From: Pseudomonadota bacterium | GTDB taxonomy: Bacteria; Desulfobacterota; Syntrophorhabdia; Syntrophorhabdales; Syntrophorhabdaceae | NCBI GenBank assembly: GCA_026388255.1 | Contig: JAPLKC010000093.1 | Span: 1-64,000 of the forward strand | Direction of reading: 5' to 3' | DNA length: 64,000 nucleotides | Part shown: in pieces, positions 1 to 64,000 of the stretch | Layout: every line of letters starts with the position of its first letter | Numbering within the stretch: position 1 is the first letter of the stretch | The notes under the pieces: model-generated | Database searches by the model: none | What the model was told of the DNA's origin: nothing | Seen by the model: only the letters and a program-made list of their open reading frames with translations | Position numbers and translations under genes: made by a program

Positions 1-2969
1 TGGACTTAATGATTCCGGGGTCAGGACGTTGGCGCTGTCTCCTGTGGCCATACCGGCGTAACCGAAATGCCACGGCATTCCTACCTGTTCAATGGGTTTT
101 CCGTCAACAACGAAGGGTTTAAGACGGGAAGTAACCAGTGCGTAAGCCTCAATAGAACCTCTTTCAGTGCTTACACGAATCCGGTCGCCGTTTTTGACCC
201 CCTTTGTCTGGGCCAGTGATCTACTTATCTCTACAAACATGTCCGGAACCATTTCTACAAGCCATGGCAGACTGCGTGTCATGCTGCCGGTTTGCCAGTG
301 CTCGGTCATCCGGTAAGTAGTGCCGATAAAAGGATATTTGTTTATATCGCAACTGTCGTTGTTAGATAACACCACACAGGGATTGTTCTGTACTTTCGAG
401 AGAAGATTCCTGGCCGGACTTTCAATCGGTTCATAATGTTCAGGAAAAGGCCCGTCTTTCATAGTAATAGCATAGATGCGACCAACACCTTCGGAATTCA
501 TGATAAAAGGGTTGGCTCCTTTTTCATCGTCCACAGGTGGGGCGCCTCCATCGGGTACATCCCCTTGCCACTTCTTTTCAACAGGATTCCAGACAATAAC
601 AGGACGTTTCGGGTCAAACGGTTGTCCTGCCTTATTAACAGAGGCACGGTTGTAAAGGATACGCCGGTTTACGGGCCAGGACCATGCCCATTTCGGATAC
701 ATCCCAAGATTGTTGGGAAGGTCTGTGGAGTCGCGCCTGGCCATCATGTTCCCGTCTTTTGTGTATGACCCGCAATATATCCAGCAGCCCGACACTGTTG
801 ACCCGTCGTCCTGGAGCTGGGCAAAAGCCGGCACCTGATCTCCGGTTTTAAACTCCAGAGTTTTGTCTTTATCCTTAATGGCTGTATCGCGTGTAAAATA
901 TCCGTTGATTTCCCTGGCTACCCGGTGCACGTCCGGCTCATGACCATCGCCATAGTTCCATGCCATTTTTACAATCGGACCAGGGAAAGCCCCGCCCTCT
1001 TTTTTGTAAAGGGCTTTTATCTTTTTGTGGAACTGGTCGAGGATCCAGAGGTCACTTTTAGCTTCACCGGGTGGTTCTACTGCTGCATAACGCCACTGCG
1101 CCCACCGTCCGGAGTTGCTTATGCTTCCCTCTTTTTCCACGGATGCTGCTGCCGGAAGCATAAAGACTTCTGTCTTAATATCCTTTGGATTTACTCCTGG
1201 GCGCTTCCAGAAAATGGATGTTTCAGTTTCCCAGAGATCGACAGTGACGAGCCATTTGAGCTTCCCAAGCCCTTCACGGGCTTTGAGGGAGTTCGGTCCG
1301 CCTACGGCAGGGTTCATCCCCATACAAACCAGGCCTTCAATCTCTCCCTTCAAAATCTTGTGCATAGCCTGGACATAAGAATAGTTGCCGCTTCGTTTTG
1401 GCATATAATCATAACAGAAACTATTTTCAGCAGTTGCATTATCGCCCCACCATGCTTTGAGGAGGCTTATAATATATTTGCCGCCGTTCTGCCACCAGTT
1501 GGTGCTTTTAGACTCCTTTGACTTCGGGAAATATCTTCCGATGTATGCTTCGAGAGAGGTATCGCTGAAATCCGGCGATGCTATGTAACCCGGCAGAACA
1601 TGGAAGAGAAGGCCGAAGTCCGTAGAACCCTGAACATTGGATTCGCCGCGCATTGCGTTTACACCGCCACCGGCGATACCTACATTGCCGAGCAGCAATT
1701 GGAGCAGGGCAGTGGCGCGCACATTCTGAACCCCGTGGGTAGACTGGGTGATGCCCATAGCGTAAAGTATGGTACCTGCCTTGTCAGGTCTTCCTGTGCC
1801 GCAGAAAGCCTGAGCAACTTTGAGGTAGTCCTCTTTTTTTGCGCCCGTAACTGAGCAAACCATATCGACAGTGTAACGTGAGTAGTGCTTTTTCAGGAGC
1901 TGAAATATGCAGCGAGGGTCTGACAACGTCGGGTCGCGACGCGCTTTCCCTGATCCGTCCAGGGCATAGGCCCAGGACTTCATGTCATAAGCCTTTTCAC
2001 GGTCATCCCAGTTTGCAAACATCCCCTCCTTAAAGCCATACCCTTCGGTAACGATGAATGAGGCATTTGTATATTCTCTCACATACTCTTTGTGGATAAG
2101 GTTGTTCTGCAAAGCATAATTGATAAGCCCACCGAGAAAGGCAATGTCGGTTCCAGGTCTGGTGCGGGCATAAATATCAGCCTTTGAGGAAGTCCTTGTA
2201 TAACGTGGATCTACAGAGATGAGCGTTGCCCCTTTTTCCATGGCCGCCTCGATCCATTTAAAAGAGATCGGGTGATTTGCGACAGGATTACAGCCTATGG
2301 CCATAATGCAATCGCTGTTTTTCAGGTCGTTCCAATGATTTGTCATTGCGCCCCGTCCAAAAGAAGCCGCCAGACCGGCGACTGTAGACGAGTGTCAGAG
2401 GCGAGCCTGATGTTCTAAATACACTACGCCCATGGAACGGGCGAATTTACTTTCAAGGTAGCACTCTTCGTTATCGAGGCCTGCTCCGCCAAAGATGGCA
2501 ATGCCCTCGGTGCGGTTTACAGTATATAGATCACCGTCTTTCTTGTTGGTCTCCTTCAGTTTGAATGTCCGGTCACGTGTTTCTTTCATTAGCTTTGCTA
2601 TCCGGTCAAGAGACCAATCCCAGGATTTTTCTTCCCATTTTTCTGAGCCTGGGGCGCGGTACATTACTTTTTGAAGGCGCCGCTCATTATTTGCCACCTG
2701 GAACATGGCTTCACCCTTTGAACACAGCGAGCCCTGGTTGATCGGGCTTGAGTCATCCCCCTCAATATTGACGATCTTGCCGTCTTTAACGTGCACGATC
2801 ATGCTGCACCCAACTGCACAGAACGGGCACACAGTAGTTGTTGTTTTTAGACCTTTGGTTCGAAGCTCCGGTGAATCGAAATTGCTTGCACCGGCCGTTT
2901 TTCAGAAATCACAAGTCCGGCGGCTGCAACTCCGCCCCCAATAATGAACTTTCTTCTCGAAATATCCAT
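1..2969 (-). CDS. fdnG: Selenocysteine formate dehydrogenase, alpha (molybdopterin) subunit; partial, with apparent frameshift
   Basis: Catalytic subunit of a periplasmic formate dehydrogenase, oxidising formate to CO2 and passing electrons to FeS and cytochrome subunits (not in the window). The start at 2969 follows AAGGAG and gives a twin-arginine leader (SRRKF, residues 4-8). The mature part begins with an Fe4S4-binding CPFCAVGC motif and continues as one molybdopterin-oxidoreductase frame to the window edge, broken only by an in-frame TGA at 2395-2397 in the context ARL-TGA-HSSTVAGLA, where this family carries selenocysteine. About 989 codons are visible; E. coli FdnG has 1015 residues, so only the extreme C-terminus is missing. 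Odd: the leader and the mature frame are offset by one base; restoring one A in the A5 run at 2898-2902 joins them. The family is certain. Whether the frameshift is real or a sequencing error cannot be told from this sequence. Confidence 0.9.
2366..2397 (-). promoter_or_regulatory. Selenocysteine UGA codon with bacterial SECIS hairpin
   Basis: The UGA at 2397-2395 is followed, after 18 nucleotides, by the loop GGUCU at 2376-2372. That loop is closed by a 6-bp stem, GUCGCC (2382-2377) with GGCGGC (2371-2366), containing one G-U pair. E. coli fdhF has the same GGUCU apical loop at the same 18-nucleotide distance, and there it binds SelB. This supports recoding to Sec rather than termination. 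No selA, selB, selC or selD gene lies in the window. Confidence 0.85.
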
Positions 2970-3386
2970 AACCTCTTCTCCTTCATATGATCATTCAATC
3001 AGGTCCGGTTACGGCATATGCCGCTTATGCTCTCCATTCTTTGAGTGTTGTTATCACCGGCAGTCTGTTGTTCAAACCTTTTGTTTATCTTCCCCAAAGT
3101 TTAAATGAATTGTGATTTATAAAATACTTTACATTTTAACTGTGAATATTTGCACTCAATTATTTTTACGAGTCTATAAATAAATTTGTTATTTATTTTA
3201 TCAATAATGATTAAATAAAAAGCGGCAGGTTTTTCTGAGTAACAACAGTCAGTTGTTTTCAGAAAAAAGCATTATCTCTCACAGGGTTTGCAAAAAAAAG
3301 TCTGTGCGGGCAGCAAGCGAAGTTTATTTAATTGATTGGCACTTGATGATTAACGAAGAATTATTGTTACTTTTCCCGTTTCCTGA
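2970..3386. other. Intergenic region between formate dehydrogenase and phosphofructokinase
   Basis: About 400 bases of AT-rich sequence upstream of the formate dehydrogenase and downstream of the phosphofructokinase. I see the dehydrogenase ribosome-binding site next to 2970, but no further gene, convincing promoter or strong terminator. Confidence 0.5.
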
Positions 3387-4481
3387 CTAATCCCCGAAAG
3401 ACACCCCGATTTCCCGTGCAGTTCTTACGGTATCGCAATCAACGGAAACATTCCTTATTTTCCCGATTACCTCCTCAAGGGGGATGGCCTTTACTTCGGG
3501 AGGGTCAAGGGCTACCATAGTGCCGAATTTCTTTGCTTCAATCATCCTTACAGCGGCTGCACCGAAGCGAAGCGCTATGAGCCGGTCAAATGTCGTTGGC
3601 GATCCTCCACGCTGCAGATGTCCAAGTACGATTGATCTTGTGTCCTTTCCGGTCCTCTTAGAGATTTCTTTGGCTAAGAACTCGGCAATTCCTCCAAGCA
3701 CAACATCTTGACGTCCTGTTTCGCCCATCCCTTTATCAACGGCCTGTCCTCCAAGAGAGGCTGCCCCTTCAGCAGCAACCACTATAGAGTACTTTTGTCC
3801 ATGTAATTCACGATCCATGATGTGTTCGCAAACACGATCAATATCAAAGGGTATTTCGGGAATCAGGATGACATCCGCTGCACCCGATAAACCGCTGTTC
3901 AGCGCAATCCATCCCGCATGCCTTCCCATAACTTCAACCACCATGACTCGTTCATGGGACTTCGCTGTAGAGTGAAGCCGATCTATTGCCTCGGTGGCAA
4001 TGCTTACTGCTGTGTCAAAACCGAATGTAATTACCGTGCCGCAAAGATCGTTGTCAATAGTCTTTGGTACACCAATTACAGGCATGCCCTTTTTGTAAAA
4101 GTCGTAAGCAATGGAAAGGCTTCCGTCTCCTCCCACTGCCACCAGACAGTCGAAATGTAGCCTTTTGAAATTTTCCACAACTTTATCCGATACATCGCGT
4201 ATCTCTGTTTCGCCGGCCAGATTGGTAATGGGCATCTGGAATGGGTTTCCGCGATTTGTTGTACCCAGTATTGTGCCTCCGATATTTGCAATATGATGCA
4301 CCTTGTCCGGGGTGAGAGGAATGATTTCGTCCGTGTTTAAGAGACCTGCATATCCATTTTTAATGCCGTATGTATCCCAGCCTCTGCTGTTTGCGGCCAA
4401 AACCACTGCCTCTATAACTGCGTTAAGCCCCGGTGCATCACCACCACCGGTATTGATTGCAATCTTCATCCCCTTTTCCAT
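3387..4481 (-). CDS. pfkA: 6-phosphofructokinase, group III type (Gly104/Lys124)
   Basis: Phosphorylates fructose 6-phosphate to the 1,6-bisphosphate. The 364 residues carry the family landmarks in order: GGGDAPGLNAVI near the N-terminus, GGDGS at the phosphoryl-donor site, PKTIDND at the substrate and catalytic site, and MGRHAGWIAL. The donor-determining positions (E. coli numbering) read Gly104 and Lys124. Gly104 favours ATP, while Lys124 is shared with pyrophosphate enzymes; this mix is known from group III ATP enzymes such as that of Streptomyces coelicolor. The start at 4481 follows AGGGGG at good spacing; an ATG four codons further in is an alternative. It diverges from the ahbB-hemL train. 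A second group III enzyme lies at 11528-12769. ATP is the likelier donor, but pyrophosphate cannot be excluded from sequence. Confidence 0.9.
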   Translation of the reverse strand: MEKGMKIAINTGGGDAPGLNAVIEAVVLAANSRGWDTYGIKNGYAGLLNTDEIIPLTPDKVHHIANIGGTILGTTNRGNPFQMPITNLAGETEIRDVSDKVVENFKRLHFDCLVAVGGDGSLSIAYDFYKKGMPVIGVPKTIDNDLCGTVITFGFDTAVSIATEAIDRLHSTAKSHERVMVVEVMGRHAGWIALNSGLSGAADVILIPEIPFDIDRVCEHIMDRELHGQKYSIVVAAEGAASLGGQAVDKGMGETGRQDVVLGGIAEFLAKEISKRTGKDTRSIVLGHLQRGGSPTTFDRLIALRFGAAAVRMIEAKKFGTMVALDPPEVKAIPLEEVIGKIRNVSVDCDTVRTAREIGVSFGD

Positions 4482-4707
4482 TTTAACCCCCTTTAATCAA
4501 TATTCAATTGCCTCAAAAATACATTCTACTTTAAATTGTAAAATCATACAAGTTTATGAAAGGGGCATACCGTAAATCAGCGAAAAACAGTTTATCGCAG
4601 CAACGGTACCGTTATCAAACATCGAACAGGTAAATTATCTGTTTAATATATCTTTGCGTGGAAGATAAAAGATTATGTTTTTTATTTGAAAACCCTTTCG
4701 GGTATAT

Positions 4708-5178
4708 GTGAAAATAAACAGCATGTATAAGATTTTGAAAAACATACCCGGTGATTTCCCAATCATTGAGAGACCATACAAGGAAATGGCAGACAAAACA
4801 AGCATTAGTGAGGTCGAGCTATTGTCCGTACTCAATAAATTTAAAAAAGAAGGCATAATACGAAGAATCGCCGCTGTGCTTTATCATCGAAGGGCTCTAT
4901 ACACGCATAATGCAATGGTTGTCTGGAAGGTGAAGGATGCTGACATTGACAGGGTAGGGGGCATAATGGCTTCTTTCCCTGAGGTGAGCCACTGTTATGA
5001 GAGGGAAAAGGGAGGTTACTGGGATTACAATGTATATACCATGATACACGGAAAAAGCCTGGAAGACTGTAAGGAAATTGCCGGGCGCATATCAGATAGG
5101 ACCGGTATAAAAGACTTTCAAATGTTTTTCAGCCGGAGAGAATTTAAAAAGATACCGTTAAGGATGATTTATGAATAG
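4708..5178 (+). CDS. ahbB: Siroheme decarboxylase subunit, AhbB-like (Lrp/AsnC fold)
   Basis: 156 residues with an N-terminal winged-helix region of Lrp/AsnC type and a C-terminal alpha/beta domain. The sequence RRIAAVLYHRRA, then MVVWKV, VSHCYERE and YNVYTMIHG, matches the Ahb siroheme decarboxylase family. Those enzymes convert siroheme to didecarboxysiroheme in the alternative heme and heme d1 pathways. They usually work as an AhbA/AhbB heterodimer; only one subunit gene is visible here. The coding region overlaps hemL by 8 bases, which supports translational coupling and a tetrapyrrole role rather than gene regulation. The alternative reading is a plain Lrp-type regulator, which I consider less likely because of the conserved motifs. 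Confidence 0.82.
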   Translation: MKINSMYKILKNIPGDFPIIERPYKEMADKTSISEVELLSVLNKFKKEGIIRRIAAVLYHRRALYTHNAMVVWKVKDADIDRVGGIMASFPEVSHCYEREKGGYWDYNVYTMIHGKSLEDCKEIAGRISDRTGIKDFQMFFSRREFKKIPLRMIYE

Positions 5179-6469
5179 AAAAATATCGAGTGAATTATAT
5201 GCAGAAGCAAGGCAATACATGCCTGCCGGTGTAAACAGTCCTGTAAGGGCTTTTCAATCTGTTCACGATACGCCGTTTTATGTGAAAAAAGCCAAAGGTG
5301 CATACCTTTTTGATGTGGATGGAAACACCTACCTTGATTATGTTGCTTCATGGGGCGCAATAATCCTCGGACATGCCCACAACGGCCTTATTGAAGAAGT
5401 AAAGACAGCGCTTGATGAAGGCACAAGCTTCGGTGCCTGCCATCCCAACGAGATTAAACTGGCAAAGCTTATTACAGAAGCATTCCCTTCAATAAATCTT
5501 CTGAGGCTGACAAGCTCCGGCACAGAGGCAACAATGAGCGCCATAAGGCTTGCAAGAGGTTTTACCGGAAAAAACGGTGTCATAAAGTTTAAGGGCTGCT
5601 ATCACGGGCATGTTGACAGTCTTCTTGTAAAAGCAGGTTCAGGTCTGGCTACCTATGGAATACCTGACAGCGGGGGTATCCCGGAAGTACTTGCAAAATG
5701 TACATATGTTGCAGATTTTAATCATATCGATACGGTGCGGAATATTGTCAGAGAAAACAAGGATATTGCCTGTATCATACTTGAACCTGTCATGGGCAAT
5801 ATGGGGCTTATCCTGCCCGGAAAGGGATTTCTTGAGGATGTGCAGGAGATATGCAAACAAGAAGGGATTTTACTTATATTTGACGAAGTCATAACAGGCT
5901 TCAGGGTTGCATACGGCGGAGCGCAGCACATTTACGGGATTGATCCTGATATAACATGTCTTGGAAAAATAATCGGCGGAGGTTTTCCTATTGGCGCCTT
6001 TGGAGGCAAAAAAGAGATTATGAATATGATTGCCCCTCTCGGTGATGTTTATCAGGCTGGCACATTGTCGGGCAATCCCATTGCAGTAAGAGCAGGGATT
6101 TATGTGCTTGAGCATCTGAGAAAAAACAGCGACATATATAGTTCAATGGATAAAAAGATTGAAATGTTAAAAACACAGTTGCTTCAAATTGCGGATAAGT
6201 TCGGTATTCCTTACAAGATTAACCATATTACCGGGATGTTCACAGGATTTTTCTCCGAAAATAATGTCAACGATTACGAGGCCGCTCTGACATCAAACCG
6301 TGCGCTTTATGAACAGTTTTTCAAATTAATGCTTGAAGAGGGAATATTTTTTGCTCCAAGCCCATTTGAGGCTTCATTCTTAACAGCCTCTTACGGGGAC
6401 AAGGAATTATTGAGGACCATAGATGCCTGCGAAAAGGTTTTTAAAACGCTTAAAGGTTTTTATAAATGA
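5171..6469 (+). CDS. hemL: Glutamate-1-semialdehyde 2,1-aminomutase
   Basis: Converts glutamate-1-semialdehyde to 5-aminolevulinate in the C5 route to tetrapyrroles, using PLP. The 432 residues are the usual length. The N-terminus reads PAGVNSPVRAF, SSGTEATMSAIRLARG binds the cofactor phosphate, FDEVITGFR is the PLP-ring-binding stretch, and CLGKIIGGGFPIGAFGG carries the Schiff-base lysine. It overlaps ahbB by 8 bases and alr by 4. The preceding pathway enzyme, glutamyl-tRNA reductase (hemA), is encoded 22 kb away on the other strand, so the early pathway is split between two operons. Confidence 0.96.
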   Translation: MNRKISSELYAEARQYMPAGVNSPVRAFQSVHDTPFYVKKAKGAYLFDVDGNTYLDYVASWGAIILGHAHNGLIEEVKTALDEGTSFGACHPNEIKLAKLITEAFPSINLLRLTSSGTEATMSAIRLARGFTGKNGVIKFKGCYHGHVDSLLVKAGSGLATYGIPDSGGIPEVLAKCTYVADFNHIDTVRNIVRENKDIACIILEPVMGNMGLILPGKGFLEDVQEICKQEGILLIFDEVITGFRVAYGGAQHIYGIDPDITCLGKIIGGGFPIGAFGGKKEIMNMIAPLGDVYQAGTLSGNPIAVRAGIYVLEHLRKNSDIYSSMDKKIEMLKTQLLQIADKFGIPYKINHITGMFTGFFSENNVNDYEAALTSNRALYEQFFKLMLEEGIFFAPSPFEASFLTASYGDKELLRTIDACEKVFKTLKGFYK

Positions 6470-7599
6470 TTGAAATGAAAAACCATAGAGCTACTGCATA
6501 TATAGATTTAAAGGTTCTTGAAGAAAATTATTGGATGATAAAGTCACGACTGCCTGTGGATGTGAAAATACTCTGTGTCGTGAAAGCCGATGCATATGGC
6601 CACGGTATGATTCAAGTCGCCGGAAAACTTGCATCTATAGGCGCGGATTACTTAGGTGTTGCATTAATCAGTGAGGGTATGCACCTAAGGTCTCATAACG
6701 TGAGTATCCCGGTGCTTGTGATGGGCGGCATGATGCCCTGGGAGGACGTTCAACAGGCATTAGACTATGACCTTATGCTCGTTGTACATGATATGGATAT
6801 GTTAAAAAGGATAAAGGATGCCTGTACACTTCAGGAAAAATCTATCAGTATCCATCTGAAAGTTGATACCGGGATGGGAAGGCTTGGTTTTCACCCTGAT
6901 AATATGCCTTCTGTGATTGAGGAGATAAAAGGCTCAAAATATATCAAGGTGGAAGGCTTAATGAGCCATTTTTCTTCTTCAGAGATAAGGGATGCATACG
7001 GGATGGCGCAGGTAAAGGCTTTTAAATATATTTTGCAGTTGTTCCAAAATAGTGGTATTAAAACAGAACTTTCTCATATGGCAAATAGCGGGGCGATAAG
7101 TAATTATCCTGAAGCATATTTCGACATGGTCAGAGTCGGAATCAACCTTTACGGATCTTGCACTGCTGTTGAATTAAAAGAAAAACTCCCTGTTAAGCAG
7201 GTAATGAAGCTGATATCAAGGATTGCATTGATAAAAGAGTTTCCTTCGGGATATTCGCTGAGCTACGGGAGATCTTATACTACGGAAAAGAGTGTAAAGA
7301 TAGCATGTATACCTGTAGGTTATGCTGACGGTTATCCGAGGGCTCTATCAAACAAAGGTTCTGTATTGATAAGAGATAAAAGGTGCAATGTGGTTGGAAA
7401 GGTTTGTATGGATTGGATATTGGTTGATGTTACGGATATTGAGGACGTACATGCAGGCGACGAGGTGATTTTACTGGGAAGAGGCAATACCGACACAATT
7501 ACTGCCGACGAGATAGCGCAGTTGACAGGTACTATCCCTTACGAAATACTCTGTAAAATATCCGGGAGAGTCCCGAGGATTTATCACGAGGCATTATGA
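6466..7599 (+). CDS. alr: Alanine racemase
   Basis: PLP enzyme interconverting L- and D-alanine for peptidoglycan. The 377 residues show the lysine motif VVKADAYGHG near residue 40, the barrel motif VDTGMGRLGF, MANSGAI, the active-site tyrosine region SYGRSYT, and the C-terminal domain ending in ISGRVPRIY. It overlaps hemL by 4 bases (ATGA) and mlaE by 4, so it is embedded in a tightly packed transcript that joins tetrapyrrole synthesis, wall precursor and outer-membrane lipid transport. Confidence 0.96.
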   Translation: MIEMKNHRATAYIDLKVLEENYWMIKSRLPVDVKILCVVKADAYGHGMIQVAGKLASIGADYLGVALISEGMHLRSHNVSIPVLVMGGMMPWEDVQQALDYDLMLVVHDMDMLKRIKDACTLQEKSISIHLKVDTGMGRLGFHPDNMPSVIEEIKGSKYIKVEGLMSHFSSSEIRDAYGMAQVKAFKYILQLFQNSGIKTELSHMANSGAISNYPEAYFDMVRVGINLYGSCTAVELKEKLPVKQVMKLISRIALIKEFPSGYSLSYGRSYTTEKSVKIACIPVGYADGYPRALSNKGSVLIRDKRCNVVGKVCMDWILVDVTDIEDVHAGDEVILLGRGNTDTITADEIAQLTGTIPYEILCKISGRVPRIYHEAL

Positions 7600-8369
7600 A
7601 TAATAGTATTCTAAGAAAAATATTGATCCCTGGTATAGATTTTTTAAAAGAGACCGGCAATATAGGGATGTTTTTTATTCAAAGCATCTACCTGTGTTTC
7701 AGGAGACCCTTTAAACTTGACTATATACTCAAACAGATGGAATTTATCGGTGTAAATTCGGTTGCGGTTGTAGTGGTTTCCGGCGGATTTATCGGGATGG
7801 TTCTTGCTTTGCAATCATATCATGGCTTCAGGCGATTTGGCTCTGAAGGGCTTGTCGGGGTTACTGTGGCATTAAGTATGACTCGTGAACTTGGTCCTAT
7901 TCTCACAAGCCTGATGGTTACCGGCCGGGCAGGTTCTGCAATGGCAGCGGAACTTGGTTCAATGAGAGTGACCGAGCAGATAGACGCATTAACAGTCATG
8001 GCCCTCAGTCCGATAAAATATCTTGTTGTGCCCAGGGTTATTGCATCTTTTTTGATGCTTCCTGTTTTAACCATCATATCGGACTTTGTCGGGATTGTCG
8101 GCGGTTACCTTGTAGGGGTTAAGCTCCTGGGGATTAACGAAGGCGCATTTATCAACAAGATAATTAAGTACCTTAACCCTGAAGACATATACAATGGTCT
8201 TGTGAAAGCAGCCTTTTTCGGGATTATTTTGAGTGTTATCTCATGTTATAAGGGTTTTTACACAAAAGGGGGCGCGGAAGGCGTAGGCCGGTCAACTACT
8301 GAGGCTGTTGTTTTTTCGAGCCTAATGATATTGATATCGGATTACGTATTGACTTCTTTGATGTTTTAA
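7596..8369 (+). CDS. mlaE: Phospholipid ABC transporter permease, MlaE family
   Basis: Inner-membrane permease of the Mla/MCE lipid transport system, moving phospholipid between inner and outer membranes. The 257 residues contain several hydrophobic segments and the MlaE signature region ALSMTRELGPILTSLMVTGR followed by AELGSMRVTEQIDAL, near residues 95-130. It starts inside alr (4-base overlap), and mlaF begins 1 base after its stop. The mlaE-mlaF-mlaD order is conserved in many Gram-negatives; mlaB and mlaC homologues are not seen here. Confidence 0.95.
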   Translation: MNNSILRKILIPGIDFLKETGNIGMFFIQSIYLCFRRPFKLDYILKQMEFIGVNSVAVVVVSGGFIGMVLALQSYHGFRRFGSEGLVGVTVALSMTRELGPILTSLMVTGRAGSAMAAELGSMRVTEQIDALTVMALSPIKYLVVPRVIASFLMLPVLTIISDFVGIVGGYLVGVKLLGINEGAFINKIIKYLNPEDIYNGLVKAAFFGIILSVISCYKGFYTKGGAEGVGRSTTEAVVFSSLMILISDYVLTSLMF

Positions 8370-8370
8370 C

Positions 8371-9135
8371 ATGGATGATATAGCCATAAGATTAATAGAT
8401 ATCCATAAAAGCTTCGGTAATCAAAAAGTGCTTGATGGAATAAATCTTGAGATAGAAATAGGGAAAACTACGGTAATAATCGGAAAAAGCGGAGGCGGGA
8501 AAAGTGTTCTGCTGAAGCATGTAATCGGACTTTTAAAACCGGATAAAGGCGAAATATGGATAGACGGTGTTGAAATTACAAGATTAAACGAGAGAGATCT
8601 GAATGATGTACGAAAAAAGTTCGGAATGCTTTTTCAGGAAGCAGCCCTCTTTGACTCTATGGATGTTTTTGATAATATAGCCTTCCCGCTGCGTGAACGT
8701 ACGAAGATGACTGAAACAGAAATAAAGGGGATTGTTGAGGATAGGCTCAAGCAGGTTGGTCTTTTTAATGTTACCGAAAAGATACCGTCCGAACTGTCTG
8801 GCGGTATGAGAAAAAGAGTAGGACTTGCAAGAGCCCTTGCCCTTGATCCGGGTATAATACTATTTGATGAGCCGACGAGCGCCCTTGATCCTATTATATC
8901 GTTAACAATATTGGATTTAATAAAGGAGACTCAGACATATTTTAAAAAAACATACCTTGTAATAAGCCACGATATACTCGGTATGTTCAGGATTGCCGAT
9001 AAAGTTGCCATGTTGAGCAATGGCAGGATTATAGAATACGGAACGCCCCTTGAAATAAAGCAAAGCAGCAATGATGACACCAGGGAGTTCTTGAGGGCGA
9101 CAAAAATACCGGGGTTTGCAGGAGGAGATATATGA
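8371..9135 (+). CDS. mlaF: Phospholipid ABC transporter ATP-binding protein, MlaF family
   Basis: ATPase partner of the MlaE permease. The 254 residues show Walker A GKSGGGKS, a Q-loop in MLFQEAALFDSM (the FDS form typical of MlaF), the signature ELSGGMRKRVGLARALA, Walker B IILFDEPTSALDP, and the switch histidine in VISHD. It ends 4 bases inside mlaD (ATGA overlap). Confidence 0.96.
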   Translation: MDDIAIRLIDIHKSFGNQKVLDGINLEIEIGKTTVIIGKSGGGKSVLLKHVIGLLKPDKGEIWIDGVEITRLNERDLNDVRKKFGMLFQEAALFDSMDVFDNIAFPLRERTKMTETEIKGIVEDRLKQVGLFNVTEKIPSELSGGMRKRVGLARALALDPGIILFDEPTSALDPIISLTILDLIKETQTYFKKTYLVISHDILGMFRIADKVAMLSNGRIIEYGTPLEIKQSSNDDTREFLRATKIPGFAGGDI

Positions 9136-10136
9136 ATAATAAAATAATTTCCACTGAATTGAAGGTGGGCATACTGGTTCTTGTCGGGATTTTGATGCTT
9201 TTTTATATGTCATTCAGGATTGGAAGGTTCGGGCTATTCCGGGAGCAGGGGTATGAGCTTTTTGTGACCTTCAGCAACGCAAGCGGCCTTGATGTTAAAA
9301 CGCCTGTCCAGATTGCCGGTGTTGCTGTAGGGAAGATTAAAGAGATTGTGCTTGACGGCTACATGGCCAAGGCAACACTTACCATAATGAAAAGCGTGAA
9401 AATACCGGCTGACAGCAAAGCGGCAGTGAAATCACAGGGTGTTCTCGGAGATAAATTTATCGAAATCATACCCGGACCGGGAAAAGCGTTCCTGGCGCAG
9501 GGTGGAATAATTGAGAACGTAATACAGGCGCCTAATTTTGATGAAATCTTTACAAATGTCAGTACGGCTGCAAAGAACTTTGGCGACACGATGAGCGAAT
9601 TCAAAGGATTAGTGGGCGAGAATGAAAGGGTTAACATAAAAAGAAGCATTGAGAATATCCAGGTAGTCAGCGGTGAGTTTAAAGACCTTGTTAAAGAGAA
9701 TAAAGAGAACATAGGCCGTATTGTTGATAATGCCGACGAAACATTAACAGGACTCAAGGTAATTGTGAAAAATGTAGAGGATGGGAAGGGGACACTGGGT
9801 CTTTTGGTTAAGGATGATAAACTTTACAAAGACGCAAAAGATGCTGTCAGCACGATAAAAAGCATTACATCCGATATAGAACAAGGGAAGGGTACAATCG
9901 GTAAGCTTGTTAAGGATGACGCGATATATGCGGACGCAAAGGATACGGTAAAAAATATAAAGGATATTACAGACGGCATAAAGAAAGGCGAGGGCTCGTT
10001 AGGAAAGTTTGCAAAGGATGACAAGTTGTATAACGAAACGGAAAAGGCCGTGAGAAAGGTTCAAAGGGCAGCGGATGGCATCTCGGAAATGACGCCTGTT
10101 ACGATCCTTGGCACGATTTTCGGCATGTTCTTCTGA
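9132..10136 (+). CDS. mlaD: MCE-domain substrate-binding protein, MlaD family, with C-terminal LVKDD repeats
   Basis: Periplasmic, membrane-anchored lipid-binding subunit of the Mla system. An N-terminal membrane helix (about residues 10-28) precedes a single MCE domain including SNASGLDVKTPVQIAGVAVG and GDKFIEIIPG. The remainder is predicted helical and contains at least three repeats of about 35 residues with the core GKGTLG-LVKDDKLY-DAKD, from about residue 216 to the C-terminal part of the protein. Such repeats occur in other MCE proteins and probably form a coiled or tubular extension; that is inference. The gene overlaps mlaF and is followed 5 bases later by the LWP-repeat protein. Confidence 0.93.
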   Translation: MNNKIISTELKVGILVLVGILMLFYMSFRIGRFGLFREQGYELFVTFSNASGLDVKTPVQIAGVAVGKIKEIVLDGYMAKATLTIMKSVKIPADSKAAVKSQGVLGDKFIEIIPGPGKAFLAQGGIIENVIQAPNFDEIFTNVSTAAKNFGDTMSEFKGLVGENERVNIKRSIENIQVVSGEFKDLVKENKENIGRIVDNADETLTGLKVIVKNVEDGKGTLGLLVKDDKLYKDAKDAVSTIKSITSDIEQGKGTIGKLVKDDAIYADAKDTVKNIKDITDGIKKGEGSLGKFAKDDKLYNETEKAVRKVQRAADGISEMTPVTILGTIFGMFF

Positions 10137-10141
10137 TTTTA

Positions 10142-11497
10142 ATGTGGAAATTTGTTTTTCTCCTTATACTTTTCCCCTGCACTCTACAGGCATTTTGGCC
10201 TGTATATTGGGAATTCGGGGGAGAAAAGAGGTTCTTCGGCCCCCTTGTTTCTTATAAACAGGAAAACAATGAAACCAGCCTTACAATAAGACCATTCCTC
10301 TTTTCTTATGATTCCAATGAGGGAGGGATTTATAATTATCTTTATCCTCTTGGAAAATCAGCTAAAGATAAATCATATTTTCTGCCTTTTTACCTCTCAA
10401 AAGGCTTATCTCAGTCCGACAGAGCTGCTTCGGATGAAAGAATTCCATCCCAGCCATCTGATACGTCATTTCTGCTGTTTTTTCATGGCACATCATCTAA
10501 GGGGGTCTACGGCGGGATATTTCCATTTTATGGAAAACTCTATGACAGGTTTGGAAAAGACGAAATGGGGTTTTGTATGTGGCCCTTTTACAGTTATACT
10601 GAAACTGACGAGGCGAAGAAAACGCATATCCTCTGGCCTTTCATTTCTGTTTACAGCGGTACAGAAAAAGGTTTTAAACTGTGGCCTTTATTCGGGACAA
10701 AACAACAGGAGGGGATAAAAAAGTCAAGTTTTTTTCTCTGGCCCATATTTTATAAGGAAGATAATTATCTTGATTCAGATGAGCCAACAGAAAAATTCTA
10801 TGCCATACCTTTTTATCTGTCATCAAGATCGAAAACAAGAGATGAACACATGATTATGTTCCCTTTGTACTCATATTCGAAAGACCAGTACAGGGAAAAA
10901 ACAAAGATCCTCTGGCCTGTTTTTTCGTTCACAAAAGGCGATGATATGTCAGGTTACAGCATTTTCCCGCTGGTATCGTCGGAAACACGGGAATCGTACA
11001 GTACTTTGAGCATATTGTGGCCTGTTTTGTACAACCAGTCGGAATGGTCTATAAGGGACAGGCTATATACAAATAAACGGGTGTTATTGTTTAACAGGTA
11101 TGTGGATGATGAAGATGGTATTTATTTTAATGTTTGGCCTTTATTTGAACATCAGGAAAAGCAGGGACATACTGACGTAATTATGCCGTCTTTACTGCCT
11201 GTAAGGTCTCCCGATATTGACAGAATTATAAAACCACTTTTTACAATAATGGAACATCGTACGGAAGGAAATAAAAGCATGACAAGTTTTTTCTACGGGC
11301 TTATTACAAGGGAAGAAGAAGATGATAACAACTGGAAGATGAGGTTTGCATTTCTTTTTGAGCTTAAAAAGGAATCGGGCTATGTGGGCTATGAAATCCT
11401 TTCAGGATTATTCGGTATAAATAAATCGCGGGTAAAAATACTCTTTATACCCTTTAATCGTGGCAACAGCGAATCAGGTATAAAAAATACTGAATAA
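10142..11497 (+). CDS. Secreted protein of unknown function with repeated aromatic LWP(F/L/V) motifs
   Basis: I do not recognise a characterised family. The 451 residues start with a signal peptide (MWKFVFLLILFPCTLQA). About ten copies of an aromatic motif of the form I/L-W-P-F/L/V, as in ILWPF, KLWPLF, FLWPIF, ILWPVF and NVWPLF, recur every 20-40 residues, alternating with charged and polar stretches. Alternating hydrophobic and polar strands suggest an outer-membrane beta structure or a periplasmic repeat protein. It follows mlaD by 5 bases and is likely cotranscribed, so a role at the outer-membrane end of the Mla system is a reasonable guess, not shown. Confidence 0.7.
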   Translation: MWKFVFLLILFPCTLQAFWPVYWEFGGEKRFFGPLVSYKQENNETSLTIRPFLFSYDSNEGGIYNYLYPLGKSAKDKSYFLPFYLSKGLSQSDRAASDERIPSQPSDTSFLLFFHGTSSKGVYGGIFPFYGKLYDRFGKDEMGFCMWPFYSYTETDEAKKTHILWPFISVYSGTEKGFKLWPLFGTKQQEGIKKSSFFLWPIFYKEDNYLDSDEPTEKFYAIPFYLSSRSKTRDEHMIMFPLYSYSKDQYREKTKILWPVFSFTKGDDMSGYSIFPLVSSETRESYSTLSILWPVLYNQSEWSIRDRLYTNKRVLLFNRYVDDEDGIYFNVWPLFEHQEKQGHTDVIMPSLLPVRSPDIDRIIKPLFTIMEHRTEGNKSMTSFFYGLITREEEDDNNWKMRFAFLFELKKESGYVGYEILSGLFGINKSRVKILFIPFNRGNSESGIKNTE

Positions 11498-11527
11498 AAG
11501 TTTTGCTGATCTGAATCAGAATGACTG

Positions 11528-12769
11528 TTACTTGAGCAGATAATCGAATTTCGACCTGAATTCTTCAGGTTTTAGCTTTGCTGTACTTGCAATATGTTTT
11601 AAACGATCTCCTTCAAAATCTTCCTTCTCGATTCTAATCATATATTTCCTTGCAACTTCATATGTTTCGGAATTGATATCTACCTTCCGTACTTTAGAGC
11701 CGCCACATGAATCCAGCATTTCAGTAAAAGAGATGGGGATAATATGGTCCTCATACACAGCTATCATCGAACCTGACCCGCCCTTCAGAAGGAAACGTAT
11801 TGCACCGTATCCGAGGTTTCTTGTGTATTCAATGTCGTATGGTATAGGGCTTGCTGCCCTTAATTCATATCCTATGTTCATACTGACAATAGGGGCGGAT
11901 ATATCCATGTCATGGAGGTTCTTCCTTACGAGTGATTTGAGAATCCTGCCGAGTTGAATATCGGACAGCCTTGTTTTACCGGATATTTCATCCTTTTCGA
12001 CATTTTCGCATCTGCTAAGCTCTTCTTCATCAAACTTTTCAGCTAAACCTTCAGCTATGATAGCAACCCCGTAATCTTTTCCCATGGAGAGCCTTTTTAT
12101 TATTGAACCGGTCAGGATATCGGCTATTTTTTGTATTGAAACCTTCTGCTCTGTAAACTCTTCAGGGATGAGCGATATCGTTGAGCCGGATGCCTTGCCG
12201 ATTCCAAGGGCCAAATGGCCTGTATGTCTTCCCATGGTGCTGATGAAATACCATCTTCCCATTGTCCTTGCATCTTCAATTATATTGTTGACAAGCTCGA
12301 CTCCAACATGCCTTGCGGTCTGATATCCGAAGGTTGAAATGCCGCCCGGTAAGGGAATATCATTGTCTATTGTCTTTGGAGTATGAACAACGTTTATGGA
12401 ACCCCTTCCTTCTCTCTCTATCCAGCTTGCCATATAGAGGGTGCCCTCACCCCCTATTGTTATAAGATATTTTATACCGATCTGCTTCAGTGTAGACAGC
12501 AAGGTTTTAAATTTTTGACGGGCGTTTTCCGGGGCATCACGGGATGTTCTGAGGATCGATCCACCTGTAGCATGTAGTCTCGAAACATCATCAATTGTAA
12601 GCGGGATAATGCAGTCTTTGTTTCCATCGAAGAGGGGCTTGAATCCCCCTATAATGCCGACAACCTTTTTCCCTTGATTTACAGCTTCAATTGTTGCGGC
12701 GCTTATGACTCCGTTAATTCCAGGCGCTGGCCCACCGCCAACTATTATTCCGACTGTATCTTTTGCCAT
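11528..12769 (-). CDS. Second phosphofructokinase, long group III type
   Basis: A 413-residue phosphofructokinase-superfamily enzyme. Motifs are VGGGPAPGINGVISA, IGGEGTLYMA (donor site), HTPKTIDNDIPLP (catalytic aspartates) and TMGRHTGHLALGIG. The donor-determining positions again read Gly104/Lys124, and the acidic residue before them is Glu instead of Asp. The protein is longer than the bacterial ATP enzymes (about 320 residues) and resembles the set annotated as 'pyrophosphate or ATP dependent phosphofructokinase'. It is transcribed alone, convergent with the mla operon. Together with 3387-4481 the genome has two such enzymes, perhaps serving glycolysis and a reversible or pentose-phosphate role; the donor of each is unknown. 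Confidence 0.86.
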   Translation of the reverse strand: MAKDTVGIIVGGGPAPGINGVISAATIEAVNQGKKVVGIIGGFKPLFDGNKDCIIPLTIDDVSRLHATGGSILRTSRDAPENARQKFKTLLSTLKQIGIKYLITIGGEGTLYMASWIEREGRGSINVVHTPKTIDNDIPLPGGISTFGYQTARHVGVELVNNIIEDARTMGRWYFISTMGRHTGHLALGIGKASGSTISLIPEEFTEQKVSIQKIADILTGSIIKRLSMGKDYGVAIIAEGLAEKFDEEELSRCENVEKDEISGKTRLSDIQLGRILKSLVRKNLHDMDISAPIVSMNIGYELRAASPIPYDIEYTRNLGYGAIRFLLKGGSGSMIAVYEDHIIPISFTEMLDSCGGSKVRKVDINSETYEVARKYMIRIEKEDFEGDRLKHIASTAKLKPEEFRSKFDYLLK

Positions 12770-12836
12770 ATGGGTTTATTTTGCATTTTTCTTTCTGTAT
12801 TTGCAAGCTTTTTATTGAATATTTTAAAATCAGAGT

Positions 12837-13000
12837 CTCTTGCAAAAGTATCATTAATTGCCTTTTTTTGTCGTGCTTGTGCAAGCAACATTCAGTGAAT
12901 TCAAGGTCTTCTGGACTCCGGCTTCCTCCCAGGATCACCCGCAAGCGGGTACCAGCTTGCGGGGCAGGCTTAGTGACGGCATTTTATAGTTTTGCAAGAG
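12837..13000. repeat. MITE-like palindromic element with 11-bp terminal inverted repeats
   Basis: The 164-bp stretch begins with CTCTTGCAAAA (12837-12847) and ends with the exact complement TTTTGCAAGAG (12990-13000). Inside is a second inverted pair, CCCGCAAGC and GCTTGCGGG, near 12950-12976. No coding capacity is apparent. This looks like a small non-autonomous dispersed repeat in the gap between two minus-strand genes. Confidence 0.6.
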
Positions 13001-13044
13001 GCTCATCGGTTAAGGTTTTATCAGATTTTATTTTGATAATAAAA

Positions 13045-13092
13045 TTTTGCCCATCTTCCCGGTAGTTATGGAAACTGCGAAGATGGGCAAAA
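13045..13092 (-). terminator. Rho-independent terminator of the phosphoesterase/bS22-like operon
   Basis: Perfect 14-bp inverted repeat, TTTTGCCCATCTTC (13045-13058) and GAAGATGGGCAAAA (13079-13092), with a 20-base loop. Read on the minus strand the stem is followed by a T-rich tract (TTTTATTATC). It lies just downstream of the 30-codon gene at 13125-13217. Confidence 0.8.
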
Positions 13093-13124
13093 TTGACAAA
13101 GGAAATATAGTGATTATGTGATCC

Positions 13125-13217
13125 TTATTTTCTCCGTTGGTGTCTCGTTCTTTTTCTTAGCTTTCTATATTTATGTTTTCTAATTTTCTTTTTTCTCCAT
13201 TTTAAAACACTACCCAT
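13125..13217 (-). CDS. bS22-like / AURKAIP1-COX24-domain mini protein (30 aa)
   Basis: A 30-residue, very basic protein. It begins MGSVLKWRKKK and ends RKRTRHQRRK, matching the short proteins of the AURKAIP1/COX24 (mS38) family, of which the mycobacterial ribosomal protein bS22 (beginning MGSVIKKRRKRM) is the best-known bacterial example. In that family the peptide binds 16S rRNA of the small ribosomal subunit; a ribosomal role here is inference from similarity. Its ATG overlaps the TAA of the upstream phosphoesterase by one base (TAATG), suggesting coupled translation, and a strong terminator follows. The pairing with a secreted phosphoesterase is probably incidental. Confidence 0.8.
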   Translation of the reverse strand: MGSVLKWRKKKIRKHKYRKLRKRTRHQRRK

Positions 13218-14047
13218 TATTTCACCTCTTTTTTTATAGAAAATTTGTCTTTTGGATATTCGTTCATGTCATAAACGGTGAAAATATAACCTCCATTTTC
13301 TCTTTTTGCAATAGTATAATGAAAGAAACCTCCATATTCTTCATCGAATGTGAGAAGACGCGAACCTCCACCGCCTGTGGTAACATATATAATTCCGTCT
13401 TTTTCGATTCTGTTATACAGATGTTCGTGACCTGCAAAGACAACATTTACGCCACTTTTAACAAATAAATCGTGAAGAGCGTCTCTATCCACCATATGCC
13501 TGTCAAGACAGTAACCTTTGCCGAAGGCCGTTGGAAATAGAGGTTTGTGAAGAAATACAATTTTATATAGCGAGTTCTTCCTAAGCTCTTCTCTAAGCCA
13601 TTCCAACTGTTTTCCGGTTATCCTGCTTGTCTCTCCGGGCGTTTCCGTGGAAAGCACAATAAAATTAGTGTCTTCTGTAGACAGAGAATGGTAGACGGGT
13701 TTTCTTATTAAATTACCGTATATTTTTAGTGATTTAGCGCTATTGATGTCATGATTTCCGGGTGCTATATAAAAGTCGTAATTGTTCGATGTTAGTTCCA
13801 GAAATCTACCCCATTCTTTCTCGTTTCCGGGCCTGTCGATAACATCTCCAACAAGAAAAATGGTATGTATACCTTTTTTGCTTATTATATCAAGAAATTG
13901 TTTATATACGGATTCCGTAGTTCCTATTTTTGTATCGCCGATGATTGCATAGGAAGAAAAATCCTTAGAAAATACCGTAAAGGGCAATAATAAAACACAA
14001 ATAGCGAATACGATTAATAATTTTGCATGATATGTAGGCCGCCGCAT
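13217..14047 (-). CDS. Secreted calcineurin-like metallophosphoesterase
   Basis: 276 residues with a signal peptide (LLIVFAICVLLLPFTVFS), so it is periplasmic or secreted. The metallophosphoesterase blocks appear in order: GDTKIG (the usual D-x-H reads D-x-K here), GDVIDR, GNHD, a later single histidine in LHKPLFP, and GHEHLYNR. This resembles purple acid phosphatase-like and 3',5'-cAMP phosphodiesterase-like members. The replacement of the first-block histidine by lysine is unusual and may change metal binding. The substrate cannot be predicted. It shares a one-base overlap with the bS22-like gene. Confidence 0.85.
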   Translation of the reverse strand: MRRPTYHAKLLIVFAICVLLLPFTVFSKDFSSYAIIGDTKIGTTESVYKQFLDIISKKGIHTIFLVGDVIDRPGNEKEWGRFLELTSNNYDFYIAPGNHDINSAKSLKIYGNLIRKPVYHSLSTEDTNFIVLSTETPGETSRITGKQLEWLREELRKNSLYKIVFLHKPLFPTAFGKGYCLDRHMVDRDALHDLFVKSGVNVVFAGHEHLYNRIEKDGIIYVTTGGGGSRLLTFDEEYGGFFHYTIAKRENGGYIFTVYDMNEYPKDKFSIKKEVK

Positions 14048-14129
14048 TGTCTGCCTATCATACTAAATATTTCTTATATTCGCAAATGGTTCATGAGTCA
14101 GGCAGGGCAGAATGTGTATTCCCGGCCTT

Positions 14130-14161
14130 ATACCAAGTTGCAAATGAGGGCAATTTGGTAT
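14130..14161. repeat. Short inverted repeat upstream of tRNA-Arg
   Basis: ATACCAAGTTGC (14130-14141) can pair with GCAATTTGGTAT (14150-14161) with a single G-T step and an 8-base loop. There is no T tract after it on either strand, so it does not look like a terminator. The rest of the gap 14048-14297 shows nothing that I can assign. Confidence 0.4.
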
Positions 14162-14297
14162 TACAATGTTTTTCAACAAGTCCCTGTCAACATAGCCTGC
14201 TTTGCTGACTATATTGAAAGTTTTGAATCTGAAACCCCTGTTTCAACGATGTTTATATTGAAAGGGCATATAAAAATAGATATAATAAAAACTCCAT

Positions 14298-14372
<75 letters not shown>

Positions 14373-14404
14373 CATAAAACTTACAATATCCAAGGTGGTT
14401 ACAA

Positions 14405-14440
14405 GGCGGTTAGACAATATATATTCTAACTGCCTTTTTT
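14405..14440 (+). terminator. Rho-independent terminator after tRNA-Arg
   Basis: GGCGGTTAGA and TCTAACTGCC pair across a short AT loop (one G-T pair) and are followed by a T6 run. It sits about 30 bases after the tRNA and upstream of the phoU promoter. Confidence 0.8.
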
Positions 14441-14520
14441 ATTTTTAATAGTGTATTTTGTGAACAGGTGGTATCTTTTGTTCTCTAATCCGCAGGCCTT
14501 GAACAGGCAGGAACATTCTG

Positions 14521-14549
14521 TTGTAATGAAAGAAAAAAATTACTATAAT
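14521..14549 (+). promoter_or_regulatory. Sigma-70-type promoter of the phoU-pst operon
   Basis: TTGTAA (14521-14526) and TATAAT (14544-14549) are separated by 17 bases. A ribosome-binding site AAGGAGG lies at 14566-14572, nine bases before the phoU ATG. I could not recognise a clear Pho box, although the operon content predicts phosphate control. Confidence 0.65.
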
Positions 14550-14581
14550 CTTCTGGTCAAACTATAAGGAGGCTTCCCGTT

Positions 14582-15271
14582 ATGGAAATTATGGAAGGAC
14601 ATATCTATAAGGCATTTGATATGGAGCTTAGAGAATTAAAGGAGAAGATTCTCCTTGAAGGTGGACTTGTAGAAAGGGCGATACAGGATGCTATTAATGC
14701 CCTTCTTGAGAGACGTTCAGAGATTGCAGAAAGAGTTATTGAGAATGATGATGTGGTTAACGCAAGGGAAGTAGAAATTGACGAGTTCTGCCTGAAACTG
14801 CTTGCTCTCCGGCAGCCTGCAGCAAGGGATTTGAGACTCATCACGACAGCTATCAAAATTAACTATGATCTTGAAAGGATCGGGGATCTTGCCGTAAATA
14901 TATGCGAGAGAGTGCTTGAGCTTAACAAGGAACCGCAGTTAAAACCTTATATAGATATTCCTACTATGGCAAATATTGTGCAGATTATGCTCAAAGAAAG
15001 CCTGGATGCCTTTGTGAAGGAAGATGTGGAACTGGCATTAAAGGTAACAAATGACGATGAACGTGTTGATCAGCTTCTCGACCAGGTTTTCAGAGAACTT
15101 CTTACATACATGATGCAGGATATGAGGACAATTTCAAGGGCAACACGGGTAATGTTCATTTCAAAGTCTCTGGAAAGAATAGCTGACCACGCTGTAAATA
15201 TTGCCGAACTTGTCATATTTATGGCCGAGGGGAAGATAATAAGACACATTAAAAGCTCCCCCGAGGAATAG
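14582..15271 (+). CDS. phoU: Phosphate-specific transport regulator PhoU
   Basis: Cytoplasmic metal-binding helical protein that couples the Pst transporter to PhoR/PhoB signalling. The 229 residues form two PhoU repeats, each carrying the E/D-rich motif: DLERIGDLAVNICERV near residue 100 and SLERIADHAVNIAELV near residue 200. It is first in the operon, before pstS, unlike the E. coli order where phoU is last. The ATG at 14582 has an excellent ribosome-binding site and promoter. pstS starts 5 bases after its stop. Confidence 0.95.
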   Translation: MEIMEGHIYKAFDMELRELKEKILLEGGLVERAIQDAINALLERRSEIAERVIENDDVVNAREVEIDEFCLKLLALRQPAARDLRLITTAIKINYDLERIGDLAVNICERVLELNKEPQLKPYIDIPTMANIVQIMLKESLDAFVKEDVELALKVTNDDERVDQLLDQVFRELLTYMMQDMRTISRATRVMFISKSLERIADHAVNIAELVIFMAEGKIIRHIKSSPEE

Positions 15272-15276
15272 GCCCA

Positions 15277-16092
15277 ATGCCAAAGATAATTAGTTTGATC
15301 CTGATGTTGATGTCTACAATATTGCTCTCATCCTGCGATGATAATTCTAACAAGGTTACGCATGGGAAAAAACATACTATTACAATAGCCGGCTCAACTT
15401 CTGTGATGCCATTTATAGAAAAACTTTCAGAGCATTTCATGGTTGACCGACCGATGTTTAGAATAAATGTCCAGGGCGGAGGCTCTACTGCCGGTATCCA
15501 GGCATGTTTCAATAAAACGATTGAAATCGGCATGTCATCAAGGCAATTGAAGCAAGAAGAAAAAATATTAAATGAGATCGTAATCTGTTATGACGGCATT
15601 TCGGTGGTTGTACATCCTGAGAATCCAATCCGGGAACTAACCTTAAAACAGATAAGGAGCATCTTCAGCGGACAAATAAAAAACTGGAAAGATTTGGGCT
15701 GGATTGACAGGAAAATAGATGCCATAACAAGGGAAGAAGGCTCGGGAACACGTGGATCTTTTGAGGATCTTATTATGAAAAGCGAGGAGATATATGACGG
15801 GATTATGGTCCAGGACTCCAATGGTTCGGTAAAGGAGATTGTTGCCACAGACCCATATGCAATAGCATACATATCGCTTGGTCTTGTTGACAAAAGGGTC
15901 AGAGCTTTGTCTATCGATGGGGTTTCTGCAAGTCTTCAAAATATAAAGGCAAAGAAATATAAAATTGTAAGACCCTTTCTTTTTATCACAAACGGCCTGC
16001 CAAATGAGATTGTACAGACATTTATTGATTTTGTTCTTTCCATTGACGGGCAGAACATATTGAAAAAAGAGGGACTAATAGGCATTAAATGA
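15277..16092 (+). CDS. pstS: Phosphate-binding lipoprotein PstS
   Basis: Periplasmic phosphate receptor feeding the Pst ABC transporter. The 271 residues start with a lipoprotein signal ending LLSSC (Cys20), then ITIAGSTSVMPFIEKLSEHF, VQGGGSTAGIQA and TREEGSGTRGSFEDL, the phosphate-ligand stretches of PstS proteins. It is therefore probably membrane-anchored. The gene lies 5 bases after phoU and overlaps pstC by 4. Confidence 0.95.
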   Translation: MPKIISLILMLMSTILLSSCDDNSNKVTHGKKHTITIAGSTSVMPFIEKLSEHFMVDRPMFRINVQGGGSTAGIQACFNKTIEIGMSSRQLKQEEKILNEIVICYDGISVVVHPENPIRELTLKQIRSIFSGQIKNWKDLGWIDRKIDAITREEGSGTRGSFEDLIMKSEEIYDGIMVQDSNGSVKEIVATDPYAIAYISLGLVDKRVRALSIDGVSASLQNIKAKKYKIVRPFLFITNGLPNEIVQTFIDFVLSIDGQNILKKEGLIGIK

Positions 16093-16952
16093 CTAAAATA
16101 AATTTTACCAAAGAGCATTTTGTTAAATATATACTAACGATATTTGCCCTGTCATCACTTCTATTTCTTTTCCTGATCTTTATCTTTATTTTTTATGAAG
16201 GTTTACCTCTTTTTCATAAAATCGGATTGAAAAATATCATCTTTGGTTTTAAATGGGCGCCAACAAAAGGTTCTTTCGGTATATTTCCCATGATTGTATC
16301 TTCTTTTCTTGTAACCTTCGGCGCACTTGCCGTTGGCGCACCTATGGGACTTTCCTGTGCGATTTACCTGTCCGAATATTCAGGTAAAAGGATGAAGATG
16401 TTCTTAAAACCTGCCCTTGAGCTTTTAGCGGGTATCCCTTCAGTGGTATACGGTTTTCTGGGAGTGGTTTATATAGTTCCGTTAATTAGAAATCATTTTG
16501 GCGGAGCAGGCTTCTCTCTCCTTTCCACATCCATTATCCTTGGGGTGATGATTTTGCCTACCATAATAAGCATATCTTTTGACGCGATTACGAGTGTGCC
16601 TAAAACTTACAGGGAAGGTTCCTTTGCCATGGGAGCCACTAAGTGGCAGACAATTTATAAAGTGGTTATCCCTTCGGCCAAATCGGGCATTCTGGCAAGC
16701 TTCATTCTTGGCATGGGGAGGGCGATAGGAGAGACAATGGCAGTTATTATGACTGCCGGGAATGCCTTGAAGATACCGACAAGCCTCCTTGATCCATTGA
16801 GGACGTTAACCGGAAATATTGCCCTTGAGCTTTCATATGCCACAGGTGATCATCGGCAGGGTCTTTTTTCAACCGGTGTTGTCCTTCTGGTAATCATCAT
16901 GATTCTTAATTATATTGCTAATTTTGGAATCAAGAAAAAGGTGATAAAGTGA
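16089..16952 (+). CDS. pstC: Phosphate ABC transporter permease PstC
   Basis: Inner-membrane permease, 287 residues, with about six hydrophobic segments. Family landmarks are PMGLSCAIYLSEYS, ELLAGIPSVVYGFLGV and the EAA-type cytoplasmic loop FAMGATKWQTIYKVVIPSAKSGILASFILGMGRAIGETMA. It overlaps pstS and pstA by 4 bases each, indicating one transcript. Confidence 0.95.
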   Translation: MTKINFTKEHFVKYILTIFALSSLLFLFLIFIFIFYEGLPLFHKIGLKNIIFGFKWAPTKGSFGIFPMIVSSFLVTFGALAVGAPMGLSCAIYLSEYSGKRMKMFLKPALELLAGIPSVVYGFLGVVYIVPLIRNHFGGAGFSLLSTSIILGVMILPTIISISFDAITSVPKTYREGSFAMGATKWQTIYKVVIPSAKSGILASFILGMGRAIGETMAVIMTAGNALKIPTSLLDPLRTLTGNIALELSYATGDHRQGLFSTGVVLLVIIMILNYIANFGIKKKVIK

Positions 16953-17785
16953 GAATAAAACCGCGGCTGGTAGATAATATAGTGCGGATATGCCTTAATT
17001 TTCAGGCGTTTTTTACCGTAGGGATACTGGTAGTAATTATAGCTATCATTTTTTTTAAAGGCGCTCCCCATGTAAATCTGGGATTTATTTTTTCTTCGCC
17101 GGAGGATATGGGCAGACACGGAGGCATATTTTCGACGATTATCGGAACCGTAATTCTTGTGTTGCTGTCAATTTTTCTTGCTACTCCCCTTGGCGTCGGG
17201 ACTGCAATCTTTCTCACAGAATATACAAAAGAATCTATATTTACTAAGATCATCCGCTTCGGTGTTGAATCGCTTGCAGGCATCCCGTCTATTCTATACG
17301 GTCTTTTCGGTTTCATATTTTTTGTTATAAAGCTTAAAATGGGCTGGTCAGTCTTATCAGGCGTATTAACAATAACGATTATGATTCTTCCAACAATAAT
17401 AAGAACAAGTGAGGAGGCGATAAAGGCTGTTCCGAGGAATTTAAGGATTGTGAGCTATTCCTTAAGCGCTACAAGATGGGAAACCGTTAAAAAGGTGGTA
17501 ATACCTTCAGCAGTCCCAGGGATATTAACGGGGATTATGTTAAGTGTAGGAAGAGCAGTTGGCGAAACAGCGGCAACATTATTTACCACTGGAAGCTCTT
17601 TGAGGCTCCCCACATCTTTAATGGATTCAAGCAGGACAATGGCCGTCCATTTCTATATACTTGCCCGTGAAGGCATTTCTATGGAAAAGGCCTATGCTAC
17701 CGCCCTGGTGCTCGTCCTGAGCATTCTTCTGATTAACATTATTGCCTATTATCTTATGAACAAGATGATTTCAAAATATTCGTGA
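16949..17785 (+). CDS. pstA: Phosphate ABC transporter permease PstA
   Basis: Second permease of the Pst transporter, 278 residues with about six membrane segments. Motifs are PLGVGTAIFLTEY, ESLAGIPSILYGLFGF and the coupling loop YSLSATRWETVKKVVIPSAVPGI, with GRAVGETAAT. It overlaps pstC by 4 bases; pstB1 starts 9 bases after its stop. Confidence 0.95.
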   Translation: MRIKPRLVDNIVRICLNFQAFFTVGILVVIIAIIFFKGAPHVNLGFIFSSPEDMGRHGGIFSTIIGTVILVLLSIFLATPLGVGTAIFLTEYTKESIFTKIIRFGVESLAGIPSILYGLFGFIFFVIKLKMGWSVLSGVLTITIMILPTIIRTSEEAIKAVPRNLRIVSYSLSATRWETVKKVVIPSAVPGILTGIMLSVGRAVGETAATLFTTGSSLRLPTSLMDSSRTMAVHFYILAREGISMEKAYATALVLVLSILLINIIAYYLMNKMISKYS

Positions 17786-17794
17786 GTGATATAA

Positions 17795-18550
17795 ATGGAC
17801 ATTAAAATAAAGGTCGAAAAATTAAGTGTATCTTTTGGGAAGAATAAGGTTTTGAAAGACATTGATGTTGATGTGCACAGGCATATGATTACCGGATTTA
17901 TGGGGCCTGCCGGAAGCGGCAAATCTACGTTAATATCAATTTTGAACAGGATGATAGAATTTGAAGACAACGTCAGCATCAAGGGCAAGGTCATCATTAA
18001 TGGCGTCGACATTATAAACGGTGATATAAATTCTGTGGAATTGAGAAGACAGATCGGTACTGTATTTGCAGTTCCCATACCACTGCCCCGTTCAGTTTAT
18101 GAGAATATTGCCTACGGTCCCAAGCTGAAGGGCATCAAGGATAAAGAAGAGATCTATGCAATCGTTAAAGAAAGTCTGAAAAAAGCATTTCTATGGGATG
18201 AGATGAAGGAAAGACTCCAAATATCGGCATTAAAACTATCCGGTGGGCAGCAGCAAAGGCTCTGTCTTGCACGGACTCTTGCATTGATGCCTGAAATAAT
18301 ATTGATGGATGAGCCATGCTCAGGACTGGATCCGATCTCCACAGCAAAAATAGAAGATGCCTTGAGCGAGCTTAAAAAAGAATATACGATTATACTTGTT
18401 TCGAATAATACTAAACAGATTGCACGTATTACCGATTATTCCGCCTTTTTTTATCTCGGAGATCTTATCGAGTACGGGCCTACCGAAAGGGTGTTTACAT
18501 ACCCCTCAGAGAAGAAGACGGAAGACTACATCTCGGGGAAGTTCGGATGA
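17795..18550 (+). CDS. pstB: PstB-family ATPase 1: intact LSGGQ but Q-loop and switch histidine missing
   Basis: ATP-binding subunit for phosphate uptake, 251 residues. Walker A (GPAGSGKST), signature KLSGGQQQR and Walker B (IILMDEPCSGLDP) are intact. The Q-loop, normally VFQKPNPFP, reads VFAVPIPLP with Ala92 in place of glutamine. The switch region, normally VTHN, reads VSNN with Asn204 in place of histidine. Both residues are needed for hydrolysis in canonical ABC ATPases. The gene is followed by a second pstB (4-base overlap) whose defects are the opposite ones, so the two probably form a heterodimer; this pairing is inference. Confidence 0.92.
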   Translation: MDIKIKVEKLSVSFGKNKVLKDIDVDVHRHMITGFMGPAGSGKSTLISILNRMIEFEDNVSIKGKVIINGVDIINGDINSVELRRQIGTVFAVPIPLPRSVYENIAYGPKLKGIKDKEEIYAIVKESLKKAFLWDEMKERLQISALKLSGGQQQRLCLARTLALMPEIILMDEPCSGLDPISTAKIEDALSELKKEYTIILVSNNTKQIARITDYSAFFYLGDLIEYGPTERVFTYPSEKKTEDYISGKFG

Positions 18551-19302
18551 TAAACAGTTTCGCTCTTTCAACAGAAAAACTTAATATGTATTATGGCAGC
18601 TTCTATGCATTAAAGAACGTGGATTTTAACGTGCATAAAAACTCAATTACCGCTCTTATAGGACCTTCGGGATGCGGTAAATCTACGCTGCTGCGCTGTT
18701 TCAACAGGATGAACGACCTCATTGACGATGTAAAAATTACAGGCGATATTTTTGTAAATCAACAGCACATTGAAGAGATAGACTTAATTGAGCTGCGGAA
18801 GAAAGTAGGAATGGTTTTTCAGAGACCCAATCCTTTCCCGTTTTCGGTTTACGAAAATATGGTTTATGGTCTCAAGATACATGGTCTGACCAACAGAAGA
18901 AAGGATCGTGAAATTGTGGAGAAATGTTTGATGGCAGTCGGGTTATGGGATGATTTGAAGGATAAATTGTCTATGCCGGCGCTCAGTATTTCCGAAGAAA
19001 TGAAGCAGAGGCTTTGTGTTGCGAGGCTTCTTACAGTGGAACCTGAAATTATCCTTCTTGATGAACCCTGCTCGGCTCTTGACCCTATTGCAACAATGAG
19101 GATAGAAGAACTTATGCTGGAACTTAAAAAAAGCTATACGATACTAATTGTTACCCATAACATGCAACAGGCTGCAAGGGTCTCCGATTATACGGGTTTT
19201 ATGCTACTGGGCGATCTTGTAGAATTTGGAGAGACGTCAAAAATATTTACCTCTCCCAATGATGGAAGAACCGAAGGATATATAACGGGCAGATTCGGTT
19301 AA
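18547..19302 (+). CDS. pstB: PstB-family ATPase 2: intact Q-loop and histidine but degenerate signature
   Basis: Second PstB in the same operon, 251 residues. Walker A (GPSGCGKST), Q-loop (MVFQRPNPFPF), Walker B (IILLDEPCSALDP) and switch histidine (VTHNMQQAARVSDY) all match canonical PstB. The signature, normally LSLSGGQQQR, reads LSISEEMKQR: residues 150-152 are Glu-Glu-Met in place of Gly-Gly-Gln. Alone it should be unable to complete an ATP site in a homodimer. Paired with PstB1 it would contribute the Walker A/B, Q and H side of one complete site. The gene overlaps pstB1 by 4 bases and ends the operon. Confidence 0.92.
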   Translation: MINSFALSTEKLNMYYGSFYALKNVDFNVHKNSITALIGPSGCGKSTLLRCFNRMNDLIDDVKITGDIFVNQQHIEEIDLIELRKKVGMVFQRPNPFPFSVYENMVYGLKIHGLTNRRKDREIVEKCLMAVGLWDDLKDKLSMPALSISEEMKQRLCVARLLTVEPEIILLDEPCSALDPIATMRIEELMLELKKSYTILIVTHNMQQAARVSDYTGFMLLGDLVEFGETSKIFTSPNDGRTEGYITGRFG

Positions 19303-19305
19303 TTC

Positions 19306-19334
19306 TTGATTTTTAAGAAAAAGCCATGTAAAAT
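19306..19334 (+). promoter_or_regulatory. Promoter of the EF-G-like gene
   Basis: TTGATT (19306-19311) and TAAAAT (19329-19334) have a 17-base spacer, and AAAAGGAG lies just before the ATG at 19380. This suggests separate transcription from the pst operon. Confidence 0.55.
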
Positions 19335-19379
19335 TCACAAAATTTTATTCTATTTTTTATTTTCTTAAAAGGAGTTTAC

Positions 19380-21473
19380 ATGAAAAAGTATGAGCCTGAT
19401 TTTATTAGAAATGTTGGAATATTTTCGCATGGAGGTGAAGGTAAAACATCAATTGTTGAGGCCATGCTTTTTCTTTCAGGAGAAAACACCAGACTTGGAA
19501 GGGTTGATGATGGGACATCCTTAATGGATTATGAACCTGAAGAAGTTGAGAGAAAAATAACCATATCTTCTTCCCTTGCCGGTTTTGAATGGGATAAGCA
19601 CAAGATCAACTTTATTGATACTCCTGGTGATGACAATTTTGTGGCTGATGCCAAGTCGTGCATGCGGGTTGTTGACGCGGCTGTAATTGTAGTAAGCGCC
19701 GTGTCCGGGGTTCAGGTACAAACCGAAAAGGTATGGCAGTATGCCAACGAGTTTTCCATCCCCATCTGTTTGTTTATAAACAAAATGGATCGGGAGAGGG
19801 CTGATTTTGAACGAACTCTCGGAGATATCCAAAAGAATTTTTCCGATAAATCGATCTTAGCCCTTCAACTCCCAATGGGCAAAGAGGAGAATTTCAAGGG
19901 TATCATAGATCTCCTTACAATGAAGGCATTTGTTTATAAAGGGGACATCTCCGGAGAGTATGATGTTGCAGAAATTCCGCAAGAATTTGTTGATGAAGCA
20001 AATAAGTACAGGGAGAAGCTTATTGAGACCTCGGTCGAGATAGATGATGAGGTTATGGAACGATATCTCAATGGTGATGAAATAAAAAAAGAAGAGATTG
20101 AGAAGTGTTTAAGAGAAGGTATATGGAGCAGAAAGATTGTCCCTGTGATGTGTGGTTCTGCAATGAAGAACATAGGCGTTCAGATGTTGCTCGATACTAT
20201 GGTAAAATATTTTCCTTCACCTGCGTACAGGAAAGAAGCGGAAGGCATAGATCCTAAAACAGGGAATGTAATAAAAAGAGAATTTTCTTCAGATAAACAT
20301 TTCAGTGCTTTTGTATTCAAGACCATTACCGATCCTTTTGCAGGAAAATTAACCCTCTTCAGGGTATATTCCGGCGAGATCCATCCTGATATGACTGTTA
20401 TCAATGCCACAAACGAGGAGAAGGAACGAATCGGGCAGATATTTTATCTCGTGGGCAAGAAACAGAAGCCGGCCGGCTCAGCATCTGCAGGAGATATCGG
20501 AGTTGTGGCAAAGCTTAAAACAGTCGGCACAGGGGACACAATCTGTGATGAAAAAGCGCCTATAAAATATGAAGGGGTTGTGAACACCCCTCCGCTCATA
20601 TCTTTCTCTTTACAACCAAAATCAAAAGGAGATGAAGATAAACTGAATACTTCGCTTGCCAGACTGATGGAAGAAGACCAAACAGTCAAATACACGAGAG
20701 ACGAGCAGACAAAGGAATTCATTCTGTCCGGCATGGGACAGGTACACATTGAAGTGATCGTTGAAAAAATGAAGAGAAAATTCGGTGTCGATGTTGAGCT
20801 TAAAGAGCCGAAAGTGCCGTATAAGGAGACTATTAAAGGAACTACAAAGGTTCAGGGAAAATATAAAAAACAATCGGGCGGTAAAGGACAATACGGCGAT
20901 ACATGGCTTGAACTTGCACCACTTCCACGGAATGCAGGGTTTGAATTTGTCGATAAGATAGTAGGCGGGGCAATACCCAGACAGTACATACCTGCTGTTG
21001 AAAAAGGCATAGTCGAGGCTATGAACCAGGGTATACTTGCGGGATATCCTGTCATTGATTTTAAGGTTACGCTTTATGACGGATCGTACCATGATGTAGA
21101 TTCCTCTGAAATGGCTTTCAAGATTGCCGGTTCTATGGGATTCAAAAAAGGATTGGAGATGTGCCAGCCGACACTCCTTGAGCCGCTCACAAAGATAGAG
21201 GTTATCGTGCCTGATGAATACATGGGCGATATAATGGGGGATTTGAATTCAAGAAGAGATAAGATTATTGGTGTTGAATCAAAGGGCAATAGCCAGGTAG
21301 TAAAAGCAACCGTCCCCATGGCAGAAATCCTGAAATATGCCCCGGACCTGAAATCAATGACCGGCGGCAGAGGCACATTCACCATAGAATTTTCCCATTA
21401 TGAAGAACTCCCTGCGCATATAGCCCCAAAGGTTATTGAACAGGCCAAGAAGTACAGAGAGCAGGAAAAGTAA
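19380..21473 (+). CDS. Elongation factor G-like GTPase (FusA2-type paralogue)
   Basis: 697 residues with the full EF-G domain layout. The G1 loop reads SHGGEGKTS (residues 16-24) in place of the AHVDAGKTT of canonical EF-G; this is typical of the EF-G-like paralogues. G3 is DTPG, G4 NKMD, and domains II-V follow (for example GMGQVHIEVIVEKM in domain III and GRGTFTIEFSHYEELP near the C-terminus). Paralogues of this type are reported in ribosome recycling or have no known role, so translocation should not be assumed. It has its own promoter; dtd follows after 15 bases. Confidence 0.9.
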   Translation: MKKYEPDFIRNVGIFSHGGEGKTSIVEAMLFLSGENTRLGRVDDGTSLMDYEPEEVERKITISSSLAGFEWDKHKINFIDTPGDDNFVADAKSCMRVVDAAVIVVSAVSGVQVQTEKVWQYANEFSIPICLFINKMDRERADFERTLGDIQKNFSDKSILALQLPMGKEENFKGIIDLLTMKAFVYKGDISGEYDVAEIPQEFVDEANKYREKLIETSVEIDDEVMERYLNGDEIKKEEIEKCLREGIWSRKIVPVMCGSAMKNIGVQMLLDTMVKYFPSPAYRKEAEGIDPKTGNVIKREFSSDKHFSAFVFKTITDPFAGKLTLFRVYSGEIHPDMTVINATNEEKERIGQIFYLVGKKQKPAGSASAGDIGVVAKLKTVGTGDTICDEKAPIKYEGVVNTPPLISFSLQPKSKGDEDKLNTSLARLMEEDQTVKYTRDEQTKEFILSGMGQVHIEVIVEKMKRKFGVDVELKEPKVPYKETIKGTTKVQGKYKKQSGGKGQYGDTWLELAPLPRNAGFEFVDKIVGGAIPRQYIPAVEKGIVEAMNQGILAGYPVIDFKVTLYDGSYHDVDSSEMAFKIAGSMGFKKGLEMCQPTLLEPLTKIEVIVPDEYMGDIMGDLNSRRDKIIGVESKGNSQVVKATVPMAEILKYAPDLKSMTGGRGTFTIEFSHYEELPAHIAPKVIEQAKKYREQEK

Positions 21474-21488
21474 TTTAAAATAATTTTT

Positions 21489-21944
21489 ATGAGAGCAGTT
21501 GTACAACGTGTAAAAAAAGCGTCTGTAGAGGTTGAGGGCAAGGTTGTCGGTCAGATAGGAAGAGGGGTTCTTGTGCTCCTCGGTATCGGCAAAGTTGATG
21601 ATGCCAGGGACATACAATGGATGCTTGACAAAATCGTAAACCTGCGGATATTTGAAAAAGAGGATGGGAAGCTTGATGAATCCCTCATTGACATAAGCGG
21701 CGAACTTCTTGTAGTTTCACAGTTTACACTTTACGGGGATTGTTCTAAAGGGAGAAGACCGTCATTTACCGATGCTATGGAGGCTAAAGAGGCGAAAACC
21801 CTCTTTGAGTTGTTTGTTGCGAAGGCAAGAGAGCAAATAAAAAAGGTTGAAAGCGGTATTTTTCAGGCTTCCATGGATGTATCATTGATAAACGAAGGTC
21901 CTGTAACATTAATAATAGACAATAAAAGCAGTAACAGGCGTTAA
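21489..21944 (+). CDS. dtd: D-aminoacyl-tRNA deacylase
   Basis: Removes D-amino acids (and glycine mischarged on tRNA-Ala) from tRNA. The 151 residues include the start [15 protein letters not shown], the motif [17 protein letters not shown] and the Gly-cisPro motif NEGPVTL near residue 137, which enforces chirality. It is the usual length. Only 15 bases separate it from the EF-G-like gene, so it is likely cotranscribed. Confidence 0.96.
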
Positions 21945-21960
21945 ATCAATCGGTTTTGAA

Positions 21961-22000
21961 TCCTGGCTTTAATGCGGCGTTAGCGGCCAGGAGAGTTTTA
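21961..22000 (+). terminator. Probable terminator after dtd
   Basis: TCCTGGC (21961-21967) pairs with GCCAGGA (21986-21992) around an 18-base loop and is followed by GAGTTTTAAC. The T tract is short, so this is a moderate call. It lies between the convergent genes dtd and the nitroreductase. Confidence 0.5.
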
Positions 22001-22011
22001 ACATAATTAAC

Positions 22012-22902
22012 CTAAAGCCATTCTACACTTTTCAATCTCCTCTTTATACCCCTTTGATATGTATATTTCGGATAACCCACTATTATTGAGGCGACTACAT
22101 TGCAATTATCCGGTATATTGAAAAGCTTTCTTAACTCAGTCTTTTTTTCGATTGCCGGTGGAATTATATCCATTACAGAGCCGCCCAGACCCAGGGCATG
22201 GGCAGCCAGGAAAACATATGTGGCAGTAATATAGATATCGGCCTTGATATCCTCATCATTACTGTCGGCAAGAAAAAGTATCATAGCGGGGGCATTTCGT
22301 GTAAATGCGTCTTCACCCCCTGATTTTATGTCCGGCAATTTAGTTTTCAATAAAGGCATTAAATGGTTTTTCAATGTTTTAAATTTTTGTTTTCCCACCT
22401 CTTTTTTAATGAAGAATCTCATCAAGGGGTTGCCCATTAACCTTACAAAATAGTCATAAAACTCAACCATGTATGGCATTGCTTTTTTGATCAGGTTTGA
22501 GTCCTGGACAACAATAATACGGGTTTTTAACGGAGGAAAACCGGGAGGGGCAAAAGATATAGCTCGAACGATTTCTTCCAATAAGTCCTTTGGCACAGGT
22601 TTATCCTGAAAATTACGGATTGCCCTGCGGGTATATAGCATGTTAAAAAACATGTTTTTATATGATCCTTCATCCTCTGGTAAATCAAAAAAGTCCTTTG
22701 TGTATGAAAGACCTCTTATGTTTATCGATTTTACAGGGCAAATAGACATGCATTGTCCGCATTGAAAGCATAGATGCATACGCTCGGGCCGCAAGACCAT
22801 TCCATGCTCATTATCCTTTAATATTATTTTGTTTGGGCAAACCTCTGCACACAAACCGCACTTCTTGCAAATTTCTGTATTAAAAGTGATGTTGTTATCC
22901 AT
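22012..22902 (-). CDS. Ferredoxin-nitroreductase fusion flavoprotein
   Basis: 296 residues. The N-terminus holds two Fe4S4 motifs, CKKCGLCAEVCPNK and CFQCGQCMSICPVK. From about residue 80 a nitroreductase-fold FMN domain begins (RRAIRNFQDKPVP, with PPGFPPLKTRIIVV and a GLGGSVMD stretch). Such fusions are common in anaerobes and reduce flavin-accepting substrates with ferredoxin-derived electrons; the substrate is unknown. It lies alone between dtd and the secreted small protein. Confidence 0.88.
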   Translation of the reverse strand: MDNNITFNTEICKKCGLCAEVCPNKIILKDNEHGMVLRPERMHLCFQCGQCMSICPVKSINIRGLSYTKDFFDLPEDEGSYKNMFFNMLYTRRAIRNFQDKPVPKDLLEEIVRAISFAPPGFPPLKTRIIVVQDSNLIKKAMPYMVEFYDYFVRLMGNPLMRFFIKKEVGKQKFKTLKNHLMPLLKTKLPDIKSGGEDAFTRNAPAMILFLADSNDEDIKADIYITATYVFLAAHALGLGGSVMDIIPPAIEKKTELRKLFNIPDNCNVVASIIVGYPKYTYQRGIKRRLKSVEWL

Positions 22903-22929
22903 AAGTTTTGCTTGAATTAAACTGCATTA

Positions 22930-23379
22930 TTATTTTTTATCTGCGCCCGACAAGAGTTGATTTAGATCAAAAATTGAAACTTCTTTGCCCGATCCAAGAC
23001 CTAATGATTCCAATAGTTTTGTCATTTGTCCGAGCCCTGGAGGTGATTTTTGCTCATCTACTGATTTTTGTTTTTCCTGGATGGTTTTTATTGATTGTCC
23101 TGCCGGTAAAGTTGCCGGTAATTGTTGTACCTGACCTGTTGGAAATTCATTAGGAAATTCCCATAGAGTTACTATGTTTTTTGAAGGGTTTTTGACAATC
23201 ATATAGTTTTGAGGTAATTGATATTTCTTCAAATCCGACTCATTAAGGACGTATATCTTTGGTGTTACGCTCAAAAGAGGAGAAAGGGTATATACGGTTT
23301 GGTTATTATCAACACTCTGAGCAGGTCCGATGTGAGAAAACATTATAAGAAAAAGGAAAATAAAGGATATTTTTTTCAT
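22930..23379 (-). CDS. Small secreted protein of unknown function
   Basis: The likely start is the ATG at 23379, preceded by AGGGAT; an upstream in-frame start at 23427 would add 16 non-signal-like residues. The 149-residue product begins with a signal peptide (MKKISFIFLFLIMFSHIGPAQS). The mature part contains a proline- and glutamine-rich middle and the C-terminal stretch MTKLLESLGLGSGKEVS. I do not recognise the family. It ends 27 bases before the nitroreductase start and may be cotranscribed with it. Confidence 0.65.
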   Translation of the reverse strand: MKKISFIFLFLIMFSHIGPAQSVDNNQTVYTLSPLLSVTPKIYVLNESDLKKYQLPQNYMIVKNPSKNIVTLWEFPNEFPTGQVQQLPATLPAGQSIKTIQEKQKSVDEQKSPPGLGQMTKLLESLGLGSGKEVSIFDLNQLLSGADKK

Positions 23380-23461
23380 TATTAATCCCTGAAAACTGAA
23401 AATATACTTTAGATTGTATAATGTCAAGTAAGAAATGATTCTGTAATTCCCGGGGAACTAT

Positions 23462-23515
23462 AAAAAAACACTTATCTTACTGTAGATGCGAGTAGCATGC
23501 AGTAAGATAAGTGTT
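23462..23515 (-). terminator. Strong rho-independent terminator of the paaK-type operon
   Basis: A 16-bp perfect inverted repeat (23467-23482 and 23500-23515, core CACTTATCTTACTG / CAGTAAGATAAGTG) with a 17-base loop. On the minus strand it runs into a T7 tract. It lies 35 bases downstream of the 59-residue gene. Confidence 0.85.
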
Positions 23516-23549
23516 AAAACATCAAAAACTTAAAACTAATTTTCGTTAT

Positions 23550-23729
23550 TTATACAAAGTCCTTGAAGTCAGATATATTCAGCTCCAACATCTTTGTACT
23601 TGCGAGAAGCCGAACGATATTCTTCTCTACTGCCTGAATGCCGCCTGATATGGCATTCAATTCTTCTGCTGTTTTTCTTATTAATTTTATCTTTTCATCC
23701 ATTTCGTTAATTTTGTATTCTCCTGCCAT
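23550..23729 (-). CDS. Small helical protein (59 aa) paired with the PaaK-type ligase
   Basis: An open frame of 59 codons with an ideal ribosome-binding site (GGAGGG seven bases before the ATG). The product starts MAGEYKINEMDEKIKLI and ends NISDFKDFV; it is predicted to be mostly amphipathic helix with heptad-like spacing of Ile and Leu. It begins 18 bases after the paaK-type gene stop, and the strong terminator follows, so the two form an operon. I do not recognise a family. A small partner subunit of the ligase is the natural guess, unproven. Confidence 0.7.
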   Translation of the reverse strand: MAGEYKINEMDEKIKLIRKTAEELNAISGGIQAVEKNIVRLLASTKMLELNISDFKDFV

Positions 23730-23747
23730 GGGTTATCCCTCCTCGTC

Positions 23748-25076
23748 TTAGTGTGGTCTCATGTCTTTGAATCTTTTTGCTTTCAATGCATACCTGGGCA
23801 GACTCTCATAAGGATGGATCTCTATCTTGTAACCGAGATTTGTCTTGACTCTGAGCAGATCTTTTAAACGATTCAGTATGTCTGCCTCATTCTTTTCCTG
23901 ACCGGGTCTAAGCTCTATTTTTAGCATAATATCGTCAATATCGCCTTTTTTAGTGACAATAACTTCATACTCATCGCTTAATTCACTGAAACTTCTTACT
24001 ACTTCTTCGATTGCCGTTGGGGCAAGGAGCACACCCTTTACTTTGGTTATATCATCAGCTCTTCCTACAACACCGCCGTCAATCATTCTGAAGGTACGGC
24101 CGCAGTCGCAGTCATAGTCTGCCCAACGGATTACGTCCTTGGAATCGAAGCGGATACAGGGTTTACCGATTCTGTCAAAGGCGGTAATAATCATCTTACC
24201 GTTTTTCATAGGTGTATCTATGATTTCGCCTGTATCTACATCTTCTATTTCTACAAGGAACATTGCTTCATTTATATGGAGTCCTTTCTGAACGGTGCAC
24301 ATGTAGCTCCATGCGCCTATTTCAGTTGCGCCGATATGGTCATAAACTTTTGCGCCCCATGCGTCTTCAATTCTCTGTTTTGTGGTAGGTATGCTTGCAC
24401 CCGGTTCACCGGCACAGGTAATTCTCTTGATGCCGATTGACCTTGGATCAATACCTATTTTTCTTGCCGTATCAGCCATGCCGAGAACGTAAGTCGGGGT
24501 AGCGCCAAAGGCAGTACATCTGAGCTCCTGCATCTTCATAATCCTTGCCTCTGTATCCAGAACACCGCCGGGTACAACCTCACAACCTAATTTCTCTGCC
24601 GCATAGTGAGCAGCCCAGAAGGCAACGAATATGTTGTAACCGAATGGAATGAACATTCTATCAGTATCCCGGTAACCCTGGGCGTAAAGGATGTATGCCC
24701 AGCATTCTGCCCACCATTCCCAGTCTGCCCAGGTATCTGCCTGATATACCGGGGTGCCGGTGGTGCCGCTTGTCTGTCTGAATGCAGTGATCTGACTTAG
24801 AGGGACTGCCAGCATATCGCCGTACGGAAAGGGTGGCCTGTCCTGTACGTCCCTTAATACGGCCTTGTCGGTTTTGGGAACCTTTTTAATATCTTCATAA
24901 GTTTTGATATCACCCGGTTCCATGCCGGCTTCTTTGTAAAGTTTTTTGTAGAATGGTGAGTTGTTATAAGCCCATTCAAAAATCCTTTTAAACTTCTTAA
25001 TCTGTAATACCTGAAGCTTTTCCCTTGGCAAAGTTTCCGCAATGGGATTCCAATAAATACTTTGATCCTTAGCCAT
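23748..25076 (-). CDS. paaK: Phenylacetate-CoA ligase family enzyme
   Basis: AMP-forming aryl-acid CoA ligase, 442 residues, which activates phenylacetate or a related aromatic acid with ATP and CoA. Motifs include the phosphate loop RQTSGTTGTPVYQ, EPGASIP, a conserved YDHIGATEIG, FDSKDVIRW and the C-terminal VKGVLLAPTAIEEV. The cysteine pattern DCDCGRTFRMIDG is typical of the anaerobic PaaK subfamily. The exact acid cannot be told. It is the first gene of a two-gene operon with the 59-residue protein and diverges from a LysR regulator, which likely controls it. It fits anaerobic aromatic degradation but could also serve indole-acetate or fatty-acid-like acids. Confidence 0.88.
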   Translation of the reverse strand: MAKDQSIYWNPIAETLPREKLQVLQIKKFKRIFEWAYNNSPFYKKLYKEAGMEPGDIKTYEDIKKVPKTDKAVLRDVQDRPPFPYGDMLAVPLSQITAFRQTSGTTGTPVYQADTWADWEWWAECWAYILYAQGYRDTDRMFIPFGYNIFVAFWAAHYAAEKLGCEVVPGGVLDTEARIMKMQELRCTAFGATPTYVLGMADTARKIGIDPRSIGIKRITCAGEPGASIPTTKQRIEDAWGAKVYDHIGATEIGAWSYMCTVQKGLHINEAMFLVEIEDVDTGEIIDTPMKNGKMIITAFDRIGKPCIRFDSKDVIRWADYDCDCGRTFRMIDGGVVGRADDITKVKGVLLAPTAIEEVVRSFSELSDEYEVIVTKKGDIDDIMLKIELRPGQEKNEADILNRLKDLLRVKTNLGYKIEIHPYESLPRYALKAKRFKDMRPH

Positions 25077-25399
25077 TGAATCCTCCTCTAAGATAATATA
25101 CTATCGTAACACACTTTATGTTAACAAACAAAGACCCCATGTAACAATAATGTTTCTAAGGTCATACAGCAGTTTAAAGGCTGATGAAACACAACCCTTA
25201 TTCTCCAGTGTTTTTTATAAGAAAATTAAATTTTTCACAAGGTTCATGCTTTGCAATACGTTCAATGTGTTTTGTATACTTCTTTTCGTATTGACAGGTC
25301 AACATAATTATTTTTATAATTTACTTAATAATTTTATCTTAAATTTATCCTGAATTATAATAGGCATTGTGAGACATCGTAATAATTGCATATGTATAT
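25077..25399. promoter_or_regulatory. Divergent control region between the paaK-type gene and lysR
   Basis: A 323-base AT-rich gap between divergent genes. This is the expected site for LysR operators and both promoters. The ligase ribosome-binding site (GAGGAGG) lies next to 25080. I could not pick a single convincing T-N11-A operator or a minus-35/minus-10 pair. Confidence 0.5.
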
Positions 25400-26338
25400 A
25401 TGAATCTTAACCAACTCCGGGTATTTTATAATGTAATCAAAATGGGTGCCTATTCGAAGGCGGCCGAAGAACTATGCGTTACTGAGCCGGCGGTTTTTAT
25501 ACAGGTCCGCTTACTGGAGCGTTACGTGGGTTTTACGCTTATTAACCGGTTTGGAAAAGAGTTAAGGCCTACAGAGATTGGTAAACTCCTTTATGAGTAT
25601 GCTGAAAAGATTTTTACCCTTGTTGATGATCTGACCATAGAGGTCAATGAACTCCAGGAACTCAAGAAGGGCTCGCTACGCCTTGGTTCAACAAGAGCCA
25701 TTGCACAATATCTCATGCCGATAATCATTTCCTCATTCCAGGACAGCCATCCTCATATTTCTGTACACCTTGTTGAAAGGGGCTCCCAAGAGCTGGTCGA
25801 TAATGTTATGCAACATTTGTTAGATCTGGCAATAGTAGCAAAAGTTCCTTATCCGGAACAGATAAATGCTATACCTTTCAGCAAGGATGACATCCTTATG
25901 GTTATAGCTCCACAAAATAAACTGGCGAACAAAAGGAGTGTTTCTCTAAAGGATCTTGTGAAAGAACCATTAATATGTACTGATGCAAGGTCGGCCATAA
26001 AATTTTCTATTTGGAAAGAATTTGAGAAGAGAGATTTGCATCCATCTGTGGTAATAGAGGCCGGAAATATTGAATTTATAAAGCAATTAGTGAAAAAAAA
26101 TAAAGGTTTTTCATTTCTATCAAGCATTAGTGTAAGAGATGAAATAGAGAAAGGCGAACTGTCCGCACTTACTCTTAAGGACGAAAAGTTCTCAATAGAC
26201 ATTGATGTTATCCACCTCAAGGGAAAAACCCTTTCCCCAATAGCTGCCAACTTCTTGAATTTCCTTCAGGAACACAAGCATTCTAACAGATTGTGGAAAC
26301 TTGCCGAAGAGATAACGCAAAGCGTCTCTCAGCCGTAA
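25400..26338 (+). CDS. LysR-family transcriptional regulator
   Basis: 312 residues with an N-terminal winged helix (FYNVIKMGAYSKAAEELCVTEPAVFIQVRLLERY, in two parts across residues 9-45) and a periplasmic-binding-protein-like effector domain (LRLGSTRAIAQYLMP, LDLAIVAKVPYPE). It probably senses a substrate or CoA intermediate of the divergently transcribed ligase and activates that operon. The effector is unknown. Confidence 0.88.
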   Translation: MNLNQLRVFYNVIKMGAYSKAAEELCVTEPAVFIQVRLLERYVGFTLINRFGKELRPTEIGKLLYEYAEKIFTLVDDLTIEVNELQELKKGSLRLGSTRAIAQYLMPIIISSFQDSHPHISVHLVERGSQELVDNVMQHLLDLAIVAKVPYPEQINAIPFSKDDILMVIAPQNKLANKRSVSLKDLVKEPLICTDARSAIKFSIWKEFEKRDLHPSVVIEAGNIEFIKQLVKKNKGFSFLSSISVRDEIEKGELSALTLKDEKFSIDIDVIHLKGKTLSPIAANFLNFLQEHKHSNRLWKLAEEITQSVSQP

Positions 26339-26381
26339 GTTCTTCTTGATTTCATAAGACTTAAGAAAAATAAAAAAAATA

Positions 26382-26411
26382 TTGAAACTTTTATATAATA
26401 ATGAGTATAAA
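26382..26411 (+). promoter_or_regulatory. Promoter of the HU gene
   Basis: TTGAAA (26382-26387) and TATAAA (26406-26411) with an 18-base spacer, inside very AT-rich DNA. The ribosome-binding site AAGGAGGGG begins at 26460. Confidence 0.5.
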
Positions 26412-26473
26412 GTATTTACTGGGTGGTTATTGCGAAAGCTACCATAAAATAACAGTCTAAAAGGAGGGGTAGT

Positions 26474-26743
26474 ATGACAAAGGCAGAGTTAATAGGCAAA
26501 ATGGCAGTAAGTGCAAAAGTATCAAAAGCAGCAGCCGGGAAGGCTTTAGATGCTTTTATCGAAAGTGTTAAGGCATCTTTGAAGAAAGAAGAAAGGGTTA
26601 CACTTGTAGGTTTTGGCACATTTTCAGTCTCTAAGAGGCAGGCAAGGAAAGGGAGAAACCCAAGAACAGGTAAAGAAATAAAGATACCTGCCAGAAAAGT
26701 ACCGAAGTTTACAGCAGGTAAGGCATTCAAGGAAGCAGTATAA
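26474..26743 (+). CDS. hup: DNA-binding protein HU
   Basis: 89-residue histone-like protein that bends and compacts DNA. It has the HU start [11 protein letters not shown], the motif [14 protein letters not shown], and the beta-arm [22 protein letters not shown]. It has a near-ideal ribosome-binding site and its own promoter, as expected for an abundant protein. Confidence 0.96.
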
Positions 26744-26767
26744 ATTATTAAATAACTACTTAATAAC

Positions 26768-26794
26768 AAATGCCTCCCTCTTTGGGAGGCATTT
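26768..26794. terminator. Bidirectional terminator between HU and hemC
   Basis: Perfect 11-bp inverted repeat AAATGCCTCCC / GGGAGGCATTT with a 5-base loop. T-rich sequence follows in both directions. The right arm overlaps the hemC stop codon. Confidence 0.85.
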
Positions 26795-27680
26795 ATGTTT
26801 TAGGCATTATTTTTAAAGCTTTAGCAACCAGATCATCGGGATAGCTGATGGAACCTTCAAATTTTTCTTTTACGGAAAGATCTCCGTTATCTTTAAACAA
26901 TACAACATGTAAGTCTATATTTTTGTCCATAACCTTTGCATTGATGCCGAGAGGCGTGTTGCAGCCTCCCCTGATGGCTGCCTGAAGTTTTCTCTCTATA
27001 GAAACCTCTAAAAAACTGTTCTCATGGTTTATAGGTTTTAACATATGCAATGCTTCGCTTTCATCTCTTATTTCAACGCCTATTGCGCCCTGGCCGGCTG
27101 GAGGCACCATTATCTCAAAGGGGAGAACCTCTTTTATATATTCATCAAAACCCATTCTTTTTACCCCTGCATACGCAAGTATTATGCCATCCAATCCTTG
27201 TTCTGTCAGTTTCCTTATTCTTGTATCAACATTTCCCCTGAGATTTACCACCTCGATATTCCGGTTGAAATAAAGGATTTGCGATTTTCTTCTTATGCTG
27301 CTTGTACCTATTTTTGCTTTTTTTTCAACGTTATTTATATTCTCATAGATCAGAGAAATGAATACATCCCGGGGGTCTTCTCTTTTAAGGATTGCACCGA
27401 CTGTTAGTGCTTTGCCAAGCTCGGTCGGAAGGTCTTTCATGCTATGAATGGCTATATCTATTTCTTCTCTTAATAATGCTTCCTCAATCTCTTTGACGAA
27501 GAGGCCTTTGCCGCCGATAAGATTCAGCGGGGTATCCCAGACAGTGTCACCGGTTGTTTTAATAATTTTTACGGGAAAATCAAAATCAGGGTATATCTTC
27601 TTCAGAGTTTCTATTGTTAATTCCGTTTGTTTTAACGCAAGCCTACTGCCTCTCGTCCCCACTATCCATCTTGTTTTCAT
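26793..27680 (-). CDS. hemC: Porphobilinogen deaminase (hydroxymethylbilane synthase)
   Basis: Polymerises four porphobilinogens to hydroxymethylbilane. Motifs are GTRGSRLALKQTE at the start, GGKGLFVKEIEEAL, HSMKDLPTE, GTSSIRRKSQ, NLRGNVDTR and RGGCNTPLG, whose cysteine holds the dipyrromethane cofactor. I place the start at the ATG at 27680, after AGGGAGAGG; a TTG at 27692 is an alternative. The start lies inside the hemA reading frame (38-base overlap), so the two are translationally coupled. Confidence 0.95.
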   Translation of the reverse strand: MKTRWIVGTRGSRLALKQTELTIETLKKIYPDFDFPVKIIKTTGDTVWDTPLNLIGGKGLFVKEIEEALLREEIDIAIHSMKDLPTELGKALTVGAILKREDPRDVFISLIYENINNVEKKAKIGTSSIRRKSQILYFNRNIEVVNLRGNVDTRIRKLTEQGLDGIILAYAGVKRMGFDEYIKEVLPFEIMVPPAGQGAIGVEIRDESEALHMLKPINHENSFLEVSIERKLQAAIRGGCNTPLGINAKVMDKNIDLHVVLFKDNGDLSVKEKFEGSISYPDDLVAKALKIMPKT

Positions 27681-28932
27681 CCTCTCCCTCAAAGCTGAAT
27701 ATTTTCTTTATTATATCCATTGCAACCGGGTCTTCGTTCTGTTTTATAATTGAAATATACGGATGAATTAACTTGTTAACAATATTTTTGGTCAATATAT
27801 CAATAAGTTTCAAAGTCTCTTCGTCAGTATCTTTTAGTTTCTGTACAATTTTCCTAAGCTCTTTTTCTCTTGTTTTATCAACTGCTTCTATAATATGTGT
27901 TATCAGGGGATTCATATCGAGTTTTTTAAGCCAGGTTGTAAAATTTAATTTTTCTTCTTCTATGATAGCAATAGCTTTTTCTGATTCTTTAACCCTGTCT
28001 GAAAGATGTTTTTGTGAAAGATCTTTTAGGTCATCAATATCGTAAAGATACACGTTTTCAATATCATTCACCTCGGGGTCCACATCCCTTGGCATAGCAA
28101 TATCTATAAAGAACAGAGGTTTATTCTTCCTTTTCTTCATTATTGAATGAACAAGTGTTTTATCAATTATTGGTTTCTCGGAACTTGTAGATGAAAGCAC
28201 CATATCGACTTTTGTCAACAAGTCAGGTATTTCCCGAAAGGGGTAGGCAGTACCGATAATATCTTCTGAAAGTTTCTGAGCATGCTGAAATGTTCTGTTT
28301 GCAATAAAGATTTCGTTAAGCCCTTCCTTTTTGAAATATTTTAATGCAATTTCACACATTTCTCCCACGCCTATTACAAGGATCTTTTTTTTATGTAACT
28401 CGCCAAATATATTTTTGGACAGCTCTATTGCCATGGAACTGATCGATATCGGGTTATAGCCTATCCTGGTCTCAGTTCTTATTCTTTTTGCAACATTAAA
28501 GGTTTTATGAAAGGTTTTGTCGAGAAAAAAACCTGTAGAATTTTGAAGTGTGGCTGTCCTGTATGCATCCTTTACCTGACCGAGTATTTGCGGTTCCCCG
28601 ATAACCATCGAATCAAGTCCTGACGCTACAAGAAATAGATGTTTGTAAGCATCTTCATCTTTAAAACAGTATGTGTAATCGTCTAACCAATCCTGTTTTA
28701 TGCCGCAATAACCGAAAAGCATATCATTGATTATATTGAGTGACTTATCCTGATTATCTGTACAAAAATATATTTCAGTTCTGTTACATGTAGAAACAAT
28801 AACTGCTTCTATGATACCCGCCGTTTTCATCATGGTTAAAACGTCAGGTATGTTTTCTTCAGGAATATAGAGCTTTTCTCTTATTTCAATAGGCGCGGTA
28901 TTGTGATTAAGTCCGAATACTAAAATGTGCAT
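27643..28932 (-). CDS. hemA: Glutamyl-tRNA reductase
   Basis: NADPH-dependent reduction of glutamyl-tRNA to glutamate-1-semialdehyde, the first committed tetrapyrrole step. The 429 residues show GLNHNTAPIEIREKL, the catalytic cysteine in VSTCNRTEIY, GEPQILGQVKDAYR and the dinucleotide site VIGVGEM. The product feeds HemL (5171-6469). It lies between the ccsA/hemX-like gene and hemC, an arrangement common in bacteria using the C5 pathway. Confidence 0.96.
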   Translation of the reverse strand: MHILVFGLNHNTAPIEIREKLYIPEENIPDVLTMMKTAGIIEAVIVSTCNRTEIYFCTDNQDKSLNIINDMLFGYCGIKQDWLDDYTYCFKDEDAYKHLFLVASGLDSMVIGEPQILGQVKDAYRTATLQNSTGFFLDKTFHKTFNVAKRIRTETRIGYNPISISSMAIELSKNIFGELHKKKILVIGVGEMCEIALKYFKKEGLNEIFIANRTFQHAQKLSEDIIGTAYPFREIPDLLTKVDMVLSSTSSEKPIIDKTLVHSIMKKRKNKPLFFIDIAMPRDVDPEVNDIENVYLYDIDDLKDLSQKHLSDRVKESEKAIAIIEEEKLNFTTWLKKLDMNPLITHIIEAVDKTREKELRKIVQKLKDTDEETLKLIDILTKNIVNKLIHPYISIIKQNEDPVAMDIIKKIFSFEGEDENKMDSGDERQ

Positions 28933-28955
28933 TTTAAGAAGCCTTCGGGAGGGAT

Positions 28956-29771
28956 TTAAATGAACGAATGTTGTCCTCCTAAAAAGAAACTAACGCCAAA
29001 AAAGGTTATAAGTATTGAAAAAAAACCAATAATCATCATGTATGCAGTTCTTCTGCCCCTCCAGCCGATTGTGAGCCTATTATGAATGAGGATGGCATAT
29101 ACAATCCAGGTAATAAGAGACCATGTCTCCTTCGGGTCCCAGCTCCAATATGAACCCCAGGTCGTACTTGCCCATATAGAGCCGGTTATGATGCCTATCG
29201 TAAGAAATAAAAAACCATAAGAAATACATCGGTAGTTAATGGAATCAAGTGTTTCGAGAGAAGGGAACCTTGCGGCTACAGGCGAAAACCTCTTCTCCTT
29301 GATTTTTTTTTCAACAATCAAATAGACCACAGAGACGAAAAAACTTATGAGGAAAACCGCGCAGCCAATGAAAGAAAATATAGCATGAACAGGCAGCCAC
29401 CAACTGTTGAGTACGGCGGGCAAGGGCTTGATTTCTGTCGGAAAAGCAAAGGCAACTACAAAAATTATCGTCAAAACAGGCAGGATAATGCTGCCGAGCA
29501 TTTCCATTTTGTACATTTTTTTGATATATAGAAAAAAACAGGCGATGCAAAGGGAAAAGAATGAGAGCGCTTCATAAGCGTTTGTAATTGGCGTATAACC
29601 TGCCTTCAGATACCTGACAAAGGTTGCAAGAAAATGGATAAAAAAACCTGTTATAAAAAAATAATGTCCCAGCCTCTCGGTTATCTTTTTGTTAGCAGTA
29701 AGGTAAAAAAGGTAGGACATTGTTGAGATCACGTAGAAAAAGAGGGCGATATAAAACATGTATATATTCAT
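28956..29771 (-). CDS. CcsA/HemX-type membrane protein (cytochrome c assembly family)
   Basis: 271 residues with eight or so hydrophobic segments and the tryptophan-rich motif of heme-handling proteins, WASTTWGSYWSWDPKETWSL, in the C-terminal half. The family includes CcsA/CcsB (heme delivery for cytochrome c) and HemX (regulation of HemA levels). Its position between a precorrin-2 dehydrogenase and hemA is the usual place for the HemX-like version, so an effect on HemA or heme export is likely; which one cannot be settled here. It overlaps the upstream gene by 4 bases. Confidence 0.86.
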   Translation of the reverse strand: MNIYMFYIALFFYVISTMSYLFYLTANKKITERLGHYFFITGFFIHFLATFVRYLKAGYTPITNAYEALSFFSLCIACFFLYIKKMYKMEMLGSIILPVLTIIFVVAFAFPTEIKPLPAVLNSWWLPVHAIFSFIGCAVFLISFFVSVVYLIVEKKIKEKRFSPVAARFPSLETLDSINYRCISYGFLFLTIGIITGSIWASTTWGSYWSWDPKETWSLITWIVYAILIHNRLTIGWRGRRTAYMMIIGFFSILITFFGVSFFLGGQHSFI

Positions 29772-30424
29772 CTGGTTTCTTTCAGGAATCTTGTTATAAT
29801 TTCTTTCATATTCATATTTATCAGTTCTTTCATATCTGTCTTATTGATTGCCGCCATTATTTCCTCTCTCTTTTTTCTGTCTTTCACGGTTTCTATCAAA
29901 AGTTTTCTGAATTTCCCGATAATATGTGCATATTTTATATAATCCCCTGTAATATATTTGTTTATCTCTTTTTTCAGCCTTTTGGATAATGAAGGCAGAA
30001 CGCCGGATGAGGAGATGGCAATAACAATAGGGTCCTTTTTTACAATCGACGGGACAATAAAATCACATAAACCCGGATCGTCAACAACATTAACCAGGAT
30101 ACCTTTAATTGCAGCTTCTTTTTTTATTCTTTCGTTAATTTCTTTTCTGTTTGTAGCTGCAAACACCAATGACGCCCCGTCTAAATCACCTTCTTTGTAT
30201 TCACGTCCAATAACCTCTATTTTCCCCGATTTTGAAAGTTTTGTTAAGGCCCCGGTTATTTTTGGACTGATTAATTTTACTTTAGCGTTAAATCTAAGAA
30301 GCATTACGACCTTTCTTTCGGCGATTTTTCCGCCTCCCATAACAATACAGGACTTGTCTGCAATATCCAGAAAAAGAGGATAGTGCAATTGTTTAGTATA
30401 AAATTTGGAATTTTTTGAATTCAT
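29768..30424 (-). CDS. Precorrin-2 dehydrogenase / sirohydrochlorin ferrochelatase (Met8-like)
   Basis: 218-residue NAD-dependent enzyme of siroheme synthesis, converting precorrin-2 to sirohydrochlorin and possibly inserting iron. It has YPLFLDIADKSCIVMGGGKIAERKV (in pieces) at the nucleotide-binding N-terminus, LVFAATNRKEIN and VNVVDDPGLCDFIVPS with the catalytic aspartate. It lacks the methyltransferase half of CysG. With the AhbB-like protein (4708-5178) it fits a siroheme-dependent heme route. It overlaps acyP and ccsA/hemX. Confidence 0.92.
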   Translation of the reverse strand: MNSKNSKFYTKQLHYPLFLDIADKSCIVMGGGKIAERKVVMLLRFNAKVKLISPKITGALTKLSKSGKIEVIGREYKEGDLDGASLVFAATNRKEINERIKKEAAIKGILVNVVDDPGLCDFIVPSIVKKDPIVIAISSSGVLPSLSKRLKKEINKYITGDYIKYAHIIGKFRKLLIETVKDRKKREEIMAAINKTDMKELINMNMKEIITRFLKETR

Positions 30425-30665
30425 TTTTAAATTCTTCCTGCTGAATGTCTAAACTTTCAATGTAAGCGCCTCTTGGGCCAATGCTGCACCATTCTGCGAA
30501 TTTGTCAACGGATTCATCACTTCCTTCGCAAACAATTTCGACCCTGCCATCTGTTAGATTTCTTACCCATCCTTTTAAGCCAAGTTCCTCGGCCTGTATC
30601 ATCGTATTGTGCCTGAAAAATACACCCTGTACTAAACCGCTGACATATATATGATTTCTTTTCAT
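30393..30665 (-). CDS. acyP: Acylphosphatase
   Basis: 90 residues. It hydrolyses carboxyl-phosphate bonds. The family motif GLVQGVFFRHNTMIQAEELG contains the phosphate-binding arginine, and GWVRNLTDGRVEIV the catalytic asparagine. It is the first gene of the tetrapyrrole operon and overlaps met8 by 32 bases, an overlap that suggests coupling though no functional link is known. Confidence 0.93.
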   Translation of the reverse strand: MKRNHIYVSGLVQGVFFRHNTMIQAEELGLKGWVRNLTDGRVEIVCEGSDESVDKFAEWCSIGPRGAYIESLDIQQEEFKNEFKKFQILY

Positions 30666-30764
30666 AGTTGATATTTGTATTGATTTAAAGCCTTTATATA
30701 TTATAATTAAAACATAAGAACCTTACAAAATCAAAATCTTTGTATAATATAGGGTGATAAAGGG

Positions 30765-33700
30765 ATGTATAGAGTCGGTATTGATATCGGTTCTGTCAGT
30801 GTAAACATCGCTGTAGTAGATAAGTCGGGCAATATAACGATTGACAGATATATACGCCATTTGGGCAGGCCAATTGAAGCAGCAAAAGAAGTCATCGAAG
30901 AACTGATTAAAACACACGATATAGAATTTATTGCAACAACAGGTACAGGGGCAAAGCATTTCACCTCCATTATAGGCGGATCGTTTGTAAATGAAATAGT
31001 GGCCCTTGCAACCGGATTCAGTCATCTGTATCCGCATATCGGAAGCATAATCGATATAGGCGGCGAGGATTCCAAGCTTATCATATTTGAAAAGTCGGGC
31101 AAAAAAAACAGATTGAGAGTAAAAGACTTTTCTATGAACGCCTTGTGTGCAGCAGGAACAGGCTCATTTTTAGACCAGCAGGCCTCCAGACTCCGTTTTA
31201 CAATAGAAGAGTTCAGCGAAATAGCCCTGAAAGCAATCAATGTGCCGAGGATTGCCGGAAGATGTACTGTCTTTGCCAAATCCGATATGATACACCTTCA
31301 GCAAATAGCAACACCTGATTATGAAATAGTTGCCGGACTCTGTTATGCCCTTGCAAGGAATTTTAAAAGCAATATTGCCAAAGGAAAAGAAATAGGAAAT
31401 CCTGTGGCTTTTGTTGGCGGCGTGGCTGCAAATGCAGGGATGAAAAAGGCCATAAGGGATGTATTTGCTTTAAAAGATGGCGAACTGATAGTTCCCGAAC
31501 ACTTTACATTAATGGGTGCAATTGGTGCAATCTATACGGTACTTGATGAGCCGGTTTTGAAGCGAACCTTTGTAGGTGTGGATGGATTGGAGGAATATCT
31601 GTTGCAGGAAAGATTTCATGAAGCGCATGAACCCTTAAAGATATCAGAAGAAAATCTGAATGTATCTTATGAATTGAAAAACATAAAGGAGAAAACCAGG
31701 GCATACCTTGGTCTTGATGTCGGATCAATAAGCACAAATCTTGTGGTGATTAACGAAGAGAAGGATATCCTTGCCAAAAGTTATCTTATGACTGAAGGAA
31801 GACCTCTTGATGCTGTTAAAAGAGGTCTGGCAGAAATAGGAGAGGAAATAGGGGAAAAAATTGAAATAATAGGCGCCGGGACCACAGGTTCGGGAAGATA
31901 CCTTACGGGCGATTTCATCGGCGCCGATATAGTCAGAAATGAAATAACGGCACAGGCTGAAGCGGCAATAAATATAGACAGCAAAGTTGATACCGTTTTC
32001 GAAATTGGAGGGCAGGATTCAAAATATATCAGTATTGACAATGGTGTTATTGTAGATTTTGAAATGAATAAAGCTTGTGCCGCGGGAACAGGCTCTTTTC
32101 TGGAGGAACAGGCTGAAAAACTCGGGATATCCATAAAAGAGGAATTTGGCAGTCTTGCCCTGGCATCAAAAGCACCCGTAAAGATGGGTGAGAGGTGTAC
32201 GGTTTTTATTGAATCAGATCTTGTGCACCATCAGCAGAGAGGTGCAAGGACCGATGACCTTGTGAGCGGCCTTTCGTATTCGATAGTTACAAATTATTTG
32301 AATAAAGTAGTAGGTGACAGGAGGGTAGGGGAGAGAATATTTTTTCAAGGTGGAACCGCTTTTAATAAAGGTGTTATAGCAGCATTTGAAAATGTACTCA
32401 AAAAACCTGTAAAAGTGCCGTCTCACCACGATATTACCGGCGCCATAGGCGTTGCAATCCTTGCAATGAAAGAGAGGGATTGGGCAAAAAGCAATTTTAA
32501 GGGATTTGACCTGAGCAAGAGACAGTATGTAGTTGATACTTTTGAGTGCAAAGGTTGCGAAAATTTATGTGAAATCAGGAAAGTGACGGTAGAGGATGAA
32601 GCACCGTTATATTATGGAAGCAGGTGCGAAAAATACGATGTGAAAAGAAATATCGAAAAAAGGCATGTAACAGACCTATTCAAGGTAAGAGACGAGCTGC
32701 TGCATGAAATTTATAATAAACAGGTCGACGGTGAACCGATAGGGATACCTGAGATATTAAATATCTGTGACTTTTTGCCTTTCTGGAAGGCATTTCTTAC
32801 AGAGCTCGGATTTTCCATTGTAATTTCAGATGTTACAAATAATAAAATCATCAAAGAAGGCGTTGAAAATATCATTGTGGAGTCATGCTTTCCCATAAAG
32901 CTCGCGCACGGTCATATACTCAATCTCATACATAAAGGCGTTAAAAGGATTTTTCTTCCAAGTGTTATTAATCTCAAAAACATTTCCAACCATACGTCAA
33001 ACACGTTTTCCTGTCCCTATGCTCAGTCAATACCTTACACTGTCAAAGCCTCCATTGATTTTGATGCTGCAGGAGTAAAACTGGATTCACCGGTTGTGTA
33101 TTTTGGCGGCAGCAAAGATAATGCATTAAAAACACTTAAAGTCTTTGGAAGAAGAATTAATAAAACCGGTAAAGAAGTGGAAAAAGCCTTTGATATTGCA
33201 ATGGAAACACAAAACACATTTTATAGTAAATGCCTTAATGAAGGCGCAAAATTGTTAACTACACTTGGAAAGCATGAAAAGGTAATGGTGATAATCGGCA
33301 GGCCATATAACAGCGTGGACCCCGGGGCAAACCTGAATATACATAAAAAATTGATGGACCTTGGTGTAACTCCTGTGCCGCTGGACATGTTGCCCATCAT
33401 GGATGGTGCAGAAAAAGATGAAGACCTGAAAGATATGTACTGGGGTTATGGACAAAAGATTTTACGGGCTGCAAAGCTTGTCAAAGAACACGATAATTTT
33501 TACGGGATATATATTACAAACTTTGGCTGTGGCCCTGATTCTTTTATCATGCATTTCTTTAAAAAGATCATGAAAGGGAAACCCTTCCTGCAGTTGGAAA
33601 TTGACGAGCATAGCGCCGATGCCGGCATTATTACAAGGCTTGAGGCTTTTCTCGACAGTATCAGGAATGCAAAGCATGAACCGAAGACAATGAAGAAAGT

Positions 33701-34913
33701 GGTTTCAAAATTTGATGTGAACGGCAAGAAGAGAAAGGTATATATACCCTATATGAGTGACCACTCTGTTACATTATCAAGTGCTTTCCGTGCTTGTGGC
33801 GTTGAAACGGATGTTATGGATGAATCCGATGAAGAAGCAGTGCGCCTTGGGAGAAAGATTACCTCCGGCAAGGAATGTTATCCATGCATACTTACTACGG
33901 GCGATATGCTGAAAGCAGTAAGCAAATCATCTTTTGATCCTGAAAAAAGCGCATTTTTTATGCCTACAGGCGGCGGACCGTGCAGGTTCGGACAATATCA
34001 CAGGTTTCACAGAATGGTTCTTGATGAAATGGGTTATGAAGAAGTGCCCATATATGCGCCTAATCAGGATCACAGGCTATATGATGAACTCGATATGCTC
34101 GGAAGCAAATTCAAACGATTAGCCTGGAGATCAATAGTGGCAACAGACCTTATCATGAAAATGCTTCACGAGATAAGACCTTACGAGGAAATCAAGGGAG
34201 ATGCGGATAAGGTTTATAAAGATGTGCTTCTTCATATTTCAAAATCTATAGAAAAGGGCGGTAAAGACATTTTTGACGTGCTTGAAAACGCAATAAATAA
34301 TTATTTGAACATTAAGAGGGTAATAACAGAAAAACCGCTTGTAGGCATTGTCGGTGAAATATATATAAGGTCTAACAGGTTCAGTAATAACGACCTTGTG
34401 AGAAAGATAGAGGAATTTGGCGGAGTAGCATGGCTTGCATCTATTGCGGAATGGATAAGCTATGTAAACTATATTAATAGAAAAAAAAAAAAAAAAAAGG
34501 GCAGCATTCCCAACATGATGAATTTTCTCATTACCGGATATATACAGGGGAAAGACGAACATCGGATTGAAAAGATATTTGCGAAAGAGCTGAGGTATGG
34601 AAAAGAGCCGAAGATAGACGACATAATTAAAAAGGCAAGTCCTTATGTCCATGTGAGTTTTGAAGGTGAGGCAATATTAAGTGTCGGAAAGGCTGTTGAT
34701 TTTATTCACAGGGGTGTGTCCGGGATTATTAATGCAATGCCCTTTACCTGTATGCCCGGAACAGTGTCGAGCGCCATTATGAAATTGATTCAAAAGAGGT
34801 ATCATACTCCCATTATTAATATAGCCTATGACGGTCAGGGCGCAACAAACATAACAACAAGGCTTGAAGCTTTTATGTACCAGGTTAAGGAACATTTCCA
34901 GAACCGTGGATAA
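30765..34913 (+). CDS. Giant BcrAD/BadFG-type acyl-CoA dehydratase activase-related protein with two ATPase domains
   Basis: 1382 residues, far larger than single-domain activators (about 260). Two ASKHA ATPase units are visible: residues 1-270 (GIDIGSVSVNIAV, CAAGTGSFLDQQASRL, AGRCTVFAKSD) and about 315-575 (LGLDVGSISTNLVVI, CAAGTGSFLEEQAEKL, GERCTVFIESD), each with the two cysteines that ligate a shared Fe4S4 cluster in such activators. The C-terminal 780 residues contain cysteines (FECKGCENLCEI, SGKECYPCILTTGD) and resemble the 2-hydroxyacyl-CoA dehydratase-type region. Relatives use ATP to push single electrons at low potential. Odd: an 18-A run at 34481-34498 encodes six lysines near residue 1240. 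It stands alone, with no dehydratase or benzoyl-CoA reductase subunits beside it. Confidence 0.88.
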   Translation: MYRVGIDIGSVSVNIAVVDKSGNITIDRYIRHLGRPIEAAKEVIEELIKTHDIEFIATTGTGAKHFTSIIGGSFVNEIVALATGFSHLYPHIGSIIDIGGEDSKLIIFEKSGKKNRLRVKDFSMNALCAAGTGSFLDQQASRLRFTIEEFSEIALKAINVPRIAGRCTVFAKSDMIHLQQIATPDYEIVAGLCYALARNFKSNIAKGKEIGNPVAFVGGVAANAGMKKAIRDVFALKDGELIVPEHFTLMGAIGAIYTVLDEPVLKRTFVGVDGLEEYLLQERFHEAHEPLKISEENLNVSYELKNIKEKTRAYLGLDVGSISTNLVVINEEKDILAKSYLMTEGRPLDAVKRGLAEIGEEIGEKIEIIGAGTTGSGRYLTGDFIGADIVRNEITAQAEAAINIDSKVDTVFEIGGQDSKYISIDNGVIVDFEMNKACAAGTGSFLEEQAEKLGISIKEEFGSLALASKAPVKMGERCTVFIESDLVHHQQRGARTDDLVSGLSYSIVTNYLNKVVGDRRVGERIFFQGGTAFNKGVIAAFENVLKKPVKVPSHHDITGAIGVAILAMKERDWAKSNFKGFDLSKRQYVVDTFECKGCENLCEIRKVTVEDEAPLYYGSRCEKYDVKRNIEKRHVTDLFKVRDELLHEIYNKQVDGEPIGIPEILNICDFLPFWKAFLTELGFSIVISDVTNNKIIKEGVENIIVESCFPIKLAHGHILNLIHKGVKRIFLPSVINLKNISNHTSNTFSCPYAQSIPYTVKASIDFDAAGVKLDSPVVYFGGSKDNALKTLKVFGRRINKTGKEVEKAFDIAMETQNTFYSKCLNEGAKLLTTLGKHEKVMVIIGRPYNSVDPGANLNIHKKLMDLGVTPVPLDMLPIMDGAEKDEDLKDMYWGYGQKILRAAKLVKEHDNFYGIYITNFGCGPDSFIMHFFKKIMKGKPFLQLEIDEHSADAGIITRLEAFLDSIRNAKHEPKTMKKVVSKFDVNGKKRKVYIPYMSDHSVTLSSAFRACGVETDVMDESDEEAVRLGRKITSGKECYPCILTTGDMLKAVSKSSFDPEKSAFFMPTGGGPCRFGQYHRFHRMVLDEMGYEEVPIYAPNQDHRLYDELDMLGSKFKRLAWRSIVATDLIMKMLHEIRPYEEIKGDADKVYKDVLLHISKSIEKGGKDIFDVLENAINNYLNIKRVITEKPLVGIVGEIYIRSNRFSNNDLVRKIEEFGGVAWLASIAEWISYVNYINRKKKKKKGSIPNMMNFLITGYIQGKDEHRIEKIFAKELRYGKEPKIDDIIKKASPYVHVSFEGEAILSVGKAVDFIHRGVSGIINAMPFTCMPGTVSSAIMKLIQKRYHTPIINIAYDGQGATNITTRLEAFMYQVKEHFQNRG

Positions 34914-34932
34914 TCGGAGAATATAAACAATA

Positions 34933-35703
34933 ATGAATATTTCATATGGTTTTATTGAAGATATCGGCCGCCGTACAAGCATGGAAGACTCACATGCAAT
35001 CTACCATGCACCGGAGAAATTATTTTTCAGTGCAGAAATTTACGATGGTCACGGCGGAAAAAGAGCGGCTCAAATTGCTGCAGAAATGCTCACACCCTGT
35101 TTTTTGCATTTATGGACAAGGGAAGCTGAAAAACCCTTGAAAGAACGTCGTGGAGAATTGGAACTCTTGAGGCAGTCATATATTGAAGTTGATGATCATA
35201 TTTTAAATATTGGAGTTGAAAGCGGAACAACAGCAGCAACGTTCTATATAATAGATAAAAAGTTTATTGCATCAAATGTCGGCGATACGCGGGTAATAAT
35301 CGGAACCAAGGCCGGTGTTGATTTATTGACTATTGATCACAAACCATCACTTCCAGAAGAGAGGTCAAGAATTGAAAAATCGGGCGGTTTTATATCAGGT
35401 TACGGAACGCCGAGGGTTCAGGGTGTACTTGCTATAAGCCGTGCATTGGGTGATGCGAGTCTAAAGCCTTTTGTAAGCTCTGAGCCGAGGATTGTCGAAG
35501 GCCGTCTGGAAAGAGAAAACGATTTTGTCATACTTGCATGTGATGGTGTATGGGATGTGCTTACCCCGCAGGAAGTGATCGGCATAGCGAGGTCTGTTGA
35601 AAACCCCCAGGAAGGAGCCCGACAGATAAAAGAAGCGGCATTGGAATATGGAAGCGCTGATAATATCTCGGTTTTTGTCCTTGATTTAAGAGCTTATTTG
35701 TAA
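34933..35703 (+). CDS. PP2C-family serine/threonine protein phosphatase
   Basis: 256 residues of the metal-dependent PPM class: DIGRRTSMEDSHAIY, YDGHGGKRAAQIAAE (metal aspartate), SGTTAATFYII, ASNVGDTRVIIG, ALGDASLKPFV, LACDGVWDVLTPQEV and GSADNISVFVLDL all match the eleven-motif pattern, closer to eukaryote-like PP2C than to SpoIIE. It is cytosolic (no signal). No partner kinase is nearby. It starts 19 bases after the activase and may share its transcript. Confidence 0.92.
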   Translation: MNISYGFIEDIGRRTSMEDSHAIYHAPEKLFFSAEIYDGHGGKRAAQIAAEMLTPCFLHLWTREAEKPLKERRGELELLRQSYIEVDDHILNIGVESGTTAATFYIIDKKFIASNVGDTRVIIGTKAGVDLLTIDHKPSLPEERSRIEKSGGFISGYGTPRVQGVLAISRALGDASLKPFVSSEPRIVEGRLERENDFVILACDGVWDVLTPQEVIGIARSVENPQEGARQIKEAALEYGSADNISVFVLDLRAYL

Positions 35704-35822
35704 ACATCTTAAAATTATTGGAATATCAAGTATAACAATCCTGTATCATAAAAAAATGTCTCTTAGGTGCAACCGGGCGACCTTGCAGGTGCAGTAACTG
35801 GTGTTCGCATCAGAGCAGGTTA

Positions 35823-37172
35823 TTAAAACTTTATAATGGTTTTTGAAGTTGAAAGCTTTGCATTGATTGTTTCCTGTTTATCTTCAAGACCTCTTTTTCC
35901 CATAATTGCCTTTGTGTATATTTTTCCAAGTTCAACACCAGGCTGGTCAAAGGGGTTTACTTCGTATAGATAGCCGAGAAAAGCAATAACCATTTCATAC
36001 AACATAAACAGCGCGCCCAGATTGTATTCGTTAATTTCGTTAATGAGGATGGTAATGTTAGGTGTTTTGGATTCAGTGATTGAAAGGGCGGTTCCGAGGA
36101 ATTCAGCATAAAAAAGGTCGCGCAGATTCTTCCCTGCAAGATAATCAATGGATTCGATGTAAGAAAAGGAATCGGGAATGGTCCGGTCATCATCGGCGCT
36201 GTATATGAGGGTAATAAATTTATCTTTAGGACCATCGATATATAATTGGAGCTGAGAATGCTGGTCAGTAACGCCTATGGATTTTAAAGGAGTTGGGCCC
36301 TTCGTGTTTTTTCCGATGCTTTCCCCTTCAAGCTGCCTGAACCAGTCGGCAAAGCCGGAAAGTCTTTCACAGTAAGGCATCATTACGTGGATGTTCTTGC
36401 CCTGTTTGTCCATAAGGTAAAGGATGCTTGAAATTATGATGCCGATATTCTCATCAGGCCTTTTTTCTTTAATGTGCTGCGCCATATCTTTGGCGCCATC
36501 CATTATTTTATCGATATCAATACCCATTAAGGCTGCCGGGAACATGCTGACAGGCGTAAGTACGGAAAACCTTCCCCCCACGCCGTCAGGAACATTCAGG
36601 ACAGGATATCCTTCTCTTTCGGCAATTTCCTTGAGAATCCCTTTATCTCTGTCGGTTATTACCACAATCCTTTCCTTTGCATTGCCAAGCAGTTCTTTGA
36701 AAATCATGAATTGAGATATCGTTTCCGGTGTTTCGCCTGACTTGCTGATTGCTATTAAAAGAGTATCTTCTTTTTCAGGCGTGATGATATCAATAATCAT
36801 GTTAATTTTATTGGGGTCTATATTGTCAAGTATGAAATACCTCGGTTTATTGCCTCTTGCCGTATCGCTCAGATTGTGGAAGGGTTTGAGAAGCGCGTTG
36901 AAAATCGTCTCAGTGCCGAGAGAAGAGCCTCCGATGCCGAGAAGCACGATGTTCTTCAGCTTTTTTGTGTTAATGGTATCACAAAGCCTCTTCATTTCCG
37001 AAAATTGAAATTTCTTTGAAGGCAGATCCATAAAGGGGTAGGGGGTAGCCCAAAGTTTCATATTATAAGATTGGAGTTTTTCAGAGATAGCTGCTATGGA
37101 TGTATTTTCGAGGCCTTCTTTACCTACAGCAGTTGAAAGTACATTTGTAATATCAAAATATATGCTGTTCAT
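35823..37172 (-). CDS. pgi: Glucose-6-phosphate isomerase
   Basis: 449 residues interconverting glucose 6-phosphate and fructose 6-phosphate. Signatures include NIVLLGIGGSSLGTE, AISKSGETPETISQF, the glutamate motif in VGGRFSVLTPVSMFPAAL, and NPFDQPGVELGK near the C-terminus. It overlaps accA by 4 bases and forms the end of the dnaE-accA-pgi operon. It supplies substrate for the two phosphofructokinases elsewhere in the window. Confidence 0.95.
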   Translation of the reverse strand: MNSIYFDITNVLSTAVGKEGLENTSIAAISEKLQSYNMKLWATPYPFMDLPSKKFQFSEMKRLCDTINTKKLKNIVLLGIGGSSLGTETIFNALLKPFHNLSDTARGNKPRYFILDNIDPNKINMIIDIITPEKEDTLLIAISKSGETPETISQFMIFKELLGNAKERIVVITDRDKGILKEIAEREGYPVLNVPDGVGGRFSVLTPVSMFPAALMGIDIDKIMDGAKDMAQHIKEKRPDENIGIIISSILYLMDKQGKNIHVMMPYCERLSGFADWFRQLEGESIGKNTKGPTPLKSIGVTDQHSQLQLYIDGPKDKFITLIYSADDDRTIPDSFSYIESIDYLAGKNLRDLFYAEFLGTALSITESKTPNITILINEINEYNLGALFMLYEMVIAFLGYLYEVNPFDQPGVELGKIYTKAIMGKRGLEDKQETINAKLSTSKTIIKF

Positions 37173-38128
37173 CTTCCCTCCATAAATATTCCCATGTTTC
37201 TGAATTTATTATATCTATTTTCACGTAATTCTTCTTTGGAAATCTCCAGCAATTCTTTTAAATGCTTAGCAAACATGCCTTTTGTATTAATAAATGTTTC
37301 TTCCCAGTTTCTATGTGCGCCACCAAAAGGTTCATTAATAATATCGTCTATAACATTCAATTTTAGAAGTTCGGAAGCAATAGGCTTTAAAGCATCTGCA
37401 GCCAAAGCCCCTTTTGAGCCGTCCCTCCAGAGGATGGCTGCACAACCCTCCGGGGATATTACTGAATATGTAGCATTTTCCAGCATGAGAATCCTGTTCC
37501 CCACACCTATTCCCAGTGCGCCTCCGCTGCCCCCTTCGCCGATAACTAAGGAAATTATGGGAACAGACAAGGAAAACATAAACTCAATATTCGAGGCAAT
37601 TGCTTCTGCCTGTCCCCTCTCTTCAGCGCCGATTCCGGGGAAAGCCCCGGGTGTATCAATAAAAGAAATAATCGGCTTTCCCAATCTGTTGGCCATATCC
37701 ATTACTCTTGTTGCCTTCCTGTATCCCTCGGGATGTGCCATACCGAAGTTTCTGTTGGCCATTTCCCTCGCATCTTTCCCTTTCTGTTGTCCCACAACTG
37801 CAAGGCTAATGCCTTCGTATCTTGCAAAACCGGCTACAATAGCCGGATCATCTCTAAATTTCCTGTCCCCGTGAAGCTCTGTAAAATCTGAAAAGAGATA
37901 GTTTATATAATCAAGGGTATGCGGTCTGTTTAAATGTCTCGATATTTGAGACCTCTGCCAATTGGTAAGATCACCGTATATTTCCTTTTCAAGTTTTGAA
38001 ATCTTTTTTGAAATAGACGTAACCTCTTTTGAGTAATGAGGATCGTTAATATCATAAAACCTTTCAATTTCATTAATCCTCCTTTCCAACGGTTCAAGCC
38101 TCTTCTCAAAATCAAGATAAAATCTCAT
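37169..38128 (-). CDS. accA: Acetyl-CoA carboxylase, carboxyltransferase alpha subunit
   Basis: 319 residues. This subunit transfers the carboxyl group from biotin to acetyl-CoA for fatty acid synthesis. It starts with the helical DFEKRLEPLERRI stretch and has INYLFSDFTELHGDR, DTPGAFPGIGAEERGQ and the oxyanion-hole segment GEGGSGGALGIGVGNRI. The beta subunit (accD) is not in the window. It overlaps dnaE by 17 bases and pgi by 4. Confidence 0.96.
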   Translation of the reverse strand: MRFYLDFEKRLEPLERRINEIERFYDINDPHYSKEVTSISKKISKLEKEIYGDLTNWQRSQISRHLNRPHTLDYINYLFSDFTELHGDRKFRDDPAIVAGFARYEGISLAVVGQQKGKDAREMANRNFGMAHPEGYRKATRVMDMANRLGKPIISFIDTPGAFPGIGAEERGQAEAIASNIEFMFSLSVPIISLVIGEGGSGGALGIGVGNRILMLENATYSVISPEGCAAILWRDGSKGALAADALKPIASELLKLNVIDDIINEPFGGAHRNWEETFINTKGMFAKHLKELLEISKEELRENRYNKFRNMGIFMEGR

Positions 38129-41100
38129 TTTCCACCTCGAATGTTATACCATCTGTAAAATGTTTATACAAAATATCCATTTTATTATGGTCAACACTTA
38201 AATCTTGTATGTTTAACAATCTGTTTTCACCATTTTGTTGTAATTCGATAGATACCTTTGATTTACCTTTCAGACCGTAAAGAATATCTTTCAACAGTTT
38301 TAATCCATCTTTCGGAAACAGTGCACAATCAATTTTAATTTTAACAGCCTTTCCCATATCACGGGTAATATCTTCAAGTAATATGATGTTTTTTGCTCTT
38401 ATTTTAGCCTTCCCGTCTTCTGATTTTTCAACTGTTCCGCTGATCATCAACGGTTTGTCTTCCTTTAATAAAGTAGAATGCTTGGACAACAAATCCGGGA
38501 AAATAATTGTCTCAACAATACCGCTTGTATCCTCCAGTGTAACATAGGCCATTTTATCACCGCGTTTTGTAACAACCTCCCGATATCCGTTTACCACGCC
38601 CACAATGTCAACATCTTCAGTAATATCCAGCTCTTTTATGTTTTGTGTATTGTATTGTGTAATTGTATTTATAATGTGATCATAGGATTTCAAAGGGTGC
38701 TGACTGAAATAAAAACCAAAGGCTTCCTTTTCAGCCCTTAATATCTCATCCTGTGAAAGCTCATCCATATCAGGAATATCAATAACATTATTCATGCCGA
38801 AATCGTTACCAAACATATCCATCTGTTGATAGCTGTTTTTTTCTTCCTTTTTTTGAAACCTGTCCAACTTCTCTTTAAGAAGATAAAGGATCTGTGATTT
38901 CTTTAAACCCAGGCTGTCGAAGCATCCGGCCTTGGCAAGGCTCTCAAGGACCTTTTTGTTTGACTTTCTTGAATCAACAATGCTTAAAAACTGTGTAAAA
39001 GAATCAAATTTGCCTATGTTGTCACGTTCACTAAGAATGTGATCAATAGCAGCATCTCCAACATTTTTGATCCCTGATAGCCCGAACCTTATTTTTCCGT
39101 TTACAATAGTAAAGGGTTTTTTGCTTTCATTTATGTCAGGCGGGAGCAGTTCTACCCCGGCTTCCCTGCATTCCGTGATATATTTAATCAGCTTATCCGT
39201 ATCATTCACCTCGCCGGTAAGCATACAGGTAATATATTGGATATAGTAATGGGCCTTTAAATAAGCGGTCTGATAAGCGATAAGGCCATATGCGGTACTG
39301 TGCGACTTGTTGAAACCATATTCCCCGAACCTCAGGATGACATCATATATTTTTGAAGCGATTTTCGACGCTACTTTATTTGCCTCGGCGCCCTGTATGA
39401 AGCTTTCTTTATATTTTTCAAGCTCTTCAGGGATTTTTTTACTCATGGCCTTTCTCAAGGCGTCGGCATCTTTTAAAGAAAACCCGGAAAGAGCAGAGGC
39501 AATTTTCATGATCTGCTCCTGGTATATAATTACTCCGTATGTATCATGGAGGATCTCTTCCAGAACAGGCGTTTCATACTTAACAAGAGCAGGGTTGTTT
39601 TTTCTTCTAATAAATTCATCAACCATGCCACTTTTTAAGGGGCCGGGTCTGTATAGTGCAATAAGCGGCATGATATCTTCAAATTTTGATGGCTTCAGTT
39701 TTGCGAGAAGGTCCCGCATGCCCCTGCTTTCAAGCTGAAACACACCTGATGTATCACCGGAAGAAAGGAGTTCATATGTTATCTGATCATCCAAAGGAAT
39801 ATTTGCAATATCTATCTCTATGCCCTCGGATTTCAACAATTTAATAACGTTAGCTATCAAAGTAAGGGTTTCAAGGCCGAGAAAGTCAATCTTAATAAGA
39901 CCGATTTTTTCAATCGTTTTCATGGTAAATTGCGTAACAGTCTCACCTTTTTGACCCTTGTAGAGCGGAAGATGCTCGGTGAGAAGTTTGTTCGATATAA
40001 CGATGCCTGCCGCATGAGTTGAGGCATGTCTCGCAAGTCCTTCAAGCACTATGGCATTATCGAGAAGCTCTTTTATTTTATCGTCTTTTTCGTATAGCTC
40101 TTTAAGCTTGGGCTCGTCTTCAATTGCCCTTTTAATGCCCGTATTTATTACCGGTATGAGCTTTGCAATCTTATCGACTTCCAAATAGGGCATGCCCAGC
40201 GCCCTGCCTACATCCCGAACAGCAGCCTTTGATTGCATCGTTCCAAAGGTTATTATCTGAGCCACATTATCCTTGCCGTATTTTTCAGTTACATACCTGA
40301 TCACGTCTTCTCTTTTATCCTTGCAGAAATCAACATCGATATCGGGCATACTGATTCTCTCAGGGTTTAAGAACCTTTCAAAGATCAGATCATACTTTAT
40401 GGGATCAATATCTGTAATACCGAGGCAATAGGCCACAAGACTTCCGGCAGCAGAGCCTCTTCCCGGCCCGACAGGAATATTGTTTGACTTTGCATAGTTA
40501 ATAAAATCCGCAACGATTAAAAAATATCCTGAAAATCCTGTTTTTTTAATAACTCCAAGCTCATATTCCAGTCTTTTTTTGTATTTTTCCGATAGTTCTT
40601 CGGGAAATGATTCATACAAAGATTTGATTTTCGGGAGTCTCTGTAAGAGACCGTTTTTACAGAGATCTTCAAGATATTCATTTAGTTCCATGTCCTTTGG
40701 CGGTTTGAACTCAGGAAAGTGATATGTGCTGGTGTCGATGGTTACATTGCACATTTCGGCAATTTTCATGGTATTCGATAAGGATTCGGGGTAGTTTGCA
40801 AATGCCGATTCCATGTGTTCACAGCTTTTAAAGTAAAATTCTTCACTTTTAAAGCTGAGCCTGTCCTTGTCAAGCATTGTTTTGCCTGTCTGGATGCATA
40901 AGAGGAGCTCATGAGCCTTTGCTTCTTCTTTTCTCAGGTAGTGGCAGTCGTTAGTTGCCACATAAGGTATTCCATAATGTGAGGACAGCTCTATCAGCCT
41001 GCTGTTTATTATCTCCTGTTCTTTTAAACCGTTATCCTGCAATTCAAAGAAAAGTCTATCCCCGAAGATTGAATAATATTCTTCTATGAGATCTTTCAGA

Positions 41101-41561
41101 TGATTCTCGTCACCCTTAAGGATTGCGTTGGGTATCTCACCTTTAATACAGGCAGTGAGACATATCAGACCTTCATGATAAGACTTTAACAGTTCCTTGT
41201 CGATCCTCGGTACATAGTAGAAGCCTTCAAGTTGTGCAGAGCTTACCATTTTGATCAGATTTTTATACCCTGTGTTGTTTTGTGCCAGAAGTACAATATG
41301 GTATGCGTTATCCTCGCCTCTGCCTTTTTTATCAAAACGCGATTTCGGGGATATGTATGCCTCGCAGCCGAGGATCGGCTTAATGCCTGCTTGTTTTGCA
41401 GCAAAATAAAAATCGGCAACGCCGAACATGCTCCCATGGTCTGTTATGGCACATGCATGCATCTTATATGTATGGGCAAGGTCGAAGAGCCGGTCAAACC
41501 TTATTGCACCGTCCAGCAGGCTGTATTGTGTATGTAAATGGAGATGCACAAAATCTTTCAT
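38112..41561 (-). CDS. dnaE: DNA polymerase III alpha subunit
   Basis: 1149-residue replicative polymerase. The N-terminal PHP domain (HLHTQYSLLDGAIRF, ITDHGSMFG), the catalytic palm with aspartates in PDIDVDFC, GRGSAAGSLVAYCLGI, the thumb and finger region with LYRPGPLKSGMVDEFI and FNKSHSTAYG, and a C-terminal OB fold (MISGTVEKSEDG) are all present in order. It is the normal length for DnaE1. It is the first gene of a compact operon with accA and pgi. Confidence 0.97.
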   Translation of the reverse strand: MKDFVHLHLHTQYSLLDGAIRFDRLFDLAHTYKMHACAITDHGSMFGVADFYFAAKQAGIKPILGCEAYISPKSRFDKKGRGEDNAYHIVLLAQNNTGYKNLIKMVSSAQLEGFYYVPRIDKELLKSYHEGLICLTACIKGEIPNAILKGDENHLKDLIEEYYSIFGDRLFFELQDNGLKEQEIINSRLIELSSHYGIPYVATNDCHYLRKEEAKAHELLLCIQTGKTMLDKDRLSFKSEEFYFKSCEHMESAFANYPESLSNTMKIAEMCNVTIDTSTYHFPEFKPPKDMELNEYLEDLCKNGLLQRLPKIKSLYESFPEELSEKYKKRLEYELGVIKKTGFSGYFLIVADFINYAKSNNIPVGPGRGSAAGSLVAYCLGITDIDPIKYDLIFERFLNPERISMPDIDVDFCKDKREDVIRYVTEKYGKDNVAQIITFGTMQSKAAVRDVGRALGMPYLEVDKIAKLIPVINTGIKRAIEDEPKLKELYEKDDKIKELLDNAIVLEGLARHASTHAAGIVISNKLLTEHLPLYKGQKGETVTQFTMKTIEKIGLIKIDFLGLETLTLIANVIKLLKSEGIEIDIANIPLDDQITYELLSSGDTSGVFQLESRGMRDLLAKLKPSKFEDIMPLIALYRPGPLKSGMVDEFIRRKNNPALVKYETPVLEEILHDTYGVIIYQEQIMKIASALSGFSLKDADALRKAMSKKIPEELEKYKESFIQGAEANKVASKIASKIYDVILRFGEYGFNKSHSTAYGLIAYQTAYLKAHYYIQYITCMLTGEVNDTDKLIKYITECREAGVELLPPDINESKKPFTIVNGKIRFGLSGIKNVGDAAIDHILSERDNIGKFDSFTQFLSIVDSRKSNKKVLESLAKAGCFDSLGLKKSQILYLLKEKLDRFQKKEEKNSYQQMDMFGNDFGMNNVIDIPDMDELSQDEILRAEKEAFGFYFSQHPLKSYDHIINTITQYNTQNIKELDITEDVDIVGVVNGYREVVTKRGDKMAYVTLEDTSGIVETIIFPDLLSKHSTLLKEDKPLMISGTVEKSEDGKAKIRAKNIILLEDITRDMGKAVKIKIDCALFPKDGLKLLKDILYGLKGKSKVSIELQQNGENRLLNIQDLSVDHNKMDILYKHFTDGITFEVENEILS

Positions 41562-41600
41562 TAATCCTGTCCAGCTAAATATTCTAAGGTTTTAGTTGTT

Positions 41601-41769
41601 TTCATCCGTTCTTTTGTTCTTTAAATTCAAAATTTAAAATTCTAAATTCAAAATTGTTGTTGTCTATTCCCGTTAAAGTTTCTATTTTTTTCAGTTATTT
41701 TCATTCGTTTTTTAAATTCTACATTCTAAATTCTACATTCTAAATTCAAAATTGTTGTTTTCTATTCCC
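41601..41769. repeat. Imperfect direct duplication of an AT-rich unit between dnaE and guaA
   Basis: Two copies of about 70 bases, 41601-41671 and 41700-41769, both start TTCAT(C/T)CGTT and end CAAAATTGTTGTT(G/T)TCTATTCCC. Inside, the short unit ATTCTAA/ATTCTAC is reiterated a different number of times. The second copy overlaps the last two codons and the stop of guaA. The element is non-coding. Confidence 0.65.
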
Positions 41770-43306
41770 ATTCTATGGTACTTGGTGGTTTTGATGATAT
41801 ATCATAAACGACACGGTTGACGCCAGGGACCTCATTTATGATCCTTCGCGCCACTTTGTCAAGCGTTTCATAGGGGATGCGCGCCCAGTCGGCAGTCATT
41901 GCGTCTTCGCTCTCAACGATTCTCAGGGCTATCACATGCGCGTATGTTCTTTCGTCGCCCATAACGCCCACGGTTTTTACCGGTATCAATATGGCAAAAG
42001 ATTGCCAGATATGGCGGAAACGCCCGTCTCTTTCAATGTCCTGTCTTACAATGTCATCTGCCTCTTTTAATATGTGGAGTCTCTCTTTTGTTATATCCCC
42101 GATAATCCTGATGGCAAGACCGGGACCTGGAAAGGGCTGTCTGTGAATCACATTGTCAGGTAAACCGAGTTCTTTCCCTACTACCCTTGTTTCATCTTTA
42201 AAAAGCTCTCTCAACGGTTCTAAAAGCTTAAGCTTCATCCTTTTCGGAAGTCCCCCTACATTGTGGTGACTTTTAATTGTTGCGGAGGGACCCTTAAAAG
42301 ATGTGCTTTCTATTACATCAGGATAGAGAGTGCCCTGGGCAAGATATTTTGCATTGCCTATCTTTAATGCCTCTTCCTCGAAAATTTTAATAAAAAGCCT
42401 GCCGATGATTTTCCTCTTCTTTTCCGGGTCTGTTACGCCTTTTAATGCAGCAATAAATTTTTCTTCTGCATCTATATATCTCAAATTAAGATGGAGTCTA
42501 TCTTTAAATAGATCAAGCACCTCCTGTGCCTCATTTTTTCTTAGTACACCGTTATTTACAAAAACACAGGTCAGCCTGTCCCCGATAGCCCGATGGATTA
42601 ATGTAGCAACAACCGACGAATCCACCCCGCCGCTGAGACCACATATGACGTTGTCATCGCCTACCTCTTTTTTAATCTTTTCTATAGAAAGCTCGACAAA
42701 GGATTTCGGGGAGAAAAGCCCTTTTGCTTTACAGATATTATACAGGAAGTTTTTCAGGATGCGCTTTCCCTTTGGCGTGTGGTGCACTTCAGGATGAAAC
42801 TGCACCCCGTATATCTTCTCATCATGTTTTTTTATCGCAGCATAAGGTGAGTTATCTGATTTGGCAATAGAGATAAACCCCACCGGCATTCTGAATATCC
42901 TGTCCTGATGGCTCATCCATATAATATCATTATCTTTTATCCCCTTCAGGAGGTCATCGGACTTTTCAATGAAAATATGGGCCTTACCGTACTCCCTCTT
43001 TTCTGATTTGTCCACTTCACCTTTGTAGAGCTTTGTGATAAGCTGGAGGCCGTAGCATATTCCCAGTATAGGTATATGTAAGTCAAAAATACCGTTATCA
43101 CATATGGGGGCGTCAGATTCGGATACGCTTTTCGGACCGCCGGATAGGATGATGCCTTTGGGTTTTAAGGCCTTAATTGTATCAAGATTCATGTTATATG
43201 GGTATATTTCGCAATAAACGCCGAGTTCCCTGACTTTTCTTGCTATGAGTTGAGTATACTGTGAACCGAAATCAAGTATTAAGACAATTTCCTTATGATA
43301 ATCCAT
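41762..43306 (-). CDS. guaA: GMP synthase (glutamine-hydrolysing)
   Basis: Converts XMP to GMP using glutamine. 514 residues. The N-terminal amidotransferase domain has [14 protein letters not shown], the catalytic cysteine in [10 protein letters not shown] and the His/Glu pair in [11 protein letters not shown]. The ATP pyrophosphatase part has the P-loop [10 protein letters not shown]. The C-terminal dimerisation part has [14 protein letters not shown] and PPSTIEWE. It starts 6 bases after guaB, forming a two-gene operon. Confidence 0.97.
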
Positions 43307-43312
43307 AATTCC

Positions 43313-44779
43313 TCATTCAATTCTATAGTTAGGGGATTCTTTTGTAATAATCACATCGTGAACGTGGCTTTCCCGTAATCCGGCAGATGTTATCCTGACG
43401 AATTTACATCTGGTCCTGAGTTCTTCCAGATTGGTGCATCCTACATATCCCATACCGGCCTTCAGCCCGCCAACGAGTTGCTGAATGCAGACGGAAAGGG
43501 AACCTCTGTAGGGGACTCTGCCCTCTATGCCTTCCGGTATGATTTTGGATTCTATCTCGTCTTCTTCTATGCAGTATCTGTCTCTTGTCTTCCCTTCTTT
43601 CATGGCTTCAAGGGAGCCCATACCTCTGTAAACCTTATATGTACGCCCCTGATACAACACCATTTCCCCGGGAGTCTCGTCTGTCCCGGCAAAAAGGTTG
43701 CCTATCATTACGGTGTTGGCGCCTGCCGCAAGGGCCTTTGTTATATCTCCGGAAAATTTGATGCCGCCGTCGGCAATAACCGGTATTCCGTGCTTTTTTG
43801 CTGCCCTTGATACTTCAATGATGGCCGTTATCTGCGGAACACCAATGCCTGCAACGATTCTTGTTGTGCAGATCGAGCCCGGTCCGACGCCGATCTTTAC
43901 GCCGTCGCATCCTGCCTTAATGAGGGCTTCGCATGCTTTTGCCGTCGCTATATTTCCTGCTATGAGCTGAACATTTTTAAAATTCTTTTTAATATCAATA
44001 ATTGATTCGATGACATTTCTTGAATGTCCATGGGCAGTGTCAATGATGATTACATCGCATCCTGCCTTTAAAAGGGCATCAACGCGGGCGTCCCTGTCCT
44101 TGCTTACGCCTACGGCCGCTCCGGTTCTGAGCCTGCCGAGATGGTCCTTGCAGGAATTAGGGAATTTTCTCATCTTTTCAATATCTTTTATGGTAATCAG
44201 ACCTTTCAGGTTATATTTTTTGTCAACAACAAGAAGTTTTTCAATTTTGTGTTTATGCAGGATTTTTTTCGATTCCGAAAGGCTGATGCCTTCTTCAACA
44301 GTGACCAGATTATCCTTTGTCATGACGTTTTCTACAGTTTCTTCGAGGTTGGTTTCAAATCTCAGGTCTCTGTTCGTTATGATGCCCACAAGTTTTTTCC
44401 CTACTGTAACCGGTATGCCGGATATGCTGTATTTTGACATGAGATCGAGGACATCTTTAATCTTATGTGCGGGTGATATGGTAATGGGATCAACAATCAT
44501 CCCGCTTTCAGATTTCTTTACCTTTTCCACCTCGTGCGCCTGATCTTCAATGCTCATATTCCGGTGAATAATGCCTATGCCACCCTCCTGTGCGATACAG
44601 ATGGCCGCTTTTGCATCTGTTACCGTATCCATGGCAGCGCTTAAAAGAGGAATATTAAGTTTTATATCCCTTGTTATATAGGCGGACACGTCTACGCTCT
44701 TCGGCATTATTTCACTGTATGACGGTAATAAGAGAATATCGTCAAATGTAAGACCTTCTTCTATTCTGTTTTCATCCAT
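43313..44779 (-). CDS. guaB: Inosine-5'-monophosphate dehydrogenase
   Basis: Oxidises IMP to XMP with NAD, the step before GuaA. 488 residues with [15 protein letters not shown] at the start, a tandem CBS (Bateman) insert at about residues 90-200, the flap loop [15 protein letters not shown] carrying the catalytic cysteine, and the GMGSLEAM phosphate-binding segment. The 6-base gap to guaA indicates an operon. Confidence 0.97.
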
Positions 44780-44973
44780 AACGGCTCCTTGTTATAATTG
44801 CGTTTCAGGAATATGCTTTTTCTCTGTTAATTGATTCCGGTAGTTTTATTAAATCCATAGCTTGTAAATTATTTGTATAAACAAAGAAGATAAACGTTAT
44901 AGCCTATAAAAGGCTTGCCATTTTTTATTGGTTTAGTATAATGCATAGGGTTAAAATAATCAAAGAGATTTTT

Positions 44974-45939
44974 ATGAATGAGCCTGCAATCAGTGTAACA
45001 GGATTAAATACATCATTTAAAACGGATTCTTATATAGTCCGGGCCGTGGAAGGCGTCAGTTTTGACATCATGAAGGGTCAGATATTCGGACTGGTAGGGG
45101 AGAGCGGATGCGGAAAAACAATGACATCCCTTTCAATAATGCGTCTTGTGCCTTCTCCGGGAAAGATCACTGAAGGTCGGATTATTTTCGAGGATAAAGA
45201 CCTCGTTCAATTATCAGGAACAGAAATGGAAAGCATAAGGGGCAACAGGATCGGAATGGTTTTTCAGGAACCTATGACTGCCCTGAATCCGGTTATCAGG
45301 ATCGGCGAACAGATAAGTGAAACCATCATGATCCATAAGCATGTCCAAATGGACGAGGCAAAAGAACGTTCAATTGATCTTTTAAAACAGGTCGGTTTTG
45401 ATGAACCGGAAAAAAGATATACGCAGTATCCTCATCAGTTAAGCGGAGGGCAGAGGCAAAGGGTGTTAATCGCGATTGCCATATCCTGCAATCCCTCTCT
45501 GATAATAGCCGATGAGCCGACAACAGCCCTTGATGTTGCTACGGAATCGCAGATACTTTTTCTGCTCAAGGAGCTGGTGCGCCAATTCAATACTTCCATG
45601 CTTTTTATAACCCACAATCTCCATATTGTAAGAAAGCTGTGCGATACAGTAAACATAATGTACGCGGGGCGGATGCTGGAGCAAAGCCCTGTTGAAGATT
45701 TTTTTAAAGAGCCTCTGCACCCGTACAGCAAAGGGCTGCTGAATTCTGTTTTCGGATTTGAAAGCAGGGAAAAAAGGCTGACGGCAATACCCGGCTTTGT
45801 GCCGAAACTGTCGGAAATCCCTGAAGGCTGCAAATTCCATCCGAGATGTACATCTGTAATGCCCATATGTAAAGAAAAGGAACCATCAATGTGTGAAAAA
45901 GGTGAGGGGAAATATGTGAGGTGCTTTCTCTATGAGTGA
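44974..45939 (+). CDS. Dipeptide/oligopeptide ABC transporter ATPase, OppD/DppD type
   Basis: 322 residues from the ATG at 44974 (an upstream ATG at 44941 gives an unlikely extension). Walker A is GESGCGKT, the Q-loop MVFQEPMTALNP, the signature QLSGGQRQRVLIAIA, Walker B LIIADEPTTALD, and the C-terminal oligopeptide-type extension has the cysteine-bearing GCKFHPRC and PSM-C motif, which binds Fe4S4 in some relatives. It is paired with an OppF-type gene 12 bases downstream. No permease or binding-protein genes are visible. Confidence 0.92.
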   Translation: MNEPAISVTGLNTSFKTDSYIVRAVEGVSFDIMKGQIFGLVGESGCGKTMTSLSIMRLVPSPGKITEGRIIFEDKDLVQLSGTEMESIRGNRIGMVFQEPMTALNPVIRIGEQISETIMIHKHVQMDEAKERSIDLLKQVGFDEPEKRYTQYPHQLSGGQRQRVLIAIAISCNPSLIIADEPTTALDVATESQILFLLKELVRQFNTSMLFITHNLHIVRKLCDTVNIMYAGRMLEQSPVEDFFKEPLHPYSKGLLNSVFGFESREKRLTAIPGFVPKLSEIPEGCKFHPRCTSVMPICKEKEPSMCEKGEGKYVRCFLYE

Positions 45940-45951
45940 GGTGCTATCCGT

Positions 45952-46896
45952 ATGAGTGAGATACTTTCAGTGTCAGAACTGAAAAGGACATATGAAGTTA
46001 AAAGAAGCGCCTTTTCATACGCTAAGGAAATAGTAAAAGCAGTTGACGGCGTATCTTTTCAGGTGGATAAGGGGAAAACCCTTGGCATTGTCGGTGAAAG
46101 CGGTTCAGGGAAAAGCACTCTGGCGCGATGCGTCATGTTCCTTGAAAGGCCGGACTCCGGGAAAATTGTCTTCCAAGGAAATATCCTGAATGAAATAAAT
46201 GGGCAGGATTTAAGGAAATTACGAAGAGAAATGCAGATTATCTTTCAGGACCCTTATTCCTCCCTCAATCCGAGAATGAAGATTTATGAAACCCTGGCTG
46301 AGCCTGTTTTATTCCATAATATTGTGCAAAAAGAGCATGTTATGGAAAAAGTCGAGGAAATACTTGAGATTGTCGGGCTAAGTACTGATTATCTTTACAA
46401 ATATCCACATGAAATGAGTGGAGGGCAAAGACAGAGGGTGGCAATAGGCCGTGCCCTTACGACAAATCCTTCCTTGATTGTTGCCGATGAACCTGTGTCG
46501 TCTCTTGATGTATCAATCCAGGCGCAGATAATAAACCTTTTCATGGATATAAAAGAAAAAGCCGGGATAACGATGCTCTTTATCTCCCACGATTTGAATG
46601 TTGTAAGGTTCTTATCAGACGAAATTATAGTTATGTATAAGGGCAGGGTGGTTGAAGCAGGGAAGGGGGATGAAGTATTTTATAATCCACTCCACCCTTA
46701 TACAAAAATGCTAATAGATTCCGTAAAAGGTAAATTCGCAAAAAGGGCAGGGGATGATGGACATGTGACAGGTGGGTGTCCATATTATCCGAGATGTGAA
46801 AGAAGGCAGCAGTCATGTTTAGTGGCGGAACCGGAACTGACTGGTTCCACCACCTCCACCAATAATCATGCTGCTGCATGCTTCTTGGTGGAGTAA
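45952..46896 (+). CDS. Dipeptide/oligopeptide ABC transporter ATPase, OppF/DppF type
   Basis: 314 residues. It has Walker A GESGSGKST, Q-loop IIFQDPYSSLNPRM, signature EMSGGQRQRVAIGRAL, Walker B LIVADEPVSSLD and switch histidine FISHD. The C-terminus contains GGCPYYPRCERRQQSC. Together with the preceding OppD-type subunit it forms the usual heterodimeric ATPase pair. The two may serve permeases encoded elsewhere. Confidence 0.92.
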   Translation: MSEILSVSELKRTYEVKRSAFSYAKEIVKAVDGVSFQVDKGKTLGIVGESGSGKSTLARCVMFLERPDSGKIVFQGNILNEINGQDLRKLRREMQIIFQDPYSSLNPRMKIYETLAEPVLFHNIVQKEHVMEKVEEILEIVGLSTDYLYKYPHEMSGGQRQRVAIGRALTTNPSLIVADEPVSSLDVSIQAQIINLFMDIKEKAGITMLFISHDLNVVRFLSDEIIVMYKGRVVEAGKGDEVFYNPLHPYTKMLIDSVKGKFAKRAGDDGHVTGGCPYYPRCERRQQSCLVAEPELTGSTTSTNNHAAACFLVE

Positions 46897-46899
46897 GAA

Positions 46900-47024
46900 G
46901 CCGAAGCGTTATTTCGCGGCAAACTTTGTCAACTGCAGGGTCGCACAATCCTCAACGTAGCGCTGCTACGCTTCCGGTTGGCAACCCTTTGTTTCCGCGT
47001 TATCCATCGAAATTCCGCTTCGGC
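46900..47024. repeat. Nested palindromic intergenic element, copy 1
   Basis: The outer arms GCCGAAGCG (46900-46908) and CGCTTCGGC (47016-47024) are exact complements. A central hairpin CGTAGC-GCT-GCTACG lies at 46956-46970. The layout (outer palindrome, inner CGTA...TACG hairpin, no ORF) matches the second element at 50776-50900. It lies directly after the OppF-type gene, at the left border of the accessory island. Confidence 0.65.
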
Positions 47025-47123
47025 AAGGAATAACTGATAATTTTTATGTAAGATAATTTATTGAAATAATGAAGAATGTTCCTAAATACTTTACCAAAGC
47101 GAGTAAAGGAGAGTGAGAACTCT

Positions 47124-47390
47124 ATGAAAAAGGATAAAGAATCTGATAAAGACGAATTACGGGCCGAGTATAAGAGTTCTGATTTTCCCGGCTGTCTTGT
47201 AAGGGGCAAATACGCAAAACGCATAAAAGAATCATCCAATATCGTTGTGCTTAAGCCAGAGGTTGCACAAGTATTTCCAAATGAAGAGGCAGTCAATAAC
47301 GCCCTTCTTTCACTTATTGAAATTGCGCAAAAAACAACAGGCCAATCAAAGCGTTCCACTGGATCGGCCACAAAACGTGCCTCCCGGTGA
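47124..47390 (+). CDS. Small conserved protein, antitoxin-like (orphan)
   Basis: About 88 residues from the ATG at 47124 (a 5' extension to 47076 is possible). The core ELRAEYKSSDF, LVRGKYAKRIKESSNIVVLKPEVAQVFP, NEEAVNNALLSLIEIAQ matches a widespread small family that usually sits next to a toxin or a nucleotidyltransferase, where it is proposed to be an antitoxin. Here no toxin gene of its own is adjacent; the next gene pair has its own antitoxin. This reading is by pattern only, and function is unproven. Confidence 0.6.
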   Translation: MKKDKESDKDELRAEYKSSDFPGCLVRGKYAKRIKESSNIVVLKPEVAQVFPNEEAVNNALLSLIEIAQKTTGQSKRSTGSATKRASR

Positions 47391-47591
47391 AATCTGTATT
47401 GGTAAGCCTGCAAACCACAGCCATCGCGTGCCTGCTTGCCCATCGAAAGTATTTCCGGCCAAAAAATAGTGTCTTTGTATGTTGATATACCACTGACCCA
47501 AAATAGTGTTTTGGATAATAACATGAAAAGATCGTTGACTATGGTATATTGATGCGGTATGATTAATTCATACTATGTGTGGAGGTATTAA

Positions 47592-47828
47592 ATGGCAACA
47601 GCAGTTAAGAGGACCATATCTCTTCCTCATGACCTTGCGAGAGAGATGGAATTTGTGGCCAAAGAAGAAGGCAAGACTATCAGCGCTTTGGTTCAGGATG
47701 CCGTAAGGATTTCGTTGAAGGAAAGGCAGAAAAAAGAGTTCTATCATATTCAGGGATACTGGAGTGATAAAGCAAAGGAAAAGGGCATTCTTACTGAAGA
47801 TGATCTTGAGGATTACCTGAAAAAGTGA
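47592..47828 (+). CDS. Ribbon-helix-helix antitoxin of a PIN module
   Basis: 78 residues. The N-terminal stretch VKRTISLPHDLAREMEFVAKEEGKTISALVQDAV is a CopG/RHH fold, which binds operator DNA; the C-terminal acidic tail (GILTEDDLEDYLKK) likely wraps the toxin. The gene overlaps the PIN toxin by 4 bases (GTGA), the classical arrangement for a type II toxin-antitoxin pair with autoregulation. Confidence 0.88.
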   Translation: MATAVKRTISLPHDLAREMEFVAKEEGKTISALVQDAVRISLKERQKKEFYHIQGYWSDKAKEKGILTEDDLEDYLKK

Positions 47829-48220
47829 AACTCGTTTTTGATACGAATATTTACATATCCGCATTTGTCATTCCTCACAGTAAAGCCGAGAAAGCGATTC
47901 TGAAGGTTATAGAAGGTAAAGACGCGCTGCTCATCTCAAAAGATATTATAAATGAGACACTTACAGTGCTTTCGACAAAATTCTATCGGGATAAAGAAGC
48001 ATTGAGTCATCTGGCAATCTATCTTTCAGAAATTGCTCAAATTGTGGAGCCGGTGGAGGTAAAGTTGACGGTACTTAAAGACGAACCTGACAATAGAATT
48101 CTTGAATGTGCTGTGTCGGGCAAAGCCGATGCTATCATAACCGGCGACAAGGAGATGCTCAAACTGAAAGAATTTAAGGGGATCAGGATCATGAGCTTGA
48201 GAGAATATTTGGAGAGTTAG
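47825..48220 (+). CDS. PIN-domain ribonuclease toxin
   Basis: 131 residues of the VapC-like PIN nuclease family, starting from GTG. Acidic active-site positions are seen in VFDTNIYISAF near residue 5, in the INETLTVL helix, in EPDNRILECA and in AIITGDKEML. It would cleave tRNA or rRNA when released from its RHH partner. Translational coupling with the antitoxin is through the GTGA overlap. Confidence 0.88.
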   Translation: MKLVFDTNIYISAFVIPHSKAEKAILKVIEGKDALLISKDIINETLTVLSTKFYRDKEALSHLAIYLSEIAQIVEPVEVKLTVLKDEPDNRILECAVSGKADAIITGDKEMLKLKEFKGIRIMSLREYLES

Positions 48221-48316
48221 TGAGTGATGTTGGAGTGATGGGCACGATGAGGACAGATTAATACTCTATAGTACTACTTCGCTCAGTTATTCGATATTGG
48301 AGAAAGCATACTTAGC

Positions 48317-50407
48317 ATGAAAATCGCACTGAAAGAATTGAAGCTTGCGTTACAGAGAGTTTCCACTGGCCGTAATATCGCATACAAAAGATTCTTTCGT
48401 TCCATGTATCTGGCATACCAACTGGCCGAGGAACAAAACTTGAACCGATTGAGGGACAAGCTCAAAGGTAGTTGGCAGCCGCAAAAGCCTTGGAGGATTT
48501 ACACTCCAAAGTCTTCAGGCCTACAACGACCCATCACACTTTTACATATTGAAGACCAGATTGTCTTGCAACTAATAGCAAATAGGATTGCCGACAAGTT
48601 GTATGCAAGGCGAAAAAAAATTGAATACCATGTGGCTTTTAGTAATGTGTTAGCCAGTGCAAAAGACAATGTCTTTTTTCTTGAGGATTGGCATAAAGCA
48701 TATTTAATTTTTCAAAAAAAATGTGAAGAAAATTATCGGAAAGGCTTTCGATGGATTGCTCATTTTGATTTGGCTGCATACTACGATACTATTTCGCATG
48801 AATTATTAATTAAGACTATTGCGCCAAAATCCCATGAAAAGGAACCTTGGAAGACTTATAAGAAATGGTTGGGTCTCTGGTCGTCTCCTGAAGGCGTTGA
48901 TGGACACGGGCATGGCATACCACAGGGCCCAATAGCTGCTGATTTTTTGGCTGAGGCATTCTTACTACCAATGGATGAAATGTTTTTAAAAAAAGGTGTC
49001 CGTTATGTCATATATGTTGACGACATACGCATTTTTACCAAGACAGAGTTGGCTGCGCAACAGGCAGCAGTTGAATTAGAGGTTTACTGTAGAAACCTTG
49101 GTTTGATCCCCCAAGGTAACAAGTTTGCAATCAAGAGAGCCGAAAAACTTAGTGATGCATTGGGTGCATTACCCAGCATTCAGCCACAAGATACTGTGCC
49201 TGCCGAAGAAATTCCTCAGATGACAATTGATGAAGCGGAACGACTCTTTTTGGGATCCCTGAACAAAAGACCTCTGAGAATAGACGACAATTCAAAAGCT
49301 CGATACGTCCTATTCCGGTCCCCTAAATCTAAGATAATCATGAATAAAGTTTTAATACTTCTGGCAAGACACCCAGAACATATAGATGTTTTTGCCAATT
49401 TCTTAAGAAATTACGACAAGAGCGCCCCACTTGAAAAGACAATATTGAAAATTTTTGAACAAGGTTCGCCATATGGATACGTAAGAGGAGAACTATATCA
49501 TATAATGGCTCGTATAGGAACTTTGGAGTCTTTGAGAATACTGCAAATGCAAGCAAAAAGAGACTTAAAAGACAAAAACGCATGTGTAGTATTGAAGTGG
49601 GGGGCAATTTCTCTCCTCCTTTCTTGTCAGAAGTTTGGCATATGTCGGATATCTAGTAGAATAACTAAGCAAGAGTCCATCGTCCAGGCTTTGTTGTTTC
49701 CGGTTATTCCAGATGAGGAGTTTTGTGAAAAAGGTATACTCAAGGACTTGATATCCGCAAAGGATTTTATGTCAGGCCTGTTGGCTCCCGAGCAACTTTT
49801 TATAAGAAGCCAGACGTTAAAAGATTATTTATTGAAACCGAAAGATTGTCATCCTGTGATACAAAACATATTAAAATCACTTGGAATAGTTGGCAAAAGG
49901 TTTTCGCCAAAAATTGACCAAATATCTGACATTTTATACAGAAAATTTGGTGTCAAGGAGAGCCAGTCTTGGCGAAAGCTTTTTTCGGATGAATTTACGC
50001 ATGTGTTACAAATACTTATACAAGCTGAAGTTTATTATCTTCCTGCCCCGAGTATTTGGATTCAGTGGCAAAACTCCTTTAACGACGCAGTGCAAAAAGC
50101 ATTACTTGCATACTTAAACAGTAGAAGCCTCGCAGGTGCTGGAAAAATCACTAATGCAAACAGCCAATTAATAGATTTTGGAGTCCGCTTGGACAACAAT
50201 ACGAGTTTTTCAAAAACTTACCCGTCCATTGCAGACGTTTTTAGAGATATGAATAAACGACGAAACAGTATTCCTGGTTCGCATCCTTACGAAAAGAAAA
50301 CTGGCAGTCAAACAAACTATTTGAAAACGCAAGAGAGAAATAAATTTGCTCACAGACTCAAGGCAGCATATGAAGAAATCATCAATATTATTGAAAACAA
50401 TCCTTAA
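48317..50407 (+). CDS. Reverse transcriptase with helical-repeat region and C-terminal HEPN motif (AbiA-like defence RT candidate)
   Basis: 696 residues. The RT domain (about 1-300) has motif A FDLAAYYD with Asp151, motif B GHGIPQGPIAADFLAEAF, and catalytic YVDD at residues 233-236, followed by the NKFAIKRAEK-type motif. There is no group II intron maturase region and no retron-like short length. Residues about 330-600 are predicted helical repeats. The C-terminus carries RNKFAH (Arg674-His679), the R-x4-H signature of HEPN ribonucleases. This RT-helical repeat-HEPN order is that of the lactococcal abortive-infection protein AbiA and related 'unknown group' defence RTs. The start at 48317 has only a distant GGAG. 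It lies between toxin-antitoxin modules. A defence role is inference. Confidence 0.85.
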   Translation: MKIALKELKLALQRVSTGRNIAYKRFFRSMYLAYQLAEEQNLNRLRDKLKGSWQPQKPWRIYTPKSSGLQRPITLLHIEDQIVLQLIANRIADKLYARRKKIEYHVAFSNVLASAKDNVFFLEDWHKAYLIFQKKCEENYRKGFRWIAHFDLAAYYDTISHELLIKTIAPKSHEKEPWKTYKKWLGLWSSPEGVDGHGHGIPQGPIAADFLAEAFLLPMDEMFLKKGVRYVIYVDDIRIFTKTELAAQQAAVELEVYCRNLGLIPQGNKFAIKRAEKLSDALGALPSIQPQDTVPAEEIPQMTIDEAERLFLGSLNKRPLRIDDNSKARYVLFRSPKSKIIMNKVLILLARHPEHIDVFANFLRNYDKSAPLEKTILKIFEQGSPYGYVRGELYHIMARIGTLESLRILQMQAKRDLKDKNACVVLKWGAISLLLSCQKFGICRISSRITKQESIVQALLFPVIPDEEFCEKGILKDLISAKDFMSGLLAPEQLFIRSQTLKDYLLKPKDCHPVIQNILKSLGIVGKRFSPKIDQISDILYRKFGVKESQSWRKLFSDEFTHVLQILIQAEVYYLPAPSIWIQWQNSFNDAVQKALLAYLNSRSLAGAGKITNANSQLIDFGVRLDNNTSFSKTYPSIADVFRDMNKRRNSIPGSHPYEKKTGSQTNYLKTQERNKFAHRLKAAYEEIINIIENNP

Positions 50408-50690
50408 AGGCTCTTGTCGTGCGAGGAGGGCTTAGAGGAAATCCTATAATCCTCCTGTCAAGTAAATTATGGCTTAACCCCTGTAGAATATGCAGAGCGA
50501 ATGATATTGACAGGATGAATACAAAACCTCTAAACTTGTGTTGTACTAAAGAGGGGGGGTATGGTCACTCCCCCTGCATAATGTATTGCGTTCTATGCTT
50601 CTTTCTGACCTGCGAAGTTGAATTGTATTCTTTATTTAACTACTTTTATTAAGGTTTTTTCAATTGTTTTATTTCATAAAAAACTGTTTT

Positions 50691-50730
50691 GCCAGGTTGA
50701 CCCCTGAGAAAAGTCTCTCTCAGAATAAAG
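50691..50730. repeat. Degenerate dispersed repeat fragment A, copy 1
   Basis: The segment with TGACCCCTGAGAAAAGTCTC resembles the stretch at 52817-52855 (AGACCCCGGAGAAAAGTCTC) for about 35 bases, both continuing into CTCAGA or CCCAGA. No coding potential. Confidence 0.5.
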
Positions 50731-50775
50731 AAGATGTGATAAAACAAGCGCTGGCTTGGGTTTGCAGATGATTTA

Positions 50776-50900
50776 TTCCATTCCTAAATCAAAGCGCTAC
50801 CATCGTTGCCTTCGTCGTCGGTGTCTCGACGTACCGTTTTAGTACGCCTACGCCACCTCTTCCTTGCCGCCTTGATATCATCTTTGATTTAGAAATGGAA
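50776..50900. repeat. Nested palindromic intergenic element, copy 2
   Basis: The outer arms are 19 bases (50776-50794 and 50882-50900) and pair with one mismatch. A central hairpin CGTAC-CGTTTTA-GTACG lies at 50830-50846. The total length, 125 bases, equals that of the element at 46900-47024, although the sequences differ. Confidence 0.65.
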
Positions 50901-51059
50901 TTAGATTTGCAGCAACAGTTGCTGAAAATTGGATGTACGAATTATAAATATCTCCCTGCCACTGGTTGAAAATATTCCAATGTGCCGTTCCCGCCCCCCC
51001 CTCAAAATATTTGCTAACACAGTGTTAGAAAATATAAATATTCTCGTAAAACCAATATG

Positions 51060-51142
51060 GCTCAGGAGCTATTTTATTCCATTAAAAGGCAGCACTTGAC
51101 GGTGCCGTCCTTAAATATTTCAATATATTTTTGTTGTGGCCT
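51060..51142. repeat. Degenerate dispersed repeat fragment B, copy 1
   Basis: This aligns with 55107-55183: GAGCTATTTTATTCCATTAAAAGG matches GAGCCATTTATTTCATTAAATGG (in pieces), then TTGACGGTGCCGTCCTTAAATATTTC matches CTGACGGGGCCATCCTTCAATATTTC. Both are flanked by accessory genes. Likely remnants of an ancestral mobile repeat. Confidence 0.5.
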
Positions 51143-51146
51143 GTCT

Positions 51147-51479
51147 TCATAACATTTTTTCCAGTTGCTCGACAAAACCTGGCAGATCTTCCTTTGCTAT
51201 GCTCCAAACCACATCAATATTAACGCCGAAATAGTCGTGGATCAGTTTGTCTCTTGTACCTGCAATTTCTTTCCATGTTATATTGGGATGTCTTTTTTTA
51301 ATATTATCAGATAGAAGTTTGACTGCCTCTCCAATAATCTCGATATTTCTGATTACGGCATCTTGAGTTTTGTGGTCTTGCAGGAAATTGTCATATTCCA
51401 TTTGTTCAATATATGACCGGATCCGATGAGCACATTCAATAATATCTTGAACGAGTTCCTGATCGTTTCGTTTAGACAT
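51147..51479 (-). CDS. hepT: HepT-type toxin (DUF86 HEPN ribonuclease family)
   Basis: 110 residues. It has the helical HEPN fold with the active motif R-x4-H-x-Y in TRDKLIHDYFG near residue 80. Such HepT proteins pair with MntA nucleotidyltransferase antitoxins, which AMPylate the tyrosine and silence the toxin. The partner gene is immediately upstream (8-base overlap). The motif residues are intact, so the module may be functional. Confidence 0.9.
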   Translation of the reverse strand: MSKRNDQELVQDIIECAHRIRSYIEQMEYDNFLQDHKTQDAVIRNIEIIGEAVKLLSDNIKKRHPNITWKEIAGTRDKLIHDYFGVNIDVVWSIAKEDLPGFVEQLEKML

Positions 51480-51774
51480 AGGTCAGGGTGCTTCGTATGT
51501 CATCTGCGACCTTCTTTACGCGTATATTTTCAAGACCGTCACGCGTTAGAAGATCCACTTTTCTTCCAAGAATTTCCTCAAGGTATTCGACAAGCCTGAT
51601 AAATTTGAGGCCCATGGGCCGGCTGAACTCTACAATAAGGTCAATATCGCTGCTATCGTTATCGGCTCCCGTAGCGACAGAACCGAAGAGACCAATCTTC
51701 TCAACACCAAATTCTGAAGAAAGATAGTCACGCTGTTTTCTTATCTTTTCTATCGCTTCGTTTTTAATAGCCAT
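51472..51774 (-). CDS. mntA: MntA-type minimal nucleotidyltransferase antitoxin
   Basis: About 100 residues from the ATG at 51774, which follows GAGG at good spacing (an upstream start at 51783 is possible). It has the minimal nucleotidyltransferase motif G-S-x10-D-x-D in LFGSVATGADNDSSDIDLIVEF. It should transfer AMP to the HepT tyrosine. Overlap with hepT suggests a coupled toxin-antitoxin operon, with the antitoxin first. Confidence 0.9.
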   Translation of the reverse strand: MAIKNEAIEKIRKQRDYLSSEFGVEKIGLFGSVATGADNDSSDIDLIVEFSRPMGLKFIRLVEYLEEILGRKVDLLTRDGLENIRVKKVADDIRSTLTYV

Positions 51775-51797
51775 TTTATGCACCTCAATTCTTCATT

Positions 51798-51905
51798 CTA
51801 CGCATAAATGGTTATGTCGTCAATCTTATTTTCAAATTTGTCTTGAATATGCTTTGGCAATTCCTTGAAATTTCTTTTAAAGGAATCAGTATGGATTATT
51901 TTCAT
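51798..51905 (-). pseudogene. Truncated RelE/ParE-superfamily toxin, remnant 1 (35 aa)
   Basis: The open frame MKIIHTDSFKRNFKELPKHI and on to the stop (35 codons) matches only the N-terminal third of a RelE-fold toxin (usually 85-95 residues). Its ATG overlaps the TGA of the antitoxin gene above (ATGA). The catalytic C-terminal strands are absent and no remaining part is found before mntA, so it is probably dead. Confidence 0.7.
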
Positions 51906-52159
51906 GCCTTTAGGTCGGCAAGGAATTCATCAACTGAAGAAAAGCTTTTAACTCTGCCCTTTTTGATGTCGTTATCAGCTTCCTTCTCCGCTTTATCCCA
52001 ATCATAATTTTTGAAATACAGGGGAAAGGATAACGCATACTTAATAAGCTCAAATACTGCTGCAGCGTCATCGGTTATTTTTGATTTTTTCTTGAAATCA
52101 GAGATTCCGGCAAATATTTCATCAGGTATATCCATAGTAATTTTATGACTTGTTTTCAT
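51902..52159 (-). CDS. Antitoxin gene left by truncated toxin 1
   Basis: 85 residues with a strong ribosome-binding site (AGGAGG, six bases from the ATG). The sequence MKTSHKITMDIPDEIFAGISDF and later KEADNDIKKGRVKSFSSVDEFLADL has the layout of a small antitoxin: a DNA-binding or dimerisation front and a toxin-wrapping tail with the S-(F/V)-x-S-x-x-E-(F/A) pattern seen in RelB-type antitoxins. I cannot name the subfamily. It overlaps the toxin remnant by 4 bases. It appears intact. Confidence 0.65.
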   Translation of the reverse strand: MKTSHKITMDIPDEIFAGISDFKKKSKITDDAAAVFELIKYALSFPLYFKNYDWDKAEKEADNDIKKGRVKSFSSVDEFLADLKA

Positions 52160-52203
52160 CAGGAACCTCCTCTTTGTATCTTTAGAATATCACAGATAAA
52201 ATG

Positions 52204-52238
52204 TTCATTTCAACGGGAAAAATAATGGAAGAACATCC
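52204..52238. repeat. Degenerate dispersed repeat fragment C, copy 1 (abuts the truncated toxin)
   Basis: TTCATTTCAACGGGAAAAAT and the following 15 bases resemble 55824-55858 (TTCATTTCAACAGGGAAAAG, then AATGAAATAAACATC). The copy here abuts the stop codon of the truncated toxin frame at 52239, so repeat insertion or a recombination at the repeat could have removed the toxin C-terminus. Confidence 0.5.
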
Positions 52239-52352
52239 TTACAATAGTGGAGAAATATATTCATCGATTTTTTTTTCAAGAGATCTTTTGAAACGAGGCT
52301 CTATTTTTTCAATTTGTTTCAGAAATTCGGATGTAAGAAAAATCCGGTACAT
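52239..52352 (-). pseudogene. Truncated RelE-superfamily toxin, remnant 2 (37 aa)
   Basis: The frame MYRIFLTSEFLKQIEKIEPR and on to EYISPLL-stop matches the N-terminus of a RelE-fold mRNA interferase or gyrase toxin (family length about 85-95) and ends abruptly. Its ATG overlaps the antitoxin stop by one base (TGATG). The sequence directly downstream is the repeat fragment at 52204-52238. Confidence 0.72.
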
Positions 52353-52591
52353 CAGAGAAGCTGACCTTTGTGATTCTTGTAATCATCGATCCCCCGGTTC
52401 ATCGAATCCTTTAGCGTTGTATTGGAATTTATCTCTGCCATCTCGAATTCATCAACAAATTCAATTTCGTTGATGTACCGCAATGCGGCTGTTTCAATAA
52501 AATTAGAGAGAGGCCTGTTTTCTTGTTCAGCTATTGTCTTGAAGGTGTTATATACCTCATCATTAAGCCTGAGTGTTACTACTTTTGCCAT
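52352..52591 (-). CDS. RHH-type antitoxin left by truncated toxin 2
   Basis: 79 residues, preceded by AGGAGG. MAKVVTLRLNDEVYNTFKTIA and NRPLSNFIETAALRYI form a CopG-like ribbon-helix-helix DNA-binding domain; the rest (EFEMAEINSNTTLKDSMNRG) would wrap the toxin. The gene itself looks intact, while its toxin partner at 52239-52352 is truncated, so it is probably a toxin-less antitoxin. Confidence 0.78.
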   Translation of the reverse strand: MAKVVTLRLNDEVYNTFKTIAEQENRPLSNFIETAALRYINEIEFVDEFEMAEINSNTTLKDSMNRGIDDYKNHKGQLL

Positions 52592-53002
52592 ATTGCACCT
52601 CCTGAATGCAATATATTCTAAAATATTTTATTAATCAATAATAAAAACTCATATCAGGAGACAGAGTTTTGCCTGGATATGGTGTTGAGGGGGGGGTAGA
52701 TTATCAAGTTTTGGCTGAGGATTGATAGAACAAGTAAAAACATAAGGGGTCAGGTCTTGCAATAACACATTTTCCACTTCGCCGCTTTACAGGTTTCTTT
52801 TATTGAACATTATGTTGGCAGGCAGACCCCGGAGAAAAGTCTCGCCCAGAGTCTTCATCCGAAAATTATATGTTCGGCCTCTTTCCAATAAGCTAAAACT
52901 ACTGTTTATTCTATTTTCGATAGAGAAAAATATTAATATGTGGTACACAAAGCAAATATGTAGCCGGTCCACTGGCAACCCCAAATTGCAGGAAAGGCGG
53001 AA
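52592..53002. other. Intergenic region with repeat fragments before the PfkB kinase
   Basis: It holds a GGGGTCAGGTCTTGCAATAA stretch at 52746-52765 and the fragment A copy 2 at 52817-52855 (AGACCCCGGAGAAAAGTCTC). I see no gene or strong promoter. Similar 'GGGGTCAG/A' stretches sit beside repeat-associated transposases in other deltaproteobacteria, but no transposase is present here. Confidence 0.45.
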
Positions 53003-53890
53003 ATGAGTCATTACGATATTGTATTTGTGGGTTATTTAGGTACATATACAGTTGTTCCTTTTGATGGACCTTCTTCCGTCGAATCGGGCGGTCCGGTCTT
53101 TTTTAGTGTGGCAGCAGCTTCCTGTCTTGTAAAAAGAATTTGCATGGTAACAAGAGTTTCCGAAAGCGAAGCACGCCTTGTGGAGCTGCTCAAAGAGGCT
53201 GGCATTGATCTCTTCATGCAGCATCGAGAAACCCCTCGATACCGTGTTGTATTTCCGACTGCAAAATTCGATGAAAGGCAAGTTTTTCTCGTAAAAAGCG
53301 GAGAACATTTTGTTATTAATGACATACCTCCTATTGAACCGTGCCTGATTCACCTTGCCGGATGGCACCTTCACGAATTTCCGCTGGAGTTTATGCACGC
53401 ACTGAAAGCACGCGGATTCCGTTTATCAGTGGATATGCAGGCTTTCATGTTCCAGGCGGACAGTAAGACAGGCGCTCTTTACATTGAGGATATTCCGGAG
53501 AAAAAGGAAATTCTGGATATGGCTGATTTTGTGAAACTTGATGCAGTGGAGGCAAAAACACTTACCGGTACTGAGGTTCTGCAAGACCAGGCCGATATTC
53601 TGGAAGACTGGGGGAGTTCCGAGACCGTGATAACATGTTCAAATGGAGCGCTGGTTAAAAGCAATGGTAGAACCATATTTGCAAAATTTACCAATAGGAG
53701 CAGCCAAGGAAGAATGGGTCGTGGTGACACTGTTATGGGAGCGTATCTGTCGTGTAGGCTGGATCATTCCATTGAAGACTCTCTCCTGTTCGCTGCAGCT
53801 CTGACATCGATTAAGTTGGAATCCGCCGGTCCGTTCATGGGTTCACTTGAAGATGTTAATGCGAGAATGTGCCAACCCGGACGCTCTTGA
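53003..53890 (+). CDS. PfkB-family carbohydrate kinase
   Basis: 295-residue ribokinase-fold enzyme. The C-terminal catalytic motif reads GRMGRGDTVMGAYLSC, with the active aspartate in GRGDT (usually GAGDT); the N-terminus reads YDIVFVGYLGTYTVVPF and lacks the usual double-Gly start. VLQDQADILEDWGSSETVITCSNGAL marks the nucleotide-binding half. The substrate is unknown: nucleoside, fructose or another sugar is possible. It stands alone, at the right part of the accessory island. Confidence 0.82.
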   Translation: MSHYDIVFVGYLGTYTVVPFDGPSSVESGGPVFFSVAAASCLVKRICMVTRVSESEARLVELLKEAGIDLFMQHRETPRYRVVFPTAKFDERQVFLVKSGEHFVINDIPPIEPCLIHLAGWHLHEFPLEFMHALKARGFRLSVDMQAFMFQADSKTGALYIEDIPEKKEILDMADFVKLDAVEAKTLTGTEVLQDQADILEDWGSSETVITCSNGALVKSNGRTIFAKFTNRSSQGRMGRGDTVMGAYLSCRLDHSIEDSLLFAAALTSIKLESAGPFMGSLEDVNARMCQPGRS

Positions 53891-53956
53891 AATGTTGAAG
53901 CGTAGGCGCAACTCAGAATCGTAGCCCTTCAACCTACAGCCCGCTATGATATACCT

Positions 53957-54727
53957 TCATCTCGTACGCAGAAGATCGAGGAAGTCGAGAAGACTTAATA
54001 CGAAGCGGCTGTGCAGGTGCGATTTGTCCGGCCCGAGCGCCCTATCCACTGTGGCGATGATGTCGACCACGTTATCGGCAACAACAGGGGTGTCAACGTT
54101 AAGCGTTGCCACATAGGCCACTCCGGGGACGGTCTTCACCTGCTCGTCGATGATGGCCGCTAACTTCTCTGGGCTTTCTGCCTGGACCAAGAGCATCAGG
54201 TCCTCCCCTCTAACTGCATCACAGTAGACTATGTTTTGAGCCAAATTGAGCTTACGGCAGACGTCCATCTGGTTTGCCGTTGGGTCGACGGTCACCAGCA
54301 CATAGGCGCTATACGGGTGGCCGGGCTGGGGCTGAGGCGCAATAGCGTCTTGTGCCTTTGCCTCCGGTATCTCCTCCAGAAGCTTGGCGAGATCGTCCAT
54401 ATGGAAAGGTTTTTCCAGATACCCGTCTGCATCTTTCGCCTCTTCCGCTATCTTCTCCGTCCCGTGACCGGTGATGATAACGACCGGAACGCCAGGATAG
54501 TTAAACCTTATTGCCTTGAGGAGCTTCAGGCCATCGATATCAGGCAACCGGATATCTACGATAGCACAATCGAGGGGCATATTTCTCTTTTTGTATGCTT
54601 CGAGAGCCTGCAATCCCTTCATACCATTCTCGCAGAGCTCTGCGTCGTAACCGCGCTGCATCAAACCAAAAGCAACCATCCGCCGCAAAGAACCCTCGTC
54701 ATCGACCACTAATACCCTTTTTTCCAT
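53957..54727 (-). CDS. Response regulator fused to an Lrp/AsnC-like sensor domain
   Basis: 256 residues from the ATG at 54727, which has AAAGGAG at ideal spacing. The N-terminal receiver domain (residues 1-120) has VLVVDDEG (acidic pair Asp9, Asp10), the phosphoacceptor Asp58 in CAIVDIRLPD, VVIITGHG and YLEKPFH. The remaining part (about 140-240) includes SAYVLVTVDPTANQMDV and VPGVAYVATLNVDTPVVAD, which look like the ligand-binding (RAM/AsnC) beta-alpha-beta fold of Lrp regulators. No DNA-binding domain is visible. No partner histidine kinase lies nearby. The domain combination is uncommon in my experience. Confidence 0.78.
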   Translation of the reverse strand: MEKRVLVVDDEGSLRRMVAFGLMQRGYDAELCENGMKGLQALEAYKKRNMPLDCAIVDIRLPDIDGLKLLKAIRFNYPGVPVVIITGHGTEKIAEEAKDADGYLEKPFHMDDLAKLLEEIPEAKAQDAIAPQPQPGHPYSAYVLVTVDPTANQMDVCRKLNLAQNIVYCDAVRGEDLMLLVQAESPEKLAAIIDEQVKTVPGVAYVATLNVDTPVVADNVVDIIATVDRALGPDKSHLHSRFVLSLLDFLDLLRTR

Positions 54728-55209
54728 TGTCTGTCTCCTTTCAGGATGGTTTTTCATGTTCATGATTGTTTATTTGCAAGGGTTGTGCCAGAGATAAAAC
54801 GCTTGTATTAATAGCAAGTTACTATATAGAAGGTGCAATCAACTTTCAATTCGGTGATAAGGAAAAGAGGGTAACATGCAGAAAAAGCAATGATTTAGGG
54901 ATGTTATGATACTGTTAAGATTCTATACACTTTACACTGTCGGGCTATATTTGGTTAACATACTTAAATTACGACATGTTTCATCTGTACAATAAATTTA
55001 CGTACAATTTGTTTACGAAAACAGGATACTATTCGCGAACCAAAGGGAAGGAATAACTCCCTGATATTGTGAAACAGGCTGGGGTCAAATCTTTATTCTT
55101 GACTCTGGAGCCATTTATTTCATTAAATGGAAACGTCTGACGGGGCCATCCTTCAATATTTCGATATCTCTCTGCCGCCAATTGGAAATAATTAATATAT
55201 TGCTCAGTT
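54728..55209. other. Intergenic region with repeat fragment B, copy 2
   Basis: Upstream of the response regulator the DNA is AT-rich (54770-55020). From 55081, GGGGTCAAATCTTTATTCTT and then 55107-55183 match the degenerate repeat described at 51060-51142. No gene is supportable here. Confidence 0.5.
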
Positions 55210-55542
55210 TTATATCCACTCTTTCCAGACTTCGGGTGTATAGCCCACTGTTGCTTTGCGATTGTCTCTGACGATGGGGGTACGGAACAAAAGTGGGTGA
55301 TTAAGGAGTTCCTCCTCCGCATTATGAGTGAGGTATTTCAGGTTGAGCCGGCCATACTCTTTACCGTCTTTATCGATCAGGTTTTCTATTCCTATGACAG
55401 CCTTAATGTTATTTAACTCGCCTCTGCTGAGACCTTTTTCTGCAAGGTTGACGAACTGAAATGGGACGCCTCTATCTTTGAAATATCTCTGTGCCTTGCG
55501 TGTTTCCTGACATTTGAGTGTGCCGAAGATCTGAATGCCCAT
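55210..55542 (-). CDS. ArsC/Spx-like thioredoxin-fold protein
   Basis: 110 residues. It starts MGIQIFGTLKCQETRKAQRYF: Cys10 with C-x-x-T is the ArsC-type nucleophile. The segment KGLSRGELNNIKAVIG and the late PLLFRTPIVRDNRKATVG contain the usual thioredoxin-fold ArsC/YffB arrangement, where the cis-Pro (RTPIV) is conserved. The C-terminus EVWKEWI is typical. Arsenate reduction is possible, but the family also includes redox regulators; no ars operon neighbours are seen. Confidence 0.85.
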   Translation of the reverse strand: MGIQIFGTLKCQETRKAQRYFKDRGVPFQFVNLAEKGLSRGELNNIKAVIGIENLIDKDGKEYGRLNLKYLTHNAEEELLNHPLLFRTPIVRDNRKATVGYTPEVWKEWI

Positions 55543-55872
55543 TATTTCACCTTTTGATAGGTTTAGAGGATGTACACAAAATTATAAGTATATCGTATAT
55601 CCCTGAATCAATACAGGGGATCTCCTTCAATCAATTGATTCCTTGAAGCTCTGCTTCGGGGCAACCACATTCCCTCGCCCCTTGCGGGAGACGGCAGAGC
55701 CTGCCCCGTACTTGATACGGGGGTGAGGGTAAATAATCATGTTCCCCATTCCTCTGATACCTCGCAGCTCTGCTGCGGGGAGGTTCATTATAATATTCAA
55801 TGACTGTTTACTCCAATAGTTCTTTCATTTCAACAGGGAAAAGAATGAAATAAACATCTTTCAACGCTTCAT
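55543..55872. repeat. Intergenic repeat cluster between ArsC-like and Nudix genes
   Basis: It contains a GCTCTGCTTCGGGGC stretch, a CCCCTTGCGGGAGACGGCAG stretch and TGCCCCGTACTTGATACGGG (inverted pair CCCCGTA...TACGGGG), and a second GCAGCTCTGCTGCGGGG. At 55824-55858 lies the copy of repeat C also found next to the truncated toxin at 52204-52238. No gene is supportable. Confidence 0.5.
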
Positions 55873-56772
55873 CTACACACTATCGACAGGTTTTTTACAG
55901 TATGGAATGTTGCAACCTTCTCTGGTGAGGATGCGGGTTGTGTTGTCAGCCAGAGTTGATACCCTGCCGTGGTCCGGGCAGATAGGGATTTCTCCCTTTC
56001 CAAGACTATCGTATTCGGGGTCCCAGGGGAAAACGAGAAACCAGTCATTTGAAATAGTAAGAAGAAGGGAAAGGATAGGGGGTTTATCGCCGGCTTTTGA
56101 AAATGAGATCACTTCTTCTATGGTGCTGAACCTCGAAAGATCTTCCAGGGTCTTCAAGGTAGGTGGGCTCAGTACAAGGGTGGTTGCCAGATTTTTCTCA
56201 AGCGCCCGGCCTGGCGTCATCCATGCCCCTTCCGTCGTCTCCGTTTCATCAGCGCTTGCCTTCTGGCCTTCAGGATAGCGAGCTACAAAAAAATGTGTAT
56301 TGAAACGCATAGGCCGTGCTTCAGGGGTAATCCAATGGGCATAGTGATAAAGTTGGTCAAGGGCAAGAGATAGCCTTTCTTTTTTTACAATCTCTTTAAG
56401 AGTGATCGTTCTCTTATTGAGGAGGTTCCTGTATTGATGGATACGGTTATTTGTTGCCTCATCGCAAATAGTGAAAGGCAGACCATCTTTATCATAGGTG
56501 AGGAGCAGGCCTGATTCTTCAAAAAGTTCCCTGATGCCCGCAATCATGAAAGGGAGAAGTTCTTTTTGTGACTTGTCTGATGGAATGCCGTTGCAGAAAG
56601 AGAGGATTTCAGGATCACTGTCGTGCTTGTCCACAACGCCGCCGGGGTAAACAAAATTACTGCCCATAAAGGCGCTCTTTTCGTGCCGTTTAAGAAGGAA
56701 TACTTCAAACCCTTCCGGAGGAGCTTCTTTCAGGACTATGACAGTCGACGCATTTCTTGGAACAGCAGTCAT
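55873..56772 (-). CDS. Nudix hydrolase of the NUDT19/NUDT7-like (CoA diphosphatase) type
   Basis: 299 residues from the ATG at 56772. The Nudix box is split by an insertion: GSNFVYPGGVVDKHDSDPEI, then after about 25 residues GIRELFEESGLLL, the REx2EExG half. This split box is typical of the NUDT19 and NUDT7 acyl-CoA hydrolases rather than of MutT. The C-terminal half (for example TPEARPMRFNTHFFVARYPEG) also fits that group. The substrate is inferred, not shown. It diverges from the cyclase gene. Confidence 0.8.
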   Translation of the reverse strand: MTAVPRNASTVIVLKEAPPEGFEVFLLKRHEKSAFMGSNFVYPGGVVDKHDSDPEILSFCNGIPSDKSQKELLPFMIAGIRELFEESGLLLTYDKDGLPFTICDEATNNRIHQYRNLLNKRTITLKEIVKKERLSLALDQLYHYAHWITPEARPMRFNTHFFVARYPEGQKASADETETTEGAWMTPGRALEKNLATTLVLSPPTLKTLEDLSRFSTIEEVISFSKAGDKPPILSLLLTISNDWFLVFPWDPEYDSLGKGEIPICPDHGRVSTLADNTTRILTREGCNIPYCKKPVDSV

Positions 56773-57082
56773 GAGGATACTATACAACAAAAAGGATCAT
56801 CCCCTCAATACAGTTTACGGATAAACCCGTTTTGAAGAAGATAACCTTACTATAGTTGAAACCGATAATCTTTAAGCTGCGCAACTCTCCCGGGAGTGTA
56901 GCCGCCCTCGAACGCAAAGCCGTAAGATGCCATCACATAAAATAGTTGCATTTTTATTAAACTTGGAGGAAAATGAAAAAAGATTTGGCATGATGGGAAA
57001 ATCAGCTTAACGATGTTTTGACATGAGAACTGGTCTGTAAATTCATGATATTCCCTGTCTGCCCTGTCCTAAAAGGTAAAGT
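56773..57082. other. Divergent intergenic region between Nudix gene and adenylate cyclase
   Basis: About 310 bases, AT-rich toward the cyclase. I see no gene. A tiny open frame after GGAGGAAA near 56966 encodes only six residues and is not counted. Promoters must lie here but I cannot name a clear one. Confidence 0.4.
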
Positions 57083-59662
57083 ATGAAATTAAATAAACAA
57101 TGGTTGGATGAAATATCTTTAAAGAATAAAAAACTTTATTACAAACTTTATATTATTGTTGGTCTTTTTTTTGTTTTCCCGGTTTTTGGTTTTCTTTTTT
57201 ATGCAATTAAATATGATTTTCTCGAAGATAAAACATTAAGTGTTTTTTTGATCGCCTTACTTGCCTTCTCTTTTCTGGGTTTTTTAATACTCCGGCATAT
57301 ATTTAATTCAATGATAAACATTTCTAAGAAAATCTCGGAAAAGCTTCGTGACGGTATCTCCGGCTTTCAATTTGAGGATAGTACAGATGAATTAACAAAT
57401 ATCGTTCATTCTTTTAGCGCCATCGAACATCAATTTAAGGATACATTTGAGCAACTCGAAAAAAAATCATCCAAAATATCAATGCTAAAAGAGCTTTCAG
57501 ATCTATGTTATATAACCTACGATGCAGAGGAGCTTATGTATATAACATTGGAGCGTGCCCTGAAACTGGCAAACGCAAACGTGGGTTCTGTACTTATGCT
57601 CGAAAAACCGGAAAGAAATAAATTTATCATTCAGGCAAATATCGGGCTGGGGGATCTGGTCAAAGTTGGAGACCGGATTGATTTTGATAAGAGTATCACA
57701 AGGTTTGCAGTTATTAATAAATCGCCGCTTCTTGTTAATGATATTGAAAAAGACAGCCGTTTCGGGAGGGGCAATCGACCTCTTTACGGAACAAAATCTT
57801 TTATATGTATGCCCATTAAAACAATTAATGACATTATCGGGGTCCTCACGGTTTCACGGAAAGATGAGAATGCACCCTTCGTTCAGGATGATGTGGAAGC
57901 CCTCACATCTCTTTTGAGCGGTGCAGCTTTTACATATGAGAATCTTCGCCTTATTAAAGAAAATGAACAAAAAGACGAATTTATCAGCAAACTGGAAAAG
58001 ATTTCCAAGACAATCAATTCAAGCTTAAAAGGCAGAGAACTTATCTATGCTGTTCTGAATGAAATTCAGTCTCTCATTCTCTTTGAGGTGGCTATAATTA
58101 TGATCACTGATGAGAGCAACCCTGACAACTTGATAATTTACGATTTCTTCTCTCACAAACCTGTCAGCCTGTCCAAAGGCGCTTGTTACAACTGCGAGGA
58201 ATCTATTTTTGAAAAAGTAATCAAACAGGGGACAACTCTCATTATAGACGATACTCAAAGCCTTTCAAATGGGATGGAAAAGGAACTCCTTTTTGATCTG
58301 GGATATAACTCATGCATACTGACAGCGTTAAGAATGCATGGTAATGTGGAGGGGGTGCTGGTTCTTTGCGCATCAAAATCAGATATCCTGCACAAAACCT
58401 CTGAATTCATCGACCTGGCGAGAAACAATCTCTCTTTTGCACTTGAAAGAAACAAACTGTCATTTGCCGTTATTAAACGGGAACAGGAATTAGACACGTT
58501 GAAGAATATCGGAAATACCCTCGCTATATCAACATTTGATATTGATAAAGTTCTTCAATATGCCATGGATATGATCCATGCAGTCATGAATGTAGAAGCA
58601 GGATCTTTATTTATATTACAAAACAACATGCTTGAATTTAAGATTGCATTTGGAACAGAAGCGGAAACTCTCCAGAAATTCAGTATTAAGCTCGGTCAGG
58701 GAATTTGCGGCTATGTTGCCAGCCAGGGAAAACCGCTTATCGTAAATGATACGGCTCAATCACCCCACTTTTTCTCTGATTTTGACAAAATTATAGGATT
58801 TAACACCCGATCCGTATTGTGTGTTCCTATGATTTCACAGGGAAAAGTACTTGGCGTAATTGAACTGATTAACAAAAAAAATGGCAGCTTTGCACCTGGC
58901 GATGAGAAGCTCCTCCAATCAATCGTTTCATCTCTTGTTATTGCTATGGAAAATGCCCGTCTTTACAGGGAAACTACCTCGATGGCAGAACATGAGCGGG
59001 GTCTCAGGCAAGTCTTCCAGAAGTTCGTTCCAATGGAGGTTGTGGACAGGATTGTATACGGCAAAGATACAGAGAAAGCGATTATTGATGATTTCAGAAG
59101 ACTCACCCTTCTTACCCTTGATATACGGGGATTTTCAAAACTCGCTAAAGAAATCGGGCCGCAAAAAACAGTGTCTATGCTCAACTACTTCTTTTCAATA
59201 ATGGGTGGTGCAGTATTTAACCATTACGGCATTGTTGATAAGTATCTTGGCGATGGCTTCCTGGCGGTTTTCGGTGCACCTCTGCCGACTTCGATGGATG
59301 CAGATAATGCTATCGATGCAGCCCTTGAAATGAAAGCATCAATTGAAGAGGTGAGCAACCGTTTTGTTCAAGAACTTGGTACGCCTCTTGTCATGGGTAT
59401 CAGCATCCATACCGGCGAGGTGGTGGTCGGCAATATCGGTTTCGATAAAAAGATGGACTATACGGTAATAGGCGATTCGGTCAATACCGTCTTCAGGCTT
59501 CAAAACCTTGTGAAACCTATACCGAACGGTATTCTCATTAGTGAAAATACACGTCGGGCAGTCCAGTCGCATTTAGACCTTCATGAAATGGGTGAGTATG
59601 AGATTGATTCAACAATCGGGACATTGAAAATATATGAGCTTCTGGGCCAGAAGAAATATTGA
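57083..59662 (+). CDS. Membrane-anchored class III adenylate cyclase with GAF sensor domains
   Basis: 859 residues. Two hydrophobic helices (about residues 23-50 and 55-75) are followed by a HAMP-like linker, then three GAF-like regions at about 150-300, 320-460 and 485-645, and a C-terminal cyclase domain from about 670. Catalytic aspartates are Asp680 in LDIRGFSKL and Asp724 in KYLGDGFLAVFG; Lys720 and the Thr in YTVIGDSVN indicate ATP rather than GTP preference. It would make cAMP in response to small ligands sensed by the GAF units. Effector genes are not seen nearby. Confidence 0.9.
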   Translation: MKLNKQWLDEISLKNKKLYYKLYIIVGLFFVFPVFGFLFYAIKYDFLEDKTLSVFLIALLAFSFLGFLILRHIFNSMINISKKISEKLRDGISGFQFEDSTDELTNIVHSFSAIEHQFKDTFEQLEKKSSKISMLKELSDLCYITYDAEELMYITLERALKLANANVGSVLMLEKPERNKFIIQANIGLGDLVKVGDRIDFDKSITRFAVINKSPLLVNDIEKDSRFGRGNRPLYGTKSFICMPIKTINDIIGVLTVSRKDENAPFVQDDVEALTSLLSGAAFTYENLRLIKENEQKDEFISKLEKISKTINSSLKGRELIYAVLNEIQSLILFEVAIIMITDESNPDNLIIYDFFSHKPVSLSKGACYNCEESIFEKVIKQGTTLIIDDTQSLSNGMEKELLFDLGYNSCILTALRMHGNVEGVLVLCASKSDILHKTSEFIDLARNNLSFALERNKLSFAVIKREQELDTLKNIGNTLAISTFDIDKVLQYAMDMIHAVMNVEAGSLFILQNNMLEFKIAFGTEAETLQKFSIKLGQGICGYVASQGKPLIVNDTAQSPHFFSDFDKIIGFNTRSVLCVPMISQGKVLGVIELINKKNGSFAPGDEKLLQSIVSSLVIAMENARLYRETTSMAEHERGLRQVFQKFVPMEVVDRIVYGKDTEKAIIDDFRRLTLLTLDIRGFSKLAKEIGPQKTVSMLNYFFSIMGGAVFNHYGIVDKYLGDGFLAVFGAPLPTSMDADNAIDAALEMKASIEEVSNRFVQELGTPLVMGISIHTGEVVVGNIGFDKKMDYTVIGDSVNTVFRLQNLVKPIPNGILISENTRRAVQSHLDLHEMGEYEIDSTIGTLKIYELLGQKKY

Positions 59663-59815
59663 AATGCTTCTTTGTGCTAATTGGCGAACCATTTCAGTAA
59701 ATATTTGCCGGAACTTGCGCCGCTTGCAAGGGAATTCAGACCACTCGTAAATTAAAAACGCCGGATGCTTTTTGTAGCACACCACAAGGGGCGATAGTAA
59801 CAAGGGTGCTCAGAA

Positions 59816-61738
59816 TCACGCTCCTGGTATCTGAGATGTTTCTCCGGCCGTGAATTCTGACAGCATTTTTCTCAGTTCCTCTCCCTGTACAATTTCATTC
59901 TGCGACAAAAGACGGGCCAAGGCATCCAGAATCTCCTTCCGCTCCGTGAGGATTTTTTGTACCCTCTTGTGAGCCTGTTCCATCACCTGGGAGATCTCTT
60001 CATCAATCTGGGTAGCCTTTGTTTCGCTGTAGGTCTTATTCTGGGAATAACTTTCCGGCAGGAACAAAGGTTGACGAGGGCGCTCATATGTCACCAGTCC
60101 GAGGCTATCGCTCATGCCGTACTCCGTGACCATAGAGCGTACGATATCGGTGGCCCGCTGTAAGTCGTTCTGGGCTCCTGTGGAGACATCTCCGAAAACC
60201 AGTTCCTCTGCCACCCTCCCCCCCAACAGGACTGCCAGCCTATCCAGTAACTCGGGACGGGTCATCAAATAACGGTCTTCTGTGGGTCGTTGCTGGGTAT
60301 ATCCGAGAGCTGCAATCCCGCGGGGGATTATGGATATCTTATGCACGGGGTCTGCAAATTTGACCGATTCGGCCACAATTGCATGTCCGGATTCGTGAAA
60401 GGCAACAATTTCCTTCTCCCGTGGATTCATCACCCGGTTCTTTTTCTCCAGTCCGCCCACAACACGGTCGACAGCCTCATCGAATTCTGCTGACCCGACT
60501 GCTTCCTTGTTTTTACGGGCAGCCAACAGCGCTGCCTCATTGATGAGATTGGCCAGATCAGCGCCTACAAAACCCGGGGTAATAGTGGCTATTTTACGGA
60601 GATCCACATCGGGTCCCAGAAGAACTTTCCTGGAATGAATTTTCAGGATGGCCTCACGGCCGTTAATATCAGGACGGTCAATCATTACCTGCCGGTCAAA
60701 TCGTCCTGGGCGCAACAAGGCAGGATCAAGGATTTCAGGCCGATTGGTAGCAGCCATGATAATGACCCCTTTATTTGAATCAAATCCATCCATTTCGACT
60801 AAGAGCTGGTTCAGTGTCTGCTCCCGTTCGTCGTTGCCGCCAAAGGCGTTCATCCCCCGGGCCTTTCCCAACGCATCCAGTTCATCGATAAAGATGATGC
60901 AGGGAGCCTGGCCGGTCGCTTGAGAGAAGAGATCGCGGACACGAGATGCACCCACGCCGACGAACATCTCCACAAACTCGGAACCGCTAATGCTAAAGAA
61001 AGGTACCTTTGCTTCTCCTGCTACCGCTTTGGCCAGAAGAGTTTTTCCGGTTCCAGGCGTTCCAACCAGGAGAACCCCTTTAGGAATCCTTCCGCCCAGC
61101 TTCTGGAATTTGTCCGGACTCATTAAAAACTCCACTACTTCCTGAAGCTCTTGTTTGGCCTCATCGATTCCAGCCACATCAGCAAAGGCAACCTTGGTCT
61201 CACTCTCTGCAAAAAGCTTGGCTTTGCTTTTGCCAAAAGACATAACTCCCATCCCGGGCCCCATCTTTTTCATGGCATAGCGCCAGATGAGGAGCATGAT
61301 GGCGATGGGGAGAATCCAGGAGAAAATTCCGCTCAGCAATTTACTGTCATAGTGTCCCTGGTAACCAACCTTGCGTTCATCGAGCTCCTTGACCAGGCCG
61401 GGGTCATCGACCCGGATTGTGGTAAACTGCTTGTCAGATTTTTGTTCTTTTCCTTTCAATGTTCCCGTGATATGTTCCGGGCCTATAGTTAATTTACTCA
61501 CAACACCTTCGGCCAGGCTCTGTTTGAACTGGCCGTATGGAATCATCTCCACCTTGGGAGCAAATAAATATTGCTGCAAATAGATGATTAAGAGTATGGC
61601 AATCAGGAAATACCAGATACTGAAATAGGTCCCGGGGGGAAAGCCGGTCTGTTTCTTCTGGGGGTCCCGTGGACCGAAAAGTGAACGCAATTTATTCTTT
61701 AAATCCTCCATTAGTTCCTTTTTTTCACCGGATGGCAT
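59816..61738 (-). CDS. ftsH: ATP-dependent zinc metalloprotease FtsH
   Basis: 640 residues, an inner-membrane quality-control protease. An N-terminal membrane helix ([25 protein letters not shown] in pieces, about residues 34-60) and a periplasmic part, then a second helix ([15 protein letters not shown]), the AAA module with Walker A GTPGTGKT, Walker [11 protein letters not shown] and the SRH ([10 protein letters not shown]), and the zinc site HESGH with the third ligand further on. The start at 61738 follows GGAGGAG. Its base composition looks higher in GC than the neighbouring genes to the left. Confidence 0.96.
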
Positions 61739-62083
61739 ATATTCTCCTCCACAGGGTTATATCTCGGATAGTAAAAGCATGCATAAACAATACATAGTAC
61801 CATGTTTTTAGCTGGATTTGTTGGCAAATTGCATTTCGACGTTCTATTTTACAATATGATATTTGGCGCTTGTCTCGCTCGCATCGGTACACGAGGGAGC
61901 CTGTCGAGTAATAATAAAGCTGGTAACTCGCATATTAAAGGTGTAAACTACAGGTATACATTAATCTGCTCCCACATCAAGAGATGCTGCCGGCAATAAC
62001 ATGTGGAAGTGGGAGTCCAAAACACTATCATATCTTCAATCCGGTTGGTTTAAGCTTTAGTTCCAAGCAAGGAGATCTTCAAT
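61739..62083. other. Divergent intergenic region between ftsH and ndvB
   Basis: About 345 bases. It carries an imperfect inverted repeat CTCCCACAT / ATGTGGAAGTGGGAG at 61969-62014 and the ribosome-binding site for the glucan synthase (AAGGAG at 62069-62074). Nothing else could be assigned. Confidence 0.5.
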
Positions 62084-64000
62084 TTGACATTCCTCAGCAC
62101 AACCATTATCAGGAGTATGGCTCACTTATGGACATGCATCCATAGAAACCATTCAGTGCAAAAGCGCCTTGGTGATGAGCCGCCGCTCCGATCGGAGTTG
62201 TTCAGCGCTTCCCAGATGGAACAGCACGGCAAGACCCTTGCCGGCACACACACCTTAAGCACAGACTATATCTCCGAACAACTGCTGATGCGGCTGGGCG
62301 AAAATGAAGGCGTCCTCCTTAACGTTCGCGAGCTACTGACAGAGGCCGTAAAAGAAAACAGGAGGATTACGCCTGCAGGAGAATGGCTTCTCGACAACTT
62401 CTACCTTATAGAAGAACAGATTCGCACTGCCAAGAGACACCTGCCAAAGGGTTACAGCAAGGGACTACCCCGCTTGAAAAAGGGCCCGTCAATGGGTCTT
62501 CCCCGCGTGTATGACATTGCTCTGGAAACAATCTCTCACGGTGATGGCCGCGTAGATCCTGAGAGCCTTAGCAGTTTTGTAGCAGCCTATCAGACAATCA
62601 CCGTACTGAAGTTGGGCGAATTATGGGCAATTCCCATCATGCTCCGCCTGGCATTGATCGAAAATCTCCGACGCGTTGCAACGAGGATTGCTGCCGACAG
62701 GATCGACAGGAATCTTGCTGATTATTGGGCGGACAGGATTACTGAGACGGCCGAGCAAAATCCCAAGGGTTTAATTCTGGTCATTGCCGACATGGCACGC
62801 TCAAACCCTCCCATGGTCAGTTCTTTTATTGCAGAGCTTACACGCCGCCTGAAAGGTCAGGGTCCCACTCTCGCATTACCTCTTACCTGGATTGAGCAGC
62901 AACTCTCCGAGTCAAGTCTGACGATTGAACAGTTAATACAGTCAGAGAACCAGCAACAAGCGGCAGATCAGCTTTCTATAAGCAACAGCATCGGCAGTCT
63001 ACGTTTTCTTGGCGCCATGGATTGGCGGAAATTTGTCGAAACCATGAGTGTTGTCGAACAAACCCTCTGCAAGGACCCCGCTGGTGTGTACGGCAGGATG
63101 GATTTTGCCACCCGCGATCAATACCGTCACGTAGTGGAGAAGATATCAAAGAACAACTCATTGTCTGAAAACGAGGTGGCGCAAATTGCGATCCGCCTTG
63201 CCGGGGAGTACAAGGGGCACGTAAATGGCATCGAACGGGAGAATCACGTCGGCTTCTTCCTCATCGACAAAGGGTTGACTCAGATTGAAGCATGTGCCGG
63301 GGTGCGTTTGTCTTCCACTGAGGCGATTCAAAAGGTAATTCACCGATTTCCTTTGATCTTCTATCTTGGCACGATCTGTGTTATCACCGTAATCTTCACC
63401 GGGTATCTGCTTGCAGGGGTTCATTCCGAAGGGCTACATGGTCCCTGGTTGTGGATTATCGGTGCACTCTCACTTTTCTGTGTAAGCCAGATGGCGATTG
63501 CCTTGGTAAACTGGCTTACGACGCGCCTTGTGGCGCCCCATCCCCTTCCTCGAATGGACTTCTCCAAAGGAATTCCACTGGAATCGTCTGCCCTGGTCAT
63601 AGTGCCTACTATGCTCACAGGAACTGAAAACATCGAACATCTGATGGATGCGCTGGAGGTGAGGTTCCTGGCAAATAGGGATGATAATCTGCTCTTCGGC
63701 ATACTCACTGATTTCCTTGACGCCGACGTGGAAAGCCTCCCCGGCGACGAACCTTTGTTATGGCTGGTCCGTCAAAAAATTGAGGAATTGAATAAAAAAT
63801 ACACGAGCCCGAAAGGCGACACGTTTTTCCTTTTTCATCGCCCACGCTGTTTTAATTCCCAGGACAATATCTGGATGGGTTACGAGCGGAAGCGAGGGAA
63901 ACTTGCAGCGTTAAATTCGCTTCTCCGCGGAGGCTTAAAGACCGAATTCTCCCTCATCGTTGGGGACTTGAAAGCGTTGTCGAAAGTAAAATATATTATT
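62084..64000 (+). CDS. ndvB: Cyclic beta-1,2-glucan synthase, N-terminal part (runs off window)
   Basis: An open frame of 639 codons continues past the window edge. The start is probably TTG at 62084, 9 bases after AAGGAG; an in-frame ATG at 62117 is an alternative. The product has an NdvB/Cgs-type N-terminal helical region (LPKGYSKGLPRLKKGPSMGLPRVYDIA in pieces), then two hydrophobic segments at about residues 420-475 and the start of the glycosyltransferase-84 domain (LPRMDFSKGIPLESSALVIVPTMLTGTENI in pieces), where the glucan is initiated and extended. Family members are about 2,800 residues long, so only the first third or less is present. It would produce periplasmic glucans for osmotic adaptation or host interaction. 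Confidence 0.88.
   Translation, partial: MTFLSTTIIRSMAHLWTCIHRNHSVQKRLGDEPPLRSELFSASQMEQHGKTLAGTHTLSTDYISEQLLMRLGENEGVLLNVRELLTEAVKENRRITPAGEWLLDNFYLIEEQIRTAKRHLPKGYSKGLPRLKKGPSMGLPRVYDIALETISHGDGRVDPESLSSFVAAYQTITVLKLGELWAIPIMLRLALIENLRRVATRIAADRIDRNLADYWADRITETAEQNPKGLILVIADMARSNPPMVSSFIAELTRRLKGQGPTLALPLTWIEQQLSESSLTIEQLIQSENQQQAADQLSISNSIGSLRFLGAMDWRKFVETMSVVEQTLCKDPAGVYGRMDFATRDQYRHVVEKISKNNSLSENEVAQIAIRLAGEYKGHVNGIERENHVGFFLIDKGLTQIEACAGVRLSSTEAIQKVIHRFPLIFYLGTICVITVIFTGYLLAGVHSEGLHGPWLWIIGALSLFCVSQMAIALVNWLTTRLVAPHPLPRMDFSKGIPLESSALVIVPTMLTGTENIEHLMDALEVRFLANRDDNLLFGILTDFLDADVESLPGDEPLLWLVRQKIEELNKKYTSPKGDTFFLFHRPRCFNSQDNIWMGYERKRGKLAALNSLLRGGLKTEFSLIVGDLKALSKVKYII

Follow-up and report, generated by a model that had tools for sequence, protein, structure and literature searches.

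Few bacterial selenoproteins are as widespread as the alpha subunit of formate dehydrogenase, which is present in 67 of the 75 selenocysteine (Sec)-using organisms counted in PMC1794560. The bacterial SECIS consensus set out in the Fig. 2 legend of PMC13188914 has an apical loop of 3–9 nt with G in the first two loop positions, an upper stem of 4–16 bp, 16–37 nt from UGA to the apical loop and a minimum free energy (MFE) of at most −7.5 kcal/mol. For the Escherichia coli fdhF element, the review PMC8659212 gives U17, G23 and U24 as invariant in fdhF numbering, with U17 and G23 as SelB binding sites. Among the literature retrieved on Syntrophorhabdus formate dehydrogenase and selenocysteine, no paper was, by its title, on the gene described here.

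We analysed a window of 64,000 nt (the whole stretch of DNA under study) from a draft genome that is 98.29% complete and assembled in 147 contigs. The gene of interest lies on the minus strand at the start of the window. On the basis of sequence comparison, it very probably encodes a formate dehydrogenase-N alpha subunit with selenocysteine as the active-site residue, the UGA being decoded via a SECIS hairpin. As such, it is a real but ordinary further case of textbook Sec recoding.

Gene, UGA codon and hairpin

1–2880, minus strand: catalytic part of a formate dehydrogenase-N alpha subunit (fdnG/fdhA type), 960 codons (P0001) including a single in-frame UGA; the contig end cuts the gene short
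2395–2397, minus strand: UGA, putatively read as selenocysteine, codon 162 of 960 in P0001, in the context EHQARL-U-HSSTVAGL
2365–2383, minus strand: candidate apical bacterial SECIS hairpin, 7 pairs (2383–2377 with 2371–2365, one of them U-G) closing the loop GGUCU at 2376–2372
2354–2390, minus strand: lower stem extending the hairpin (2390–2385 with 2359–2354), tentatively predicted from the MFE fold

With the UGA read through, a single frame spans P0001, and sequence identity to solved structures settles the family to which this predicted protein belongs. P0001 matched TIGR01553 (formate dehydrogenase-N alpha subunit) with 1296.4 bits against a curated cut-off of 814.2, and contains the Pfam domains Molybdop_Fe4S4, Molybdopterin and Molydop_binding, which are those of molybdopterin oxidoreductases. 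The best PDB match is the alpha chain of a Sec-containing formate dehydrogenase (1118.5 bits), and the alignment to solved Sec formate dehydrogenases covers P0001 residues 10 to 957, with the UGA opposite X/C. These structures (9qm0, 6sdr and others, and E. coli FDH-N, 1kqf) have Sec at the same place and are separated from the window gene by ordinary divergence only, save that the latter is truncated and has a broken leader frame.

The stem of the hairpin can be drawn with 6 pairs (2382–2377 with 2371–2366, one U-G) or with 7, the seventh being A-U. Only the four pairs adjoining the loop are uninterrupted Watson–Crick pairs, and a search for inverted repeats with a 6-base exact seed found none at this site. 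Folding of the apical 24 bases gives an MFE of −11.1 kcal/mol, and folding of the 44-base stretch from the UGA onwards gives −15.4 kcal/mol (z −2.13, with 2 of 200 shuffles folding equally well). The hairpin thus falls within all four constraints of the PMC13188914 legend (loop of 5 and stem of 7 with one U-G; loop GGUCU; 18 nt; −11.1/−15.4 kcal/mol). A permissive Rfam search matched SECIS_3 (RF01989) with a score of 36.1 bits (E 3e-6 over 1,001 bases), which is below the gathering score of 63, and at the gathering level nothing was returned at the hairpin site. Below the apex, several relatives have other predicted folds.

An earlier note on this DNA had described an in-frame UGA, an 18-base spacer, a GGUCU loop on a 6-bp stem and the geometry of E. 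coli fdhF. The UGA (2397–2395), spacer and loop (2376–2372) were all recovered on the minus strand, and the six pairs can indeed be drawn, although one is a U-G wobble. Measured in E. coli K-12 (NC_000913), fdhF likewise has 18 bases from UGA to GGTCT, and the window hairpin shares its U17, G23 and U24 and its small apical form, with 23 of 42 bases identical between the two elements. The loop, however, is predicted to have 5 bases here and 4 in fdhF, and U17 is predicted to be U-G paired here but is bulged in fdhF. The host enzymes also differ, being of FDH-N type in the window and formate dehydrogenase H for fdhF. By analogy, the window hairpin may work like the fdhF element, and we do not class it as the exact fdhF structure. 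The note had also anticipated that a simple gene caller would split the gene at 2395, as is borne out by the standard-code list of open reading frames (ORFs), in which ORF 2395–2832 closes at 2395 and the next opens at 2346.

The window contains 53 copies of GGTCT on its plus strand and 55 on its minus strand, of which only the one at 2376–2372 tops a stem with six or more pairs. When the same residues were recoded with synonymous codons drawn from the gene’s own usage, a GGTCT loop on six or more pairs arose in the same register in 3943 of 200,000 draws (2.0%), and one on seven or more pairs in 931 of 200,000 (0.5%). The protein sequence itself therefore makes a GGTCT hairpin fairly likely, and because 2% of draws yield one, its weight as evidence is modest when taken by itself; conservation argues more strongly for a SECIS. 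Compared with the same-genus genome G001, the gene has 250 differences in 2880 bases and none in the 93 bases around the UGA (2326–2418), a difference-free stretch matched in 25 of 20,000 codon permutations.

Homologous sites and two hairpin registers

Searching 148 genomes of the relatives set with P0001 gave matches at E ≤ 1e-100 in 59, including the genome of origin. We examined 148 loci from this search, from a scan of genome contigs (80 of 466 loci kept) and from the genome of origin, and 147 had the homologous site, occupied by UGA in 140 and by a Cys codon in 7 (4 TGT, 3 TGC). Some loci are probably the same contig twice (L037/L105, L038/L106), so hairpins were counted over 110 distinct 45-base sequences, comprising 103 with UGA and 7 with Cys.

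Two hairpin registers account for 101 of the 103 distinct UGA sequences, leaving 2 with neither. Register A, that of the window gene (at least 4 pairs), is present in 56, and register B, with a GGC or GGG loop 23 bases after the UGA and a stem of up to 9 pairs, in 45. Six of the 7 Cys sequences have neither register, and one keeps register B. Loops in register A are GGTCT (41), AGTTT (11), AGTCT (3) and GGGCT (1); in the stem, pairs 20:26 and 19:27 are invariant, 17:29 is CG, TA, GT or GC, and the outer pairs often fail. Since the proteins are conserved at the hairpin, changes in base pairs carry limited weight on their own. In Syntrophorhabdaceae and Geobacteraceae, the formate dehydrogenases (L105–L116) are 74–78% identical to the window protein and use the same register, differing by sequence divergence only.

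A FastTree tree was built with 141 rows from the 147 loci that have the site (one lacked a long enough match and five identical rows were merged). It implies at least four register changes, a rough figure only, with 31 of 138 inner branches left open and some branches long. Both registers occur in a single genome, G112 (L080 and L096). Literature on SECIS loops and registers in FdhA contained, in titles and the starts of abstracts, nothing specific to two registers, and we claim no novelty from that result. The Cys sequence that keeps register B is a TGC formate dehydrogenase (L069, genome G115) with a hairpin of 8 pairs, likely a SECIS remnant of a Sec-to-Cys change; such remnants in Cys homologues are described in PMC1794560.

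Selenocysteine machinery of the genome

selA: contig C19, 572.7 bits
selB: contig C96, 373.4 bits, with SelB winged-helix domains
tRNA-Sec (selC): contig C43, 74.1 bits with the covariance model, anticodon TCA by ARAGORN
selD: contig C36, 374.5 bits, with an in-frame UGA of its own
Second Sec formate dehydrogenase, soluble type: contig C101 (L066, 3542–6241), with UGA at the same site

The complete Sec-decoding set was found in the draft genome, on four separate contigs. The earlier note had predicted SelA–D elsewhere in the genome and had named the absence of selB and tRNA-Sec as what would speak against recoding; selA, selB, a tRNA-Sec with a TCA anticodon and selD are all present. Its interpretation of the UGA as selenocysteine draws support from the hairpin, from homology (140 UGA and 7 Cys among 147 sites) and from this decoding set. 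During translation, the UGA at 2397–2395 would be decoded by Sec-tRNA-Sec carried by SelB, which would be held by the hairpin directly 3′ of the codon, and the Sec residue would ligate Mo or W in the enzyme. SelB binding, Sec insertion, the catalytic role and Tat export follow established knowledge of the family.

The UGA of selD is followed by a hairpin with a GGC loop 17 bases on. Given this loop, and the presence of both registers in G112, one SelB probably reads both kinds of hairpin. The second Sec formate dehydrogenase is 41% identical to P0001 over the best stretch and has the same apical hairpin, with identical bases from GTCGCC to GGCGGC. Beside it lie a partner resembling NuoE/F and a gene that looks like a formate/nitrite transporter, both named by eye from their translations.

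Of 60 genomes in the relatives set, 49 have a tRNA-Sec match above the cut-off. A UGA formate dehydrogenase (L040) is present in genome G033, a draft in about 350 contigs, and the best tRNA-Sec match of that genome (E 1e-7) is absent among the over-cut-off matches listed, which goes against a strict one-to-one rule between UGA formate dehydrogenases and tRNA-Sec.

Leader frame, contig end and competing readings

2847–2969, minus strand: reading frame of the Tat leader (MDISRRKF...), which in the present assembly differs from the frame of the catalytic part
1–139, minus strand: 139-base overlap with contig C52, which carries the gene end, a 4Fe-4S subunit and a membrane subunit (named by eye)

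The leader matched Pfam TAT_signal at 17 bits, below its cut-off, and contains a five-A run at 2902–2898. It is a net one base short of its counterpart in G001, where the leader is in frame. A functional exported FDH-N alpha subunit needs an in-frame Tat leader, and the present assembly does not have one; because leader and catalytic part differ in frame, the gene as written would give no exported enzyme. The break, a reading problem unrelated to the UGA, matters for the function of this copy and leaves its family membership untouched. Differences from G001 fall mostly at third codon positions (36, 22 and 192 by position) and most codon changes are synonymous (174 of 223 codons), so that the cause at the leader is likely to be either an assembly error or a mutation that arose very recently. 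Sequencing or assembly error at a homopolymer run is a common cause of frame breaks in draft assemblies.

The gene runs off the contig end, a point that the earlier note does not mention, nor does it mention the leader break or the U-G wobble. The G001 contig breaks at the same place, a 141-base run (window 1–141) is identical in both same-genus genomes, and in each assembly a further contig continues from the same 139 bases (L065 1–139; L186). Most likely, the break reflects a fork in the assembly graph between two species of one sample, and the assignment of C52 to this genome, as against G001, is not certain. The order alpha, 4Fe-4S subunit, membrane subunit, as in the window gene plus C52, is found in relatives L106 and L108. 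Elsewhere in the window, two genes appear phosphofructokinase-like by eye from their translations (3387–4481 and 11528–12769).

The leader break is the ground for regarding the gene as a decaying pseudogene, in which the UGA still stands over a working SECIS although the gene has already been killed in this strain by the loss of one base from the Tat leader. Leader (2969–2847) and catalytic part do lie in different frames, and the same-genus copy in G001 is in frame. Yet the 959 remaining codons of 960 are open, the third-position and synonymous bias against G001 indicates that selection acted until recently, and the break sits at the five-A run, so that we consider decay improbable, if the most serious of the alternatives. 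Far less probable still is a gene that needs two recodings, Sec insertion at the UGA together with a −1 slip on the five-A run. Its sole support is the out-of-frame leader, and in G001, the one same-genus genome examined, the leader is in frame; if true, the slip would divide the product between exported and unexported forms.

Two further readings concern the UGA itself, and we give almost no credence to either. Were it a true stop, with the hairpin a by-product of the amino-acid sequence VAGLAA, the synonymous draws would explain the GGTCT hairpin at their 2% rate, but not the 798 codons beyond the UGA that still match the formate dehydrogenase family, nor the retention of UGA at 140 of 147 sites and the sel genes in the genome, nor the lack of either register in 6 of 7 distinct Cys homologues. 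An organism-wide change of code that made UGA another amino acid has as its sole support that the frame is open on read-through, and has a vanishingly small probability: the top-scoring tRNA-Sec match, whose anticodon is TCA, is identified as tRNA-Sec by both the covariance model and ARAGORN, and several neighbouring genes at 5171–6469, 6466–7599 and 8371–9135 stop at UGA under table 11 and would be extended if it were sense, which contradicts this candidate.

Selenocysteine recoding of a formate dehydrogenase-N alpha gene thus very probably applies here. The two registers within the formate dehydrogenase family, both present in one genome, make a modest comparative point. For annotation, a plain gene caller splits the gene, with the consequence that a formate-oxidising (or CO2-reducing) enzyme would be missed or called broken.

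Follow-up and report, generated by a model that had tools for sequence, protein, structure and literature searches.

A UG19 reverse transcriptase with a predicted AbiA-like RT, helical and HEPN architecture is very probably an antiviral enzyme

The window analysed here, a stretch of 64,000 nucleotides, carries on its plus strand an intact open reading frame (48317-50407) encoding 696 amino acids plus a stop, as read from the open-reading-frame list and its translation. By profile and phylogeny this gene is a member of UG19, a known but uncharacterised group of reverse transcriptases (RTs) that PADLOC holds as a candidate defence group. Because its predicted build resembles that of AbiA and its relatives often lie inside restriction-modification (R-M) operons, the enzyme is very probably antiviral. 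The reading we prefer, to which we assign a probability of about 0.55, is that it would be a single-protein antiphage RT working like AbiA. The literature searched contains no functional or structural characterisation of UG19. The parts of the gene are as follows.

48317..50407, plus strand: UG19 reverse transcriptase gene, 696 aa (open reading frame; PADLOC RT_UG19, E 6.9e-131, residues 4-692)
48317..49186, plus strand: RT domain, fingers and palm, about residues 1-290 (Pfam RVT_1 at 64-272; VIA-align)
48767..48769, plus strand: codon of motif A Asp151 (invariant, 74/74)
48914..48931, plus strand: GIPQGP motif, residues 200-205 (PQGP invariant, 74/74)
49013..49024, plus strand: YVDD motif, residues 233-236 (Y, D and D each 74/74)
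49175..49177, plus strand: Ser287 in the RT-helical linker, candidate protein-priming residue (29/29 in clade 1, the clade of the window RT)
49226..49876, plus strand: predicted alpha-helical domain, about residues 304-520 (AlphaFold2 model; AbiK, DRT4, DRT6 and UG15 align through here)
49967..50404, plus strand: predicted C-terminal HEPN fold, about residues 551-696 (AlphaFold2; HEPN proteins as best structural matches)
50261..50284, plus strand: HEPN motif R649-NSIPGS-H656, R-x6-H (R 73/74, H 74/74; RNSNPVSH in AbiA)
50336..50353, plus strand: R674-NKFA-H679, taken for the motif earlier, a chance match (R 15/74, H 3/74; shuffles)

A hmmscan with the PADLOC profiles gave a full-length match to RT_UG19 at 436 bits, and the runner-up, UG21, reached 176 bits over residues 4-434 only. 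This supports the proposal of the preliminary description that the gene encodes a candidate defence RT; its further statement, that the subgroup could not be decided by eye and may be new, does not hold, since profile and tree place the protein in a group that is already known. In a maximum-likelihood tree of RT domains from UG19, UG21, UG9, DRT8, group II and RT-Cas1 proteins, the window RT fell inside a single UG19 clade (bootstrap 99, SH-aLRT 97). Group II and RT-Cas1 proteins formed a separate clade (support 100/99), and the UG21, UG9 and DRT8 relatives were drawn on the UG19 side with weak support. By tree and profile these three are the RT lineages nearest to UG19, but with shorter profiles (493-541 positions; UG9_large 772) that match UG19 over the RT and helical parts only. 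A search of 395 genomes from the phylum turned up no AbiA homologue above the cut-off, so that the tree is without AbiA. Clustering with retrons, group II introns or DGRs had been named beforehand as evidence against a defence RT; of these three the tree covers group II alone, and no clustering with it was seen. UG19 itself divides into three clades, and the nearest relative of the window RT, 63% identical, comes from a 5.6-kb contig in a MAG that carries the label Thermoplasmata, perhaps through mis-binning.

Conservation was counted on an alignment of 74 full-length UG19 relatives, in which D151, PQGP, Y233, D235, D236 and K269 are all invariant, as expected of an intact gene under strong conservation at its catalytic residues. 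The three RT motifs described beforehand (Asp151, GIPQGP and YVDD) thus all lie at the positions claimed for them, within an invariant core. Just before YVDD the family residue is Arg (73/74), and the window RT, with Ile232, is the sole exception. In all, the window RT shares with UG19 the full-length profile, the clade, the catalytic motifs and the C-terminal domain, and differs from the group by this Ile for Arg at 232 and by having no adjoining R-M gene.

Could the protein be the ordinary RT of a mobile element or intron, with no part in defence? Among PDB sequences it is indeed matched best by the RT of a group II intron, and group II RTs also give the best alignments of the generic RT core. 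We nevertheless consider this highly improbable. Against the group II intron RT/maturase model TIGR04416 (NCBIfam) the protein scored 87 bits, with a cut-off of 300 and scores of 303-434 for group II RTs of the same phylum; the separate UG19 clade in the tree contradicts group II identity; and no intron or retron RNA was found within 46.8-53.1 kb. These results speak against a group II intron RT or maturase. A retron found no support either, the St85 profile giving 13 against 235 bits and retron RNA, for the retron types that were covered, being absent up to E 1. The 740-nt gap downstream of the window RT holds a sub-threshold match to the Rfam RT-7 RNA (50394-50569, just behind the RT), full-length but at 18.6 against 116.8 bits, and it was set aside as chance. 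In five UG19 loci genes are tightly packed on both sides of the RT and leave no room for a flanking ncRNA, which argues against an adjacent ncRNA in this group, of the essential kind encoded next to DRT2, DRT3 and DRT9; in a scan of 18 relatives at the Rfam gathering thresholds the only hits were one tmRNA and one group II intron. On viral contigs, none of the six peptide patterns tried found a relative. Phage and plasmid records gave short matches to the RT core only, the plasmid rows being mostly annotated group II intron RTs.

AlphaFold2 (AF2) modelled the full chain with a pLDDT of 91.5 and a pTM of 0.88 from a 57-row alignment, and the model shows three parts, in which the RT domain is followed by a helical domain and, at the C-terminus, by a HEPN fold. 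Residues 1-285 aligned by VIA-align with a group II RT at Z 23, and the long helical middle, previously read from the letters, reappears in this high-confidence model. Among the solved structures listed by VIA-align, AbiA alone aligned end to end: chain 8oz7_C spanned residues 1-696 of the model with Z 18.5, 474 aligned residues and 13% identity. Alignments to AbiK, DRT4, DRT6 and Abi-P2 ended at residue 489-522 and that to UG15 at 574. The RT and helical domains of AbiK, Abi-P2, DRT4 (UG15) and DRT6 align over about 395-440 residues (Z 16-20), but these proteins, unlike UG19, have no HEPN domain. AbiA (PDB 8oz7, from Lactococcus) has the same order of RT, helical and C-terminal HEPN domains as UG19, so that the AbiA-like architecture proposed in the preliminary description is borne out by AF2 and VIA-align over the whole chain. 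Superposition of the whole chain on AbiA gave an rmsd of 20.7, suggesting that the match holds domain by domain and not as a rigid whole; the relative placement of the domains in AbiA differs from that in the window model, which means that the arrangement either differs or was mispredicted. The hexamer that had been expected of an AbiA-like fold was a misattribution, AbiA being a dimer (PMC11077055). A viral structure library returned generic polymerase matches only.

When the last 166 residues (531-696) were modelled alone by AF2 the pLDDT was 97.3. The best structural matches of this HEPN domain by VIA-align were HepT toxins, sacsin HEPN, RnlA and LsoA, and HEPN proteins made up most of the best 16. 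Since the best Z, 8.6, is modest for helical bundles, and no Foldseek match of the same domain was significant (lowest E-value 0.59, to a HepT toxin), we base the HEPN call on the HEPN-filled top ranks of VIA-align together with the conserved R-x6-H. Sacsin and HEPN toxins are also the reported neighbours of the AbiA HEPN domain (PMC11077055).

R649 and H656 are near-invariant in all three deep clades, with C-terminal identities to the window RT of only 13-63%. The HEPN His lies about 40 residues short of the C-terminus in both the window RT and AbiA, whose length we take to be about 628 residues (the modelled chain of 8oz7 ends at 626). AbiA carries the same R-x6-H motif, RNSNPVSH at 581-588 (PMC11077055), where the window RT has RNSIPGSH. 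The preliminary description had proposed a C-terminal HEPN with R674-x4-H679 as its motif. The fold stands in the high-confidence models, but the motif does not: R674 is kept in 15 and H679 in 3 of the 74 relatives, and shuffling this protein yields an R-x4-H in 59% of cases (R-x4-6-H in 93%). The RNKFAH segment is therefore inside the HEPN-fold domain without being its motif, and the R674/H679 mutants once proposed would miss R649/H656. Out of 57 UG19 C-termini searched with Pfam none matched the AbiA family HEPN_AbiA_CTD (PF18732) or any other HEPN model, and a UG19 HEPN profile found no match among PDB sequences, AbiA included. The likeness between the HEPN domains of UG19 and AbiA is thus one of fold, order and motif, and not of detectable sequence.

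This conservation can be read another way, with the HEPN domain as the main effector, an RNase on host or phage RNA, and the RT activity only sensing infection or regulating HEPN. HEPN RNases have R-x4-6-H as their catalytic signature (PMC3710099; PMC11077055), and the near-invariance of R649 and H656 across such divergent C-termini fits a catalytic role. AbiA has the same motif, however, and there no RNase activity was found, the R581A/H588A protein kept defence and the polymerase was required (PMC11077055); in UG19, moreover, the RT active site is equally invariant. We therefore judge this reading unlikely. The same AbiA results weaken the preliminary suggestion of HEPN as an RNase effector, the motif being dispensable there, but the near-invariance in UG19 leaves room for it in part, and R649 and H656 may add RNase activity.

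The genes around the window RT, listed below, include toxin-antitoxin-like pairs on both sides.

47592..47828, plus strand: RHH antitoxin-like ORF (Pfam RHH_5, below cut-off)
47825..48220, plus strand: PIN toxin-like ORF, 96 nt upstream of the RT (Pfam PIN_3, E 1.3e-20)
51147..51479, minus strand: HepT-like HEPN toxin (Pfam HepT-like, E 4.6e-30)
51472..51783, minus strand: MntA-like nucleotidyltransferase antitoxin (Pfam NTP_transf_2, E 8.7e-15; PADLOC PDC-S09)

These Pfam matches and a dispersed repeat agree with the toxin-antitoxin modules and repeats noted around the RT beforehand. The repeat (50775-50904) is MITE-like, about 130 bp long, with 20-nt terminal inverted repeats that are 95% complementary; a 521-bp query around it gave 23 matches in the genome of the window and 44 in a congener. 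A second repeated stretch (50905-51060) recurs several times in the congener slot (G001 contig 58), near toxin-antitoxin-like genes. Further small ORFs lie on the minus strand at 51902-52159 and 52352-52591, the latter RHH/DUF6290-like and possibly an antitoxin. On one side, as far as 46894, the flank that carries guaB and two opp-type ABC genes shares 87% identity with one congener; on the other, from 51391, the hepT-mntA flank shares 94%. Between these conserved flanks the stretch 46895-51390 varies, and in the same slot congener G001 (L141) has genes for SduA of Shedu (497 bits), for a Fic protein and for an AAA ATPase; different genes between conserved flanks indicate a variable slot that takes defence genes. 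No R-M gene lies beside the window RT, and its genome has a single match to a type I specificity domain, which lies on a different contig.

In the relatives the neighbourhood is often one of R-M. Of 80 loci, 16 have type I R-M genes no more than three ORFs from the RT, a raw count in which three loci come from one organism, and the RT stands directly behind hsdS in 12 of the 80, with gaps of -5 to 26 nt; blast similarity served to cluster the neighbours, and a profile check of HsdM and HsdS covered one locus (L045). Other UG19 RTs lie by a type III methylase and restriction subunit (L059), near a related ResIII protein (L060), by a DISARM-like methylase (L098 and, by similarity, L058) or by an IIG-like methylase (L089). 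The remaining neighbours are housekeeping genes, so the R-M link is frequent but not universal: by blast clusters none of the eight clade 3 members has type I genes nearby, and many other relatives lack them too. Nor is the association new in kind, since AbiA-CTD RTs in R-M operons have already been reported (PMC3710099); it is common to them and UG19. Together with the Shedu and Fic genes of the congener slot, these R-M neighbours support the defence-island setting that had been proposed. One locus (L099) has a tmRNA gene, a usual integration site, at 5087-5436, about 4.5 kb upstream of its UG19-hsd genes. One Desulfofustis MAG holds three hsdM-hsdS-UG19 loci (L056, L064 and L116) whose RT open frames are cut short, and all three have one transposase-like ORF family within three ORFs downstream.

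Such loci raise the possibility that a restriction enzyme silences the UG19 RT-HEPN protein until a phage anti-restriction factor frees it, whereupon the polymerase or a HEPN RNase would shut the cell down. The position directly behind hsdS in 12 loci and the type III and DISARM-like or IIG neighbours speak for it, as does PrrC, which is silenced by its linked type I enzyme and activated by a phage anti-restriction factor (PMC2610378); the earlier note of AbiA-CTD RTs in R-M operons points the same way. PrrC, like the R-M-linked UG19 proteins, is a HEPN protein encoded with a type I system, in its case inside the hsd operon, but it is an anticodon nuclease of known regulation with an ABC ATPase domain where UG19 has the RT. 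On the other side, the window copy has no adjoining R-M gene, many relatives, among them all of clade 3, lack nearby type I genes, and co-location in a defence island is no proof of regulation. Guarding of this kind is attractive for the hsdS-linked members and a poor direct fit to the window copy, and overall we regard it as doubtful. Equally tentative is a wider proposal, in which UG19 would form a second defence lineage of RT-HEPN proteins, its HEPN family missing from Pfam and its priming residue unlike that of AbiA, repeatedly placed behind hsdS, and also in loci of type III or DISARM-like character, to act as a back-up when restriction fails, the polymerase replacing the ATPase of PrrC.

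For the window RT we keep to the AbiA-like reading. Defence by AbiA requires its polymerase, and the HEPN domain dimerises the protein, which primes at Tyr298 or Tyr303 in the linker between the RT and helical domains; in AbiK the primer lies, according to the same paper, between N-terminal helices (PMC11077055). DRT4 offers a precedent for template-independent, protein-primed DNA synthesis (PMC13213688). By analogy with these three proteins, the HEPN domains of the window RT would pair two protomers, the RT would add dNTPs to a hydroxyl residue of its own and make single-stranded DNA without an outside template, and this product, or an enzyme triggered by a phage factor, would block phage replication. 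Linker residues 276-303 of the window RT contain no Tyr and hence no counterpart of the AbiA priming tyrosines, so that the primer is probably another residue. Linker tyrosines are mostly absent in clades 1 and 2 and mostly present in clade 3. Judging from its conservation in clade 1, Ser287 is a candidate, and clade 2 has an invariant Ser (37/37) at the neighbouring column. Tyr23, kept in 71 of the 74 relatives, sits between the N-terminal helices, and priming from it as in AbiK is a lead, not a result.

What is observed or predicted in favour of the AbiA-like reading is the catalytic RT site, the helical domain, the HEPN fold with its R-x6-H and the defence-type context. Counted against it are the absence of PF18732 matches, the rmsd on AbiA, the linker without Tyr, Ile232 and the lone type I specificity match off the contig. 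For UG19 as a group, this analysis supplies a domain architecture, corrects the HEPN motif at which mutants should be aimed and shows a recurrent position behind hsdS. Two questions can now be tested: how DNA synthesis starts in an RT without the AbiA tyrosines, and whether RT-HEPN proteins stand guard over restriction enzymes.
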